Assembly: GCF_030812295.1 (NCBI RefSeq)
Contig: NZ_JAUSSK010000001.1
Coordinates: 1,054,001-1,118,000, forward strand
DNA: 64,000 bases
Source of the DNA: Luteibacter jiangsuensis
GTDB taxonomy: Bacteria > Pseudomonadota > Gammaproteobacteria > Xanthomonadales > Rhodanobacteraceae
Direction of reading: 5' to 3'
The position numbers and the translations under genes were made by a program. How positions within the stretch are numbered: the first letter of the stretch is position 1; every line of letters begins with the position of its first letter. Shown here one piece after another: positions 1 to 64,000 of this stretch. A model generated the notes under the pieces. The model worked only from the letters and a program-made list of their open reading frames with translations. It was not told the origin of the DNA and ran no database searches.

Positions 1-1137
1 CTCAGCGAATGGGCGAACATGCGCTCCAACCACGCCACCAGCGGCTGGACCGGACGTGGCGGCCTCACGGTCAATCCCTATGTGCTCGACCGCAATGCCT
101 GTGGCTCCAGTGCCGGTTCGGGCGCCGCCGTGGCCGCGGGCCTCGCCACCGTGGCGATCGGCAGCGAAACCGATGGCTCGATCATCTGCCCCGCCGCCAT
201 GACCGGCCTGGTCGGCATCAAGCCGACGGTAGGGCTGGTGAGCCGTGCCGGCATCATTCCCATCTCGCACAGCCAGGACACGGCGGGCCCGATGGCGCGC
301 AGCGTGGCGGACGCGGCGACCGTGCTTGGCGCCATCGCGGGCAGCGACCCCCGCGATCCAGCCACGGCCGAGGCGGACAAGCACGCCACCGACTACACGA
401 AATTCCTCGACCCGGACGCGCTGCGCGGCAAGCGCATCGGCGTGGTGCGCCAGTTGGCGGGCATCGAACCGAACGCGGACCATGCATTGGAAACCACCAT
501 CGCCCTGCTGAAGGCACAAGGCGCGACGGTGATCGACCCGGTGGAGATTCCGCACCTTAAGGAGTTGAGCGACAACGAACTGAACGTGCTGCTGTTCGAG
601 TTCAAGCACGACATCCAGGCCTACCTTGCCACGCGGCCGGACCAGCCGATGAAGACGCTGGCCGACCTCATCGCCTTCAACCAGCGCGAGGCGGCGAGGG
701 AAATGCCTTGGTTCGGCCAGGAACTGTTCCTTGCCGCGCAGGCCAAGGGTGGCCTGGACGACCCGAAATACATCGAAATGCGCGACACCAACAAGCGGTT
801 GGCGGGCCCGGAAGGCATCGACGCGGCGCTGGCGAAAGACCATCTCGACGCCTTGCTCGCGCCGAGTTGGGGTCCCGCCTTCGTCAATGACCTGGTGCTG
901 GGCGACCACGTGGTGAGCGGCGACCCGACCGTCGGCGGCGTGTCCGCCCCGGCCGCGATCGCCGGTTACCCCTCGATCACGCTCCCGGTGGAATTCGCGC
1001 ACGAACTGCCGGTCGGGGTGGTGTTCTTCGGTGCGAAATGGAGCGAGCCGACCTTGATCGCGATCGCCTACGGCGTGGAGCGGAAGGCCAACGCCTTCCG
1101 TCGCCCGAAGTTCCTGCCGACCTTGCCGACAAGGTAA
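1..1137 (+). CDS. Amidase-signature family amidase, 5' end missing
   Basis: Hydrolyses a carboxamide; the substrate cannot be told from the sequence. The reading frame is open from base 1, so the N-terminus, including the catalytic Lys of the Ser-cisSer-Lys triad, lies outside the window. What is visible is the Gly/Ser-rich amidase signature CGSSAGSGAAVAAG (about 25-75 bases into the window per residue 34 on), holding the cis-Ser, then GSETDGSIICPA with the nucleophile Ser. The C-terminal half has the usual amidase ending GYPSITLPVEF and GVVFFG. About 378 residues are present of a family usually near 500. It converges with galU; only 57 bases holding one REP-like unit separate them. Family assignment is secure, function within it is not. 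Confidence 0.9.
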   Translation, partial: LSEWANMRSNHATSGWTGRGGLTVNPYVLDRNACGSSAGSGAAVAAGLATVAIGSETDGSIICPAAMTGLVGIKPTVGLVSRAGIIPISHSQDTAGPMARSVADAATVLGAIAGSDPRDPATAEADKHATDYTKFLDPDALRGKRIGVVRQLAGIEPNADHALETTIALLKAQGATVIDPVEIPHLKELSDNELNVLLFEFKHDIQAYLATRPDQPMKTLADLIAFNQREAAREMPWFGQELFLAAQAKGGLDDPKYIEMRDTNKRLAGPEGIDAALAKDHLDALLAPSWGPAFVNDLVLGDHVVSGDPTVGGVSAPAAIAGYPSITLPVEFAHELPVGVVFFGAKWSEPTLIAIAYGVERKANAFRRPKFLPTLPTR

Positions 1138-1165
1138 CGGTACTCACACGGGAGCCACTTCCGTT

Positions 1166-1190
1166 GTGGGAACCGCCCCTGTCGGCGATA
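1166..1190 (+). repeat. REP-like palindromic unit
   Basis: GTGGGAACCGCCCCTGTCGGCGATA, a variant of the intergenic family found elsewhere in the window (core GTGGGAGCCG...CGGCGAT). It sits between the convergent ends of the amidase gene and galU, five bases from the galU stop. Confidence 0.6.
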
Positions 1191-1194
1191 GCGA

Positions 1195-2070
1195 CTACGC
1201 CTTGTTGGCGAACTCGCGCACGATCGGTGCGAGCTTCGGATCTTCCAGCGCCATCGCCATGGTGGCGCGGACCAGGCCAGCCTTGTTGCCGCAATCGAAG
1301 CGCGTGCCCTCGAAACGGTAGGCCAGCACCTTGCCCTTGTCCTTGAGCAGGTTCTCGATGGCATCGGTGAGCTGGATCTCGCCGCCGGCGCCTTCCTTGG
1401 TATTGCGCAGGTATTCGAAGATCTCGCTGGGCAGCACGTAGCGGCCGACGACGGCGAGGTTCGACGGCGCATCCGCGGGCTTCGGCTTCTCCACCATGTG
1501 GGTGATCACCGATGCGCGATCGCTGAGCTGTTCGCTGGTATCGACGATGCCGTACTTGTCGGTGTCGTTCTCAGGCACTTCCTCGACGGCGATGACACCG
1601 GCGTCGTTGGCGTCGGCCACTTCGGCCATCTGGCGCAACGCGCCCTTGCCCTTGGTCCAGATCAGGTCGTCCGGCAGCATCACGCCGAAGCGCTCGTTGC
1701 CTACCACGGGTGCGGCGCGCAGCACGGCATCGCCGAGGCCGAGGGCTTCCGGCTGGGTGACGAACACGCAGCGAACGTGACGCGGCAGGATGCCGCGCAG
1801 GATCGACAGCAGTTCTTCCTTGTTCTTCTCCGCGAGCTTCTCTTCCAGCTCGTAGGCCTTGTCGAAATAATCGGCGATCGCATGCTTGTAGCGGTTGGTG
1901 ACGAACACCAGCGTATCGGCACCCGCGTCGACGGCTTCATCCACTGCGTACTGGATCAGCGGACGGTCGAGCACGGGAAGCATTTCCTTGGCCACCACCT
2001 TGGTCGCGGGAAGGAAGCGCGTACCGAGACCGGCGACGGGAAATACGACCTTGCGCAGGGGTTGGGTCAT
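1195..2070 (-). CDS. galU: UTP--glucose-1-phosphate uridylyltransferase
   Basis: Makes UDP-glucose from UTP and glucose-1-phosphate in the cytoplasm, the precursor for LPS core, exopolysaccharide and other glucans. The 291-residue protein starts MTQPLRKVVFPVAGLGTRFLPATK, which is the nucleotidyltransferase signature GxGTRxxPxTK, and continues KEMLPVLDRPLIQYAVDEA, typical of bacterial GalU. Length matches the family (about 290-300). The ATG overlaps the TGA of the upstream dehydratase gene in ATGA, so the two are co-transcribed and probably translationally coupled; the longer open frame upstream of this ATG lies inside the dehydratase gene and is rejected as coding. It is the last gene of the lapAB/WbpL/WbpM block, which fits a role in cell-surface glycan supply. 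Confidence 0.96.
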   Translation of the reverse strand: MTQPLRKVVFPVAGLGTRFLPATKVVAKEMLPVLDRPLIQYAVDEAVDAGADTLVFVTNRYKHAIADYFDKAYELEEKLAEKNKEELLSILRGILPRHVRCVFVTQPEALGLGDAVLRAAPVVGNERFGVMLPDDLIWTKGKGALRQMAEVADANDAGVIAVEEVPENDTDKYGIVDTSEQLSDRASVITHMVEKPKPADAPSNLAVVGRYVLPSEIFEYLRNTKEGAGGEIQLTDAIENLLKDKGKVLAYRFEGTRFDCGNKAGLVRATMAMALEDPKLAPIVREFANKA

Positions 2071-3965
2071 GCGTTGTCTCCACTTTCGTTTCGGCGTAGC
2101 GGCAGCACGTTGTCGGTCTGCGGCTCGCTCCAGCGGAAGGAAGGCAGCAGCTGCGACACGCACCGGCGCAGGATTTCTTCATCGAACACGGCCACGGCTT
2201 CCTCGGCGCGTGCCAGCTGTATCTGCAACATTTCCCACGAAACCTGGCGGTGCTGTGCCTGGAAGATCTTCGCGTGGGTCGTGCTGGTGTAATTCTCCAA
2301 TGGGTGGAACAGTTCCTCGAACAATTTCTCGCCCGAACGCAGCCCGGTATAGACGATCTGTATGTCGGAACCGGGACGCTTGCCTGCCAGACGGATCATC
2401 TGCTCGGCGAGGTCGCGGATCTTCACGGGATCGCCCATGTCGAGCGCGAAAATTTCACCACCCTTGCCAAGGCTGGCTGCCTGCAGGATCAGCTGGCAGG
2501 CCTCGGGAATGGTCATGAAGTAGCGCGAGATCTCCGGGTGCGTGATCGTCACCGGGCCGCCCTGGCGAATCTGCCTGCGGAACAGCGGGACCACCGAACC
2601 GGCGGAGTCCAGTACGTTACCGAAGCGGACGGTGATAAAACGTGTCGAAGTATGCGCTGCGAGGTTCTGGCACCAGATCTCGGCCATGCGCTTGCATGCG
2701 CCCATCACCGAGGTCGGGTTCACCGCCTTGTCGGTGGAGATCAGCACGAACGATTCCGCACCGCAGCGCACCGCGGCATCGGCGACGATGCGCGTGCCGA
2801 GCACGTTGTTGCGGAAGGCCTCGCGGAGCTGGCCCTGTAGCATCGGCACATGCTTGTACGCCGCGGCATGGAAGACGATCTGCGGCTGGGTTTCCTCGAA
2901 CAGGCGATTGACCGCGGTGGCGTCGCGCGCGTCGGCCAGCACGCCGTTGAAGATCAACTCCGGATAGGCCGAGGTCAGCTCCTGGCCGATGCGGTACAGG
3001 TTGTACTCGGACATCTCGACGACGGTGAGCGAGCTGGCGCCCAGGCGAGCCACCTGACGGCACAGTTCCGAGCCGATCGAGCCGCCGCCACCGGTCACGA
3101 GCACGCGCCGGCCGCTGATGTTCTCGCGAATGGCCGTCCAATCCAGCTCCACCGCATCGCGTCCGAGCAGGTCCTCGATGGCCACTTCCTTGATCTCGTT
3201 GAACTGCGCACGCCCCGCGACCACATCCTCGAGGCGCGGCACGGTACGGAACGGCAAGCCCGTGCTCTCGCAGAACGCCACGATCCGGCGCATCTGCGCC
3301 GTGGTCGCTCCGGGCACCGCGATCAGCAGCATCTGTACCGCCACGGCCTTCGACAACTCGGCCAGCTGGTCCACCGTGCCGAGGACGGGGATGCCGCCGA
3401 TCTGCGCACCGCGCAGCGCGAGGTTGTCGTCGACGAAGCCGATGACGCTGTAACGGCTGTCGCGGCGAAGGTCGCGGGACAATGCCTCGCCCGCCCGGTC
3501 GGCGCCCACGATGAGCACGCGCTTGGTCGGCGCCGACTGGAACAGGTCGATGCGGCTGTCCTTCCAGAAACGGTAGCTGAGCCGAGGCAGCCCGAGCAGC
3601 ACCACCAGCACCACCGGGTACACCAGCAGCACCGAGCGGGGCACGCCATCCAGGCGCGCGTACATGACCATGGCCAGGCCGATGATCAGCGCACCGATCA
3701 CCGTCGCGCGGATGATGTTCCACAGGTCGGGCAGGCTGGCGAACCGCCAGACACCCTTGTAAAGGCCAGTCCAGTTGAACACCGCGCCTTGCACCAGCAG
3801 CACGATGGGAAACTCCATCGGCAGGTACGTGACCGGCGCGAGGTCGGGCATCAAGGCATAGCGCAGGGCCTTCGCGGTCCACCAGGCGAGCGCCGCCATG
3901 GCCAGGTCGTGCGCGACGACCGCCGTGCGAGGGTGGATGATGCCGATGAACTTACGCAGAAACAT
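2067..3965 (-). CDS. WbpM/CapD-type membrane nucleoside-diphosphate-sugar 4,6-dehydratase
   Basis: Predicted UDP-N-acetylhexosamine 4,6-dehydratase making precursors of 6-deoxy-aminosugars (QuiNAc/FucNAc type) for O-antigen or capsule. The 632-residue protein has about four hydrophobic N-terminal segments (roughly residues 10-125), then a first Rossmann-like region VLIVGADRAGEALSRDL, and a C-terminal SDR domain with VLVTGGGGSIGSELCRQ. The active-site region ISTDKAVNPTSVMGACKRMAE carries the Ser-Met-Lys triad that replaces Ser-Tyr-Lys in WbpM-type enzymes. Length is close to WbpM (about 665). The start overlaps the end of the WbpL-like gene by 14 bases, and the stop overlaps galU. Pairing with a WbpL-like transferase next door mirrors Pseudomonas aeruginosa O-antigen loci, though a full O-antigen cluster is not in the window. 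Confidence 0.9.
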   Translation of the reverse strand: MFLRKFIGIIHPRTAVVAHDLAMAALAWWTAKALRYALMPDLAPVTYLPMEFPIVLLVQGAVFNWTGLYKGVWRFASLPDLWNIIRATVIGALIIGLAMVMYARLDGVPRSVLLVYPVVLVVLLGLPRLSYRFWKDSRIDLFQSAPTKRVLIVGADRAGEALSRDLRRDSRYSVIGFVDDNLALRGAQIGGIPVLGTVDQLAELSKAVAVQMLLIAVPGATTAQMRRIVAFCESTGLPFRTVPRLEDVVAGRAQFNEIKEVAIEDLLGRDAVELDWTAIRENISGRRVLVTGGGGSIGSELCRQVARLGASSLTVVEMSEYNLYRIGQELTSAYPELIFNGVLADARDATAVNRLFEETQPQIVFHAAAYKHVPMLQGQLREAFRNNVLGTRIVADAAVRCGAESFVLISTDKAVNPTSVMGACKRMAEIWCQNLAAHTSTRFITVRFGNVLDSAGSVVPLFRRQIRQGGPVTITHPEISRYFMTIPEACQLILQAASLGKGGEIFALDMGDPVKIRDLAEQMIRLAGKRPGSDIQIVYTGLRSGEKLFEELFHPLENYTSTTHAKIFQAQHRQVSWEMLQIQLARAEEAVAVFDEEILRRCVSQLLPSFRWSEPQTDNVLPLRRNESGDNA

Positions 3966-4989
3966 GTCGCTCCCTTCGACGCAAGCAGGTTCGCTTGCCA
4001 GTACGCCAGACCGCTGCTCCGAACAGGTACACCGCCCCCATGCACAGGGGCGCCGCCGCTGGCGAGCGGAACGCGATCCATGCGACGGGAACACAGACGA
4101 GCACGTTCCATGCGAAGTAGCCGGTGGCTACCTTCCGATGTGACGCCCCTCGCCTCACGAGCCACTGGTAAAGGTGTTCGCGGTGCGGAGTGTACCAGCG
4201 CGCACCGCGCAGCATTCGCACGAGCAACGTCAAGGTCGCGTCGATGACGAAGGCGGAAGAGAAAATCAACGCCGGCCAGAGCAAATTCGTGCGAAAAACC
4301 CATAACGTCGCGGAAATCGCAAAAACCATGAGGCCGACGGTGCCGCTGCCCACGTCGCCCATGAAGATCCGGGCCGGGGAGCGGTTGAACCACCAGAAGC
4401 CCGTCGCTGCCGAGGCCAGGGCAAGGGCGGCACCGGCGATGGCCGGATTGCCGGCGGCCCAGGCGAGGGCCGCCGAGGCTGCCCCGAAGAATATCGCCTG
4501 CTGGGCGGCCAGGCCGTCGATCCCGTCCATGAAATTGTGCAGGTTGATGCACCAGACGCCGGCCACCAGCAGGGGCAAGGACCAAAGCAGGCTGGCGGTA
4601 CCTGTCGCCAGCGCGAGGCAGAACAGGAGGGTGGCGGCCAGCTGGATCATCAGGCGCGGCTTGATCGGCAACGACCCATGGTCGTCCAGCCAGCCGATCG
4701 CGGCCACCGCGATCACCGCCATGGTGAAGGCACCGGCCGTGACCGCCCCGGGAGAGCCCGGCAGGAGCAGCAAGGCCGCCGGCATGCCGGCCAGCGCACC
4801 GGCGACGATGCCGATGCCGCCGCCCCGGGGGGTGGGAAGCGTATGCGAACGGCGCCGTCCCGGCGCATCGAGCATGCCGCGACGATGCGCGTAAGCGATG
4901 GCCACGCGCACGCTGGCGAAGGAAACAAGGAAGGCGACCAGGGCGCAGCCGATCAGCAAGGAGCCGGTGCTTGCTACAGTGAACCTCAT
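3952..4989 (-). CDS. WbpL/WecA-like polyprenyl-phosphate glycosyltransferase (family 4, MraY superfamily)
   Basis: Predicted initiating transferase that puts an N-acetylhexosamine-1-phosphate on undecaprenyl phosphate at the inner membrane. The 345-residue protein is almost wholly hydrophobic, with about ten membrane segments. Signature pieces are present: AIGWLDDHGSLPIKPRLMIQ (Asp-rich motif), NLHNFMDGIDGLAA (the NxxNxxDGIDGL type motif) and RIFMGDVGSGTVG, plus the cytoplasmic PHREHLYQWL loop. The start ATG overlaps the lapB TGA in ATGA; longer upstream open frame lies within lapB. It is followed by the WbpM-like dehydratase with a 14-base overlap. WbpL-like is preferred over MraY because murein genes are absent and the WbpM partner is adjacent; the exact sugar is unknown. 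Confidence 0.9.
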   Translation of the reverse strand: MRFTVASTGSLLIGCALVAFLVSFASVRVAIAYAHRRGMLDAPGRRRSHTLPTPRGGGIGIVAGALAGMPAALLLLPGSPGAVTAGAFTMAVIAVAAIGWLDDHGSLPIKPRLMIQLAATLLFCLALATGTASLLWSLPLLVAGVWCINLHNFMDGIDGLAAQQAIFFGAASAALAWAAGNPAIAGAALALASAATGFWWFNRSPARIFMGDVGSGTVGLMVFAISATLWVFRTNLLWPALIFSSAFVIDATLTLLVRMLRGARWYTPHREHLYQWLVRRGASHRKVATGYFAWNVLVCVPVAWIAFRSPAAAPLCMGAVYLFGAAVWRTGKRTCLRRRERHVSA

Positions 4990-6158
4990 TCGTTCGCGAC
5001 GCCATGGATGGGGCGGACCGTGCCCCAGCTCTTGCAGCTCGGGCACTGCCAATGGTGCGCCTTGGCACCGAAGCCACAGCGGCTGCACCGGTACATCGCC
5101 TGCCCTTCGAGCAGCTTGCGTGTCAGGTCGCGCAGGATGAGGTAGTTCTCGCGGGCCTCGCCGGAGACCTTGTCCATCGTCGCGTCGATCAGCGCCATCA
5201 GGCCGCGCACCGACGGACGCTTGCGCAGCTGCCCGGTGAGGAAATCGATGGCCGTGCGTTCGCCGTCCCTGCCCTCGTAAAGCCGGGTCAGCGCCAGCAC
5301 GGGCGATATGCCGTGGTAACGCTCCATGATCTCGCGCAGGAAGGCCTCCGCGCGGTCCATCTGCTGCGAGCGCGCATAGCAGTTGAGCAGCGGGGGCAGT
5401 ATCTCGGGAACGAAGGCGATATCCGCCGCGATGGCGGCTTCGTACGAGGCGATCGCCGGCTCGAGTTCGTCGTCCTCCGAGGAAAGACGACCGGCGATCA
5501 TGTGCGCGCGGACGCAGTCCTGCTGGCACGCGAAGGCTTCCTTGACGTACTCACGTGCCTCGGTACGCGCCCCGTGCTGGCGCGACTGCTCGGCGAGTTC
5601 GCAATAGAACTGGGCGATCATCGCCGACTCGTCCTCACCGGTCATGGTCTCCAGCCGGCGCGCATGATCGATGGCCTTGTGCCACTCGCGCTCGTGCTGG
5701 TAAATCGCGATGAGGTGACGCAATGCCGAGGGTGCCAGCGCATCCATGGCCACGAGGTCGGAGAACAGCGTTTCGGCCCGGTCGAGCAGGCCGGCCCGCA
5801 TGTAGTCCTCGCCCAGTTCGAGCAAGGCCACCGTCTTCATTTCGTCGGACAGTCCCTGGCGCGAGACCAGGTGCTGGTGCAGACGGATGGCGCGGTCGAC
5901 CTCACCGCGTTTGCGGAAGAGATTGCCCAGGGCAAGATGGGTCTCGACCGTGTCGCGGTTGTACTCGGCAAGGCGCAGGAACACCTCGAGCGCCTTGTCC
6001 TGCTCTTCGTTCAGCAGGTAGTTCAGGCCACGAAAGTAATCGGAGGAAAGCTCGTTGACCCGCTCTCCGGAACGCCTCGCATGGCTCCTCCGGCCGAGCC
6101 ACCAACCGCAGGCAAAGGCCAACGGGGGAACGAGCGCCAACAACCAGATCGGATTCAT
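4986..6158 (-). CDS. lapB: LPS assembly protein LapB (YciM), TPR and rubredoxin-like domains
   Basis: In Escherichia coli LapB is an inner-membrane-anchored adaptor that promotes FtsH proteolysis of LpxC and so tunes LPS synthesis. This 390-residue protein matches the family length (389). Residues 1-20 form the membrane anchor (MNPIWLLALVPPLAFACGWW), followed by YFRGLNYLLNEEQDKALEVF, the start of a run of TPR helices. The C-terminus has the metal-binding rubredoxin-like module CSRCGF...CPSCKSWG, with both CxxC pairs intact. It overlaps lapA (ATGA) and the downstream glycosyltransferase (ATGA). The start is chosen because of the lapA overlap and the family-typical N-terminus. Confidence 0.97.
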   Translation of the reverse strand: MNPIWLLALVPPLAFACGWWLGRRSHARRSGERVNELSSDYFRGLNYLLNEEQDKALEVFLRLAEYNRDTVETHLALGNLFRKRGEVDRAIRLHQHLVSRQGLSDEMKTVALLELGEDYMRAGLLDRAETLFSDLVAMDALAPSALRHLIAIYQHEREWHKAIDHARRLETMTGEDESAMIAQFYCELAEQSRQHGARTEAREYVKEAFACQQDCVRAHMIAGRLSSEDDELEPAIASYEAAIAADIAFVPEILPPLLNCYARSQQMDRAEAFLREIMERYHGISPVLALTRLYEGRDGERTAIDFLTGQLRKRPSVRGLMALIDATMDKVSGEARENYLILRDLTRKLLEGQAMYRCSRCGFGAKAHHWQCPSCKSWGTVRPIHGVANE

Positions 6159-6412
6159 GCGGCCGTCGCGTTGTCCGCCTTGCGTTCGCCGCGGCTGCGC
6201 CGGTGCCTTCGATGGGCGAACGAGGTTCCCAGCCACGCGGTGATCCCGCCTAGGATCCATCCCACCAGCACGGCCACCAGCATCGCCCCTCCCTTGGGCA
6301 GGGACAGCTGGGCGACGCCGAGGTCGAACGGCACCAGGTCGGCATTCAGCGCGCCGAAGACGATTCCGGCGGCGATGAACAGCAAGAGAAAGATGATGGC
6401 TAGCAGACGCAT
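6155..6412 (-). CDS. lapA: LPS assembly protein LapA (YciS, DUF1049)
   Basis: Small inner-membrane partner of LapB in LPS assembly. The 85 residues contain two hydrophobic segments (about 3-22 and 40-62) and a basic cytoplasmic tail (HRRHRRSRGERK). The motif NADLVPFDLGVAQLSLPKG between the segments is typical of DUF1049 proteins. Its stop overlaps the lapB start in ATGA. The order ihfB-lapA-lapB is conserved in gammaproteobacteria; here a 266-base spacer with a repeat and the ihfB terminator separates it from ihfB, so it may have its own promoter. Confidence 0.93.
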   Translation of the reverse strand: MRLLAIIFLLLFIAAGIVFGALNADLVPFDLGVAQLSLPKGGAMLVAVLVGWILGGITAWLGTSFAHRRHRRSRGERKADNATAA

Positions 6413-6537
6413 CCGGGGACTCTACCCGAATCCTGAATAACATGGTGCGGTGCGGTTGGCTTTTCATACAGCTTCGGCGGCACGTTCAGGACTGGGTGCC
6501 TGGGATGAGGCGCTTGGTTGCCATGTATATCTTTGAC

Positions 6538-6650
6538 GGGCTCGGCTTCGCCCTCGCGTTCGTCGTGTGCCTGGCGGGGGAGCTGCCGGGCGCCGCCCTC
6601 GGCGCGACGGCTCTGCTCCGCACACCCCCACGCGAGGGCGAAAGCCGAGC
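6538..6650 (+). repeat. Long intergenic repeat with terminal inverted arms (copy A)
   Basis: Bases 6538-6608 closely match 51747-51816 (opposite strand) and, in two pieces, 51354-51388 plus 51536-51565. Inside this copy GCTCGGCTTCGCCCTCGCG (6540-6558) is repeated inverted at 6631-6650 with one extra base, so the element can form a large hairpin with about 70 bases between the arms. It lies in the 266-base gap between ihfB and lapA. No function is known to me. Confidence 0.6.
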
Positions 6651-6670
6651 TGGCGAAGCGCCCAAAAAAA

Positions 6671-6692
6671 ACGCCGCGTCACTGCGCGGCGT
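6671..6692 (-). terminator. Rho-independent terminator of ihfB
   Basis: Read on the minus strand, ACGCCGCG-loop-CGCGGCGT is followed directly by a run of eight T. The 5' arm overlaps the last codons of ihfB, so the hairpin begins before the stop codon. Confidence 0.85.
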
Positions 6693-6981
6693 CGGTTTCC
6701 TCGATAAGGTTTACGCGTTCGCGTAATTCCTTGCCGGGTTTGAAATGAGGTACGTGCTTGCCCGGCAGAGCTACCGCTTCGCCGGTCTTGGGGTTACGCC
6801 CCATGCGCGGTGGGCGGAAGTGCAATGCAAAGCTGCCGAAGCCGCGGATCTCGATACGTTCACCCGTGGACAAGGCGTGGCTCATCTGCTCGAGCACACT
6901 CTTGACGGCAAGTTCCACGTCGCTGAAGGCAAGGTGGGTCTGGCGCCGCGCCAGCGCCTCGATCAGTTCCGACTTTGTCAT
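6679..6981 (-). CDS. ihfB: Integration host factor beta subunit
   Basis: DNA-bending nucleoid protein that forms a heterodimer with IHF-alpha. The 100-residue product begins [21 protein letters not shown] and carries the DNA-binding beta-arm region [17 protein letters not shown] followed by [14 protein letters not shown], diagnostic of IhfB rather than HU or IhfA. Length is slightly over the usual 94-95. The start was set at this ATG because the upstream extension has no family match. It follows rpsA on the same strand, the usual order, with a hairpin in the 81-base gap. Confidence 0.96.
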
Positions 6982-7027
6982 GGGTCCCCTGGTGGTTCTC
7001 GAAGCTGACGCAAATCTGTCAAACAAC

Positions 7028-7054
7028 AGCGAGGGGCGGCACGGCCGCCCCTCG
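7028..7054 (-). terminator. Hairpin between rpsA and ihfB
   Basis: A perfect 12-base stem (GCGAGGGGCGGC and its complement) with a 3-base loop lies just after the rpsA stop. On the minus strand it is followed by TGTTGTTTGAC, only moderately T-rich, so it may be a partial terminator that lowers ihfB expression relative to rpsA. Confidence 0.6.
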
Positions 7055-7062
7055 CCCGACGG

Positions 7063-8736
7063 TTAGTCGGCCTTGTTCATCTGCTCCTTGAGGAGCGCGC
7101 CGAGCTTGGTCGTGCCACCAGCAGCGGACTGGTAGTCGGCCATGGTATCGGCCAGATCTTCCTCGTCCTTCGCACGGATCGACAGCTGGAGCTGACGGCC
7201 CTTGCGATCCATGCCGGTGAACTTCGCCTCGACCGCATCGCCGACCTTCAGGTACTGCGTGGCATCGTCCACGCGCTCCTTGGCGATATCGTTCGCGCGG
7301 ATGTAGCCCTCGACGCCTTCGCCGAGATCCACGACCGCACCCTTGGCGTCGACTTCACGGACCGTACCGGTCAGGACCGTGCCACGCGGATTCGTGGCCA
7401 TGAACTGACCGAACGGATCCTGCTCCATCTGCTTGATGCCGAGGGAGATGCGCTCACGCTCCGGATCGACGGCCAGGACCACGGCCTCGACTTCGTCGCC
7501 CTTCTTGAAGTTGCGCACGAGGTCTTCACCCGATGCCTGCCACGAGATATCGGACAGGTGGACGAGACCGTCGATGCCGCCTTCCAGGCCAATGAAGATG
7601 CCGAAGTCGGTGATCGACTTGATCTGGCCGGACACCTTGTCGCCCTTCTTGTGCATGGCGGCGAACGCTTCCCACGGGTTCGAGCGGGTCTGCTTGATAC
7701 CGAGGGAGATGCGGCGACGCTCTTCATCCACGTCGAGGACCATGACTTCCGTCTCGTCGCCGACCTGCACGACCTTGGCCGGATTGACGTTCTTGTTGGT
7801 CCAGTCCATTTCGGAGACGTGCACGAGGCCTTCGACGCCCGGCTCGATCTCGACGAAGCAGCCGTAATCGGTGACGTTGGAGACCTTGCCGAACAGGCGG
7901 CTGCCGACCGGATAGCGGCGGGCGATGGCGACCCACGGGTCGTCGCCGAGCTGCTTGAGGCCGAGCGACACGCGGTTGCGCTCGCGGTCGTACTTGAGCA
8001 CGCGGACGTCCAGCTCGTCGCCGACGTTGACGACTTCGGACGGGTGACGCACGCGCTTCCACGCCATATCGGTGATGTGCAGCAGGCCGTCGATGCCGCC
8101 GAGGTCGACGAACGCGCCGTAATCGGTGAGGTTCTTCACCACACCCTTCACGACCGCGCCTTCCGTCAGGCGTTCGAGCAGCTTCTCGCGCTCTTCCGAG
8201 AACTCCGTCTCGACAACCGCACGGCGGCTGACGACGACGTTGTTGCGCTTGCGATCGAGCTTGATGATCTTGAACTCGAGATCCTTGCCCTCGAGGTAGA
8301 CCGGGTCGCGAACCGGACGCACGTCGACCAGGGAGCCCGGCAGGAATGCGCGGACGTCCTTGATGTCGACCGTGAAGCCGCCCTTGACCTTGCCGGAGAT
8401 CTTGCCGGTGATGGTCTCTTCCTTGTCGAACGCCTGCTCGAGGTCGTCCCACACCATCGAACGCTTGGCCTTCTCACGGGAGAGCTTGGTCTCGCCGAAG
8501 CCGTCTTCGAGCGCGTCGAGCGCGACCTTGACCTCGTCGCCCACTTCCACTTCCAGCGCGCCGGACTCGTCCTTGAACTGCTCGATGGGGACGATGCCTT
8601 CGCTCTTCAGGCCGGCGTTGATCACCACCACGTCGTTGCGGATTTCCACAACGATACCGGTGACGATGGAGCCGGGCTTCAGCTTGGAAATGGCCTGCTG
8701 GCTCTGTTCAAACAGTTCGGCAAAACTTTCAGTCAT
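7063..8736 (-). CDS. rpsA: 30S ribosomal protein S1
   Basis: Ribosomal protein bS1 binds mRNA on the 30S subunit and helps initiate translation. The 557 residues contain six S1 (OB-fold) repeats; repeats 3-6 show the clear pattern G..V.G.V......G.FV.......GL.H.S, for example [24 protein letters not shown] and [24 protein letters not shown] in part. Length equals Escherichia coli S1. The ATG giving [12 protein letters not shown] is the family start; the upstream extension in frame is non-coding spacer. It lies between cmk and ihfB, the standard gammaproteobacterial order. The 173 bases upstream show no promoter I would trust. Confidence 0.98.
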
Positions 8737-8909
8737 GTTGATTCCAGGGTTATGAAAGGTCGTACCCGGCGTCTGCCTCGGTTCTCGAGCGCAAGCGGAC
8801 GGGGGACCCACCGGTCGTGGGCGCATGGGGGAGGCTTGTTGGGAAACCGCCCTGCACCGTTGCCAATATCCCGCGCACACAACGTGCGCGGGCGTTGTGC
8901 CGGATGCGC

Positions 8910-9590
8910 TTAAGGACGCACCACGGCGAATACTTTTTCCACCACCATCTCGATCGGCATGCCGGTGGTATCGATCACCACGGCGCCCTCGGCGGGCTTC
9001 AACGGGGCGACCGGCCGCGACGCATCCCTTTCGTCACGTGCCTCGATCTCTCGTTGGAGAATGGCAAGTGTAACGCTCAGGCCCTTATCCTTCAACTGCT
9101 TATAGCGCCTTTTCGCGCGTTCGGCGGCGCTGGCCGTAAGGAAGAACTTATGGGCGGCATCGGGGAAAATCACCGTCCCCATGTCCCGCCCGTCCGCCAC
9201 CAGGCCCGGCGCCTTGCGGAAACCGTGCTGGAGGTCCACCAGGGCCTGGCGGACCGAGGGGATGACGGCGATGGCCGAGGCCGCCGCCCCTGCCGTTTCC
9301 GTGCGTAGTTCGTCCGTGGCGTCGTGGCCGTTCACCAGCACCCGGGTCTCCCCGCCGTCGGGGCTGGCCTGGAAGCGGATCTTCACGGTCTGCGCGCAGC
9401 GGGTGACGGCTTCGGCGTCGGAGAGGTCGATGCCCTCCTCTCCCGCCGCATAGCCCACGGCGCGATAAAGGGCGCCGGAATCGAGCAGGCGCCAGCCGAG
9501 CCGTTCGGCCACCAGGCGGCTGATGGTGCCCTTGCCCGAGCCGGACGGGCCGTCGATGGTCAGCACGGGGACGGCAGCCGGATGGGCCAT
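8910..9590 (-). CDS. cmk: Cytidylate kinase
   Basis: Phosphorylates CMP/dCMP to the diphosphate in pyrimidine nucleotide recycling. The 226-residue protein has the P-loop [22 protein letters not shown] near the N-terminus and the conserved [14 protein letters not shown] motif, followed by the kinase lid region with many Arg. Length fits the family (about 225-230). The start chosen ([14 protein letters not shown]) gives the usual short leader before the P-loop. It is upstream of rpsA on the same strand. Confidence 0.96.
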
Positions 9591-9715
9591 GGGATCAACC
9601 TCGTTCACGAAACGCGCATGATATCGCGTCGGCTGCCCGAAACCGGCCCATGGACAGCCTCCGGGGGCCGTGCTAAAAGCCCCCAACCTCTATGCGCCAC
9701 GGGTTGAAACGCTCC

Positions 9716-9976
9716 ATGTCCGACCACCTCCAGAGCCAGTTCGAGCGGGCTTACCTGGACCTCACCCGTCTTGGCCAACGGCCCGATAACGACACCCTCC
9801 TGCGTATCTATGCCCTTTACAAACAGGGCTCCGAGGGCGACGTCCAAGGCGACAAGCCCGGCTTCTTCGATTTCGTGGGCACCGCGAAGTACGAGGCCTG
9901 GGCGGCGCTGAAGGGCGTACCACGGGAAGAGGCGATGCGCGACTACATCGAACTGGTGAGGTCACTGGGAGGTTGA
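9716..9976 (+). CDS. Acyl-CoA-binding protein
   Basis: Small cytosolic four-helix protein that binds and buffers long-chain acyl-CoA esters. The 86 residues match the ACBP family in length and in the core pattern YALYKQGSEGD...PGFFDFVGTAKYEAWAALKG, including the YKQ and KxxxW ligand-contact residues. The start is the ATG of MSDHLQSQFERAY; an ATG eight codons upstream lacks family support. It is a single plus-strand gene between cmk (divergent) and the treY end (convergent). Confidence 0.93.
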   Translation: MSDHLQSQFERAYLDLTRLGQRPDNDTLLRIYALYKQGSEGDVQGDKPGFFDFVGTAKYEAWAALKGVPREEAMRDYIELVRSLGG

Positions 9977-9987
9977 GGGCCCCGCCC

Positions 9988-10056
9988 GGGGGAGCCGACC
10001 TTGTCAGCGGGCCAGATTGAGGCAAGCACCCCTCGCCGACAGGGTCGGCTCCCACC
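9988..10056. repeat. Inverted pair of REP-like units
   Basis: GGGGGAGCCGACCTTGTCAGCGG (9988-10010) faces GCAAGCACCCCTCGCCGACAGG... (10022-10056), the same family in opposite orientation. The pair lies directly after the acyl-CoA-binding gene and could act as a transcript 3' barrier. Confidence 0.75.
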
Positions 10057-10101
10057 AGATAGGTCAACCCTCCACCGGTCAGTCCGTAGCGGGGCGCTCT
10101 T

Positions 10102-10123
10102 GTGGGAGCCGATCATCGGCGAT
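10102..10123 (+). repeat. REP-like unit next to the treY stop
   Basis: GTGGGAGCCGATCATCGGCGAT ends one base before the treY stop codon. The stem here is GCCGAT-ATCGGC, a compensated variant of the other family members. Confidence 0.7.
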
Positions 10124-10124
10124 C

Positions 10125-12751
<2,627 letters not shown>

Positions 12752-12755
<4 letters not shown>

Positions 12756-14830
12756 GCGCGATGCCGGGTCTGGTCGATCGCGGCGCATACGGCGTGGGCG
12801 ATCGGGCCATCGAACAGGCGTGACGACGAATCGGGCATGCGCCTGCGCCAGTTGGGATGGATCGCGTCGGTGGGACCGGGAAGGTTGGGCTGTTCGTGCA
12901 GGCCGAGCACGTCTTCCACCGGAAAGATCGCCAGGGGCGCAGGTGCTTGCGATACGTGCCGGGCCGCCGCCACGACCACGGGCGAGATATCGTCCGGCGC
13001 AGGCGGGGCATCCTCGTTCCACGCGGAGCCGGACGCGAACAATGCCCGCCAGAGCATCACCCGCTCAACCTCACGCTGCGCCGCCTCGTCGACATCGGGG
13101 TTGTCGAGCCCGGTGCGTTTGCGCCACTCCACGTCGCGCCCGCTCCACCATCCCGCCACCGTCGCCACGTCGTGCGTGCTGGTCGTCGCCATGGCCTTGC
13201 CGGACCAGTCCGCCGGGGCGATGAAGCCACCGTCCGCGGCGCGCTCGAACCAGAGCACGCGAATACCGAGGACACCTTTATCGGCGATCGTCTGGCGAAA
13301 GTCGGCCGGTACGGTGCCCAGGTCCTCGCCGATGACGATGGCGCGGTGCGCATGCGATTCCAGCGCGATCAACCGCAACATGTCGCTGAGCGGATAGCGC
13401 ACGTAAGCGCCCTCGGTCGCGCCCGAGCCATGGGGCACCATCCACAGGCGCTTCAATCCCAACACATGGTCGATGCGCACGCCGCCGGCATGCGCCAGCG
13501 CGGCGCGCAGCATGCCGATGAATCCCTTGAAGCCGGTCTCGCGCAAGCCGCGCGGCGAGAACGTGGTGAGCCCCCAATCCTGGCCCAGCCGGTTGAGCGC
13601 ATCCGGTGGTGCACCCACGGACAGGCCGTTGAGCACTTCCTTCTGGTGGGCCCACGCATGACTCCCGCCCGCGTCGGCACCCACCGCCAGGTCGGCCACC
13701 AGGCCGATGGCCATGCCCGCGTCGCGTGCCGCCTTCTGCGCTCCCTCCAACCCCTGAGTAGCGAGCCATTGCAGCCACGCGTGAAACGATACTTCACGGG
13801 CGTGCTCGCGGGCGAAGGCCGCCACGTCGGGGCTGGCCGGATCATGGAACGCTTCCGGCCAGCCCTGCCAGCCGCCCGCTCTTCCATGCGCGGTGAAGTC
13901 GGCATGCAATGCCTCGAAGCGCGCATGGCGTTCCAACGGTTCGCCTTGTTCGCGCCGGAACCGGGCGAAGCGTTCCGAATGCACGATATCCACCGACGCC
14001 CACTCGAACACGGAACGGAGGATCGTCATCCGTGCACGCGCGGCACGTGGCCAGTCGATCAACTCGAGCCATTCGAGTTCGGCCAGCTCCTGGCGCAGGT
14101 TGTGCGTGTCGATCACCGCGCGCACGGTCTGTTCGCCGCTGGTCCGCACCGGATCGATGTACAGGCCATTGAGGAACAGTCGGCTCGACGGCGCATACGG
14201 GCTGTAGCGCTCAGGGGCTGCCGCGAACAAGGCGTGCAGCGGGCTGATCGCCAGGGCATCCGCACCCTTTTCCGCGGCGGCCTTCGCACAGAGTTCCAGT
14301 GCCGTGAAATCACCGATGCCGCCGTCGCCGGGCCGGCGCAAGCTGGACATCTGCACCGCGACACCCCAAGGCCGGTTAGCGGAGGCGATGTCGCCGATGC
14401 CGAAAGCGCGCGGTGGCGCGACAGCGAGCGTGACCGGCTCCTCGTCGAGCAGTAACGTGTAGTAACCGGGCATGGCCGGCGCACCGACAAACCGCTCGCC
14501 GGATGGCAAGGCGCCCTCGCTGACCCGGCCGCCTTCGTCCGTCACGATCTTCCACGACCGGCCGCGCGCCGCCACCGGTAGCTCGACCTGTCCACCCGCG
14601 TCGGCGGTAAGCAGCCTCGGTGGCTGCCGGCCGCTCCGCTCTTCCTCCATGCGCCGCAAGCTCGCCTCGACATCGTCCGCGTTGTCCGCCGGCAACCCCA
14701 GGGCCTGCAAGACCGAGCGCACCGTGCGCGCCGGCGTCGATTGCGGCCGGTCGAGTGCGTCGCGCCAGTTCACGTCGATTCCGGCCTGCTCGGCCAGTAA
14801 CGCGAGGCGGTCATCGAGGGGCTCGTTCAC
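12752..14830 (-). CDS. malQ: 4-alpha-glucanotransferase (amylomaltase)
   Basis: Disproportionates linear maltodextrins, so it can lengthen short chains into substrates for TreY. The 692-residue protein belongs to GH77: GVRIDHVLGLKRLWMVP holds the nucleophile Asp, VIGEDLGTVP the acid Glu, and STHDVATVAGWW the third carboxylate. The N-terminal 130 residues are the MalQ-specific extension. The start is GTG (bases 14828-14830), three bases past the treZ stop; no ATG is better placed. It overlaps treY in GTGA. An amylomaltase between treZ and treY is common in trehalose operons of this group. Confidence 0.95.
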
Positions 14831-14833
14831 GAA

Positions 14834-16585
14834 TCAGGACTCCAGGCAGGCGAGCGTACGGCGGGCGGGAAGCAAGCCGCGCGAAACGGATGCGATATCG
14901 GCGGCATCGCCATGCAACCAGGCCGCGGACGGCGATGGTGGCTTCACGAGGGTGACGTCGATGTCGGCGAAATTGACGAACAACGTGAGCGACGACCCGC
15001 CCAACGACCAGCGCGCGATGAAGGCGCACTCGCCCGCCGCTTCGGCCCCCAAGCTGCGCGCCTGCTCGATATGCGGGGCGACGTGCTTCTGCCGCGCCGC
15101 GATCAATTCACGAACGAGCGTCCGGCGCGCGTCGCCGCGTTCGCGATCCCTCACGGGAATGGACGCGGTAAACGTGGCGTATTCGTTGGGATCGGGAATA
15201 TCCTCACCGGAGAATCCGGTGAAGGCGTCGAATTCCTTGCGCCGGCCATCGCGCACGGCCTTGCGCAGGTCTTCATCGGGGAAGTCGGTGAAGAACAGGA
15301 ACGGCGTCCGGCTGGCCCATTCCTCGCCCATGAACAGCATGGGTACGAAAGGTGCCAGCAGGAGCAGCGCGAGCGCGGCCTCGAGCGTTTCCGGGGAAAC
15401 GAGGATACTCAGCCGGTCCCCGAACGCGCGATTGCCCACCTGGTCATGGTTCTGCAGGAAGTTCACGAATCGCGATGGCGGCAGGTGGGCGCTGGGCTCG
15501 CCGCGACGGCGACCGCCCATCGGCTCGCCCTGGAAGGCGAAGCCTTCGCGCAGGCAGCGCAGCAGCTTGTCCATCGGCGGATGGTAGTGCGCGTAATAGC
15601 CCTCTCTCTCTCCGGTGAGCAGCACGTGCAGCGCATTGTGGAAATCGTCGTTCCATTGCGCGTCGAACCGGCCACGGCCGAGCAGGTGGGCCTGGTTGGC
15701 TTCGTTCTCGAGAATGAGGTGCACATGACGCCCCGGCTCCACGGCGGCATGCACGCGATCCGCCAGCGTTGCCAGCCAACCGGCATTACCGATCGCGTGC
15801 ACCGCGTCGAACCGCAGGCCGTCGAAACGGAACTCTTGCAACCAGTAGAGCGCGTTGTGCACGAAGTAATCGCCCACCTGCGGCGTTGCCACACCGATGG
15901 CCGCGCCCCACGGCGTATGCGTGGATTCGTCGAAGAACGGCGACGCATACGCGCCGAGGTAGTTGCCCTCCGGTCCGAAGTGGTTGTAGACCACGTCGAG
16001 GAAGATCATCAGCCCGACCCCGTGCGCCGTGTCGACCAGCGACTTCAGGTCGTCGGGCGACCCATAGGCGTCCGCCGGGGCAAAAGGCAACACGCCGTCA
16101 TAGCCCCAGTTGCGCTCACCCGCGAACTCGGCGATGGGCATCAGTTGGACGGCGGTGATACCCAACGAGGCGAGGTGTGGCAAGACCATCTCCACGCCAT
16201 GGAACCCGCCGAGTGCACCCACGTGCAGTTCGTAGATCACGGTTTCGTGCCAGGGCCGCCCGCGCCAACCGGCGTGCCGCCATGCGTACCCCACGGGATC
16301 GGTGACCATGCTGAAGCCGTGCACGTCGCCACCGGCCTGCCGGCGCGAAGCGGGATCGGGCACTACCAGGCCATCGCCGAGACGGAAGCGATAGCCGGAA
16401 CCCACCTCGGCGGGAAGCACGCATTCGAACCAGCCGTCGTCCAGCGCGCGCATCGGCAAGGCGTGCCCGTCGTCGCATTCGATCGATACCGTATCCACGT
16501 CGGGAGCCCAAAGCCGGAAACGGGTGCGGCCATCGCCCAGGTGCCTGGCGCCATACGGCATCGCGTGGACGAAGGTATCGCTCAT
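14834..16585 (-). CDS. treZ: Malto-oligosyltrehalose trehalohydrolase
   Basis: GH13 enzyme that cleaves trehalose from the ends made by TreY. The 583 residues start with a beta-sandwich (CBM48-like) domain, TRFRLWAPDVDTVSIEC, then the barrel: LDVVYNHFGPEGNYLGAY, FRFDGLRFDAVHAI (nucleophile Asp), HLILENEANQAHLLGR (acid Glu) and NFLQNHDQVGNRAFGDR (transition-state Asp). These are TreZ-type sequences, notably the ENEAN motif. The start overlaps the glgX stop in ATGA. Length is typical. Confidence 0.96.
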   Translation of the reverse strand: MSDTFVHAMPYGARHLGDGRTRFRLWAPDVDTVSIECDDGHALPMRALDDGWFECVLPAEVGSGYRFRLGDGLVVPDPASRRQAGGDVHGFSMVTDPVGYAWRHAGWRGRPWHETVIYELHVGALGGFHGVEMVLPHLASLGITAVQLMPIAEFAGERNWGYDGVLPFAPADAYGSPDDLKSLVDTAHGVGLMIFLDVVYNHFGPEGNYLGAYASPFFDESTHTPWGAAIGVATPQVGDYFVHNALYWLQEFRFDGLRFDAVHAIGNAGWLATLADRVHAAVEPGRHVHLILENEANQAHLLGRGRFDAQWNDDFHNALHVLLTGEREGYYAHYHPPMDKLLRCLREGFAFQGEPMGGRRRGEPSAHLPPSRFVNFLQNHDQVGNRAFGDRLSILVSPETLEAALALLLLAPFVPMLFMGEEWASRTPFLFFTDFPDEDLRKAVRDGRRKEFDAFTGFSGEDIPDPNEYATFTASIPVRDRERGDARRTLVRELIAARQKHVAPHIEQARSLGAEAAGECAFIARWSLGGSSLTLFVNFADIDVTLVKPPSPSAAWLHGDAADIASVSRGLLPARRTLACLES

Positions 16586-18690
16586 GCCGGTTCCGTCCTC
16601 GCCGACGCGGTCAGGAGGATCACACTGCGTCCTTCCACCTCGACCGACGATTCGCTCCAGGGCGTTTCCGGCGCGGACGGCATGGCGCTGTTGCAGCTCA
16701 TCCGCCAGTTCACGGCAGGCTGGGGAAGGTTGAACACGTGCTTCTCGGGCGTGGCGTTGATCAGGACCAGGGTCACGTCGGCGCGCTTATCCCCGTACGC
16801 CTGCGCGCGGCGCAACGCCAGCAAGCGGCCTTCCGTGTATTCCCAGGTCTCCTGGGTCATCTCCGTGCCGCTTTCGTCGAACCACGTCACTTCGCGCATG
16901 CCCGGAGCCACCTCCGTGTCTCCACGCAGGAAGTGCGCCGCCCTCAACGTCGGGTGCTTTTCACGAAGGCGGATGAGGCGTGCGACGAAATCGGTCAGCT
17001 CCCTGCCCCGTTCCTCCGTGGCCAGTTTCCAGTCATACCAGGACAGTTCGTTGTCCTGGCAGTACGCGTTGTTGTTGCCCTGCTGCGTGCGGCCGAATTC
17101 ATCGCCACCCAGCAGCATGGGCGTGCCGTGCGAGAAGAACAGCGTGGACAGCATGGCGCGCTTGGCGCGATCGCGCGCGATACGGATAGCGGGATCGTCC
17201 GTCGGACCTTCCACCCCGTAGTTGTAGCTTTCGTTGTCGTTGCCGCCGTCGCGGTTGTCCTCGCCGTTGGCTTCGTTGTGCTTGTCGTTGTAGCTGACCA
17301 GGTCTTCCAGCGTGAACCCGTCATGCGCGGTGAGGAAATTCACCGACGACCAGGGTTTACGCCGATGGTGGTCGAACAGCTCGCCGGAGGCTTGCAGGCG
17401 TCCGGCGAGCACGCCGCGCATGTTGGAATCGCCTTTCCAGAACTTTCGGACGTCATCGCGGAACTGACCATTCCACTCGGCGAAACCCGCCGGATGGTTG
17501 CCCAACTGGTAACCGCCAGGTCCGATGTCCCAAGGTTCGGAAATCAGCTTCACGTTCGCCAACACCGGGTCCTGGCGCATGGCGTCGAACAGACCGCAAC
17601 AGGGGTCGAAGCCGTGCTCCTCGCGGCCGAGGCTCACGCCGAGATCGAAGCGGAAGCCGTCCACGTGGAAGGTCTGCACCCAGTAGCGCAAGGAATCCAT
17701 CACCAGCTGGAGTACCCGCGGATGCGCGGTGTTCACCGTGTTGCCGGTGCCGGTATCGTTGATGCAATAGCGCGGGTCGTCCGGCATCAACCGGTAGTAG
17801 CTCTTGTTGTCGAGGCCCCGGAACGACATGGTGGTGCCCAGCTCGCTTCCCTCGCAGGTGTGGTTGTAGACCACGTCGAGGATCACTTCGATGCCGGCCG
17901 CGTGCAGCGCCTGCACCGCCGCACGAATCTCGTTCAGCGCGCCCTCGGCGAGATAGGCGGGCTCGGGAGCGAAGAAGGCCAGCGTGTTGTAGCCCCAGTA
18001 GTTACGCAGCTTCATCTCCGTGAGGCGGCGGTCCTGCAGGAAGGCATGCACGGGAAGGAGTTCCACCGCGGTGACGCCGAGCTTCACCAGGTAGTCGATC
18101 ACATAGGGATCGGCCAGTGCGATGAAGGTACCGCGTTCGTGCTGGCGGATACGCTTCAAGGTGCGCGTGAAACCCTTCAGGTGGGTCTCGTAGATCACCG
18201 TTTCCTTCCACGGCGTGTGCGGCCGGTTGCCGTGGGTCCAGTGCATCGGTTCGTCGACGACCACGGCCTTGGGCATCGCCGCCGCGCTGTCGCGCCGGTC
18301 GAACGACAGGTCGGCGCGTGACGAAGCCACCCGGTAACCGTGCAGGGCATCCGACCAGCGCACCTGTCCGTGCAGCAGGCGCGCATACGGGTCGAGCAGC
18401 AACTTGTTGGGATTGAAACGATGCCCTTCCTCGGGAGCGTAGGGGCCATACGCGCGAAACCCGTACAACGTGCCGCCGCGGACGCGAGGCAGGTAGCCGT
18501 GCCAGATCTCGTCGGTGCACTCGGGTAATTCGTAGCGTGCGATTTCGCGCTTGCCCGACGGATCGAACAGGCATAGCTCGATGCGCTCGGCATGGGCGGA
18601 GAACACGGCGAAGTTGGTTCCCATGCCGTCACACGTGGCACCGAGCGGGTACGGCGTTCCAGGCTGCATGCGTTCGGGAAGGACAGGCAT
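16582..18690 (-). CDS. glgX: Glycogen debranching enzyme GlgX
   Basis: Isoamylase-type GH13 enzyme that removes alpha-1,6 branches from limit dextrins, giving linear chains for MalQ and TreY. The 702-residue protein has an N-terminal CBM48 (GTNFAVFSAHAERIELCLFD) and barrel motifs FHVDGFRFDLGVSLGR, ISEPWDIGPGGYQLG and FLTAHDGFTLEDLVSYNDKHNEANGEDN, the last diagnostic of GlgX. I chose the ATG at 18690, which has GAGGA five bases upstream. A TTG at 18705 would overlap the glgB stop in the style of neighbouring junctions and cannot be excluded. It overlaps treZ in ATGA. Confidence 0.95.
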   Translation of the reverse strand: MPVLPERMQPGTPYPLGATCDGMGTNFAVFSAHAERIELCLFDPSGKREIARYELPECTDEIWHGYLPRVRGGTLYGFRAYGPYAPEEGHRFNPNKLLLDPYARLLHGQVRWSDALHGYRVASSRADLSFDRRDSAAAMPKAVVVDEPMHWTHGNRPHTPWKETVIYETHLKGFTRTLKRIRQHERGTFIALADPYVIDYLVKLGVTAVELLPVHAFLQDRRLTEMKLRNYWGYNTLAFFAPEPAYLAEGALNEIRAAVQALHAAGIEVILDVVYNHTCEGSELGTTMSFRGLDNKSYYRLMPDDPRYCINDTGTGNTVNTAHPRVLQLVMDSLRYWVQTFHVDGFRFDLGVSLGREEHGFDPCCGLFDAMRQDPVLANVKLISEPWDIGPGGYQLGNHPAGFAEWNGQFRDDVRKFWKGDSNMRGVLAGRLQASGELFDHHRRKPWSSVNFLTAHDGFTLEDLVSYNDKHNEANGEDNRDGGNDNESYNYGVEGPTDDPAIRIARDRAKRAMLSTLFFSHGTPMLLGGDEFGRTQQGNNNAYCQDNELSWYDWKLATEERGRELTDFVARLIRLREKHPTLRAAHFLRGDTEVAPGMREVTWFDESGTEMTQETWEYTEGRLLALRRAQAYGDKRADVTLVLINATPEKHVFNLPQPAVNWRMSCNSAMPSAPETPWSESSVEVEGRSVILLTASARTEPA

Positions 18691-18701
18691 CGGATTCCTC
18701 G

Positions 18702-20881
18702 TCAATCGGCCACGAAGATGACCGTGGAAAGGGGCGGCAGGCTGATCACCAGCGAGCGGTCGAAGCCGTGCGCGGGAACGTCTTGCGCGTGTCGCTCACC
18801 TTCGTTGCCCACGCCGGACCCGCCGTAGTCCGCCGCGTCGGAATTGATCGCTTCGCACCAGCGCCCCCCTTCCGGTACGCCGATGCGGAAGCCATGGCGA
18901 GGCGTCGGGGTCATGTTGCTGACCACCAGGGCAGGCCGCTCGCGCTCGGCCAGGCGCAGCCAGGCGAAGACGCTCTGCGCGGCATCGTCGCCGATCACCC
19001 AGCGGAACCCATGAGGGTCGGTATCCCACGCGTGCAGGGCGGGTGTCGAGGCGTACAGGAAGTTCAGGTCGCGCACGAGTTTCTGCACGCCGAGGTGCAA
19101 GGGATGGTCGAGAAGGTCCCAGGCGATCTGGGCATCGTGGTTCCATTCATGGGGCTGGCCGATCTCGCCCCCCATGAACAGCAACTTCTTGCCGGGGTGC
19201 CCCCACATGAAGCCGTAGTACGCGCGCAGGTTCGCAAAGCGCTGCCATTCGTCACCGGGCATGCGGCCGAGTAACGAGCGCTTGCCGTGCACCACCTCGT
19301 CATGGGACAGCGGCAGCACGAATTTCTCCGAATACGCGTAAACCATGCTGAAGGTCATCTCGCCGTGGTGCCAGCGCCGGTGGATCGGGTCACGTGACAT
19401 GTACTCCAGCGAATCGTGCATCCAGCCCATGTTCCACTTGAAGGTGAAGCCGAGGCCGCCCTGCTCCACCGGCTGGGTCACACCGGGCCACGCCGTGGAT
19501 TCCTCGGCGATGGTCATGCAATCCGGATGGCGCTCCGCCACCAGCTGGTTGACGCGGCGCAGGAAGGCGATGGATTCCAGGTTCTCGCGGCCGCCGTACA
19601 TGTTCGGTACCCATTCGCCCTGCTTGCGCGAGTAGTCGCGATAGAGCATCGAGGCCACCGCATCCACGCGCAGGCCATCGACATGGAAGCGTTCGAGCCA
19701 TGCCAGCGCACTGGCGACGAGGAAGGCCGATACCTCATTGCGGCCGAGGTTGAAGATCAGCGTGTTCCAGTCCTGGTGGAAACCCTCGCGCGGATCGGCA
19801 TGTTCATACAATGGCGTGCCGTCGAAGTGCGCCAGACCGTGGATGTCCGTCGGGAAATGCGCCGGTACCCAATCGACGATCACGCCGATGCCTGCCTCGT
19901 GGCAGCGGTCGACGAAACGCGCGAAGGCATCGGGAGTGCCGAAACGCGAGGTCGGCGCGAATTGCCCGAGCGGCTGGTAACCCCACGAGCCGCCGAACGG
20001 ATGCTCGGAGACCGGCAGCAACTCGATATGCGAAAACCCCATCCCGGCGACGTAAGGAATCAGGCGTTCGCCGAGTTCGTCCCAATGCAACTCGCCGCCA
20101 TCCTTTCCGCGCAACCACGATCCGGCGTGCAACTCGTAGATGGTCAAGGGCGAGCCTGCATGATGCAACGCACCGCGCCGGCGAAGCCAGGCATCGTCCG
20201 TCCAGTGGAAGGCCGCGGGATCAGCCACGATCGAGGCCGTCGCGGGCGGCAGTTCGGCGGCCAGCGCGACCGGGTCGGCGCGTTGGGTCAACGAGCCGTC
20301 CGCACCCCATATCTCGTATTTGTAACGCGCCCCTGCGAGGAGGCCCGGTATGAACAGCTCCCAGACCCCGGCCGGCACGCGCTTGCGCATCGGGTGACGG
20401 CGCCCGTCCCAGCTGTCGAAATCGCCCACGACGCTGACACGCTTCGCATTCGGCGCCCATACCGCGAAGCGCACCCCGTGCACACCATCGATGGTGACCG
20501 GGTGGGCACCCAGGCAACGGAACAACTCGATATGGCTGCCGTCGGAAAGCCTGCGAAGGTCTTCCTCGCCCAGCAGGGTGCCGAAGGCGTAGGGATCATG
20601 GGTGTCCTGCGTGGCCGACGGCCAATGCACGCGCAACCGGTATGCGGGCGCCTCGACGAACCCCGCGAACAGTCCCCCCGGATGGACCCGCGCCAGCTCG
20701 GCGATCACATGGCCCCCGGCATCGATCAACTCGACGCCCTGGGCGCCGGGTTGCAAGGCACGAACCACCCGACGCCCGTCCAGCGTGTGCGGGCCGAGCA
20801 GCGCGAATGGATCGCCGTGCCGGCCCTCGACCAGCGCGTCGGTCGCGGCGGGATCGGCCAGGCCGAAGGTGCGGGGATCGG

Positions 20882-20885
<4 letters not shown>
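18702..20885 (-). CDS. glgB: 1,4-alpha-glucan branching enzyme
   Basis: Introduces alpha-1,6 branches into the glucan made by GlgE. The 727 residues match GlgB length (728 in Escherichia coli). Order: N1 domain ([15 protein letters not shown]), CBM48 ([25 protein letters not shown]), then the barrel with [21 protein letters not shown] (nucleophile Asp) and [15 protein letters not shown] (acid Glu). The start is GTG overlapping the treS TGA in GTGA; the longer open frame upstream lies inside treS. Branching enzyme next to glgE is the usual GlgE-pathway arrangement. Confidence 0.96.
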
Positions 20886-24193
<3,308 letters not shown>

Positions 24194-24196
24194 GGA

Positions 24197-27100
24197 TCAG
24201 ACTCCGGGAAGCCGCACCTGCCACACCGCGTAAGGCTGGCCGAGGCCGAGCCATACGTGCTGTGTCGTGCCGCGCCAGTTCAAGGGTTGGTCGTGCAGGA
24301 GGTCGTGGATGTCGATCGCGGCATCGGTGGACAGGCCCCAGTCGCCCAGCGGCAGGACGAGGTCGGCCGCCTGAGCGTTGTGCGGGTCCATGCTGATCGC
24401 CACCAGCACGAGGTCGTCGCCCGTGCGTTTCTCGAAGAACAGCACCTGGTCGTTGTTCGCCGGCAGGAAACGCACGCCCAGGTGCGTCTGCAAGGCAGGA
24501 TGCGCACGCCTGATCCGGTTCAGCCGGGTGATCTCGGCCACGATGTTGCCTGGCGCGTCGAAATCACGGAGCCGTATCTCGTACTTTTCCGAGTCGAGGT
24601 ATTCCTCCTTCCCGGGGATGGGCGCGGACTCGCAGATCTCGAAACCGGAGTACATGCCCCACAGCCCGGAGAGCGTCGTGGCCAGCGCCGCGCGAATGAG
24701 GAAACCCGGGCGGCCGGACGTCTGCAGGAAGTACGGATTGATGTCCGGCGTGTTGACGAAGAAGTTCGGCCGGAAGAAGTCCTTCGGCGGCGCGGTGGTC
24801 AACTCGGTCAGGTAATCGATGAATTCCTGCTTGGAATTGCGCCACGTGAAATAGGTGTATGACTGGCTGAAGCCGATCTTGGCCAGGCGATACATCGGCT
24901 TGGGACGCGTGAAGGCTTCGGAAAGGAACAACACGTCGGGATACTTCGCCCGTACCCGCGCGATCATCCACTCCCAGAAGGGGAATGGCTTCGTGTGCGG
25001 GTTGTCCACACGGAACGTACGCACGCCCTCGGCCGCCCAGAACAGCACGACGTCGCATAGTGCCTGCCAGAGCGACGGAATCGCGCCGTCGGCGTAGAAG
25101 TCGACATTGACGATGTCCTGGTATTTCTTCGGCGGGTTCTCCGCGTACCTGATGCTGCCGTCGGGGCGCCAGTCGAACCACTCGGGATGCTCCTTCAACC
25201 ATGGGTGGTCGGGCGAGCACTGGATCGCGAAGTCCAGGGCCAGTTCCAGCCCATGCGCGTGGGCGGCGTCGCGTAATGCGCGGAAGTCTTCGAGCGTTCC
25301 CAGTTGCGGATGGATCGCGGTATGGCCGCCCTCCGGTGATCCGATGGCGTAGGGGCTGCCCGGGTCGCCGGGACCCGGACTGAGGTTGTTGTTCGGCCCC
25401 TTGCGGAACGCCGTGCCGATGGGATGGATCGGAGGGAAGTACAGCACGTCGAAACCCATGTCGCGGATCGCCGGAAGGCGCGCGATCGTGCCGCGGAACG
25501 TGCCGTGCTTCTCCTTGGCCCCGGTCATCGAGCGAGGGAACAACTCGTACCAGCTCGCGAACCCGGCCTCGCGCCGGTCCACCTCCAGCAGGTAGGGCCC
25601 GGCTACGCTCGACCGCTCGCGCGGATCGGTCGCGGTCATCAGGTCCAGCGTGCTGTCGGCGAGCAGGATCTCAAGGCGGTCGTCGCCTTCGGCCTTGGCC
25701 ACGGCCGCGGCGAGGTTGCGCAAGGCCTTCGCCTTCGGGCCGGCGGCATCCTTCGCCCGTGCCTCCACCAGCAACCTGCCCTCCTCCAGCTCCAGGGCGA
25801 TGGGCACGTTCGCATCGTGCTTCAACTCGATTTCATGCCGGTAGGTCGCGAACGGGTCGCGCCACGCCTCGATCAGGAATTCGTAGCGGCCGATGCGCGT
25901 CGGCGTGAAACTGGCGGCATGGATGTCGTTGTCGACGAGGGCCATCGTCACTTCGCGCCAGGTCTTTTCGTCCTGCGCGCGATATCGCAGCCGTGCGGAA
26001 AGCACGTCGTGACCGTCCATGAAGATATCCGCCGAGACCGCGACAGCCTGGCCGACGACGCGCTTGGCGGGGAACCTCCCCGCGTCCACCGTCGGCGTCA
26101 CCGCCTCGATGATCACCCGGGGTGCGCGGGTGGATGTCTGCAGGAATTCCTTCTGGGCCAGAGCCCCCAGCTTCCGCTTCGCCGGCGCCGCCTGCGTGCC
26201 CCGCAATGTCAGGACGGCACCGGGCGCCAGCGCCACTGCATCGCCCTGGTCGAAGACCTTGCGCCCGTCGGGCATGGTCCAGGGAGCGAAATGGGCCGCC
26301 GCGCCGGCCAACGCCTCCGCGGCGCCCAGTGCGACCTCGCGATCCAGGGAAGCGTTCACCAGCGTCAGGGAGGCGCGTTCGGCTGTGCGCGGATCTGCGC
26401 CTTCGATGGTGAGGAACATGGCCACGCCGTGGGTCGTCCGGACCAGCGGTGGCCCCGGCATGCGTTCCCCCACCGACTCGTTCGCCGCCTTCACCGTCTT
26501 CGTGACGTCCAGCACCGCCTCCCTGGCCAGCGCCGCCGGCGTCACCGGGTTTCCGCGGCGGGGGTCCAGCGCGTCGTGCACGGCGTACTCGAACCCAAGC
26601 GGCATCATCCATCCGGCAGGCGACGTGGCGCTGAAGGCAATGGCACGGCGATAGGCGTGGCCGAGCTGGTTTTCCTCGCCCAGTTCGTCACCCAGCCGCG
26701 TCGAGAACGGCGCCTCCGTGCAGGCGAGGACGGGCGCCAAGGCGCCGAGGCGTTCGGCTTCCTCCACGAACCAGGATGAACGGAAGTCCCACCAGCTCGC
26801 CGAGGAAACCACGGCATCGAAGCCCGCGCCACGCAAGGCAGCCACTTCATCCGGCGTCAGGCCCGGTGTCCACGCCAGGAACACCGTCTGGGGCGCATCC
26901 GCTCGCACGGCATCGATCAACGTCTTCCACACTGTCGCACCCAGGCGCTGCGGATGAACCAGGCGAAAACCCGACACACCCGCAGCGGTCCATCGGCGCA
27001 AGCGGTCGATCCACCACCGGCAGGCGGCGTCGACCACCTCGGGATCGTTGAACCGCCAGCGCGCGCTATCGCTTTCGCTCGGCGTCCAGCGCGGGTCGGG

Positions 27101-27469
27101 CGTGCCATGTCGCGCGGCGACCGCGCGAAACCATTCCGGGTGATCCTGGCGCACGGGTGCATCCGCGGCCAGTTCGTCGAGGGGAAGATCCAGCCAGAGT
27201 TCGAGGTCGTGCGCGCGGCACGCCTTGGCGATCTGCGCCAGCCGCGTCGCCGCGTCGCCGTCCGCACCCAGGGCGGGGTGCAGCCGGTCGAAATCGCGTG
27301 TCACGAAGACATCGCCACACGCCGACGGTTCGAATGGCGGAGCCACCAGCAATTGACGAAAGCCGAGCGCCGCCGCGTGCTCGATCCACGCGTTCCAGGT
27401 GGTCAGCGGCCCCGCCAGCAGCGGGTGCAGATAATAAATGCGAAATGGCGCACACGGGCTGGCCGACAT
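24197..27469 (-). CDS. glgE: GlgE maltosyltransferase with an extra degenerate N-terminal amylase-like domain
   Basis: Transfers maltose from alpha-maltose-1-phosphate to the end of an alpha-1,4-glucan. The 1090-residue product is much longer than mycobacterial GlgE (about 700). Residues about 449-1090 are GlgE proper: beta-sandwich VDAGRFPAKRVVGQ, then FPPIHPIGTAFRKGPNN, FRVDNPHTKPFPFWEW with nucleophile Asp822 and LFLSEAFTRPKPMYRLAK with acid Glu851. Residues about 8-390 resemble a second GH13 barrel (SGFRLVHPQRLG, FLAWTPGLTPDE, SASWWDFRSSWF), but the catalytic carboxylates are replaced, Val171 at the nucleophile and Trp200 at the acid position. Start at 27469 gives this domain intact; an ATG 18 codons upstream lacks a ribosome site. 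First gene of the operon. Confidence 0.93.
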   Translation of the reverse strand: MSASPCAPFRIYYLHPLLAGPLTTWNAWIEHAAALGFRQLLVAPPFEPSACGDVFVTRDFDRLHPALGADGDAATRLAQIAKACRAHDLELWLDLPLDELAADAPVRQDHPEWFRAVAARHGTPDPRWTPSESDSARWRFNDPEVVDAACRWWIDRLRRWTAAGVSGFRLVHPQRLGATVWKTLIDAVRADAPQTVFLAWTPGLTPDEVAALRGAGFDAVVSSASWWDFRSSWFVEEAERLGALAPVLACTEAPFSTRLGDELGEENQLGHAYRRAIAFSATSPAGWMMPLGFEYAVHDALDPRRGNPVTPAALAREAVLDVTKTVKAANESVGERMPGPPLVRTTHGVAMFLTIEGADPRTAERASLTLVNASLDREVALGAAEALAGAAAHFAPWTMPDGRKVFDQGDAVALAPGAVLTLRGTQAAPAKRKLGALAQKEFLQTSTRAPRVIIEAVTPTVDAGRFPAKRVVGQAVAVSADIFMDGHDVLSARLRYRAQDEKTWREVTMALVDNDIHAASFTPTRIGRYEFLIEAWRDPFATYRHEIELKHDANVPIALELEEGRLLVEARAKDAAGPKAKALRNLAAAVAKAEGDDRLEILLADSTLDLMTATDPRERSSVAGPYLLEVDRREAGFASWYELFPRSMTGAKEKHGTFRGTIARLPAIRDMGFDVLYFPPIHPIGTAFRKGPNNNLSPGPGDPGSPYAIGSPEGGHTAIHPQLGTLEDFRALRDAAHAHGLELALDFAIQCSPDHPWLKEHPEWFDWRPDGSIRYAENPPKKYQDIVNVDFYADGAIPSLWQALCDVVLFWAAEGVRTFRVDNPHTKPFPFWEWMIARVRAKYPDVLFLSEAFTRPKPMYRLAKIGFSQSYTYFTWRNSKQEFIDYLTELTTAPPKDFFRPNFFVNTPDINPYFLQTSGRPGFLIRAALATTLSGLWGMYSGFEICESAPIPGKEEYLDSEKYEIRLRDFDAPGNIVAEITRLNRIRRAHPALQTHLGVRFLPANNDQVLFFEKRTGDDLVLVAISMDPHNAQAADLVLPLGDWGLSTDAAIDIHDLLHDQPLNWRGTTQHVWLGLGQPYAVWQVRLPGV

Positions 27470-27626
27470 GTGACTCGCGTTCCTCGAAGATGGGGACGAG
27501 CATGCCGGGCCGGATGTATGCATCGCGCCAATGACCCGGGCACGCGAAGGCCAAGACAGTGACGCAGAGGGGTGTTGCGACAGTGTGAATGCACGCCGCA
27601 AGGGCGGCACGGACGGAACCGGGGCG

Positions 27627-28262
27627 CTAGGCGATGAGCGAGCGCATGGCCCTGGCGATGGCTTGTTCGTCGTCGCCGGTACGTTCCGCGAGCAGTGCCG
27701 CCGCGCCGCGGCGGTCGCCCGCGGTGCGGTTCTGGCCCAGCTTCCATTTGCCCTCGATGCGATCGAGGGGAACGCGGATGCCGACGATGCCATTGAGCAT
27801 GCCTGCGACGTAATCCGCCGGTGCGTCGTCCACCTGCCATGGCCGTGGCTGCGCCGCGTCCTTCTCGGATTGATCGGTCAGGCGTACCAGCAGGGCGCGG
27901 AGGCGGGTCGGATCGGCGAAGGTCTCCGGCACCCCGTAGGCGTGTACGGCGATGTAGTTCCAGGTGGGCACTTCGCGATGATGCGTGGCCTTGCCGGGAT
28001 AGCCGTTCGGCGAGATATAGGCATGTGGGCCGGCGAAGATCGACAGGGCCTCGCCGGCGTGCCGGGCGACATGGTCGTTGCCTTTCGCCACGTGGGCGTA
28101 GAGCGTGCCCAGCGGCCCCTCGTCCGGTGCCAGCACGAAAGGCAGGTGCGAGGCCTCGATGCCACCCTCGCCCGACGTCACCAGCGTGCCGAAGGCGATC
28201 TCGCGGATCGCCTCGTGCAGCGTTTGCAGACGTTCTTCGCGGAAGGCCTTCGGCGTGTACAT
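27627..28262 (-). CDS. PaiB-type FMN-binding negative transcriptional regulator
   Basis: 211-residue protein of the PaiB family, split-barrel FMN/heme-fold proteins. In Bacillus, PaiB was described as a negative regulator of sporulation and protease genes; the role in proteobacteria is unclear. Recognisable pieces are MYTPKAFREERLQTLHEAI at the start, ASHLPFVLAPDEGPLGTLYAHVAKGNDH in the barrel and the WNYIAVHAYG motif, ending with a helical C-terminus with KWKLGQNR. Length is typical (about 205-215). It starts two bases past the zipA stop, so it is likely co-transcribed with zipA, with no obvious functional link. Confidence 0.9.
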   Translation of the reverse strand: MYTPKAFREERLQTLHEAIREIAFGTLVTSGEGGIEASHLPFVLAPDEGPLGTLYAHVAKGNDHVARHAGEALSIFAGPHAYISPNGYPGKATHHREVPTWNYIAVHAYGVPETFADPTRLRALLVRLTDQSEKDAAQPRPWQVDDAPADYVAGMLNGIVGIRVPLDRIEGKWKLGQNRTAGDRRGAAALLAERTGDDEQAIARAMRSLIA

Positions 28263-28264
28263 GG

Positions 28265-29260
28265 TTATTGGCCGAACTTGATCTCTTCGCCTTCGTGGCC
28301 GCGATCCCAGCCACGCAGTTCGTCGCGCATGTGGGCGATACGCTGGCGGCCGAGGGCGTTGCGTTCCTCGTCCAGGACCAGGCCGTCGAGCAGTTCGGCG
28401 AGACGCTGCGCCGTGGGCAGCATCGCATCCCACGCATCCAGTGCCGACACCGGGCCCGGCAAGGCCATGAAGAACGACAGGCCAGGCGTTTGCAGCGTCG
28501 CGATGCGTGCCATGTCGAAATTGCCCGGCTTGACCAGGTTGGCCACGCTGAAGATGGGGCCCTGTTCCGGATGGCCGTCGACCAGGCGGTGGTAGATACC
28601 CATGTCGCCGAACTCGAGGCCCGCTTTTTCCGCGGCTACCACGAGGTCGGAGCCGTTGAACTTGCTGCCCTCGCGGGAGACGACATACAGGCTGACGATG
28701 CGCTCGACCGGTGCATGCGGCGGGCGGCGGCCCAGATCGGACCGGGGCGGTGCCTTGGGTGGTGCCGGGGGCGCTGCTGGAGCGGGAGCCGGGGCTGGCA
28801 CGGAAGCGTGGACCGACGGCTCGTCGATCTCGAGCGGCAGATCGATGCGTGGATCGACCCGGGACGACGGGCCACGGGGGGCCGGTTCTTCCTTGATGAC
28901 GGGGGCGGCCGAAGCCGTGCGCTCGCCTGCCAGCGAGGCGCCCAGGCGCTCCAACTCGGCGCGCAGGTCGACATCGAGTTCGCCCTGCGCCGGCTTCGGG
29001 CTGAACAGCGGGTCGCCGGCGTCTTCGTCACGCGCGCTGAAGGATTCCGCCGCCCCGGTTTCCAGGTCGTCCCGCTCGTCGCCGAACACGGGCTCGCGGC
29101 GCTCGCGCGCACGCTCAGGCTGTTCCTGCACCGGCTTTCGGCGCCCCTGCTCCTTTCGTGGCTGGCCGAACATCCAGAGCAGCACGAGCACGACGATGCC
29201 GACGAAGAGCATCGGGATGCCTACCGCGGGATTCCAGGCGAGGCCGATGACGGGATTCAT
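28265..29260 (-). CDS. zipA: Cell division protein ZipA
   Basis: Inner-membrane anchor for FtsZ at the division site. The 331 residues follow the ZipA plan: N-terminal membrane helix (about 14-31, GIPMLFVGIVVLVLLWMF), a charged stretch, a Pro/Ala-rich linker (about 155-185) and the C-terminal FtsZ-binding domain from about 205 with IVSLYVVSREGSKFNG, GMGIYHRLV-like and IFSVANLVKPGNFDM. smc upstream and same orientation is the usual order; ligA, often next, is replaced here by paiB. Confidence 0.95.
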   Translation of the reverse strand: MNPVIGLAWNPAVGIPMLFVGIVVLVLLWMFGQPRKEQGRRKPVQEQPERARERREPVFGDERDDLETGAAESFSARDEDAGDPLFSPKPAQGELDVDLRAELERLGASLAGERTASAAPVIKEEPAPRGPSSRVDPRIDLPLEIDEPSVHASVPAPAPAPAAPPAPPKAPPRSDLGRRPPHAPVERIVSLYVVSREGSKFNGSDLVVAAEKAGLEFGDMGIYHRLVDGHPEQGPIFSVANLVKPGNFDMARIATLQTPGLSFFMALPGPVSALDAWDAMLPTAQRLAELLDGLVLDEERNALGRQRIAHMRDELRGWDRGHEGEEIKFGQ

Positions 29261-29283
29261 GGTCGATTCCTTGGATGTGATGC

Positions 29284-32200
29284 TTAGGCGACGCCGACGA
29301 GCTTGGTTGCCTCGGCCAGGTCGACCTGGACGAGACGCGACACGCCCGGTTCGCGCATGGTAACGCCGCAGAGCTGGTGTGCGGCTTCCATCGTGGCCTT
29401 GTTGTGGCTCACGAAGATGAACTGCACCTTCTCGCTCATCTCCCGGACCATGGCCGAGAAGCGACCGACATTGGCCTCGTCCAGCGGCGCATCCACCTCG
29501 TCCAGGAGACAGAATGGCGCGGGATTGAGGCCGAAGATGGCGAACACCAGCGACACGGCGGTGAGCGCCTTCTCGCCGCCGGAAAGCAGCGTGATATTCG
29601 ACACGCGCTTGCCCGGGGGCCGCGCCATGATCGCCACCCCGGTGTCGAGCAGGTCTTCGCCGGTGAGTTCGAGGTAGGCATGGCCGCCACCGAACAAGCG
29701 CGGGAAGAGCTCCTGCACGCCCGCATTGACCCGGTCGAACGTTTCCTTGAAACGTTGGCGGGTTTCGCGGTCGATCTTCTTGATCGCCCCTTCGAGTGTC
29801 TCCAGCGCGCCGGCGAGATCGGTCAGCTGCGCGTCGAGGTATTCCTTGCGCTGTGACTGCTCGGCGTGCTCCTGGATCGCGGCGAGGTTGACCGGCTCCA
29901 GGCGGGCGATCTTTTGCGATAGTTCGACCAGCTGTTGCTGCCAGCGCTCCGGCTCGGCGTCCTCGGCGAGTTCGGCGAGCAACGCGTCCAGTTCGAGTCC
30001 GGAGGTGGCGATGGCCTCGGCGAGCTGTTCCGCGCGCAATTGCAGGGCCTGTGCGGCGAGCCTTTTTTCGGACACGCTCTCGCGCACCTGGTTGAGCACG
30101 TGCTCGATACGCTGCCGATCCTGTTCCAGGCGGCGGAACTCGGCGTCACAATCTTCCAGGGCACGGCGTGCTTCGACCAACTGCTTGTCGACCAGCAGGC
30201 GCTGGTCGAGATAGGTCTGCCTCTCGGCCTCTAGCTCGGCGATGGGATCGGACCCTGCGGCGAGCTGCTGGTCGATCTCGTCACGACGCGCCACCACCTG
30301 GCGAAGCTGTGTGTCGAGGCGGCCCAGCGCCTGTTCCAGCGAACCGAGCGCTGAACGCTTGGACTCCATGCTCAACGCGAGCTGGTGGGCCTGGTCGGCG
30401 GCTTCACGCGCGTTGATGCGCGCCTCCTCGCGTGCTTCGAGGAGTTCGCGGCGTTCGTTTTCCAGCCCGCGGCGCTCGTCCTCCCGGTCGCCCATGTGGC
30501 CCACCGCCTCGTCGAGGCGTGCACGGGCTTCGCGGGTCTGTCCTTCGAGTTCATCGAGTTGTTCGACGATGACCGAGATTTCGCCGCCGACCTTTTCCGC
30601 CCGGGCTCGTGCCGTTTCCATCTTGCCGCGATGGCTCTGCAACTGCCCGGCCAACTCGGAGAGACGGCGGTGCGCGGCGTAGAGATCGCGTTGCGCATCG
30701 TCGCGCTGGCGCTCGGTCTCGAACTTGCGCGTGCGCAGGGCTTCCAACTGCTCGGTGCGCTCCTCGATGGAGGCCTCGAGCGTTTCGATCTGTTCGGCGA
30801 GCTGGCGGATGTCGCGCTCGCGGGCGAGCACGCCCACCTGGTTGCCCTGCGCGCGCAGCACGCGAGCCCAGCCCGGCCCCATCCAGGCGCCGTCGCGGGT
30901 GATGACCGACTGGTGCGGCGCCAGCGAAGCGAGCCGCGAGGCGGCTTCCTCGACCGAATCGGCCACGAAGACATGACCGAGCAGGTTCACCGCGGCCAGC
31001 GGCCCGCGCACATGGGCGGCCAGCGTACCGGCAGTGCCGGGGCCGCCCTGCTCGCGTGCGAACAAGGCGACGTCGGCCTGGCCCAGCGCCTCGAATTCCG
31101 GCGTCAGCGCTTCCGGGGCGTCGACCAGCACGCCATCGAGCACGCCGGCCAGCACGGTTTCCACGGCGGATTCGTAGCCGGCATCCACTTGCAGGGATTC
31201 GCCGAGGCGGCGCGAACGGTCCAGGCCCAGGCGGGCCAGCCAGCCGCTGGCGGCGGTTTCCTCCTGGCCCAGCGCCGCGCTTTGCAGGGCTTCCAGCGAA
31301 GCCTGGCGGCCGCGTGCGGTCTGCAATTGCTGGCGAGCGTCGTTCAACGCCGACTGCACCTGGCGTTCCTCGTCGAGCACCCGCTCGTAGGCGACCTTGT
31401 GCTGGTCGAGCACGCCGCCGAGTTGCTCCACCCGCTCGCGCTGGGTCTCGTGTTCGGTGTCCAGTTGCTCGGAGGCCGCGTCGAGCGCGGCGACGTCGGT
31501 GGCGCGCTGCTCGGCTTCCAAGGCCTCCCGGCGCTTGGACAGGTCGACCGCCTGGCGGTCGAGGTAGGCCAGCTTGGTGCGCTCCACTTCCGCGGCGCGG
31601 CTGGATTCGGAAGCGCCACGCGTATGCGTGTCCCAACGCTGCTGCCAGTCCGCGAGTTTGGCTTCGGTCGCGCGCTGCGCCTCGCCCGTCTCGTCCTGGA
31701 TCTGCTGCAGCGATTCCAGCTTCGGCTCGCCCTCGGCCAGCGCCATGCGCAAGGCCTCGATCTGCTCGCGATCCGCGCCGATATGGCCCTGCAGCTCTTC
31801 GTACTCCCGCTCGGTGTCGGCACGCGAACGCGTGAGGCGCTCGTTGAGGTCGCGGTTGTGCCGCACCTGTTGCTCGACGCGCGCTATCTCGGCGCCGACC
31901 TTGTACACCTCGGCCTGCACCTGGTTCATGTGTTCGCTGGCGCCCTGATGGCGCTCGCGCACGCTTTCCAGCTGCGCCTCCACCTGGCGCTGCGTGGCGA
32001 GGTGCTTCTCGATCTCCAGTTCGGCCTCGCGCAGGCCGGAGCCCTCACCCTCGTGGCGGCGGTGAAGCGTGCGGTATTCCAGCGCGCGCAACTCGGCCTC
32101 GCGGCGGGTGTGCTCTTCCTTGAAGGCCTTCCAGCGCTCGGCGGCGCGGGCCTGGCGATTCAGGTGGTCGAGCTGTTTCTCGACCTCGTCGCGTACGTCG

Positions 32201-32784
32201 CGCACGCGGTCGAGGTTCTCTCGCGTGGACTTGATGCGGCTCTCGGTCTCCTTGCGGCGCTCCTTGTACTTGGAGATGCCGGCGGCTTCCTCCAGGTGCG
32301 TACGCAGTTCCTCGGGCGCGGCCTCGATGATCTGGCTGATCATGCCCTGCTCGATGATCGAGTAGGAGCGGGGCCCGAGGCCCGTGCCGAGGAAGAGGTC
32401 GGTGATGTCGCGCCGGCGGCAACGCGCACCGTTGAGGAAATAGGCGGACTGGCCGTCGCGGCTGACCACGCGCTTCACCGATATCTCGGCGAAGCTGGCG
32501 TATTCGCCCTGGATGGTGGCGTCGCTGTTGTCGAAGATCAGCTCGACCGTAGCCTGGCCCACCGGCTTGCGCGCGCTCGAACCGGAAAAGATGACGTCGG
32601 TGAGTGAGTCGCCGCGCAGGCGGCTGGCGGCCGATTCACCCATCACCCATCGAATGGCGTCGATGATGTTCGACTTGCCGCAGCCGTTCGGGCCGACGAC
32701 GCCGGTCATGTTGGTAGGCAGGTGCAGCGTGGTGGGGTCGACGAAGGACTTGAATCCCGCCAGCTTGATCGTGGTCAGACGCAT
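29284..32784 (-). CDS. smc: Chromosome segregation protein SMC
   Basis: ATPase that compacts and segregates chromosomes, working with ScpA/ScpB. The 1166 residues show the full SMC plan: N-terminal ATPase half with Walker A GVVGPNGCGKSNIIDA, two long coiled-coil arms rich in Glu/Arg/Gln (about 170-490 and 680-1000), a hinge between them (GVLDGVLVDAPEAL region), and the C-terminal half with signature LLSGGEKALTAVSLVF and Walker B PFCLLDEVDAPLDEANV. Length matches bacterial SMC. Followed 23 bases later by zipA, the conserved arrangement in this group. Confidence 0.98.
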   Translation of the reverse strand: MRLTTIKLAGFKSFVDPTTLHLPTNMTGVVGPNGCGKSNIIDAIRWVMGESAASRLRGDSLTDVIFSGSSARKPVGQATVELIFDNSDATIQGEYASFAEISVKRVVSRDGQSAYFLNGARCRRRDITDLFLGTGLGPRSYSIIEQGMISQIIEAAPEELRTHLEEAAGISKYKERRKETESRIKSTRENLDRVRDVRDEVEKQLDHLNRQARAAERWKAFKEEHTRREAELRALEYRTLHRRHEGEGSGLREAELEIEKHLATQRQVEAQLESVRERHQGASEHMNQVQAEVYKVGAEIARVEQQVRHNRDLNERLTRSRADTEREYEELQGHIGADREQIEALRMALAEGEPKLESLQQIQDETGEAQRATEAKLADWQQRWDTHTRGASESSRAAEVERTKLAYLDRQAVDLSKRREALEAEQRATDVAALDAASEQLDTEHETQRERVEQLGGVLDQHKVAYERVLDEERQVQSALNDARQQLQTARGRQASLEALQSAALGQEETAASGWLARLGLDRSRRLGESLQVDAGYESAVETVLAGVLDGVLVDAPEALTPEFEALGQADVALFAREQGGPGTAGTLAAHVRGPLAAVNLLGHVFVADSVEEAASRLASLAPHQSVITRDGAWMGPGWARVLRAQGNQVGVLARERDIRQLAEQIETLEASIEERTEQLEALRTRKFETERQRDDAQRDLYAAHRRLSELAGQLQSHRGKMETARARAEKVGGEISVIVEQLDELEGQTREARARLDEAVGHMGDREDERRGLENERRELLEAREEARINAREAADQAHQLALSMESKRSALGSLEQALGRLDTQLRQVVARRDEIDQQLAAGSDPIAELEAERQTYLDQRLLVDKQLVEARRALEDCDAEFRRLEQDRQRIEHVLNQVRESVSEKRLAAQALQLRAEQLAEAIATSGLELDALLAELAEDAEPERWQQQLVELSQKIARLEPVNLAAIQEHAEQSQRKEYLDAQLTDLAGALETLEGAIKKIDRETRQRFKETFDRVNAGVQELFPRLFGGGHAYLELTGEDLLDTGVAIMARPPGKRVSNITLLSGGEKALTAVSLVFAIFGLNPAPFCLLDEVDAPLDEANVGRFSAMVREMSEKVQFIFVSHNKATMEAAHQLCGVTMREPGVSRLVQVDLAEATKLVGVA

Positions 32785-32956
32785 TATGGTTTCCGTTGGG
32801 ACGCGGCCGTGGACTCCGTTCGGGAGCCTCCCCCTGGCTGATCGATCACTTTGCCAAAGGGGGACGGGGTGCGCAATACACGAAGCAGCATGAGGTTAAA
32901 GCGCTAACCCATTGTTTTAACGAAAAACCACTTTCGGCTTGATGAGCACAGCCTTT

Positions 32957-33036
32957 GTGGGAGCCGCTTCAGCGGCGATGGGTGCTTGCCGGCAACTGGC
33001 CCGCTGCCGCGGGATCGCCGCTGAAGCGGCTCCCGC
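32957..33036. repeat. Inverted pair of REP-like units
   Basis: GTGGGAGCCGCTTCAGCGGC... (32957-32989, including the GGTGCTTGC tail) faces its reverse complement at 33014-33036, 24 bases apart. Each unit folds on itself (GCCGC-TTCA-GCGGC) and the pair can also form one long hairpin. It fills the 295-base gap between the bolA stop and the smc start; I see no gene there. Confidence 0.85.
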
Positions 33037-33079
33037 CGGGTATGGCTCTCCTGGTCCAGATCGGCTCTCCCGATCCAGG

Positions 33080-33346
33080 TTATGGCTCCCCGGGGGCTTT
33101 CGCCTCGATGGCCAGGGCATGGATGCCGTCGGGCATCATCTCGGCAAGGGCCGCGTACACCATGCGGTGCCGCTGGATCGGGTTCTTCCCGGCGAACGCC
33201 GGGCTGACGATGCGGGCGAGGAAATGGCCCTTGCCCTCCCCCGAGTGGCCGGCGTGCTTGTGACCTTCGTCGATGACATCCAGCTGGACCGGGGCCAGGG
33301 CCTCGGTCAGCAGGGTGCGGATGCGTTCGACTTTCTCGATCGTCAT
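33080..33346 (-). CDS. BolA family protein
   Basis: BolA-fold proteins pair with monothiol glutaredoxins to handle [2Fe-2S] clusters, and some affect cell shape. The 88-residue product has the BolA core: [29 protein letters not shown], then [30 protein letters not shown], with the conserved His residues and the FxGxxxxxRHRxV motif. Its ATG overlaps the yciI TGA in ATGA. BolA or IbaG cannot be told apart from the sequence alone, although the central GHKHAGH motif favours BolA. Confidence 0.92.
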
Positions 33347-33642
33347 GGCAGGACGGCGCGGAAAGGGCGGACCGTCACCTCGCGATAAACGCCCGCCTCG
33401 ACATAGGGATCGGCGTCGGCCCAGCGCTTCGCGGCCGCGAGGTCGCTGAACTCGGCGACGATCATGCTTCCCGCGAAGCCCGCCTCGCCCGGGTCTTCCG
33501 CATCGATCGCGGGAAACGGGCCGGCCAGCTTCAGGCGGCCCTCGTCCTTCAACGCGTTCAGGCGCGCGAGGTGCGCAGGACGCGCCGCGAGGCGGTTCTC
33601 CAGCGAATTCGGGTGGTCGAGGGCGACGATGGCATAGAACAT
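33343..33642 (-). CDS. YciI family protein
   Basis: 99-residue protein of the YciI-like (dimeric alpha-beta barrel) family; function not established, related to YCII and muconolactone-isomerase-like folds. Visible features are [27 protein letters not shown], with the DxPxxxxxRxxxRPxHL pattern, [14 protein letters not shown] and the terminal [21 protein letters not shown]. Overlaps the bolA-like gene by four bases and lies 26 bases after lysS, so lysS-yciI-bolA is probably one transcript. Its bolA neighbour is also seen in related genomes as far as I recall. Confidence 0.9.
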
Positions 33643-33668
33643 GGGAGTCTCCGGATAACGGGGCTGGA

Positions 33669-35201
33669 TCAGGCCTCGGGGCGCATGGTCGGGAAGAGCA
33701 GCACGTCGCGGATGGACGACGAGCCGGTCAGCAGCATGACGAGGCGGTCGATGCCGACACCGAGGCCGCCCGTCGGCGGCAAGCCCACTTCGAGCGCGCG
33801 AATGTAGTCGGCGTCGTAATGCATGGCCTCGTCATCGCCGGCGTCCTTGGCGTCCACCTGGGCCTGGAAACGCGCGGCCTGGTCTTCGGAGTCGTTGAGT
33901 TCGGAGAAGCCGTTGGCGATCTCCTTGCCGTTGATGAACAACTCGAAGCGATCGGTGATGCCCTTGTCCGTATCGCTCTCGCGCGCCAACGGCGAGACCT
34001 CGACCGGATGGTCGGTGATGAAGGTGGGCTGGATCAGCGTGTTCTCGACGGTGGCCTCGAAGATCTCCAGCAGCAGCTTGCCCCAGCCATACGACGGCTT
34101 CACGTGGATGCCGAGGCGCTTCGCGTGCGTGGCCATGGCCTCGCGGTCGCGCAGTTCGCCCGGATTGATCTCGGGATTGAGCTCGAGCACGGCGTCTTCC
34201 ATGCGCCAGCGGCGGAACGCCGGGCCGAGGTCGACCGTGGCGCCATCCCATTCGATGACCGTGTCGCCGACCACGTCGGTCGCGGCCGAGCGGATCATGC
34301 CTTCGGTGATGTCCATGATCTCGTGGTACGTGGCGTAGGCCTGGTACAGCTCGAGCATCGTGAATTCGGGATTGTGCCGCGTGGACACGCCCTCGTTGCG
34401 GAAATTGCGGTTGATCTCGTAGACGCGGTCGAAGCCACCGACGACGAGGCGCTTCAGGTAGAGCTCCGGCGCCACGCGCAGGAACAAGGGGATGTCCAGC
34501 GCGTTGTGGTGGGTGGTGAACGGACGCGCCGTGGCGCCGCCGGGAATGACGTGCATCATCGGCGTTTCCACTTCCATGAAGCGGCGCGGCTCGGCCTCCA
34601 GCCAGCGGCGCACGTGGCTGATGATCTTCGAGCGCAGGGCGAAGGTGCGGCGCGACTCCTCGGTGACGATGAGGTCGACGTAGCGCTGGCGGTACCGCTG
34701 CTCCACGTCGGCCAGGCCGTGGTGCTTGTCCGGCAAGCCGCGCAGCGACTTGGTCAGCAGGCGGATGGCGTCGACCTTGACCGAGAGTTCGCCGGTCTTG
34801 GTGCGCATGAGCACGCCCGCGGCACCGACGATGTCGCCGAGGTCCCAGCGCTTGAACGTCTCGTACGCTTCCTCGCCCAACGTGCCCTGGTGGACGAACA
34901 GCTGGATGCGGCCCGTGCCGTCCTGCATCTGCACGAAGCTGACCTTGCCTTGTCCGCGCATGAGGATGATGCGGCCGGCAACGGCGACGCGGCGGGGCGA
35001 CGTCTCGATGGCTTCCGCGGTCCAGGTGTCCTTGTCGGCGAATTCGGCCTGGAGATCACCCGCGAAGCTGTCGACCTTGAAGTCGTTGGGATAGGCGATG
35101 CCCTGCGCGCGCAGCGCTTTCAGTTTCTCCCGTCGCTCGGCGATGAGGCGGTTCTCGTCGGCGGCGATGGCGGAGGCTTCGGCGTTGGCGTTTTCGGTCA
35201 T
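33669..35201 (-). CDS. lysS: Lysyl-tRNA synthetase, class II
   Basis: Charges tRNA-Lys. The 510 residues have the N-terminal OB-fold anticodon-binding domain ([32 protein letters not shown]) and the class II catalytic core with motif 2 [18 protein letters not shown] and motif 3 [15 protein letters not shown] near the C-terminus. Length is typical. It follows prfB by 59 bases on the same strand, the same pairing as in Escherichia coli. No T-box or other tRNA-sensing element is evident in the short gap. Confidence 0.98.
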
Positions 35202-35260
35202 GGCGTGGGATGGCGGCTTCTTGGATAGGAAACGGGGGCGCGATCGCGCCCCGGCGTGGA

Positions 35261-36386
35261 TCAGGCGTCGAGACGTTTCGAACCGGCTTCGAGGCCGGCC
35301 TTGAGGCTGGCTTCGACGAATTCGTCGAGGTCGCCGTCGAGCACCTTCTGCGTATCGGAACGTTCGATGCCCGTGCGCAGGTCCTTGATGCGGGACTGGT
35401 CGAGCACGTAGTTGCGGATCTGGCTGCCCCAGCCGATGTCGGACTTGGTCGCTTCCAGCGCGTCTTTCTCGGCGTTGCGCTTCTGTACTTCGAGCTCGTA
35501 CAGCTTGGCCTTGAGCATCTTCATCGCGCGGTCGCGGTTGGCGTGCTGGCTGCGTTCGGTCTGGCAGGCCACGACCGTGTTGGTCGGCACGTGCGTGATA
35601 CGCACGGCCGATTCGGTCTTGTTCACGTGCTGGCCGCCGGCGCCGGACGAGCGGTAGACGTCGGTCTTGAGGTCGGCCGGATTGATGTCGATCTCGATGT
35701 CGTCGTCCACTTCCGGCGAGACGAACACCGAGGTGAAGCTGGTGTGCCGGCGGTTGTCGGAGTCGAACGGGCTCTTGCGGACCAGGCGGTGCACGCCGAT
35801 CTCGGTCTTGAGCCAGCCATAGGCGTAGTCGCCCTCCACGCGGAAGGTGGCGGACTTGATGCCCGCGACTTCACCCGCGCTGACTTCCATCAATTCGGTT
35901 TTCCAGCCGCGCGACTCGGCCCAGCGCAGGTACATGCGCAACAGCATTTCGGCCCAGTCCTGCGCTTCCGTGCCGCCGGCACCGGCCTGCACGTCGACGA
36001 AGGCGGGCGCCGAATCGAGTTCACCGGAGAACATGCGCTGGAATTCCAGCTTGCCTACGCGTGCGTCGACCGCCTTCAGGTCGGCGACGATCGATTGCAC
36101 GGTGGCCTCGTCGCCATCGGCGGCGGCCATCTCGAGCAGTTCCTTCGAGTCGTCGAGGGTGCCGGTCATCTCGTCGATGCCAGTGACGATGCCATCGAGC
36201 TGGGCGCGCTCGCGGCCGAGATCCTGCGCGCGCTTGGGATCGTCCCAGACGTTGGGACTTTCCAGCTCGCGATTGACTTCTTCTAGGCGTTCTTTCTTGA
36301 CCGGGTAGTCAAAGATACCCCCTAAGCGACTCGACGCGGGCCCTGAGGTCCGCGATCTGCGCGAGGATCGGATTGGTCTCGATCAT
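35261..36386 (-). CDS. prfB: Peptide chain release factor 2, with programmed +1 frameshift
   Basis: Recognises UGA and UAA and releases the peptide. It is encoded in two overlapping frames. Frame one starts at the ATG at 36386 ([18 protein letters not shown]...) and runs 25 codons to an in-frame TGA at 36309-36311. The site reads AGGGGGTATCTTTGAC, the classical internal Shine-Dalgarno plus CTT-TGA slip sequence. Skipping one base continues [11 protein letters not shown] into the long frame ending at 35261, total about 374 residues. The SPF tripeptide (RKSPFDSDN) for stop recognition and the catalytic GGQ ([11 protein letters not shown]) are both present. Low RF2 should favour the shift, so expression is autoregulated as in other bacteria. 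Confidence 0.97.
36306..36326 (-). promoter_or_regulatory. prfB programmed frameshift site
   Basis: On the minus strand CTTAGGGGGTATCTTTGACT holds an internal Shine-Dalgarno (AGGGGG), three bases, CTT, then TGA and C. This is the conserved RF2 autoregulatory signal. Confidence 0.95.
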
Positions 36387-36437
36387 GGTTGGCATGCCTG
36401 GTGGTGCGGGCGCGGGGCGCGCCGGCTAAAGCGGTGA

Positions 36438-36446
36438 ATTCTAACA
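36438..36446 (-). promoter_or_regulatory. Candidate extended -10 promoter for prfB
   Basis: The minus strand reads TGTTAGAAT, an extended -10 (TGnTAGAAT), about 50 bases upstream of the prfB ATG. No good -35 is seen, as expected for extended -10 promoters. Confidence 0.4.
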
Positions 36447-36482
36447 AATCGGGGCGTTCACCGCATCGCCGGGAGTGCTTTC

Positions 36483-36517
36483 GCGAGCACCCGTCGCCGA
36501 CAGGGTCGGCTCCCACC
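36483..36517 (-). repeat. REP-like unit between asnB and prfB
   Basis: GCGAGCACCCGTCGCCGACA... to CCCACC is the family in reverse orientation, with stem GCCGAC-GTCGGC. It lies between the asnB stop and the putative prfB promoter; the hairpin may limit read-through from asnB. Confidence 0.75.
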
Positions 36518-36542
36518 AGGCTTTGGTCAGGCTGGCTATGGG

Positions 36543-38213
36543 TCAGGCGGGCAAGGCCTCCTGGTGTACGCCGCGGACCGCGCGGCCCGAAGGGTCGGCC
36601 GCCGCCGCGAAGGCGGGGTCCCAGGCCAGGGCCGCCGGCGACGAACAAGCGATCGACTTGCCGCCGGGCACCGTGGCCGCACAGGCCTCGCCAGGGAAGT
36701 GCTTCTCGAACAGTGTCCGGTAGAAGAAGGCCTCCTTGGTGGCCGGCGTGTTGACCGGGAAACGGGCGGCGGCCGCGGCGAATTCGCGATCGGAAACCAT
36801 CTTCTCCGCGTATGCCTTCAACCCGTCGATCCAGCCGTAGCCCACGCCGTCGCTGAATTGCTCCTTCTGCCGCCAGAGGATCGATTCCGGCAGCGCCCCC
36901 TGAAAGGCCTCGCGCAGGATGCCCTTCTCGATGCCCTTGCGCGCCACCATCTTCGCTTCCGCGTCGAAGGACATGGCGGTCTCCAGGAATTCGGTGTCGA
37001 GGAAAGGCACCCGCGCCTCGACGCCCCAGGCGGACATCGACTTGTTCGCACGCAGGCAATCGTAATAATGCAGCGCGTCGAGCTTACGGATCGTCTCCTC
37101 GTGGAACGCACGCGCCGAGGGCGCCTTGTGGAAGTACAGGTAGCCACCGAACACCTCGTCCGAGCCCTCGCCCGAGAGCACCATCTTCACCCCCATCGCC
37201 TTGATCCGCCGTGCGAGCAGGAACATGGGCGTGGACGCGCGGATCGTGGTGACATCGTAGGTCTCGATGTGGCGGATCACTTCCGGCAGCGCGTCGAGGC
37301 CTTCCTCGAAGGTATAGCGGAATCCGTGGTGCACGGTGCCGAGCGCCTCGGCGGCGATCTCGGCGGCTTTCAGGTCGGGCGAACCTTCCAGGCCGATCGC
37401 GAAGGAATGCAGGCGCGGCCACCACGCCTCGCCCCGGTCGTCCTCCTCGATGCGACGGCGCGCGAACCCCGCGGCCACCGCGGCGACGAGCGAGGAATCC
37501 AGGCCTCCTGAAAGCAGCACGCCGTAGGGCACGTCGGTCATCATCTGCCGGTGTACGGCCGCCTCGAATGCGGCGCGCAACGCGGCAGGCTCGATCGACT
37601 TGCCGCGGGTCGCGTCGTAGTCGCGCCATTGGGGTGTCCAGTACGCCACCGGCTCGCCGCGCTCGCTGTCGTACACGTGCCCCGGCGGGAACGGGGCCAC
37701 GTCGGCGCATACCCCCACCAGCGACTTCATCTCGGAAGCGACGCACAGGCGCCCTTCCCTGTCGTGCCCCCAGTACAACGGACAAACGCCGAGCGGATCG
37801 CGGGCGATGAGGACGCGGCGTGTGCCGGCATCCCACAACGCGAAGGCGAAGATGCCGTTGAGCTTGTCGAGGAACCCGGCGCCCTGCTCGCGGTAGAGCG
37901 CGTTGATCACTTCGCAATCCGAGCCGGTGGTGAAGGCGTAATCGCTGGCCGCGCGCAGTTCCCGGTGGTTATAGATCTCTCCGTTCACGGCCAGCGCAAG
38001 ATCGCCCTCGGGCGATCGCAACGGCTGTGCACCGCTGGCGGGATCGACGATGGCGAGGCGCTCGTGAACGAGGATCGCACCGTCGTCGACGTATACACCG
38101 CTCCAGTCCGGCCCGCGATGACGCTGCCGTTGCGAAAGCTCCATCGCCCGCGTACGCAGGGCGACCAGGTCGTCGCCGGCGGCGAGGCCGAACATCCCGA
38201 AGATCGAACACAT
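36543..38213 (-). CDS. asnB: Asparagine synthase (glutamine-hydrolysing)
   Basis: Makes asparagine from aspartate, glutamine and ATP. The 556 residues have the N-terminal class II glutaminase domain with the catalytic Cys2 exposed after Met removal (MCSIFGMFG), HRGPDWSG, VNGEIYNHRELR, and the C-terminal synthetase domain with PP-loop SGGLDSSLVAAVA and LSGEGSDEVFGGYLYFH. Length matches AsnB (554 in Escherichia coli). A GGGAG lies eight bases before the ATG. Upstream, on the same strand, are a terminator and a short Asn-rich leader reading frame, so I infer transcription attenuation by asparaginyl-tRNA supply (see findings). Confidence 0.96.
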   Translation of the reverse strand: MCSIFGMFGLAAGDDLVALRTRAMELSQRQRHRGPDWSGVYVDDGAILVHERLAIVDPASGAQPLRSPEGDLALAVNGEIYNHRELRAASDYAFTTGSDCEVINALYREQGAGFLDKLNGIFAFALWDAGTRRVLIARDPLGVCPLYWGHDREGRLCVASEMKSLVGVCADVAPFPPGHVYDSERGEPVAYWTPQWRDYDATRGKSIEPAALRAAFEAAVHRQMMTDVPYGVLLSGGLDSSLVAAVAAGFARRRIEEDDRGEAWWPRLHSFAIGLEGSPDLKAAEIAAEALGTVHHGFRYTFEEGLDALPEVIRHIETYDVTTIRASTPMFLLARRIKAMGVKMVLSGEGSDEVFGGYLYFHKAPSARAFHEETIRKLDALHYYDCLRANKSMSAWGVEARVPFLDTEFLETAMSFDAEAKMVARKGIEKGILREAFQGALPESILWRQKEQFSDGVGYGWIDGLKAYAEKMVSDREFAAAAARFPVNTPATKEAFFYRTLFEKHFPGEACAATVPGGKSIACSSPAALAWDPAFAAAADPSGRAVRGVHQEALPA

Positions 38214-38248
38214 GGACCACTCTCCCGATGAGGAAAACGCGCAAAGAA

Positions 38249-38277
38249 AAAGGCCCGCCTGGTGAGGGCGGGCCTTT
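38249..38277 (-). terminator. Attenuator terminator in the asnB leader
   Basis: On the minus strand AAAGGCCCGCC, a 7-base loop and GGCGGGCCTTT form a perfect 11-base stem followed by TTTTTCTTT-type T-rich sequence. It lies 36 bases upstream of the asnB ATG and 29 bases after the leader-peptide stop. No other minus-strand gene ends here, so it terminates only the asnB leader transcript. Confidence 0.88.
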
Positions 38278-38306
38278 GGTGTATCGGTGGTTTCACTTGC
38301 AACCGC

Positions 38307-38375
38307 CTACACGCCGACCCTCCCGAGATTCCGGGCATTATTGGTATTGGCGTTATTGGCGGCGAAGCGAATCAT
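38307..38375 (-). CDS. Asparagine-rich leader peptide of the asnB attenuator (putative)
   Basis: A 22-codon frame starting ATG ATT CGC and ending GTC GGC GTG TAG. Asparagine is at positions 7, 8, 10, 12, 13 and 16, six of 22 residues, and five of the six codons are AAT, unexpected in such GC-rich DNA. It lies on the asnB strand, upstream of a strong terminator that precedes asnB, the layout of classical attenuation leaders (trp, his, leu, thr). The last base of the TAG codon begins GGCGG (38303-38307), which can pair either with CCGCC in codons 5-6 (38358-38362) or with CCGCC in the terminator 5' arm (38267-38271). There is no clear Shine-Dalgarno; the mRNA may begin at the ATG. Function is inferred, not shown. 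Confidence 0.72.
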   Translation of the reverse strand: MIRFAANNANTNNARNLGRVGV

Positions 38376-38381
38376 GGTTCG

Positions 38382-38414
38382 ACTAGAGCATGATCCGGAG
38401 CGTGATGCAAGCAC
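38382..38414 (-). promoter_or_regulatory. Candidate promoter of the asnB leader transcript
   Basis: On the minus strand TTGCAT (-35), 17 bases, then TCTAGT (-10), with the leader ATG beginning six bases after the -10. Each hexamer is only a moderate match. If real, transcription would begin at or next to the A of the leader ATG, giving a leaderless message. The -35 overlaps the tail of the adjacent REP-like unit. Confidence 0.35.
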
Positions 38415-38577
38415 CCATCGCCGCTGAAGCGGCTCCCACATCAGGCCCCACCCGCAAAAGGCTCCCACATAAGCGACGCCTGCGCGAAGATGGCGACCAC
38501 ATCAGGCGAGACCACCTCGGTGCCGCCTGGCGTAACCCAAGTGCCGCATACCCCGTGGGAGCCGCTTCAGCGGCGAT
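38407..38577. repeat. Two inverted REP-like units upstream of the asnB leader
   Basis: TGCAAGCACCCATCGCCGCT... (38407-38440) and GTGGGAGCCGCTTCAGCGGC... (38555-38577) are the same family in opposite orientation, 114 bases apart. The rest of the 394-base gap between asnB and the next gene holds the leader frame and attenuator on the minus strand; between the units I see no gene. Confidence 0.75.
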
Positions 38578-38607
38578 ATCGGTCAAAGCAAAAGGCAAAC
38601 GAGTCAA

Positions 38608-39039
38608 ATGAACACCCTGCTAGCCCTCGCCCTCATGTCCACCACCACCCAACCCACGCCCGCCTGGCTCGCCGGCGACTGGGAGCCCTACAGCAACGCC
38701 TTCATCGGGCTGCGCATGCTCAGCATCGGCAAGGCCACGCTGAGCTGGAAAGGCTGCAAGAACGTCCACTTCGACGTGCTGGAATCCGAGGGCGGCAGCG
38801 TGACGCTGCGCCTGGCTCCCGGCAGCACATGCTCGCTCGACGACGAACCGCCCACGCGCATGGACACCCTGCGCCTCACCCTGCGCGAAAACCATTGCGA
38901 CCTCGGCGTGACGATCTACGCCTCGCCCGAAGCCGCGAAGAAGAACGAACCCGCGGCGGAAGGCCTCTATGGCAAGCCCAGATGCCCTTCGGGCCCGGTG
39001 GGTCAGGCCGCCGCCAACCTCTCGACCACCACCCGATAG
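38608..39039 (+). CDS. Hypothetical protein, probably exported
   Basis: 143 residues that I do not recognise. The N-terminus MNTLLALALMSTTTQPTPAW has a short hydrophobic stretch without basic residues, so export is possible but not clear. The mature part has WLAGDWEPYSNAF (a phrase seen in small lipocalin-like or DUF proteins) and four cysteines (KGCKN, STCSL, NHCDL, PRCPS), an even number that would suit periplasmic disulfides. Its last 37 bases overlap the end of the convergent hutF gene, so both stop codons lie within the other gene. No strong ribosome site is seen; codon use is like its neighbours. It stands alone on its strand. Confidence 0.65.
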   Translation: MNTLLALALMSTTTQPTPAWLAGDWEPYSNAFIGLRMLSIGKATLSWKGCKNVHFDVLESEGGSVTLRLAPGSTCSLDDEPPTRMDTLRLTLRENHCDLGVTIYASPEAAKKNEPAAEGLYGKPRCPSGPVGQAAANLSTTTR

Positions 39040-40358
39040 GCCTGCGCGGCGGATGTCTCCGCCGCATGCGCGAAGTCGCGTACACGCCACTGTCCGCCCA
39101 CCATCACGTCACGCACCAGGGGCGTGTTGCCGGCGAACAGGAAGCTGTCCAGGACGTCCGCCTCCTCGCGCGCCGCGAGTAATGGCGAACGGTCATCGAG
39201 GACGAGCAGGTCGGCGCGTGCACCCGGAGACAAGCGTCCCACGTCGACGCCCGCCGCGCGTGCGCCGCCATGCAACGCACGCTGCCACAGGGCCGTGCCC
39301 ACGCTTTCCTCGGGACGCCGCGCCGCGACGTTGCGATGCCGCGTGAGCAAGCGCTGCCCGTATTCGAGCCAGCGGAGTTCCTCCACCGGCGACACCGATA
39401 TATGCGAGTCGGAGCCGATGCCGAAAGTACCGCCCGCATCGATGAAAGCCGCCAGTGGGAACAAACCGTCGCCCAGGTTGGCTTCGGTGGTGGGGCAGAG
39501 CCCGGCGACCGCGCCGCTTTTGGCGAGCCGGTCGGTCTCGTGCGCGGTGAGGTGGGTCGCATGCACGAGCGTCCAGCGCGGGTCGACGTCGGCGTGGTCG
39601 AGCAGCCACTCGACCGGGCGCGCGCCACGCACGGCGAGGCAGTCCTGCACCTCGCCGATCTGCTCGGCGATATGGATATGCACGGGAAGGCCGCGCGCGA
39701 TGCCGGTCGCAAGCAGCGCGCGCATGGCATCCTCCGGCACCGCGCGCAACGAATGCAACGCGATACCCAAGGTGAACATGTCATCCTGCATCGGCGCCAG
39801 CCGTTCGAGAAGGCTGACGAATCCACCCACATCGTGGCGGAAGCGTTGCTGCCGTTCGGTCAGGGGACGGCCGTCGAAGCCGCCGGTCATGTAAAGCACC
39901 GGCAGCAGCGTCAGGCCGATGCCGGCTTCCTTCGCCGCTTCGATGAGGGCCAGCGACATCGCCGCGGGATCGGCATAGGGCACGCCGCGCGGTCCATGGT
40001 GCAAATAGTGGAATTCGCAGACCTGGGTGTACCCGGCCTTCACCATTTCCACGTAGAGCTGTGTCGCGATCGCCTTGAGGTCGTCGGGATCGATCGCTTC
40101 GGCGAACGCGTACATCGTCTCGCGCCACGTCCAGAAACTGTCCTCGCCGGGGCCACGGCGCTCGGCCAGGCCAGCCATGGCGCGCTGGAACGCATGCGAG
40201 TGGAGGTTAGGCATGCCGGGGAGCACGAATCGCCCGGCACGTTCGGCCGCACCCGTGGCCACGTCGAAGCGCCGGCCGGCCACGGCCAGCGGGGCGTCCC
40301 CGATGCGCCATGCCCCCTCCTGCCAGAAGAAGTCGGCGCTGAAGGCGGTGGTCGACAT
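39003..40358 (-). CDS. hutF: Formimidoylglutamate deiminase
   Basis: Converts N-formimino-glutamate to N-formylglutamate and ammonia in the five-step histidine degradation route. The 451-residue amidohydrolase has the metal-binding HxH (GMPNLHSHAFQRAMAGL), HIAEQIGEVQDC, HATHLTAHETDRL with a metal-ligand His, and the Asp of FGIGSDSHISVSP. These are HutF-type sequences. The ATG chosen has AGGA six bases upstream and gives the typical start MSTTAFSADFFW. It is divergent from the GNAT-nitrilase gene and convergent with the small hypothetical gene. hutI lies 3 kb away; hutH, hutU and hutG are not in the window. Confidence 0.93.
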   Translation of the reverse strand: MSTTAFSADFFWQEGAWRIGDAPLAVAGRRFDVATGAAERAGRFVLPGMPNLHSHAFQRAMAGLAERRGPGEDSFWTWRETMYAFAEAIDPDDLKAIATQLYVEMVKAGYTQVCEFHYLHHGPRGVPYADPAAMSLALIEAAKEAGIGLTLLPVLYMTGGFDGRPLTERQQRFRHDVGGFVSLLERLAPMQDDMFTLGIALHSLRAVPEDAMRALLATGIARGLPVHIHIAEQIGEVQDCLAVRGARPVEWLLDHADVDPRWTLVHATHLTAHETDRLAKSGAVAGLCPTTEANLGDGLFPLAAFIDAGGTFGIGSDSHISVSPVEELRWLEYGQRLLTRHRNVAARRPEESVGTALWQRALHGGARAAGVDVGRLSPGARADLLVLDDRSPLLAAREEADVLDSFLFAGNTPLVRDVMVGGQWRVRDFAHAAETSAAQAYRVVVERLAAA

Positions 40359-40449
40359 GGCGTGTCCTTTGGGGGGAATGGATACATGCATGGTACCAAT
40401 CGCCGACATGGCCGGCTCCCACCTGTGCATGGCGGGGCATAATGGGCGG

Positions 40450-42021
40450 ATGAACGAGACGAATGCCGCCCACCCCCCGAAGCTGCTGCTTCGTCTGGCA
40501 CGCCCCAGTGACGTGCCCGAACTGGTCGCCCTCACCGCGCGCGTGTACACCGCCGAATGGGGCCATTCGGCGGAAATGCTGCAAGGCCAGCAGACGCACT
40601 TTCCCGAAGGCCAGTTCGTGGTCGAGTACGAGGGAAAGATCGTCGGCTTCTGCGCCACGTTCCGCATCAACGAGGCGCTGGCGCTCGCGCCACACACCTG
40701 GATGCAGATCACCGGCGGGGGCTTCGCCTCGCGTCACGACCCCAAGGGCGACTGGCTCTACGGCATGGAAGTGGTGGTCCATCCCGATTACCGCGGCATG
40801 CGCATCGGCCAGCGGCTGTACCTGGCGCGCAAGCGACTGTGCACCGACCTGAAGTTGCGCGGTATCGTCTTCGGTGGCCGCATGCCGGGCCTCGCCCGCG
40901 CGATCGGCCGCTACGGCAGTGCCGAAGCCTATGTGCAGGCGGTGGTCGATGGCAGCCGGCGCGACCCCACACTGAGCTTCCAGCTGCGCAACGGCTTCGA
41001 GGTGGTCGGCCTGCTCCGCGAATACGTGCCATCCGACCATGAATCGCTCGGCTACGCCGCGCACCTGGTCTGGCGCAACCCCCACCTGCTGGACCAGCCC
41101 GACATGCCGCGCGTGTCGCAGAGCCACCGCCTGCCGGATTCGGTGCGCGTGGCATCGGTCCAATACCAGCAGCGGCGGATCCGTTCTTTCGAGGAATTCG
41201 CGACGCAGGTCGAGTACTTCGTCGACATCGCCGCGGATTACGACGCCGACTTCGTCGCCTTTCCGGAGTTGATCACGCTGCAGCTGCTCTCGATCGAGAA
41301 CGCGGAGCTGTCGCCGGTGGATTCGATCCGCCGTCTCTCCGAGTACACCGACGAGGTCAAGGCCTTGTTCCACCGCCTCGCCGTGCACTACAACATCAAC
41401 ATCGTCGGCGGTTCGCATCCCACGCGCCAGCCCAACGGGGACATCCACAACGTCTGTTACGTCTGCCTGCGCGATGGCTCGATCCACGAGCGCGAAAAGC
41501 TGCACCCCACGCCCAGCGAACGCAATGTCTGGAACATCACCGGTGGCGATTCGGCGGCCACGATCCAGACCGACTGTGGCCCGATCGGCGTGATGATCTG
41601 CTACGACTCGGAGTTCCCCGAGGTGGCACGCCACCTCACCGACCAGGGCGCGCTGATTCTTTTCGTGCCGTTCTGCACCGACGTGCGCGAAGGTTACCTG
41701 CGCGTGCGCTACTGCTCGCAGGCCCGCGCGATCGAGAACCAGTGCTACGTGGTCCTCTCCGGCAACGTCGGCAACCTGCCCGGCGTGAATAATTTCGACA
41801 TCCAGTACGGCCAGAGCTGCATCCTCACGCCGAGTGACTTTCCCTTCGCGCGAGACGGTATCGCCGCCGATTCCACGCCGAACATAGAAACGGTGTTGTT
41901 CGCCGACCTGCGCCTGGAGAACCTCGCCCGCGCGCGCAACTCCGGTGCGGTGCAGAACCTCAAGGATCGCCGCTACGACCTCTACCAGGTGCGCTGGACG
42001 CGCTCGACGGAGGTCCGATGA
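40450..42021 (+). CDS. GNAT acetyltransferase-carbon-nitrogen hydrolase fusion
   Basis: 523 residues with two enzyme domains; substrates unknown. Residues about 10-215 are a GNAT acyltransferase ([27 protein letters not shown], the acetyl-CoA binding loop). Residues about 225-510 are a nitrilase-superfamily amidohydrolase with the Glu-Lys-Cys triad: [14 protein letters not shown] (Glu), [15 protein letters not shown] (Lys) and [17 protein letters not shown] (Cys). This fusion is widespread and is usually annotated as a bifunctional GNAT/carbon-nitrogen hydrolase. A CATAAT hexamer ends six bases before the ATG, so the transcript may be leaderless. It overlaps the ClC gene in ATGA, so it heads a plus-strand operon. 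Confidence 0.92.
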
Positions 42022-43448
42022 GCACGCCGCCGGAATCACTGCCACCGCGGAGCACGGGATCGCCGCTGGACCGCCTTCGGGAGCTGGGCCGGCACGAGTG
42101 GATGTCGCCGCGGCAATGGCGCCGGCGCATCCTGTTCTGGGCAGGTGCCATCGTCGTAGGCCTCTCCGCGGTGCTCTTCGCCAAGGCCGCCGACTACGCC
42201 TTCGAACTGTTCAGCCGCGCGGCTTCGCACGGATGGTGGGTGCCGCTGCTGGTGACGCCGGCGATGTTCGCGTTGCTGTGCTGGCTGACCCAGGGCGCAC
42301 TGAAGGCCACGCGCGGCTCTGGCATTCCGCAGGCCATAGCCGCCTTGAAGGTGGAAGACGAGCCCTTCCGCTCGCGCATACTTTCGCTGAAGGTCGCGCT
42401 GGGCAAGATGGCACTCACGCTGGCGGCCTTGCTCGGCGGCGCTTCGGTGGGACGCGAAGGCCCCACCGTCCATGTCGGCGCAGGATTGCTGTACTCGATG
42501 GGACGGCGCTTCGGTTTCGCCGATCCCACGGCCGCGGGACGCTTCATCCTGGCCGGATCGGCCGCCGGCCTGGCCGCCGCATTCAATACGCCACTTGCAG
42601 GCGTGGTGTTCGCCATCGAGGAAATGTCCGGCACGTTCGAACATCGCATGAGCGGCACCTTGCTCACGGCGGTGATCGTGGCCGGCGTGGTGTCTCTCGG
42701 CGTCGTCGGAAACTATGCCTATTTCGGCGACATCACGGCGACGCTTCCGCTGGGCCGTGCCTGGATCGCGGTAGTGTTGACGGGTGTCGTCGGCGGGCTG
42801 GCCGGGGGACTCTTCGCGCGGCTGATCGTTCCTGCAGCCGGTGGATTCCGCGGCGTGATGGGCCGCGTGCGGGCACATCAGCCGGTGGTGTTCGCCGCCG
42901 CCTGCGGTCTCGCGCTGGTGCTGCTCAGCCTGCTCAGCGCGAACGGCCTCTACGGCACCGGTTATGCGCAGGCACGCGACATCCTGCAAGGCCACGGCGA
43001 TACCGGGCCGTTCTTCGGCGTGCTGAAGTTCCTTGGCAACATCGCCTCGTCGTGGGCAGGCATTCCGGGCGGCATCTTCTCGCCGGCGCTCGCCGTCGGG
43101 GCGGGCCTTGGCAACAACATCGCCCACTTCCTGCCCGGCTCGGACGTGTCGTCGGTGGTCCTGCTCGGCATGGCCGCCTATCTGGCCGGCGTGACCCAGG
43201 CACCGCTCACCGCGGCGGTCATCTCCCTGGAACTGACCGCCAACCGGCAGATGGCCTTGCCGATCATGGCCGCGTGCCTGCTCGCCCGTGCGCTCTCCAG
43301 CCTCGTTTGCAGGGTGCCGGTCTACAAGGCACTCGCCGAGAATCTGATCGCGCAGTACGAGGAAGAACGGAGGCGACGGGACGCACCATCCGAAAACGAA
43401 ACGATCGCCGATGCCGACCCCCTTCCGGTGGAACCGCACACGCCATGA
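42018..43448 (+). CDS. ClC-family chloride/proton exchanger
   Basis: Inner-membrane ClC protein of 476 residues with about ten or more membrane helices and no CBS domains. Selectivity-filter motifs are present: GSGIPQ (100-105), GREGP (145-149) with the gating Glu147, and [18 protein letters not shown] later. [18 protein letters not shown] carries Glu201 and Glu202; the second matches the proton glutamate of ClC-ec1, so antiport rather than a channel is expected. In Escherichia coli such proteins support acid resistance. It overlaps the upstream hydrolase gene and the downstream hutI, both in ATGA, an unusual place for a ClC gene. Confidence 0.93.
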
Positions 43449-44680
43449 CGCCCGATCGACGCTGGGATCACCTCCTGCTCGACGTCGGCCTCGCCACGCT
43501 GGCCGATAACGGCGCGCCATACGGCGCCATCGAGGACGGCGCCATCGCATGGCGCGACGGCCGGATCGTTTTCGCCGGTCCGCGCAAGGACCTGCGCGAC
43601 GAACCACACGCCCTGGCGCACCGCGTCGAGTCCCTGCCCGGGACCTGGGTGACCCCTGGTCTCATCGACTGCCACACGCACCTCGTGTTCGGCGGCGACC
43701 GGGCGCATGAATTCGAACGGCGGCTGGAAGGCGCGACCTACGAGGAGATCGCGCATACCGGCGGCGGCATCGTCTCCAGTGTGCGTGCCACACGCGCCGC
43801 CAGCGAGGACGAACTGCTGCGCCAGTCGCTGCCCAGGGCGCGCGCGCTGCTGGCCGACGGGGTCACCACGCTCGAGATCAAGTCCGGTTATGGCCTGGAG
43901 CCGGAGACCGAGCGACGCATGCTCCGCGTGGCCCGGCGCATCGGCAACGAACTCGGCGTAGACGTACGCACGAGCTTCCTCGGCCTGCACGCCCTGCCGC
44001 CCGAGTACGCCGGCCGCCGTGACGAGTACGTCGCGCTGGTCTGCGACATCATGCTGCCTTCGCTCGCCGCGGAGGATCTGGTCGATGCCGTGGACGCCTT
44101 CTGCGAGGGCATCGGCTTCACCCTCGAGGAAACGCAGCGGCTATTCGGGAAAGCCACGGAACTCGGTTTGCCGGTGAAACTGCACGCCGAGCAGCTGTCC
44201 GATCTGGGTGGGGCGGCGCTGGTCGCGCGCCATGGCGGCCTCTCCGCCGACCACCTCGAATGGACCAGCGAGGACGGCGTGCGCGCGATGGCCGATGCAG
44301 GCACCGTGGCTGTGCTGCTACCTGGTGCTTACTATGCCTTGCGCGACACGCGCCCGCCCCCGGTCGATGCCTTCCGCCGCCACGGCGTGCCCATGGCCGT
44401 CGCCACCGACCTCAATCCAGGCACATCGCCCCTGCTTTCCCTGCGCATGGCGATGGGCATGGCCTGCACCCTCTTCCGCCTTACCCCCGAGGAAGCGTTG
44501 CGTGGCGCAACCGTGAACGCCGCGCGTGCCCTCGGCCTCGACGACCGTGGCCGCCTTGTCGTGGGCCTGCGCGCCGATCTGGCGATCTGGAACGTCGGCC
44601 AGCTCGCCGAACTGTGCTACTGGATCGGCGGCGGCCTCCTCAGGGAAACCTGGATCGGCGGCGAACGCATCACGCGCTGA
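43445..44680 (+). CDS. hutI: Imidazolonepropionase
   Basis: Third enzyme of histidine degradation, opening imidazolonepropionate to N-formimino-L-glutamate, the HutF substrate. The 411 residues have the metal-binding [60 protein letters not shown] and [11 protein letters not shown], all HutI signatures. The ATG overlaps the ClC TGA in ATGA, and the upstream open frame that would extend it lies inside the ClC gene. It is co-transcribed with the ClC and GNAT-nitrilase genes rather than with other hut genes; whether those serve histidine use is unknown. Confidence 0.95.
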
Positions 44681-44788
44681 CAGCCGGCGCACATTCGCCG
44701 CAAGTTTCCGAAAACTTCCATCGATCCGGAGGGAACCGGCACCTATCATCGATGTTGCCTTGGCGCTAGCGGCGCCGGCATCCAAGGA

Positions 44789-46603
44789 TTGTCAGGAACA
44801 TCGTTGAAGGGTTCATCGTCATCCCGCTTAAGGGATCGCCTCGTCGTCGCGCGCATCGCATGCCTCGTGCTCCTGGCATCCGTCACCGGTGCATGCGGCA
44901 ACACGCGGAAAGAGGAAGAAGAGCGTTCCCGGCATGCGCGGCAGATGCGCGATGTCGCGCGCATGCTCGATGCGATGGAAGCATCCGAACCGGTCGACCT
45001 GGCGACGATCATGGAGACCCCCGTCCCCATCCCGCCCAAGACCACCCGGCGCGTCGCGACGTCGTACGTGCGCTCCGAACCACATGCCCCCGGTGGCCGG
45101 GCCATCGCCGGCTGGCCGTTCATCGCCCTCGGCGGGGCGGGCACCGGCACGGCCGCCATGCTGTTGCTGGCGATGTCGCGACGGCGCGCACGGCACGCAA
45201 GGCAACGTATCGTCAAGGATGCCCCGTCCCTAGCCAGCCATTTCGCCGGCCGTCCGCCCGATCCACCTGCCGCGCAAGCACCGTCCCCATCGCCGGCCTG
45301 GGTGTACAGGCGATCCGCGTATGAAACGCCGGACCTGCACGTGACCGGACAACCCGTGGACCTGCTCGTGCCACCTCCGCCGGACGCCGGTCCCGCCATC
45401 GACGCGCCCATGCCGGTATCCCACGGGTCACGAGGTGATTTGCGCGAACGACTCTCCGCGACGGATACGCTGGCCACGCTGCACCTGGTGGGTGACGAGC
45501 GCTTTCCGGACATCCGCTGCAGCGGAAAGGCGATCGGCGCGGAGCAAGCCTGGGAAGACATCCTCGTTGCCCAGGCACATCACGACGACGAGGATGCGCG
45601 GCTCGCGCGCTGGTTGCTACCCGCCTTGCGCATGCATCGTGCACGCGACTTGCCGCGGCGCGATGCGGAACGCCTGCTCATCGGGATCGAGGAGGATACG
45701 GCCCGCGCCCTGGACGGCATGGATAGCGACGAGCAACCGCATGGCTTCGCGCGCTGGATCCGGTTCCGCCTGGCGTGCATCGAGCGCCTGTCCGGCGCAA
45801 ACCGCCTGTTCGCCTCGCGAGACCTGCTGACACGCCTCGCGCGCGACCCTCGCTGCGACCACCCGCTGGCCCTCGATGCCTGCATCGATGCCCAACTCGC
45901 CTGGGCCTCATGGCTGCTCGGCGCGGCCGCGGCGAAGCGCCTGGACGAAGCCGAGCGCTACTGCGACCGTCTCGCCGCCATCGGCCCGGATGCGGCGACA
46001 CGCGCGTTACGCAGGCGCGGCGAGACCTGGCTGCACCGCGCGAATGCGCGCAAGCCCGCGGAACGCCTGCCCGACCTCGAGCGTGCGCAATCGTTGCTCG
46101 ACGACGCGCATGCACGAGGTGCCGAAGCGGAGACGGCCTTGCTCGTCGCGCGCACCGCGCAGCAGCGGGCACGCCTGCTTACCGCGGAGGAAGCGGCCGC
46201 GGCCTGCTCGCACGCCCTGCTTCACGCTTTCCTGGCGGAACACGACCCGGCGTGGCGCGTCGACGCGCTGGCCTGCCGCCTGGACATCCAGCTGACCTAT
46301 GAAGCCCTACCCGAACATGCCACAGAGGCAAGCGTCACCGCCGCGCTCGGCCGCAGCCTCGAAGCCGCGGGGCCTCTGCCCGCGTCCGCACGCACCGCCG
46401 TCGCCGAAGCACGGCTACGCGGCGGCGACCACGCCGGCGCCGCCGCGTGGTGCGAAGCCATCTGCCGCACGGATGCCCCCGACGACCGTGTCGTCCGGCT
46501 CTGGCGAGACGCCTGCCGCCGCTGGGCCGACGACCGCGACCACGACACCGCCGCGCTCGCGCAGTCGCTTCGCCACCTGGCCATCGCCCGTTCCACCCTG
46601 TGA
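44789..46603 (+). CDS. Large hypothetical membrane protein with helical C-terminal region
   Basis: 604 residues that I do not recognise. The frame has no ATG near its start; it begins with TTG at 44789, and another TTG at 44804 has AGGA six bases upstream, so the start is uncertain. There is a hydrophobic segment at about 19-36 (VVARIACLVLLASVTGAC; a lipobox is not convincing because Thr is at -3) and a second at about 107-129 (GWPFIALGGAGTGTAAMLLLAM) followed by arginines. The rest (about 150-604) is soluble, Ala/Arg/Leu-rich and helical, with repeated acidic-aromatic patterns that would suit a TPR-like solenoid, but no motif is firm. It precedes the FkbM-like gene by 16 bases and is probably co-transcribed with it. 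Confidence 0.7.
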   Translation: MSGTSLKGSSSSRLRDRLVVARIACLVLLASVTGACGNTRKEEEERSRHARQMRDVARMLDAMEASEPVDLATIMETPVPIPPKTTRRVATSYVRSEPHAPGGRAIAGWPFIALGGAGTGTAAMLLLAMSRRRARHARQRIVKDAPSLASHFAGRPPDPPAAQAPSPSPAWVYRRSAYETPDLHVTGQPVDLLVPPPPDAGPAIDAPMPVSHGSRGDLRERLSATDTLATLHLVGDERFPDIRCSGKAIGAEQAWEDILVAQAHHDDEDARLARWLLPALRMHRARDLPRRDAERLLIGIEEDTARALDGMDSDEQPHGFARWIRFRLACIERLSGANRLFASRDLLTRLARDPRCDHPLALDACIDAQLAWASWLLGAAAAKRLDEAERYCDRLAAIGPDAATRALRRRGETWLHRANARKPAERLPDLERAQSLLDDAHARGAEAETALLVARTAQQRARLLTAEEAAAACSHALLHAFLAEHDPAWRVDALACRLDIQLTYEALPEHATEASVTAALGRSLEAAGPLPASARTAVAEARLRGGDHAGAAAWCEAICRTDAPDDRVVRLWRDACRRWADDRDHDTAALAQSLRHLAIARSTL

Positions 46604-46619
46604 ATCCACACGAGTCCCC

Positions 46620-47375
46620 ATGAGCATGAAGCACGCCACGAACGACCAGATCCTGCCTTTCTGGCAGACCCGCTACGGCCTCGCCACCGCGGTCACGGTG
46701 AACAACGCGGTAGCGCGATCGCTGCAACTTTACGGTGAATGGGCCGAACACGAGGCCATGCTGCTCAGCGGGCTGATCGAGGAAGGCCAGACGGTCCTGG
46801 AATTCGGCGGCGACTTCGCCGCGCACGCGTTGTGGATGGCGCAGGCGGTCGGCCCGCCAGGCCAGGTGCACGTGGCGGAACCACGCCGCATCCACTTCCA
46901 GCAGGTGTGCGCGAACGTGGCGATCAACGGCCTCGACAACGTCTTTACCCATGCGGTGTGGCTGGGTCGTGGCAAAGGGCTGTCGTCGCTCGGCAGCTTG
47001 TTGCCCGGCACACGCAAGGACGCCGACGAAAAGGTACGCATGGCCACCGTCGACAGCCTGCGGCTCGAAGCGCTGCACCTGCTCAAGGTGAACCAGCCGA
47101 ACGCATTGGTCGACGTCCTCGCGGGCGCCACCGAGACGCTGCGTACGCATCGCCCGCTGATCTATGCACGCCTTTCAGGCATGGACACCGCCGAAGCCGA
47201 GGTGGCGGCGATCAAGGCACTGGGCTATCGCGCGTGGTCACACGTGCCCTACCTGTACAACGCGGATAACCATGCGGGCATCGACGCGAACATCTTCCCC
47301 GGTCTGGTCCAGCAGAACGTGATAGCCGCACCGGCCGACAGCCGCTTCGAGTTCGCGGAAAGGCTGGAGCTGTAA
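46620..47375 (+). CDS. FkbM-like SAM-dependent methyltransferase
   Basis: 251-residue protein resembling FkbM-family methyltransferases, which methylate hydroxyl groups on sugars or lipids. The SAM-binding region is TVLEFGGDFAAHALWMAQAVG followed by QVHVAEPRRIHFQQVCANVAINGLDNV, in place of the usual ExGxxxG, so motif I is slightly degenerate (EFGGDFAAH). The C-terminal half has the FkbM-like layout with VRMATVDSLRLEALHLLKVN. The substrate is unknown. It starts 16 bases past the unknown 604-residue gene; the ATG two codons downstream is an equally possible start. It ends against a terminator shared with bTHX. Confidence 0.75.
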   Translation: MSMKHATNDQILPFWQTRYGLATAVTVNNAVARSLQLYGEWAEHEAMLLSGLIEEGQTVLEFGGDFAAHALWMAQAVGPPGQVHVAEPRRIHFQQVCANVAINGLDNVFTHAVWLGRGKGLSSLGSLLPGTRKDADEKVRMATVDSLRLEALHLLKVNQPNALVDVLAGATETLRTHRPLIYARLSGMDTAEAEVAAIKALGYRAWSHVPYLYNADNHAGIDANIFPGLVQQNVIAAPADSRFEFAERLEL

Positions 47376-47384
47376 TTACGAAAA

Positions 47385-47403
47385 AGCCCCGCATCGCGGG
47401 GCT
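47385..47403. terminator. Rho-independent terminator between the FkbM-like gene and bTHX
   Basis: AGCCCCGC-ATC-GCGGGGCT, with a T-run on the minus strand (serving bTHX) and a shorter T-rich tract on the plus strand (serving the FkbM-like gene). Probably works in both directions. Confidence 0.85.
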
Positions 47404-47426
47404 CTTCGTCTCACGCTACCGAAGAC

Positions 47427-47588
47427 TCAGGCCTTCTTGCGCGGCGCGGCCTTCTTGGCGGCGGCGGGCTTGGCAGCGGCCGGCTTGGCCACGGCGGCGC
47501 CGGTCACGACGTCGATGTGCGGACGGGCATTGCCATAGCTGGAACGGTAGATCTTGCCGCGACGGGTGCGGCGGTCGCCCTTGCCCAT
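47427..47588 (-). CDS. 30S ribosomal protein bTHX
   Basis: Small basic protein of the 30S subunit head. The 53-residue product starts MGKGDRRTRRGKIYRSSYGN, the hallmark of THX, and has a Lys/Ala/Pro-rich tail (AAAKPAAAKKAAPRKK) that extends it beyond the 25-30 residues of Thermus THX, as in other proteobacteria. AAGGAG lies six bases upstream of the ATG, a strong ribosome site that fixes the start. It has its own terminator at 47385-47403. Confidence 0.88.
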   Translation of the reverse strand: MGKGDRRTRRGKIYRSSYGNARPHIDVVTGAAVAKPAAAKPAAAKKAAPRKKA

Positions 47589-47669
47589 GGGAAACTCCTT
47601 GATTCGTAATGAGGGAGAGAAACGGCCGATCATCGTAGCAGCGGCCGCGTAAAGCGCAAGAGTGCCCGT

Positions 47670-48629
47670 TCAGTGAACGTGGCGGCCGCCCTTGCCGCAC
47701 CCTTCCCGCTCGTCGGGACATGGGCCCGGATCGAACTGGACGGTGGCGTGCTCGACGCGCCAGCGCTCACTGAGCATGGCCTTGATCGCGCCCAGCACCC
47801 TGGCCTGGTCGGACTGCCCGCTTCCAGGCGCCAGTTCCGCATGCAAGGTGGCCATGCGCGAGCCGGCGGTCACCTGCCAGACGTGCAGGTGGTGGATATT
47901 GACGATGCCCGGATCGGCCGAATGCAGTTCGCGCTGCACATCGGCAAGATCGACGCCCTCGGGAATACCCTCGAGCAAGATATGTCCCGAACGGCGCACC
48001 AGCGACCACGCACTACGCAGGATCAAGAGCGAAACGAGCACCGAAAGCACCGGATCCGCCCAGTTCCAGTCCAGCCAACGCACCGCCAACGCGGCCAACA
48101 CGGCGGCCACCGAACCGAGCAGGTCGCCCAGGACATGCAGGCTGGCGCCAGCGATGTTCACATCGTCCGGATCGTGGCCGTGGAGGGTGCGCAACACCAC
48201 CACGTTGGCGACCAGGCCGAGGACAGCCACCACCAGCATGACACCGGACAGGATCGGCTGCGGCGAAAACAGCCGCTGGATCGCTTCGAACACGATGAAG
48301 GCGACCAGGGCGAACTGGGTGAGCGCATTGACGAAGCCTGCCAGCACTTCGATGCGTCCGTAACCGTAGGTGCGGCGCGCATCGGCGGGCCGCGCCGCGA
48401 AGCGGGCGCCGAGGAACGCCAGCAACAGTGCCAGCGCGTCGACCAGCATGTGACCGGAATCCGCCAGCAGGGCCAGCGAACCCGACCACACGCCGCCGAC
48501 CGCCTCCGCGATCAACATCACGGTGGTCAGGACGAAGGCGAACAGCAGCTTGCGCTCGTTCCCGCCCTCGGCGTGATCGTGCACGTGCCCATGGGCGTGG
48601 ACGTGCGAATGGGCGTGGTCGTGTGCCAT
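47670..48629 (-). CDS. Cation diffusion facilitator, ZitB/CzcD-like zinc exporter
   Basis: Inner-membrane metal/proton antiporter of 319 residues expected to export Zn2+ (perhaps Cd2+ or Co2+). The N-terminus is His-rich (MAHDHAHSHVHAHGHVHDH), followed by six membrane helices. Helices 2 and 5 have the transport-site pairs: LLADSGHMLVDALALLLAF (HxxxD) and GASLHVLGDLLGSVAAV (HxxxD), the pattern of zinc-selective CDFs. The cytoplasmic C-terminal domain has HHLHVWQVTAGSRMATLHAEL. It lies 37 bases after the MerC-domain gene on the same strand with no terminator between them, so a metal-uptake-type regulator and an efflux pump may share one transcript. Confidence 0.93.
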   Translation of the reverse strand: MAHDHAHSHVHAHGHVHDHAEGGNERKLLFAFVLTTVMLIAEAVGGVWSGSLALLADSGHMLVDALALLLAFLGARFAARPADARRTYGYGRIEVLAGFVNALTQFALVAFIVFEAIQRLFSPQPILSGVMLVVAVLGLVANVVVLRTLHGHDPDDVNIAGASLHVLGDLLGSVAAVLAALAVRWLDWNWADPVLSVLVSLLILRSAWSLVRRSGHILLEGIPEGVDLADVQRELHSADPGIVNIHHLHVWQVTAGSRMATLHAELAPGSGQSDQARVLGAIKAMLSERWRVEHATVQFDPGPCPDEREGCGKGGRHVH

Positions 48630-48666
48630 GGAGCGAAGGCTAGGTAATCCGGGGGCGGTTACACAA

Positions 48667-49122
48667 TCACGGGTGCGCGCAGGACGGCCCATGGATATGC
48701 CCCGCATGACCGCTGCGATCGACCTTCAGGTTCACGAAATGCGCGGCGGCGACGAGGAAACCGCCGCAGGTCACCAGCACGCTATGCACGAACAACGAAT
48801 CGCCATGCAGGAACGTGACGCCGAGCAGCAGGAGCATCAGTCCTGGAACGGCCAGGACCAGCGGCAAACGCCGGCGATGGCGGCGGAACCCGGAAACGAG
48901 CGCCACGCTGGCCAGCAGGCAGGCGAAGACGACGAAGCCGGCTTCGAACCGGTGGTCGGCAAGGAACGACAGCCCCAGCACCGGCAGCAACGCGATGACG
49001 AAGGGCAGCGCCGCGCAATGGATGGCGCAAAGGAATGAGGCCGTCGCGCCGAGGCGATCGGCGGCGTGCCACCAGCGACGGGGGACTTCAGGGGCGACGG
49101 ACGGATCGGTCATGGGGGACAT
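48667..49122 (-). CDS. MerC-domain membrane protein
   Basis: 151-residue protein with about four membrane helices and the MerC-type Cys motif FLCAIHCAALPFVIALLP in the first. The C-terminus is His/Cys-rich (KVDRSGHAGHIHGPSCAHP), suiting metal binding. MerC-like proteins were first known in mercury uptake; homologues outside mer operons are often Zur-regulated. Start ATG at 49122, or three codons later at 49113. Divergent from the ZnuD-like receptor, with a Zur-box-like site between, it probably takes part in zinc uptake or buffering. Function beyond that is inferred. Confidence 0.82.
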   Translation of the reverse strand: MSPMTDPSVAPEVPRRWWHAADRLGATASFLCAIHCAALPFVIALLPVLGLSFLADHRFEAGFVVFACLLASVALVSGFRRHRRRLPLVLAVPGLMLLLLGVTFLHGDSLFVHSVLVTCGGFLVAAAHFVNLKVDRSGHAGHIHGPSCAHP

Positions 49123-49151
49123 AGCGTGACTAGTTGCACGGGTCGAGGCAA

Positions 49152-49174
49152 GTGATGATACTTTATAACATTGC
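49152..49174. promoter_or_regulatory. Putative Zur operator
   Basis: Reverse complement reads GCAATGTTATAAAGTATCATC. Against the Zur consensus GAAATGTTATANTATAACAT the left half matches in 10 of 11 bases and the right in 6 of 11. It lies 25 bases before the ZnuD-like ATG and about 30 bases before the MerC-domain ATG, where it could repress both divergent promoters. Confidence 0.6.
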
Positions 49175-49199
49175 GAAACCCAACCGGAGTTCCCACCCG

Positions 49200-51215
49200 A
49201 TGCGCCGAACCTTCCTCGCACTGACCATCGCCGCCACCTGCGGCGCGGCACTGCCCGCCATGGCCGACGACACGACCCAGGACGCAACGGCCCCCACCGT
49301 GGACGCCAAGGAGGCCTCGGGCAAGAGCCGCAAGAACGCCGAGAAGCTCGACGGGATCGTGGTCAACGCCGTGCCCCTGGGCCAGAACGCGGATCAGATC
49401 GTCGCACCCGTGGCCGTGCTGGCGGGATCGGCGCTCGACGACGCCAAGGGTGTCTCGCTGGGCGAAACGGTGTCCTCCATTCCCGGCGTGCAGAGTTCCG
49501 CGTTGGGAACGGCCGTGGGCCGCCCGGTGATCCGCGGCCTCGACGGCCCGCGCGTCGCGGTGCTGGAGAACGGCCTGTCGTCACAGGACGTCTCCAATGT
49601 GAGCCAGGATCACGCGGTGACGCTGGAACCTTTCCTCGCCGACCAGATCGAGGTGCTGAAGGGCCCCGCCACCCTCCTCTATGGTTCGGGGGCGATCGGC
49701 GGCGTCGTGAACGTCGTCGATGGGCGCGTTCCGGAAAAGGCGCCCGACAACGGCTTCGCGGGGCGCGCCGAAGTGCGCCACGATTCCGTCTCCGACGGCC
49801 ATACCGGCCTGCTCCGCCTCGATGCGGGCAACGACACCTTCGCCATCCATGTCGACGGCATGCGCCGGGACAACGAGGACTACGACATCCCCGGCGGCAC
49901 CCTCGCCAACAGCGCGGTGAAGACCACCTCCGGCTCGGTCGGCGCATCGTTGCTCGGCTCGTGGGGCTACGTCGGCTTGTCCGTCTCGCGTTTCATGGAT
50001 CTTTACGGCAGCCCCGCCGAACCGGGCGATCCGGCCGAAGGCGAAGATCCCGTCCACATCAAGATGGCGCAGACGAACTACACCCTGAAAGGCGGTCTGG
50101 TGCAGCCGGTCGACGGCATCAGCAAGGTCGAATTCAGTCTCGGCCACGGTGCGTACCAGCACGTGGAATTCGAAGGTGACGTGCCAGGCACCACCTTCTC
50201 GACCGACAGCAACCAGGGGCGTCTCGTCGTCACGCACGATCCACTCGGCGGATGGGAAGGCGCGTTCGGCGTGCAGACCCAGCACCGGCAGTTTTCCGCC
50301 GTGGGCGAGGAAACCTTCGTCCCGCCCACGGTCACCGATGGTGTCGGCGTCTTCCTCACCGAACAACGCGAGTTCGGCCCGGTGAAGGTCGAACTCGGTG
50401 CGCGTCACGACAAGCAGAGCGTCGATCCGGAGAACGGGCCCAAACGCGACTTCAGTCCGAACAGCTTCTCCGCCGGCATCGCCTGGCGCTTCGCGGAACA
50501 GTGGCACGTGTCGTTGAACCTCGACCACGCCGAGCGCGCCCCGTCCGAGGAAGAACTCTTCGCCAACGGGCCGCACGCGGCGTCCAATACGTTCGAGATC
50601 GGCAGCGACCTCGGCAAGGAAAAATCCAACCAGGCGGAACTCGGCCTGCACTTCCATGGCGATGCCGTCGAAGGCAAGGTCGCCGTGTACTACAACAAGT
50701 ACAAGAACTTCATCTATCTGGCCGACACGGGCGACGTGGAAGACGATCTTCCCGTGCGCATCTGGTCGCAGAACGATGCGACGTTCCGCGGTGCGGAGGC
50801 CGAGGCCACGTTCCACCTGTCGAAGGGCCCGTCCGGCAACTGGGACCTGCGGGTCTTCGGCGACACCGTGCGCGCGACGCTCGCCGACGGCGGCGGCAAC
50901 GTGCCGCGCATCCCGGCCGGCCGCATCGGCTCCACGCTGAGCTGGAGCGCCGACAGCCTGCGCGCCAGCCTCGGCGCGGTGCGCTACATGAAGCAGGACA
51001 AGATCGCCGCGTTCGAAACGGATACGGCGGGTTACACGCTGGTCAACGCGCACTTCGCCTGGACCTTCGTCAACGACGACCGCAGCCAATGGGAGGCCTT
51101 CGTCGACGGCAACAACCTCACCAACCAGACCGCGCGTCCCGCCACGTCGTTGTTCAAGGACGTGGCGCCGCTACCCGGTCGCAACGTTTCGGTAGGCGTC
51201 CGCGCCTACTTCTGA
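49200..51215 (+). CDS. ZnuD-like TonB-dependent outer-membrane receptor
   Basis: Outer-membrane gated barrel for import of a metal or metal complex, probably zinc. The 671 residues start with a signal peptide (MRRTFLALTIAATCGAALPAMA, cleaved before DD). The plug has IPGVQSSALGTAVGRPVIRGLDGPRVAVLENG and VTLEPFLADQIEVLKGPATLLYGSGAIGGVVNVVD, strikingly similar to ZnuD. The C-terminal barrel ends with the aromatic GVRAYF. No His-rich loop is visible. It is preceded by the Zur-box-like site and by GGAG before the ATG. It stands divergent from a MerC-domain protein. A ligand other than zinc is possible. Confidence 0.88.
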   Translation: MRRTFLALTIAATCGAALPAMADDTTQDATAPTVDAKEASGKSRKNAEKLDGIVVNAVPLGQNADQIVAPVAVLAGSALDDAKGVSLGETVSSIPGVQSSALGTAVGRPVIRGLDGPRVAVLENGLSSQDVSNVSQDHAVTLEPFLADQIEVLKGPATLLYGSGAIGGVVNVVDGRVPEKAPDNGFAGRAEVRHDSVSDGHTGLLRLDAGNDTFAIHVDGMRRDNEDYDIPGGTLANSAVKTTSGSVGASLLGSWGYVGLSVSRFMDLYGSPAEPGDPAEGEDPVHIKMAQTNYTLKGGLVQPVDGISKVEFSLGHGAYQHVEFEGDVPGTTFSTDSNQGRLVVTHDPLGGWEGAFGVQTQHRQFSAVGEETFVPPTVTDGVGVFLTEQREFGPVKVELGARHDKQSVDPENGPKRDFSPNSFSAGIAWRFAEQWHVSLNLDHAERAPSEEELFANGPHAASNTFEIGSDLGKEKSNQAELGLHFHGDAVEGKVAVYYNKYKNFIYLADTGDVEDDLPVRIWSQNDATFRGAEAEATFHLSKGPSGNWDLRVFGDTVRATLADGGGNVPRIPAGRIGSTLSWSADSLRASLGAVRYMKQDKIAAFETDTAGYTLVNAHFAWTFVNDDRSQWEAFVDGNNLTNQTARPATSLFKDVAPLPGRNVSVGVRAYF

Positions 51216-51265
51216 GTTCCCGGTCTCCCTGCCCCTCCTCCCTCCCCGGGGCGGCCGGTAGCAAA

Positions 51266-51291
51266 GTGGGGCGCCCACCTGGGCGCCCCAC
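51266..51291 (+). terminator. Terminator of the ZnuD-like gene
   Basis: Perfect 12-base stem GTGGGGCGCCCA-CC-TGGGCGCCCCAC followed by GTTTCTT, 50 bases after the stop codon. Confidence 0.8.
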
Positions 51292-51299
51292 GTTTCTTG

Positions 51300-51334
51300 G
51301 TGGGAGCCGCCCCTGTCGGCGATGGGGTGCTTGC
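51300..51334 (+). repeat. REP-like unit
   Basis: GTGGGAGCCGCCCCTGTCGG... through the GGTGCTTGC tail; full-length member of the family, directly behind the terminator. Confidence 0.75.
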
Positions 51335-51353
51335 TTCAGCCTGGCCGATATCC

Positions 51354-51861
51354 GGCTCGGCTTCGCCCTCGCGGTTGGGGTGTGCGACAAAAGCAACGCC
51401 GCCCACCCGGGTGATGCCCATTCACGGATGGAAGCCGTCTTCGTGTGCGATCCCCTCACCGGGGTGGGAGCGGCAAAGGGCACGCGGCACGGCGAGCGTT
51501 GCTCTTTCTTCTTTCCAACCCACCCCTGTGTCCAGAGAGCTGCCGGGCGCCACCCTCGGCGCGACATTAGGAGCCGAGGACGGGCGGGCGGACAAGGCCC
51601 GCAGGGGATCGGCCAGGATGGCCGATCGTTTCCGCTGAGCCAGGAGGGCGAATCGGAAACCCCCGCCCGACCGTCCGAGCCCGCCGGGGCGCAGCCATCG
51701 GACACGGCCGCGCAGCGGCATCCCTTCCCAAGGGACGGCGACTACCGTCGCGCCGAGGGTGGCGCCCGGCAGCTCCCCCGCCACGCACAAACCCAACGCG
51801 AGGGCGAAGCCGAGCCGGCACACCACCCACTCGTCCACAAAGAACCCTCTTGCCCGGCCTT
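51354..51861. repeat. Repeat-rich gap with copies B and C of the long intergenic repeat
   Basis: The 646-base gap between the ZnuD-like gene and dnaQ holds a terminator, a REP-like unit, then copy C of the long repeat in two pieces (51354-51388 and 51536-51565, split by about 147 bases) and copy B inverted at 51747-51816. The inner 147 bases and the stretch 51566-51746 have no homology visible in the window. Open frames here resemble each other only because of the repeat and have no family likeness; I see no gene. Confidence 0.55.
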
Positions 51862-52584
51862 CTAGTGAATCGTTTCCGATTCGAGCTTGCGCCAGATGCT
51901 TTGGCCGCCGGCCGCCTTGTCGATGGCGTCGAGGCGCTTCGCGTGCAGGTCCAACTCTTCCGGCGTGGCGCGCAGGACCACCGGGCGACGGGTGATGACG
52001 ATGTCGTTCAGTGCATGGTTGCCGCGATGGTCGCTGTCGGCGTCGAAGGCGAAATCGAGGGCCACCTGGCCCGAGGTCATCGCGACGTAGACTTCCGCCA
52101 GCAGCTGCGCATCGAGCAGGCCGCCGTGGAGGTCCCGGCGCGTGTTGTCCACGCCCAGGCGCTTGCACAGGGCGTCCAGGCTGTTGCGCTGGCCGGGATA
52201 CATCGTGCGCGCCATGAGCAACGTGTCGAGCACCGTCGCGTGATCGGTCACCTGCCCGTACCCCGGCCCCAACAGCTTCAGTTCCGCGTTGATGAAACCC
52301 ACGTCGAACGCCGCGTTGTGGATGATCAGTTCGGCGCCGCGGATGAACGCGAGGAACTCGTCCACCTTGTCACGGAACAAGGGTTGACCGATGAGGTCCT
52401 CGTCCTTGATGCCGGTCACCGCGCTCGCCTCGGCGTCGATCGTCCGCTCGGGATTGAGGTACGTGTGGAAGTGCCGGCCGGTCGGGCGGCGGCCGATCAG
52501 TTCGACCGCGCCGATTTCAATCAGGCGGTGGCCGAGATGCGCTTCGAGGCCGGTGGTTTCCGTATCGAGGACGATCTGCCTCAT
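51862..52584 (-). CDS. dnaQ: DNA polymerase III epsilon subunit
   Basis: Proofreading 3'-5' exonuclease of the replicative polymerase. The 240 residues have the DEDDh exonuclease motifs: [21 protein letters not shown] (Exo I, Asp/Glu), [14 protein letters not shown] (Exo II) and [14 protein letters not shown] (Exo III with His and Asp), plus the C-terminal linker and a helix for binding the alpha subunit. Length is typical (243 in Escherichia coli). The start overlaps the rnhA stop in ATGA. rnhA-dnaQ is a conserved pair, divergent in Escherichia coli but tandem here. Confidence 0.95.
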
Positions 52585-53042
52585 GCCACCTTTCCCTTCG
52601 CCTTGTAGATGATCGCCTGGTCGCGCGCGGCGACGTCGACGCGCTCGTTTTCCACATGGCCGTTGTGACCCTTCACCCATTCCCAGGTGACGGTGTGTGC
52701 CGCGGCGGCCTCGTCGAGGCGGATCCACAGGTCCTGGTTCTTCACCGGCTTCTTGTCGGCGGTTTTCCAGCCATTGCGCCGCCATTTCGGCACCCACTCC
52801 TGCACGCCCTGCATGACGTACTTGGAATCGGTCATGAGGTGCACGTTGCAGCGCCGGGTGAGCGCCTCCAGCGCGGAGATCGCCGCCATCATCTCCATGC
52901 GGTTGTTCGTGGTCTCGGCCTCGCCGCCGGAAAGCATCTTCTCCACGCCCCTGGCGCGCAGCAGTGCGGCCCAGCCGCCGGGCCCGGGATTGCCCAGGCA
53001 AGCGCCATCGGTAAAGGCTTCAACGGTGTCGGTATCGGTCAT
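52581..53042 (-). CDS. rnhA: Ribonuclease HI
   Basis: Cleaves RNA in RNA-DNA hybrids. The 153-residue protein has all four acidic active-site residues: [16 protein letters not shown] (Asp), [12 protein letters not shown] (Glu), [12 protein letters not shown] (Asp) and [18 protein letters not shown] (His and Asp). Length fits RNase HI. It overlaps dnaQ in ATGA and follows the methyltransferase gene by eight bases, the same set (gloB, methyltransferase, rnhA, dnaQ) as in other gammaproteobacteria. Confidence 0.97.
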
Positions 53043-53050
53043 GGAGGACT

Positions 53051-53743
53051 TCAGGTAATCGATTCACGGGCATTGCGGCGCGCGCCGGAGGCGAGCGTGC
53101 CAGGCATGGGTGCCGATACGGCGGCCGCACGGGGGCGCAAGGGTACCGCCGCCGGACGTTTTTTGCGCGCTACCAGGAAATAGCCGCCACCGACGATGGA
53201 TTCCCCGACCGGCGCACCGCCCGCCCGGGGCCACGCGCTGCCGACGCGGCGCGGCATGGACAGTTCGAACTCATCGCGGACGAGGCGTTGGCTCCACCAC
53301 CACGGCCAGGTCAGCCGGGGCCGCGTGCCGCGGCTCTGCCGGGCGACCCAGGGTGACCACAGGCCGACCGGATGGATACCGGTGATGGCGAGCATGCCAC
53401 CGGGTGCCAGCACGCGTATGGCCTCGTCCAGCAGGTTGTCCTGCCGGGCCGTCGTTTCGAGCGCGTGGCGCAACAGCACCACGCCGAAGGCCTCGTCGGC
53501 GAATGGCAGGGCTTCCAGGCCGCTGGCGTGGATGTCGCCACCCAGCACCGCCCCGGCGACGCGAACGGTCGCCCAATGGCCCAGAAGTGGAATGGCAGGT
53601 GGCTCGGCCGGCGCGGACGTGGTCAGGTGCAGGCCGTGCTCGCCCGTGCAGCGGGCCAGCATCGGGGCGAGGGCGCTCGCTTCGTCGGCCAGGAGCTTGC
53701 CGATCTGGGGGGTCGCATAGATGTCGGAAGCGAAATGAGGCAT
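53051..53743 (-). CDS. SAM-dependent methyltransferase-like protein (YafS-type)
   Basis: 230 residues. Post-motif-I regions of class I methyltransferases are visible: [22 protein letters not shown] (motif II/post-II) and [21 protein letters not shown] (post-III). The usual Gly-rich motif I is not recognisable (around [19 protein letters not shown]), so activity is uncertain. The C-terminus is Pro/Arg-rich and basic. Its position between gloB (divergent) and rnhA-dnaQ matches YafS of Escherichia coli, whose role is unknown. Confidence 0.85.
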
Positions 53744-53817
53744 GCGGTATGAGTGTAGTGGGGTTGAACGGGTGCCGCATCGGTTAACGACTTGCTAACG
53801 AGCGGGATATACCCGGC

Positions 53818-53826
53818 TGATATAGT
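53818..53826 (+). promoter_or_regulatory. Candidate extended -10 promoter for gloB
   Basis: TGATATAGT fits TGn-TATAAT in five of six -10 bases; it lies about 85 bases before the gloB ATG in a 167-base divergent spacer. No good -35 is seen. Confidence 0.4.
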
Positions 53827-53910
53827 CCGGCCGCCCCGCCCGGTAAGGATGTCTCCCCGGCGGCCATTCCTTGGGTGTTCGCGCCCTATCGACGTAACGG
53901 AGTTCGCCCG

Positions 53911-54678
53911 ATGCATTGGGTCCCCGTCGCGGCCTTGAGCGACAACTACATCTGGCTGGTCGCCGATGACGAAGGCAACGCCTTCGTCGTGGATCCCGGT
54001 GAAGCCGCCCCTGTCGAAGCCGCGCTGAAAGAGCGAGGCTGGCGGCTGACGGCCATCCTGCTGACGCACCATCACAACGATCACATCGGCGGCGTGTCCG
54101 ACCTGGTCCGCCACCACGACGTGGAGGTGTACGCCCCAGCCGATCCCCGCATCCAGCCGAAGAACCAGATCGTCGAGGATGGCGACACCTTCACACTGGA
54201 TGCGCCCAAGGCCAGCTTCGAGGTGATCGCCGTGCCCGGGCATACCACCTCGCACATCGCCTACTACGGTGAGGGTTTCCTGTTCTGCGGCGATACCTTG
54301 TTCAGCGTCGGCTGCGGTCGCCTCTTCGAAGGCACGCCGGAGCAGATGCTCGCCTCCCTGGACCGTTTCGCCGAACTCCCGCCAGAGACCCTGGTCTGCT
54401 GTGCGCATGAGTACACCGCATCGAATGTCCGCTTCGCGCTCGCCGTCGATCCGGATAACGGTGCCCTGCGCCACCGTCGTGACGAGGTGGCGCGCCTTCG
54501 CCAGGAGGGCCGGCCGAGCGTGCCGACCCGCCTGGCCGATGAGTTCGCCACCAACCCGTTCCTGCGCGTGGACAGCGAGGCGATCGCCCGCTGGCTCCAT
54601 ATCCAGGGCCAGGACCACGCCACGCGGACGGAGCGCTTCGCCGCGCTGCGCCGGGCCAAGGACACCTTCAGCGCATGA
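53911..54678 (+). CDS. gloB: Hydroxyacylglutathione hydrolase (glyoxalase II)
   Basis: Hydrolyses S-lactoylglutathione to D-lactate and glutathione, completing methylglyoxal detoxification. The 255-residue metallo-beta-lactamase-fold protein has TILLTHHHNDHIGGVS-type THHHNDHIGG, GHTTSHIAYY, FCGDTLFSVGCGRLFEGTPEQM and CAHEYTASN, giving all metal ligands. The ATG has GGAG eleven bases upstream; earlier in-frame codons are non-coding. It overlaps the lytic transglycosylase gene in ATGA. Confidence 0.96.
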   Translation: MHWVPVAALSDNYIWLVADDEGNAFVVDPGEAAPVEAALKERGWRLTAILLTHHHNDHIGGVSDLVRHHDVEVYAPADPRIQPKNQIVEDGDTFTLDAPKASFEVIAVPGHTTSHIAYYGEGFLFCGDTLFSVGCGRLFEGTPEQMLASLDRFAELPPETLVCCAHEYTASNVRFALAVDPDNGALRHRRDEVARLRQEGRPSVPTRLADEFATNPFLRVDSEAIARWLHIQGQDHATRTERFAALRRAKDTFSA

Positions 54679-55949
54679 ACGTATCGAGCCAGCGCCTGCT
54701 GCCCATCCTCATTCCCCTCCTGCTCACGGCGTGTGCGGGCGGCATGACGCGCCCTGTGCCTCCATCGTCCGCCGCTGTCACGGCGGTGCCGGTCACCCCC
54801 GTGCAAGACGTGGCCATGGCGCCGAAGCTGCTGCGCCCCGCTCCACCGGCCGACTTCTGGTCCGACATGCGCGACAGCTTCGCCATGCCCGGATGCGAAG
54901 CCGATCCGCAGGTGATGGCTTGGGCCCGCACTTATACGAAACAGCCGAACCGTTTCGAGCAGCAGGTGAACGAAGTTCTGCCGCTGATCGTCTACGCACA
55001 CAAGTCGGCGATGAAACACAGCGTGGCAGGCGAGTTCGCCCTGCTGCCCTGGGTGGAGAGCCAGTACCGTCACGTGCCGGGGGCGAGGAACCGTCCCGCG
55101 GGCATGTGGCAGATCATGCCGCAGACCGCGCGCACCCTCGGCCTGCGCGTGGAGAAGAACTACGACGAGCGCCTGGACATCACCAAGTCGACCGAATCGG
55201 TGATGAACATGATGCGCCGCTACTACGACGACCTCGGCGACTGGCGCCTGGTCGATGTCGCCTACAACGCCGGCGAATTCGGCTTGAAGAAGACACTCGA
55301 CAAGCACGGTGCGCCGTCGGACGACGATGGCCTGCCGGACGTACCCATGAAGGCGGGCACCAGGGAACACCTTGCAAAGCTTATGGCGATGGCCTGCATC
55401 GTGCGCGATCCCGAACGCTTCAACGTGAGCCTGCCGCGCCAGGATCGCGAGGACGCGCTGCAGGTGGTGCGGGTATCGAGCCCGCAGTCGCTGGCCCAGG
55501 CGGCGAAGCAATCGGGGTTGTCGATGAACGACCTGCGCGATTTCAATCCGGCCTACCGGACGAACAACGGCACGATCGGTTCCAGCCTCCTGTTACCGAA
55601 GTCGGCAGCGGACCAATACAAGCTCGGTCCGGTCGATCCGGTCGCCGATGTCGCCATGCCCGTGGCCGACGATGCAAACGTGGATGCGCCGGTGAAATCC
55701 ACGAAGGGCAAGGCGAAGGCGGGCACCACCGCGAAGAACGCACGGGCAGTGGCCAAGGCGGGCAAGCCGTCGAAACCCGCCAAGGTGGACGAGTCGCAGG
55801 TCGTCATCCACAAGGTCAACACCGGCGAATCGCTGTGGACGATCGCACGCCGCCACCAGGTGAGCGTCGAGCAGTTGATGAAGTGGAACGACCTGCAGAC
55901 CCAGGCGGTGAAGCCCGGGCAGGTATTGAAGCTGACCGCGTCGCGCTGA
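54675..55949 (+). CDS. MltD-like membrane-bound lytic murein transglycosylase
   Basis: Outer-membrane lipoprotein that cuts glycan strands of peptidoglycan. The 424 residues start with a lipoprotein signal (lipobox L17-T18-A19-C20). The SLT domain (about 100-290) has FALLPWVESQYRHVPGARN with catalytic Glu128, PAGMWQIMPQTARTLGL and VAYNAGEFGLKK. A linker rich in Lys/Ala leads to one LysM domain at the C-terminus (VHKVNTGESLWTIARRHQVSVEQLMKWN), which binds murein. MltD usually has one or more LysM repeats. It overlaps gloB in ATGA. Confidence 0.92.
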   Translation: MNVSSQRLLPILIPLLLTACAGGMTRPVPPSSAAVTAVPVTPVQDVAMAPKLLRPAPPADFWSDMRDSFAMPGCEADPQVMAWARTYTKQPNRFEQQVNEVLPLIVYAHKSAMKHSVAGEFALLPWVESQYRHVPGARNRPAGMWQIMPQTARTLGLRVEKNYDERLDITKSTESVMNMMRRYYDDLGDWRLVDVAYNAGEFGLKKTLDKHGAPSDDDGLPDVPMKAGTREHLAKLMAMACIVRDPERFNVSLPRQDREDALQVVRVSSPQSLAQAAKQSGLSMNDLRDFNPAYRTNNGTIGSSLLLPKSAADQYKLGPVDPVADVAMPVADDANVDAPVKSTKGKAKAGTTAKNARAVAKAGKPSKPAKVDESQVVIHKVNTGESLWTIARRHQVSVEQLMKWNDLQTQAVKPGQVLKLTASR

Positions 55950-55978
55950 GGCGCGATGGCGGTCAGCTCCCTATTCCA

Positions 55979-57184
55979 TCAGAGCTGCACGACGTCCCAC
56001 TGTACGTCGGGACTGACGTCCGCGTCGTAATCGACGCTCTTCGCCTCGAAGCCGAACAGCTTGATGAAATCGTGCTTGTAACCGGCATAGTCGGTGACCT
56101 GCCATAGGTTTTCCGTGGTGACGGTAGGCCATAGCGCCTTGCACTCGCCCTGCACATCCTCACGCAACTCCCAGTCGTCCAGGCGCAGGCGGCCCTCGGG
56201 ATCGGTCTCCGCGGCCTTTCCGTCCAGGCGGTACAACCGATCGTGGAACAGGCGGTTGATCTGCTCGATCGTGCCTTCGTGGATACCCTTCGCCTTCATG
56301 ATCTTGAAGACCATGGAGACGTACAGCGGGATCACAGGAATCGCGGAACTGGCCTGGGTCACCACCGATTTCATCACGCCGACGTAGGCACGCAGGCCCT
56401 TCGCCGCGTAACGGTCGCGCAGTTCCTTTGCCGTGCGATCGAGATGCTGCTTGGCCTGGCCGAGCGTACCGTGCCAGTAGATGGGCCAGGTGATCTCGGT
56501 GCCGACATAGCTGTAGGCGACGGTGGTGGCGTTCTCGGCAAGCACGCCGGCTTCGCTCAACGCTTCCATCCACAGCGCCCAGTCTTCGCCGCCCATGACG
56601 GTGACGGTGTCCTTGATCTCCTGCTCCGTCGCGGGTTCGACGGAAGCCTGGATGACCGCATCCTTGTTGGTGTCCACCGACGACGCGGTGAACGTCTCGC
56701 CGATGGTCTTCAATGCCGAACGCACCACTTCGCCGGTCTTGGGCAGCTTGCGCACGGGCGAGGCCAGCGAGTAGACGACGAGGTCGACCTTGCCGCCCAT
56801 CTCGTTCTTGATGATCTCGATGGCCTTCGCACGCGTTTCGTCCGCGAAGGCATCGCCGTTGATCGAGCGGCTGAACAAGCCCGCTTCGCGCGCCAGCTTG
56901 TCGAACGCAGCGGAGTTGTACCAACCGGCCGTGCCCGTCCTGGTTTCGCTCGATGGCTTCTCGAAGAACACGCCCAGCGTGGCGGCACCGTGGCCGAAGG
57001 CGGCCGTGATGCGCGAGGCCAGGCCGTAGCCGGTGGACGCGCCGATCACCAGCACGCTTTTCGGACCATCGGCGAACATGCCGCTGGCCTTGGTGATGGC
57101 GATCTGTTCTTCGACGTTCTTCGCGCAACCGACCGGATGAGCGGTGGTGCAGATGAAGCCACGGACCTTGGGCTGGATGATCAC
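55979..57184 (-). CDS. fabV: Trans-2-enoyl-ACP/CoA reductase FabV
   Basis: NADH-dependent enoyl-ACP reductase that ends each fatty-acid elongation round; it replaces or supplements FabI and is typically triclosan-resistant. The 401-residue SDR protein starts [19 protein letters not shown] and has [17 protein letters not shown] (about 43-60) and the FabV Tyr-x8-Lys pair Tyr236/Lys245 ([12 protein letters not shown]). The start is GTG with AGGGA upstream; it gives the family N-terminus. A 16-base perfect hairpin lies about 40 bases upstream of the start. Confidence 0.97.
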
Positions 57185-57224
57185 GGAATGTCCCTTTGAC
57201 GCAGTGAGACGCCCATTGTAATCG

Positions 57225-57260
57225 GGTCCGCTTCCATGCGCTTCCGCATGGAAGCGGACC
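57225..57260. repeat. Perfect 16-base-pair hairpin upstream of fabV
   Basis: GGTCCGCTTCCATGCG-CTTC-CGCATGGAAGCGGACC, 36 bases, perfect, with no T-run on either side. It lies 41 bases before the fabV GTG. It may be in the fabV leader RNA, or be another intergenic palindrome. Confidence 0.7.
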
Positions 57261-57263
57261 TGG

Positions 57264-57356
57264 GTGGGAGCCGACCTTGTCGGCGATCCCGCGGCAGCGG
57301 GCAAGGTTGCGGCGAGCACCCATCGCCGACCCCACCATGTGGTCGGCTTCCTCCCA
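57264..57356. repeat. REP-like pair between fabV and the ppiD terminator
   Basis: GTGGGAGCCGACCTTGTCGG... (57264-57287) and an inverted, more divergent unit at 57312-57356, which has a short insertion. It fills most of the 250-base gap; no gene is seen. Confidence 0.7.
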
Positions 57357-57388
57357 GCAGAAGCGCTTGTCGGCGCACACAAAAAAAA

Positions 57389-57408
57389 AGCCCCTCCTGA
57401 GAGGGGCT
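57389..57408 (-). terminator. Rho-independent terminator of ppiD
   Basis: On the minus strand AGCCCCTC-TCAG-GAGGGGCT followed by nine T, 27 bases after the ppiD stop. Confidence 0.92.
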
Positions 57409-57434
57409 CATGGAAGCGACAGACTTCGCTTTTT

Positions 57435-59345
57435 CTACATGCGGTCCTGCGCAATCTTGATCTCGCCGCGCGCCTTCAGCGCCTGGATGTATTCCAGTGT
57501 GGCGGCCTGGGCCATCGCATCCATCATCTGGCCACGGAGAGCATCTCGCTGGCCCTTCTCGACCTTGGACGGATCGCCATCCGTGACCTTGTCGACCGCT
57601 ACCAGCGCATAGGCCCCGTTGCCGGTCTGCACGGTGGTCCATGCGGCCTTGCCGTTGGCTGGATGAGGCAGGGTGAAGGCGCCTTGCAGGATCGCAGGCG
57701 GCACATCGTTGATGCCGGCAAGCTTGCTGCGCTCCAACCCGGCGAGCGTACGCACGGGAGCCTTCACCAGCGTGGTGATGTCGCCGCCCTTGGCCAGCTG
57801 CGCGACCAGGTCGTCGGCCTGCTTCTTCGCCAGGGCGTCCACTCGCTCGTCGAGGATGCGCTGGCGCACGGCATCGGCGACCTCGGCCAACGGCTTCGGC
57901 GCGGCGGCGTTGTGCTTGGCCAGGTGCATCACCAGCGCGTCGCCCTTGTCGACCTGTACCAGCGACGAATTGTTGCCCTGGGCCAGCACGTCGTCGGCGA
58001 AGGCAGCGGCGACGAACTTCGGATCCGACGGAATGCCGGGGCCACCATCGCGACCGAACAACGGCGATGTCTTGATCTCGAGGCCGAGTTCCTTCGCCGC
58101 CGGTTCGAGCGAACCGGGATTGCGGTCGGCGAGATCGGCAAGCTGCCCGGCACGCTCGTTGTAGAGGCGCTCGCCCTCGTTCTTGGTCCAGTCCGCGGCC
58201 AACTGCGCGCGCACCTCGGCGAACGGCTTGGCATCACCCTCGCGCGCGTCGCGCAACCAGATGATGTGATAGCCCTCTTCCGGCGAGAGCACGGGCTCCT
58301 TCGTGATATCGCCCTTCTTCATGCCGAACAACGCGGTGTCGAAGGCGGCGTTCGCGACGCCTTTCTCCAACCAGCCGAGGTCGCCACCGCCACGCTTGGA
58401 GCCCAGGTCGTCGGAGTTCTCGGCGGCGAGCTTGGCGAAGTTCTCCGGCGTGGCTTCCGCGGCGATCTTCTTCGCCTTCTCGAGCGCGGCCTTCTGCTGA
58501 TCCGGCGTGGCGTTCTTCGGCACGTTGACCAGGATGTGCGACGCCTCGCGCTGTTCCGGCTGGGCGTAGCGCTGCTTGAACTTGTCGTAGAACGCGTGCA
58601 GCTGCTCGTCGGTGGGCTCGCCCACCTTGAGTTCGGACTGCTTCACTTCGAGGTACTGCACGGAAACCTGTTCCGGCGTGGTGTAGTCGGCGATGTGCGA
58701 CTTGTAGAACGCGTCGATGTCGGCATCGGCGACGCTCGCGTCAGTGAGCGACGGACGCGGCAGCTCGACGAGGCGCAGGTCGCGCTGCTGCAAACGCAGA
58801 CGAAAGAACGCGTCGACATCGGCGTCGCTGACCAACGTGGTGTTCGCGATCGCCTCGGGGATGATCTGCGTGGCGAGCGAGGCGCGCACCTTGGCCTCGT
58901 ACATGCCTGGATTCATGCCCTGCATCGAGAGGATCGCGCGGTACGCTTCCGGGCTGAACTGGCCGTTGACCTGGAATCCGGGGTCGCTGCCGATCGCCGA
59001 TCGCACGCTCGCATCGGACACCGCGAGGCCGAGGTCGGTGTTGGCCTGCTGCAACAGCGCCTGGCTGATCATGCCGTCCAGTACGCGCTGTTTCAGCTCG
59101 GGCTTTTCGAGGTCGGCTGCCGTGAACGGCGAGCGCGGATCCTGCGCGGCCTGCTGGCGGAGCTCGTTGAGCCGCTGTTGCCAGTCCTGCTGGGAGATCT
59201 CGTGATCGCCGATCTTCGCGACGTAGGTATCGACACGCGACACGAAGTACGACTCGATACCGAAGAACGCGACGGCGAAGACGCAGACACCGAGCACGAT
59301 GGCGGCGGGCCAGCCATGGATCTTGTTACGCAGGGCTTGCAGCAT
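57435..59345 (-). CDS. ppiD: Periplasmic folding chaperone PpiD (SurA-N and PpiC domains)
   Basis: Membrane-anchored periplasmic chaperone near the SecYEG exit. The 636 residues have a single N-terminal membrane helix (about 12-32, [20 protein letters not shown]), a SurA_N-like domain ([17 protein letters not shown]; [14 protein letters not shown]), and a PpiC rotamase domain (about 265-365; [32 protein letters not shown]), and a coiled or helical C-terminal part. PpiD's rotamase is often inactive. Located after hupB and two tRNAs, matching clpX-lon-hupB-ppiD in Escherichia coli. Start chosen at MLQALRNKI. Confidence 0.95.
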
Positions 59346-59397
59346 GATGCGACTCGTGAAGGTGACGCCGATAACCCTTACCGGCGGTAGATAAAGC

Positions 59398-59420
59398 AAA
59401 GGCGCCACGCGGGCGCCTTT
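59398..59420 (-). terminator. Terminator after tRNA-Asp
   Basis: On the minus strand AAAGGCGCC-loop-GGCGCCTTTGCTTTAT ends the hupB/tRNA unit ten bases after tRNA-Asp. Confidence 0.8.
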
Positions 59421-59429
59421 GCGGACCAA

Positions 59430-59506
59430 TGGCGGAGTGGACGGGACTCGAACCCGCGACCTCCGGCGTGACAGGCCAGCATTCTAACCGACTGAACTAC
59501 CACTCC
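59430..59506 (-). tRNA. tRNA-Asp (GTC)
   Basis: 77 bases, minus strand. It begins GGAGTGGTAGTTCAGTCGG, has anticodon loop CTGTCAC with GTC, T-loop GGTTCGAGTCC and encoded CCA. Ten bases after tRNA-Val and 11 before the terminator. Confidence 0.98.
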
Positions 59507-59515
59507 ACTTAACGT

Positions 59516-59590
59516 TGGTGGGTGCTGAGGGGATCGAACCCCCGACCAGCGCCGTGTAAAGGCGACGCTCTACCGCTGAGCTAAGCACCC
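59516..59590 (-). tRNA. tRNA-Val (TAC)
   Basis: 75 bases, minus strand. Starts GGGTGCTTAGCTCAGCGG, anticodon loop TTTACAC with TAC, T-loop GGTTCGATCCC and encoded CCA. It begins 17 bases after the hupB stop with no terminator between, so it is probably cut out of the hupB transcript. Confidence 0.98.
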
Positions 59591-59607
59591 CCTACGGTAA
59601 GAACCGA

Positions 59608-59880
59608 TTAGTTTACGTGATCCTTCAGCGCCTTGCCAGCGGTGAAGGCCGGAGCCTTGGACGCCGGGATCTTGATTTCCGCATTGGTGCGCGGGTTGCG
59701 GCCGGTGCGGGCGGCACGGCTGCGCAGCTTGAAGGTGCCGAAGCCGATGAGAGCTACGTCTTCACCCTTCTTGAGGCTGTCCTTCACCGCATCGATGAAC
59801 GCCTCGAGAGCCTTGCCGGCGTCGGCCTTGGTCAGCTCGCTCTTTTCGGCAATGGCGTTGATCAGTTCGGATTTGTTCAT
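59608..59880 (-). CDS. hupB: DNA-binding protein HU-beta
   Basis: Abundant nucleoid protein. The 90 residues match HU exactly in length and in signature: [32 protein letters not shown], then [20 protein letters not shown] (DNA-binding arm) and [19 protein letters not shown] lies seven bases before the ATG. It lies after lon, as in Escherichia coli, and is followed 17 bases later by tRNA-Val. Confidence 0.97.
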
Positions 59881-60028
59881 TACGTAACTCCCTTCAAAGG
59901 TAATTCGAATCGCTGGACAGCGATCCTGTACGAGAAGACGGCAGATCGTCGAATCGAAACACGGTGGCATCGTTCGACGACCCCGCTATCCATGGCGCCC
60001 TTGCGGCGCGGGCGATTGCGGTGTCGCC

Positions 60029-60057
60029 TTTATACCAGTGCCCTCCCACCATCGCAA
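60029..60057 (-). promoter_or_regulatory. Candidate sigma-70 promoter of hupB
   Basis: TTGCGA (-35), 17 bases, TATAAA (-10, preceded by TGG as in extended -10). It would give a leader of about 140 bases before the hupB ATG, long enough for regulation. Confidence 0.6.
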
Positions 60058-60166
60058 TACAAGCAATACCAAGGCTTTCAGCACATATGCATGGTCTTTG
60101 GAGGCTTGCGCGCGGCGGGAAAAACGATTATCGCGGGGGCACCGTGACAGGACGACGAAAACGAAA

Positions 60167-60188
60167 AGGGCACACTTACGTGTGCCCT
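60167..60188 (-). terminator. Rho-independent terminator of lon
   Basis: On the minus strand AGGGCACA-CGTAAG-TGTGCCCT followed by TTTTCGTTTTC, 28 bases after the lon stop. Confidence 0.85.
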
Positions 60189-60216
60189 CGTTCGTGAGGA
60201 GGAACGATGAAACGCC

Positions 60217-62727
60217 TCAGTGCGTGAGCGACGGCGATGTCTTGCCCTTGCCACGCTTGGCCGGCTGGCTTGGCACCTTCACGTCCTCGCCACCCTCGCC
60301 CGGCTTCTTCGGGCTCAGCGGACGTTCCAGGGCGAGATCGAGCACCTCGTCGATCCACTTCACCGCGTGGATATCGAGCGACCCCGTGATGTTCTCCGGG
60401 AGGTCGACGAGATCTTTCTTGTTTTCCTCGGGGATGATCACCGTTGTGATGCCGCCACGGTGGGCCGCGAGCAGCTTCTCCTTGAGGCCACCGATGGGCA
60501 GCACACGGCCACGCAGGGTGATCTCGCCGGTCATGGCCACTTCCGAACGCACGGGCACCTTGGTAAGTGCGGAGACCAGTGCCGTGCACATCGCGATACC
60601 CGCGCTCGGGCCGTCCTTGGGCGTCGCGCCTTCCGGCACGTGGATATGGATGTCGAGCTTCTCGTGGAAGTCCGGCTCGATCCCAAGCGCCGCGGCGCGG
60701 GCCCGAACGACACTCAACGCCGCCTGGATCGACTCCTTCATCACATCGCCGAGCTGTCCGGTGTGGACCAGCCTGCCCTTGCCCGGCACGACCGAGGCTT
60801 CGATGCTGAGCAGGTCGCCACCCACCTGCGTCCAGGCAAGGCCGGTGACCAGACCCACCTCGTTCTGCTGCTCCGCCCGGCCGAAGTCGAAGCGGCGCAC
60901 GCCGAGGTAGTGATCGAGGTTCTCGCCATCGACACGGACTTGGGCCGGCGCCACCGCCTTGCCCTTGGCAGCCTTGGCGGGCGCCTTCTTGACCTTGGCC
61001 TTCGCCTTGGCCGGCACGGTACCCAGCGCGATCTCCTTGACCACCTTGCGGCAGATCTTGGATATCTCGCGTTCGAGATTGCGCACGCCCGACTCGCGCG
61101 TGTAGTAGCGCACGATGTCGCGAAGCGCGTCCTCGCCGACCGTCAGTTCCTCGGCACGCAGGCCATTGGCCTTGAGCTGCTTCGGCAACAGGTACTTCTG
61201 CGCGATGTTGAGCTTCTCGTCCTCGGTGTAACCGGGGATGCGGATCACCTCCATGCGATCGAGCAGCGGCCCGGGGATGTTCAACGAGTTGGCCGTGGCG
61301 ATCCACATCACCTCGGAGAGGTCGAGGTCGACTTCCAGGTAGTGATCGTTGAACGCGTTGTTCTGCTCCGGATCGAGCACCTCCAGCAGCGCCGACGAGG
61401 GATCGCCGCGGAAGTCCATCGACATCTTGTCGATCTCGTCGAGGACGAACAGCGGATTCTTCGTGCCGATCTTGTTGAGGTTCTGCACGATCCGGCCAGG
61501 CATGGAGCCGATGTAGGTGCGGCGGTGACCGCGAATCTCAGCCTCGTCGCGCACGCCGCCCAGGCTCATGCGGACGAACTTGCGATTGGTCGCCTTGGCG
61601 ATCGACTGCCCGAGCGACGTCTTGCCCACGCCGGGCGGACCGACGAGGCAGAGGATCGGACCCTTCATCGTGTTCACGCGCTGCTGGACGGCGAGGTATT
61701 CAAGGATGCGTTCCTTCACCTTCTCGAGGCCGAAGTGATCGGCGTCGAGCGTCTCCTGGGCCAGCGCGAGGTCCTTGCGGACCTTGCTGCGCTTCTTCCA
61801 CGGCACGCCCACCACCCAGTCGAGGTAGTTGCGCACGACGGTGGCCTCGGCCGACATCGGGGACATCTGCTTGAGCTTGCTGAATTCCTGGCGCGCCTTG
61901 GCGAGTACCGCCTTCGGCATGCCGGCTGCATCGATCTTCTTCTGCAGCTCTTCGATCTCGTTCGCGCCCTCCTCGCCGTCACCCAGTTCCTTCTGGATGG
62001 CCTTCATCTGTTCGTTGAGGTAGTACTCGCGCTGGCTCTTCTCCATCTGCGACTTCACGCGGCCGCGGATGCGCTTCTCGACCTGCTGGAGGTCCATCTC
62101 GCCATCGACCAGGCCGATGAGCAGCTCCAGGCGCTGGCCGACGTCGGCCGTCTCGAGCACCTTCTGCTTGTCGCCCATGCGCACGGAAAGATGGGCTGCG
62201 ATCGAGTCGGCGAGGCGCGAGGGATCGTCGATGCCCGAGAGCGTGGCGAGGATCTCCGGCGGAAGCTTGCGGCTCTGCTTCACCAACTGCTCGAACAGCG
62301 AAACGAGGGAGCGCGAGACCACGTCGAGCTCGCGCTCGTTGCTGGTGTAGACCGGCTCGATGACGCGGGCACGGCCGCTCATCATGCCGGACTCGTCCTC
62401 GAAGGCGTCGATCTGCACCCGCGACTGTCCTTCCACCAGCACCTTCACGGTGCCGTCGGGCAGTTTCAGCAATTGCAGGACGCCGGCGAGCGTACCCACC
62501 TGGTGCAGGTCGCCGATGGACGGATCGTCGATGTCCGGGCTCTTCTGCGCGACGAGCAGGATCTGCCGCTCGCCTTCCATCGCCCGCTCCAGCGCACGCA
62601 TGGACTTGTCGCGCCCGACGAAGAGCGGGATGACCATGTGCGGGTAGACGACGACGTCACGCAGGGGCAGGACCGGCAACAGGTCCAGCTCGGATCCGCT
62701 CGTGGTTTGGCTGCGATTCTTCGCCAT
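60217..62727 (-). CDS. lon: ATP-dependent protease La (Lon)
   Basis: Cytoplasmic AAA+ protease that removes misfolded and regulatory proteins. The 836 residues have the N-domain ([23 protein letters not shown]), Walker A GPPGVGKT at 363-370, Walker [10 protein letters not shown], and the protease domain with catalytic Ser708 ([16 protein letters not shown]) and Lys750. Compared with Escherichia coli Lon (784) it has an extra Lys/Ala-rich stretch at about 573-596 ([20 protein letters not shown]) between the ATPase and protease domains. Followed by hupB and preceded by clpX, the conserved order. Confidence 0.97.
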
Positions 62728-62845
62728 GTGCTTGGGGTTTCCCTCGGAAAATTTGGGCCTCGCCCCGACACTGCGCCGGAGCCGCCATAGACGTCAAGTG
62801 GTGGTTCGCGAAAGGTCGATCAAGAGCCGGGCACGCAAAGAAAAA

Positions 62846-62875
62846 CGGCCCCGGCGTCGTGGAACGCCGGGGCCG
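62846..62875 (-). terminator. Rho-independent terminator of clpX
   Basis: On the minus strand CGGCCCCGGCGT-TCCACG-ACGCCGGGGCCG followed by TTTTTCTTTG, 24 bases after the clpX stop. Confidence 0.9.
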
Positions 62876-62899
62876 CCGTGACTTGCTCTGCCGGACGAA

Positions 62900-64000
62900 T
62901 CAGGCCGCGTCGCCGCCCTCGCCCGCGATCCGCTGCTGTTGCAGGTTGCCGCGGTAGATCAGGTAGGGCTCGGCCTGGCCGTCGATCACGGCGTCGTCGA
63001 CCACGACCTTGCTGACATGTTCAAGCGACGGCAGTTCGAACATCGTGTCGAGCAATACCTGTTCGAGAATGGTTCGCAGTCCGCGTGCGCCGGTCTTGCG
63101 CTTGAGCGCGCGACGGGCGATGGCGGACAAGGCTTCCGGGCGGAATTCCAGCTCGGCGCCTTCCATGTCGAACAGCTTGCGGAACTGCTTGGTGACCGCG
63201 TTCTTCGGCTCGGTGAGGATCTGTACCAGCGCCGCCTCGTCGAGCTCGTCGAGCGTGGCGACCACGGGCAGGCGCCCAACGAATTCGGGAATCAGGCCGA
63301 AACGGACCAGATCCGCCGGCTCGACTTCCGAGAGCATCTTGCCGACGTTCTCCGTGCGCTCCTTCGAACGCACCTCGGCGCCGAAACCGATGCCGGTGGT
63401 CTCGGAACGCTGCTGGATCACCTTCTCCAGCCCGGCGAACGCGCCGCCGCAGATGAAGAGGATGTTGCGCGTGTCGACCTGCAGGAACTCCTGCTGGGGA
63501 TGCTTGCGTCCGCCCTGCGGCGGCACCGAGGCGAGCGTGCCCTCGATGAGCTTGAGCAGGGCCTGCTGCACGCCTTCGCCGGACACGTCGCGGGTGATCG
63601 ACGGGTTTTCGCTCTTGCGCGAAATTTTGTCGATTTCATCGATATAGACGATGCCGCTCTGCGCCTTCTCGACGTCGTAGTCGCACTTCTGCAGGAGCTT
63701 CTGGATGATGTTCTCGACATCCTCGCCCACGTAGCCGGCTTCGGTCAGCGTGGTCGCGTCGGCGATCGTGAACGGCACGTTGAGCAGGCGCGCCAGCGTC
63801 TCGGCCAGCAGCGTCTTGCCCGAACCGGTCGGACCGATCAGGAGGATGTTGGACTTGCCCAACTCGACGTCGTCGTTCTTCAGGCGCGATTCCATGCGCT
63901 TGTAATGGTTGTAGACCGCGACCGAAAGCGCCTTCTTGGCGCGCGTCTGGCCGACCACGTACTGGTCGAGCGCATCCATGATCTCGCGCGGCTTCGGAAG
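62900..64000 (-). CDS. clpX: ATP-dependent Clp protease ATPase subunit ClpX, 5' end missing
   Basis: Unfoldase of ClpXP. The frame is open to the window end ([18 protein letters not shown]), so the zinc-binding N-domain lies outside; about 366 of roughly 425 residues are here. Walker [22 protein letters not shown], pore loop [15 protein letters not shown], Walker [14 protein letters not shown], and the sensor 2 region [13 protein letters not shown] with the IGF-loop GIGFGAEV are all present. Upstream of lon, the standard clpP-clpX-lon order; clpP would be beyond the window. Confidence 0.97.

Follow-up and report, generated by a model that had tools for sequence, protein, structure and literature searches.

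The asparagine synthase gene asnB of Luteibacter jiangsuensis is very probably controlled by an asparagine-specific, ribosome-mediated transcription attenuator whose leader peptide is probably read from a leaderless mRNA. The window, which is the whole stretch of 64,000 nucleotides that we analysed, carries a short asparagine-rich leader frame, an intrinsic terminator and asnB in this order (Table 1). An earlier note on this DNA had suggested that asnB is attenuated in response to asparagine, in the manner of the trp, his, leu and thr leaders, and this core claim is supported by the finding that Asn leader and terminator are conserved upstream of asnB. What we observe in the sequence and by comparison are the leader, the terminator, the promoter motif and its position, an antiterminator complementarity that changes in step, and the enzyme context.

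Table 1. Features of the asnB leader region, in window coordinates.
Feature	Position	Strand	Basis or comment
Leader ORF, 22 codons + TAG	38307..38375	(-)	sequence read directly and relatives; mRNA probably leaderless, starting at its AUG
Asn codon cluster (codons 7, 8, 10, 12, 13, 16)	38328..38357	(-)	proposed stall site if Asn-tRNA is short
Intrinsic terminator, 11-bp stem, 7-base loop, then TTCTTT	38249..38277	(-)	terminator scan
Antiterminator left arm GGGAGGGTC (leader codons 18-20)	38316..38324	(-)	homologous columns, 52 loci
Terminator 5' arm + first loop base GGCCCGCCC, common to terminator and antiterminator	38266..38274	(-)	alignment
Putative promoter TTGCAT - 17 nt - TCTAGT; -10 ends 6 nt before leader ATG	38382..38410	(-)	sequence and relatives
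asnB, glutamine-hydrolysing asparagine synthase B, 556 aa	36543..38213	(-)	NF006949, TIGR01536, PDB 1ct9
Shine-Dalgarno-like GGGAGAGTGG of asnB	38217..38226	(-)	sequence

The leader peptide reads MIRFAANNANTNNARNLGRVGV (minus strand, ATG at 38375, TAG ending at 38307). Direct reading gave the same 22-codon frame as described before, with Asn at codons 7, 8, 10, 12, 13 and 16, encoded by five AAT and one AAC. In the relatives, the leaders are 20-45 codons long and contain 3-10 Asn each (116 leaders). AAT makes up 367 of their 789 Asn codons versus 75 of 564 in asnB itself (window and named loci). Compared with the window leader, eight other Luteibacter leaders show 23 non-synonymous and 14 synonymous codon changes. 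The peptide is therefore not kept as a whole.

The combination of leader and terminator is widespread. We found an Asn-rich short ORF in 118 of 143 asnB upstream regions, together with a detected terminator in 117 of these, showing that the arrangement is conserved across the Rhodanobacteraceae, where the earlier note had proposed to look for it, and beyond. The set of 118 consists of the window, 78 named loci, L107-L110 and 35 loci from an order-wide sample; L001, which is the window itself, and L082-L106, whose family was already sampled, stand outside both sets. Among the 25 regions without an Asn-rich ORF (L145-L156 and L158-L170), 23 come from more distant families. Of the 80 named loci, L046 and L063 were excluded from the counts, their upstream DNA being only 123 and 60 bases long; in each of the other 78, the most Asn-dense upstream ORF end had between 3 and 8 Asn within 12 codons, with only three in L057, L071 and L073. 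The nine best named matches are all Luteibacter, family Rhodanobacteraceae. One named locus outside family f1 also carries the leader, namely L070 from Luteimonas cucumeris (Lysobacteraceae, probably our family f2).

The order-wide sample comprised 200 genomes, 128 of them with asnB, and 60 upstream regions were examined. Leaders were present in 34 of the 36 regions from families f1, f2 and f3 and in 1 of the 24 from other families. No leader was seen within 500 bases upstream of asnB in G067 (f1) and G091 (f2), which both possess the gene, nor within the same distance in 23 of the 24 regions from f5, f6, f8, f10 and f11. The one region of this latter group with a leader, L157 (G082, f8), combines the Asn leader with a terminator ahead of asnB but lacks the close promoter layout; the leader is absent from the six other f8 regions examined. 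Among 276 genomes sampled across the class, there were five asnB matches at E <= 1e-150, one of which lies outside the order. The genome with this outside match belongs to another gammaproteobacterial order, in which 81 of 119 genomes have asnB, and no leader was seen in the 30 of these 81 upstream regions that we scanned. Two borderline cases from this order were rejected by eye: L181 is the tail of a longer open frame, and L203 lies in AT-rich DNA without the layout.

Could such an Asn-rich frame arise by chance? The earlier note judged this unlikely, and indeed the asnB leader is the only ORF end in the window, on either strand, with at least four Asn in 12 codons. The neighbourhoods of asnB in 109 loci (L002-L110; 1,309,754 strand-bases) contain 107 such ORF ends. 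A terminator follows within 60 bases in 95 of the 107, and all 95 are asnB leaders, seven of them in loci stored in the opposite orientation, which rules out a chance ORF. We additionally built a covariance model, R1, from 52 leader loci, covering the leader tail and the terminator and excluding most Asn codons. In a search of the own genome the top match was the asnB leader site with 74.7 bits, followed by a match to the terminator part alone (29.5 bits) and by the end of a longer open frame (25.9 bits). In 64 of 67 tallied asnB genomes (out of 128; those from f1, f2 and f3 and G082), the matches listed include one immediately before asnB and in its orientation, partly by construction because R1 was built from 52 of those loci. 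The exceptions are G067, G091 and G155, and the last of these has a leader by eye (L121). We inspected 16 non-asnB matches, and none of them reached four Asn within 12 codons; the frame in L225 has three ahead of its stop. By eye, the non-asnB matches are mostly ends of longer frames, with tRNA-like stretches in L216 and L226.

Three of the secondary R1 matches, L217, L221 and L222, are Ile/Leu/Val-rich frames before terminators. They come from the same order and resemble branched-chain leader peptides.

These searches bear on the idea that a fortuitous Asn-rich ORF happens to precede the terminator of another transcript, unrelated to asnB control. The genome does contain many terminator-like sequences that match the 3' part of the model. 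However, the leader is kept in three families with a pairing that differs in step, and the 1.31 million strand-bases hold no other such combination, so that we give this explanation next to no credence.

The terminator itself is as described earlier, a perfect 11-bp GC-rich hairpin with a T-run that begins 29 bases after the leader stop. The order of hairpin and gene given in the earlier note is also correct; the distance from the stem to the asnB ATG (38213) is 35 bases by our measurement and not 36. A relaxed scan detected a terminator in 117 of the 118 loci, the only exception being L073, where the hairpin is there and the T-run is broken. A stricter scan found one within 30 bases in 71 of 78 loci. 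In an alignment of 52 loci, 98.5% of the stem cells are paired. Double-change cells in this stem number 43 versus 8.2 in shuffles, while two of five measures, the pairs changed on both sides and the further pair types, are not above shuffles.

The same terminator speaks against a model in which translation of the leader affects asnB by translational coupling or through mRNA stability and not through transcription termination. The leader stop lies less than 130 bases from asnB in many loci, as such a model would like to have it, but the distance varies from 75 to 441 bases across the named loci, all but one of the 118 loci have the terminator between leader and gene, and most asnB genes (99 of 118) are preceded by a Shine-Dalgarno-like motif of their own. 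We regard coupling as very unlikely.

An attenuator of the proposed kind needs an alternative helix, and in the relatives the codons with which the leader approaches its stop show complementarity to the 5' arm of the terminator. The leader of most Rhodanobacteraceae has GGCGGGCC (or GGTGGGCC) facing GGCCCGCC in the arm, while many f2 genomes have CCGATGCGGG facing CCCGCATCGG, and in L144 the arm contains CCTGC and the leader GCAGG. The leader arm is located at -18/-19, upstream of the stop, in most f1 loci. Over the 52 aligned loci, 88.2% of the cells in these columns are paired, compared with 32-51% in slid registers. Double-change cells number 22 versus 8.1 in shuffles, a value that none of 500 shuffles reached, in a register derived from the same 52 sequences; pairs with a double change (4 versus 3.0) and pair types (10 versus 9.7) are not above shuffles. 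Eight of the nine arm positions pair in all eight Luteibacter-like rows, and the ninth pairs in only one of them; the Luteibacter arm GGGAGGGTC has one A-G mismatch.

Duplex energies point in the same direction. The leader/arm duplex has a median of -20.6 kcal/mol, and in 80% of 117 loci at most 5 of 100 mononucleotide shuffles are as good. When we swapped the families, f1 leaders gave -12.4 kcal/mol with f2 arms versus -20.9 kcal/mol with f1 arms; the reverse swap is weaker, with -16.1 for f2 leaders and f1 arms versus -17.9 for f2 arms. Randomly combined leaders and arms pair in 87% of cells versus 93% for the own partners (108 loci, 85 distinct, 10 dropped), barely worse because the core is GC-rich and almost invariant, so that the signal resides in the flanks and between the families. 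The duplex of the window, taken by itself, is weak: it has -16.0 kcal/mol and a z of -0.95, and 18 of 100 shuffles do equally well. Since it is not significant there, the window arm is assigned by homology, and the case for an attenuator rests on comparison. Simulated partial folds, available for 115 of the 118 loci, gave at least 5 bp of this helix in 115/115 loci but also in 77% of shuffles, for which reason we give the simulation little weight. At least 7 bp were reached in 100 of the 115 versus 52% of shuffles, which is mildly informative, and the 6 bp of the window are inside the shuffle range. The duplex and alignment analyses used 117 and 52 of the 118 loci. Over the relatives we thus find a candidate antiterminator that would compete for the 5' arm of the terminator and that a ribosome at the stop could cover.

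The earlier note had placed the switch elsewhere, in a GGCGG overlapping the leader stop that would have two alternative CCGCC partners, one in codons 5-6 and one in the terminator arm. These segments are present as written. As a conserved switch, the pairing does not hold up: of the 118 loci, only 14 have GGCGG at this place, and these are all Luteibacter-like (among them L012, a Pinirhizobacter), and CCGCC in codons 5-6 is missing from two of 11 Luteibacter leaders (L003 and L052). The same attenuator could still use GGCGG as its switch arm within Luteibacter, where GGCGG is kept in 11 of 11 leaders of this type, where the minimum-energy leader fold pairs it with codons 5-6, and where the best arm duplex of L005 and L052 uses GCGGGTT at the stop. 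Given the two leaders without CCGCC, the narrow distribution of GGCGG and the position of most f1 arms, we consider this variant unlikely. As the conserved switch, the predicted antiterminator arm before the stop (codons 18-20 here) replaces the GGCGG/CCGCC pairing. Because the pairing of GGCGG with codons 5-6 occurs in the minimum-energy fold, it may serve as a protector in Luteibacter. Another candidate protector, the CCCG/CGGG columns, is not well conserved, with 64.0% of cells paired versus 51.5% in shuffles.

A point that the earlier note missed is the leaderless start. A generic sigma-70 scan did not detect the promoter of the window leader. In the relatives, leader starts were assigned by a selection that itself required a TTGC/TTGT box within 31-40 bases, and this gave a start for all of the 118 loci except L049 and L157. 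The box precedes these 116 starts by 31-38 bases and is at -35 or -36 in 105 of them. A TAGT/TACGGT-like -10 element has its last T at -7 in 73 of the 116 loci and at -8 in another 41, and the base preceding the start is C in 111. A Shine-Dalgarno-like 4-mer precedes only 4 of 116 leaders, versus 99 of 118 asnB genes. Because the -10 element ends just before the start and Shine-Dalgarno motifs are rare, the leader mRNA probably starts at its AUG and is thus probably leaderless, with a 5' end predicted from promoter spacing. If so, one may ask how a ribosome that starts at the extreme 5' end keeps pace with RNA polymerase.

From these data we infer the stalling, the 5' end, the termination and the asparagine response of the following scheme. 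Transcription would start on the A of the leader AUG, and a ribosome would load onto the leaderless mRNA. With ample Asn-tRNA, it would pass the Asn codons to the stop and cover codons 18-20, the left arm of the antiterminator. With this arm covered, the terminator would fold and transcription would end about 130 nt from its start. With Asn-tRNA scarce, the ribosome would stall on the first Asn codons (7-8), which in 115 loci are found 15-25 codons before the stop, and would leave codons 18-20 free. These could then pair with the terminator 5' arm, allowing RNA polymerase to proceed into asnB.

The enzyme context fits a sensor of Asn-tRNA. AsnB scores 843.8 bits with NF006949 (cut-off 499) and 432.6 bits with TIGR01536 (cut-off 267.1), and it is related to the solved enzyme PDB 1ct9. 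The genome encodes AsnRS, and neither GatB (E <= 1e-60) nor AsnA was found in it. The free asparagine made by AsnB is therefore apparently the only source for Asn-tRNA here, as an Asn-tRNA sensor needs. Among the 200 genomes of the order, some of them incomplete, asnB (128) and gatB (53) never occur together. Nature has thereby set up an experiment, in which the leader is found where AsnB is apparently the sole Asn source and no sampled genome with GatB has asnB. AsnB itself contains only six Asn codons in 556, all AAC.

Ribosome-mediated attenuators of proteobacteria are known for the trp, his, leu, thr, ilv and phe leaders. The asnB leader resembles them in a short ORF that carries codons of the amino acid being made, in the terminator before the gene and in an alternative helix that shares the terminator 5' arm. 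It differs in that asparagine would be sensed, in that the protector hairpin is not clearly conserved and in that it matches no Rfam family at the cut-off. Asparagine genes are otherwise controlled in response to asparagine or tRNA-Asn by Asn T-boxes and AsnC. A T-box binds the tRNA directly without translation and AsnC is a DNA-binding protein, whereas the asnB leader reading depends on translation. A covariance search for T-boxes in 37900-38900 gave no match at E up to 5, and the attenuator would explain the control of asnB without one. We know of no case of leader-peptide attenuation by asparagine. Among known Rfam leaders, the best candidate was Thr_leader (RF00506), rejected with 24.1 bits against a gathering cut-off of 55. 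Of the elements by which a leader-peptide attenuator is recognised in sequence, we found a short ORF with its own start, over-represented cognate codons, a terminator and, in the relatives, a candidate antiterminator.

In the literature searched, as titles and the beginnings of abstracts and with subscription papers largely outside the coverage, no Asn leader peptide is named. PMC2965389 gave no hit for asnB or asparagin, and PMC3039613 none for asnB, asparagin or leader. As far as this literature reaches, asparagine is a new specificity within known proteobacterial leader-peptide attenuation that has not been described. Leaderless leader peptides have precedents. For trpL of Sinorhizobium meliloti, the attenuated RNA has been reported to begin at the ATG of the leader ORF, giving a leaderless leader-peptide mRNA (PMC7298713). 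The asnB leader probably shares this leaderless start, though its 5' end is predicted from promoter spacing; unlike it, trpL responds to tryptophan and belongs to an alphaproteobacterium. The leaderless polycysteine short ORFs of mycobacteria, with their cognate codons, are reported to attenuate downstream genes (Canestrari et al. 2020, as cited in the review PMC9031893). The asnB leader would be like these ORFs in being leaderless and in using cognate codons; they differ from it in that they concern cysteine and actinobacteria.

We therefore consider it likely, on balance, that the asnB leaders form an undescribed, leaderless class of Asn-responsive attenuators, that this is the usual asnB control in at least two families (Rhodanobacteraceae and, via L070, Lysobacteraceae = Xanthomonadaceae), and that it arose where Asn comes only from AsnB together with AsnRS, without GatCAB. 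Environmental genera that are easy to cultivate belong to the families in which the leader is conserved, and the proposal is thus directly testable. One may also speculate that the released leader RNA of about 130 nt, or the Asn-rich peptide, might have a function in trans of the kind that has been reported for trpL in S. meliloti.

Two neighbouring elements deserve mention. With regard to a possible operon with prfB/lysS, 78 of 109 loci have a match to PrfB downstream of asnB and in its orientation, although many of the loci extend only 1.5-2.5 kb in this direction. Despite this arrangement prfB may have its own promoter, since a TAGAAT-like -10 element is visible by eye upstream of it. The prfB start region (36386-36308, minus strand) contains a programmed-frameshift-like site, AGGGGGTATCTTTGAC, at 36323-36308. 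Finally, the REP-like palindromic repeat GTGGGAGCCGCTTCAGCGGCGA occurs at 38418-38439 (-), 38555-38576 (+), 32957-32978 (+) and 33015-33036 (-), where chance would give 0 copies. The copies, one of them with one mismatch, form two inverted pairs, and one pair lies immediately upstream of the leader promoter.
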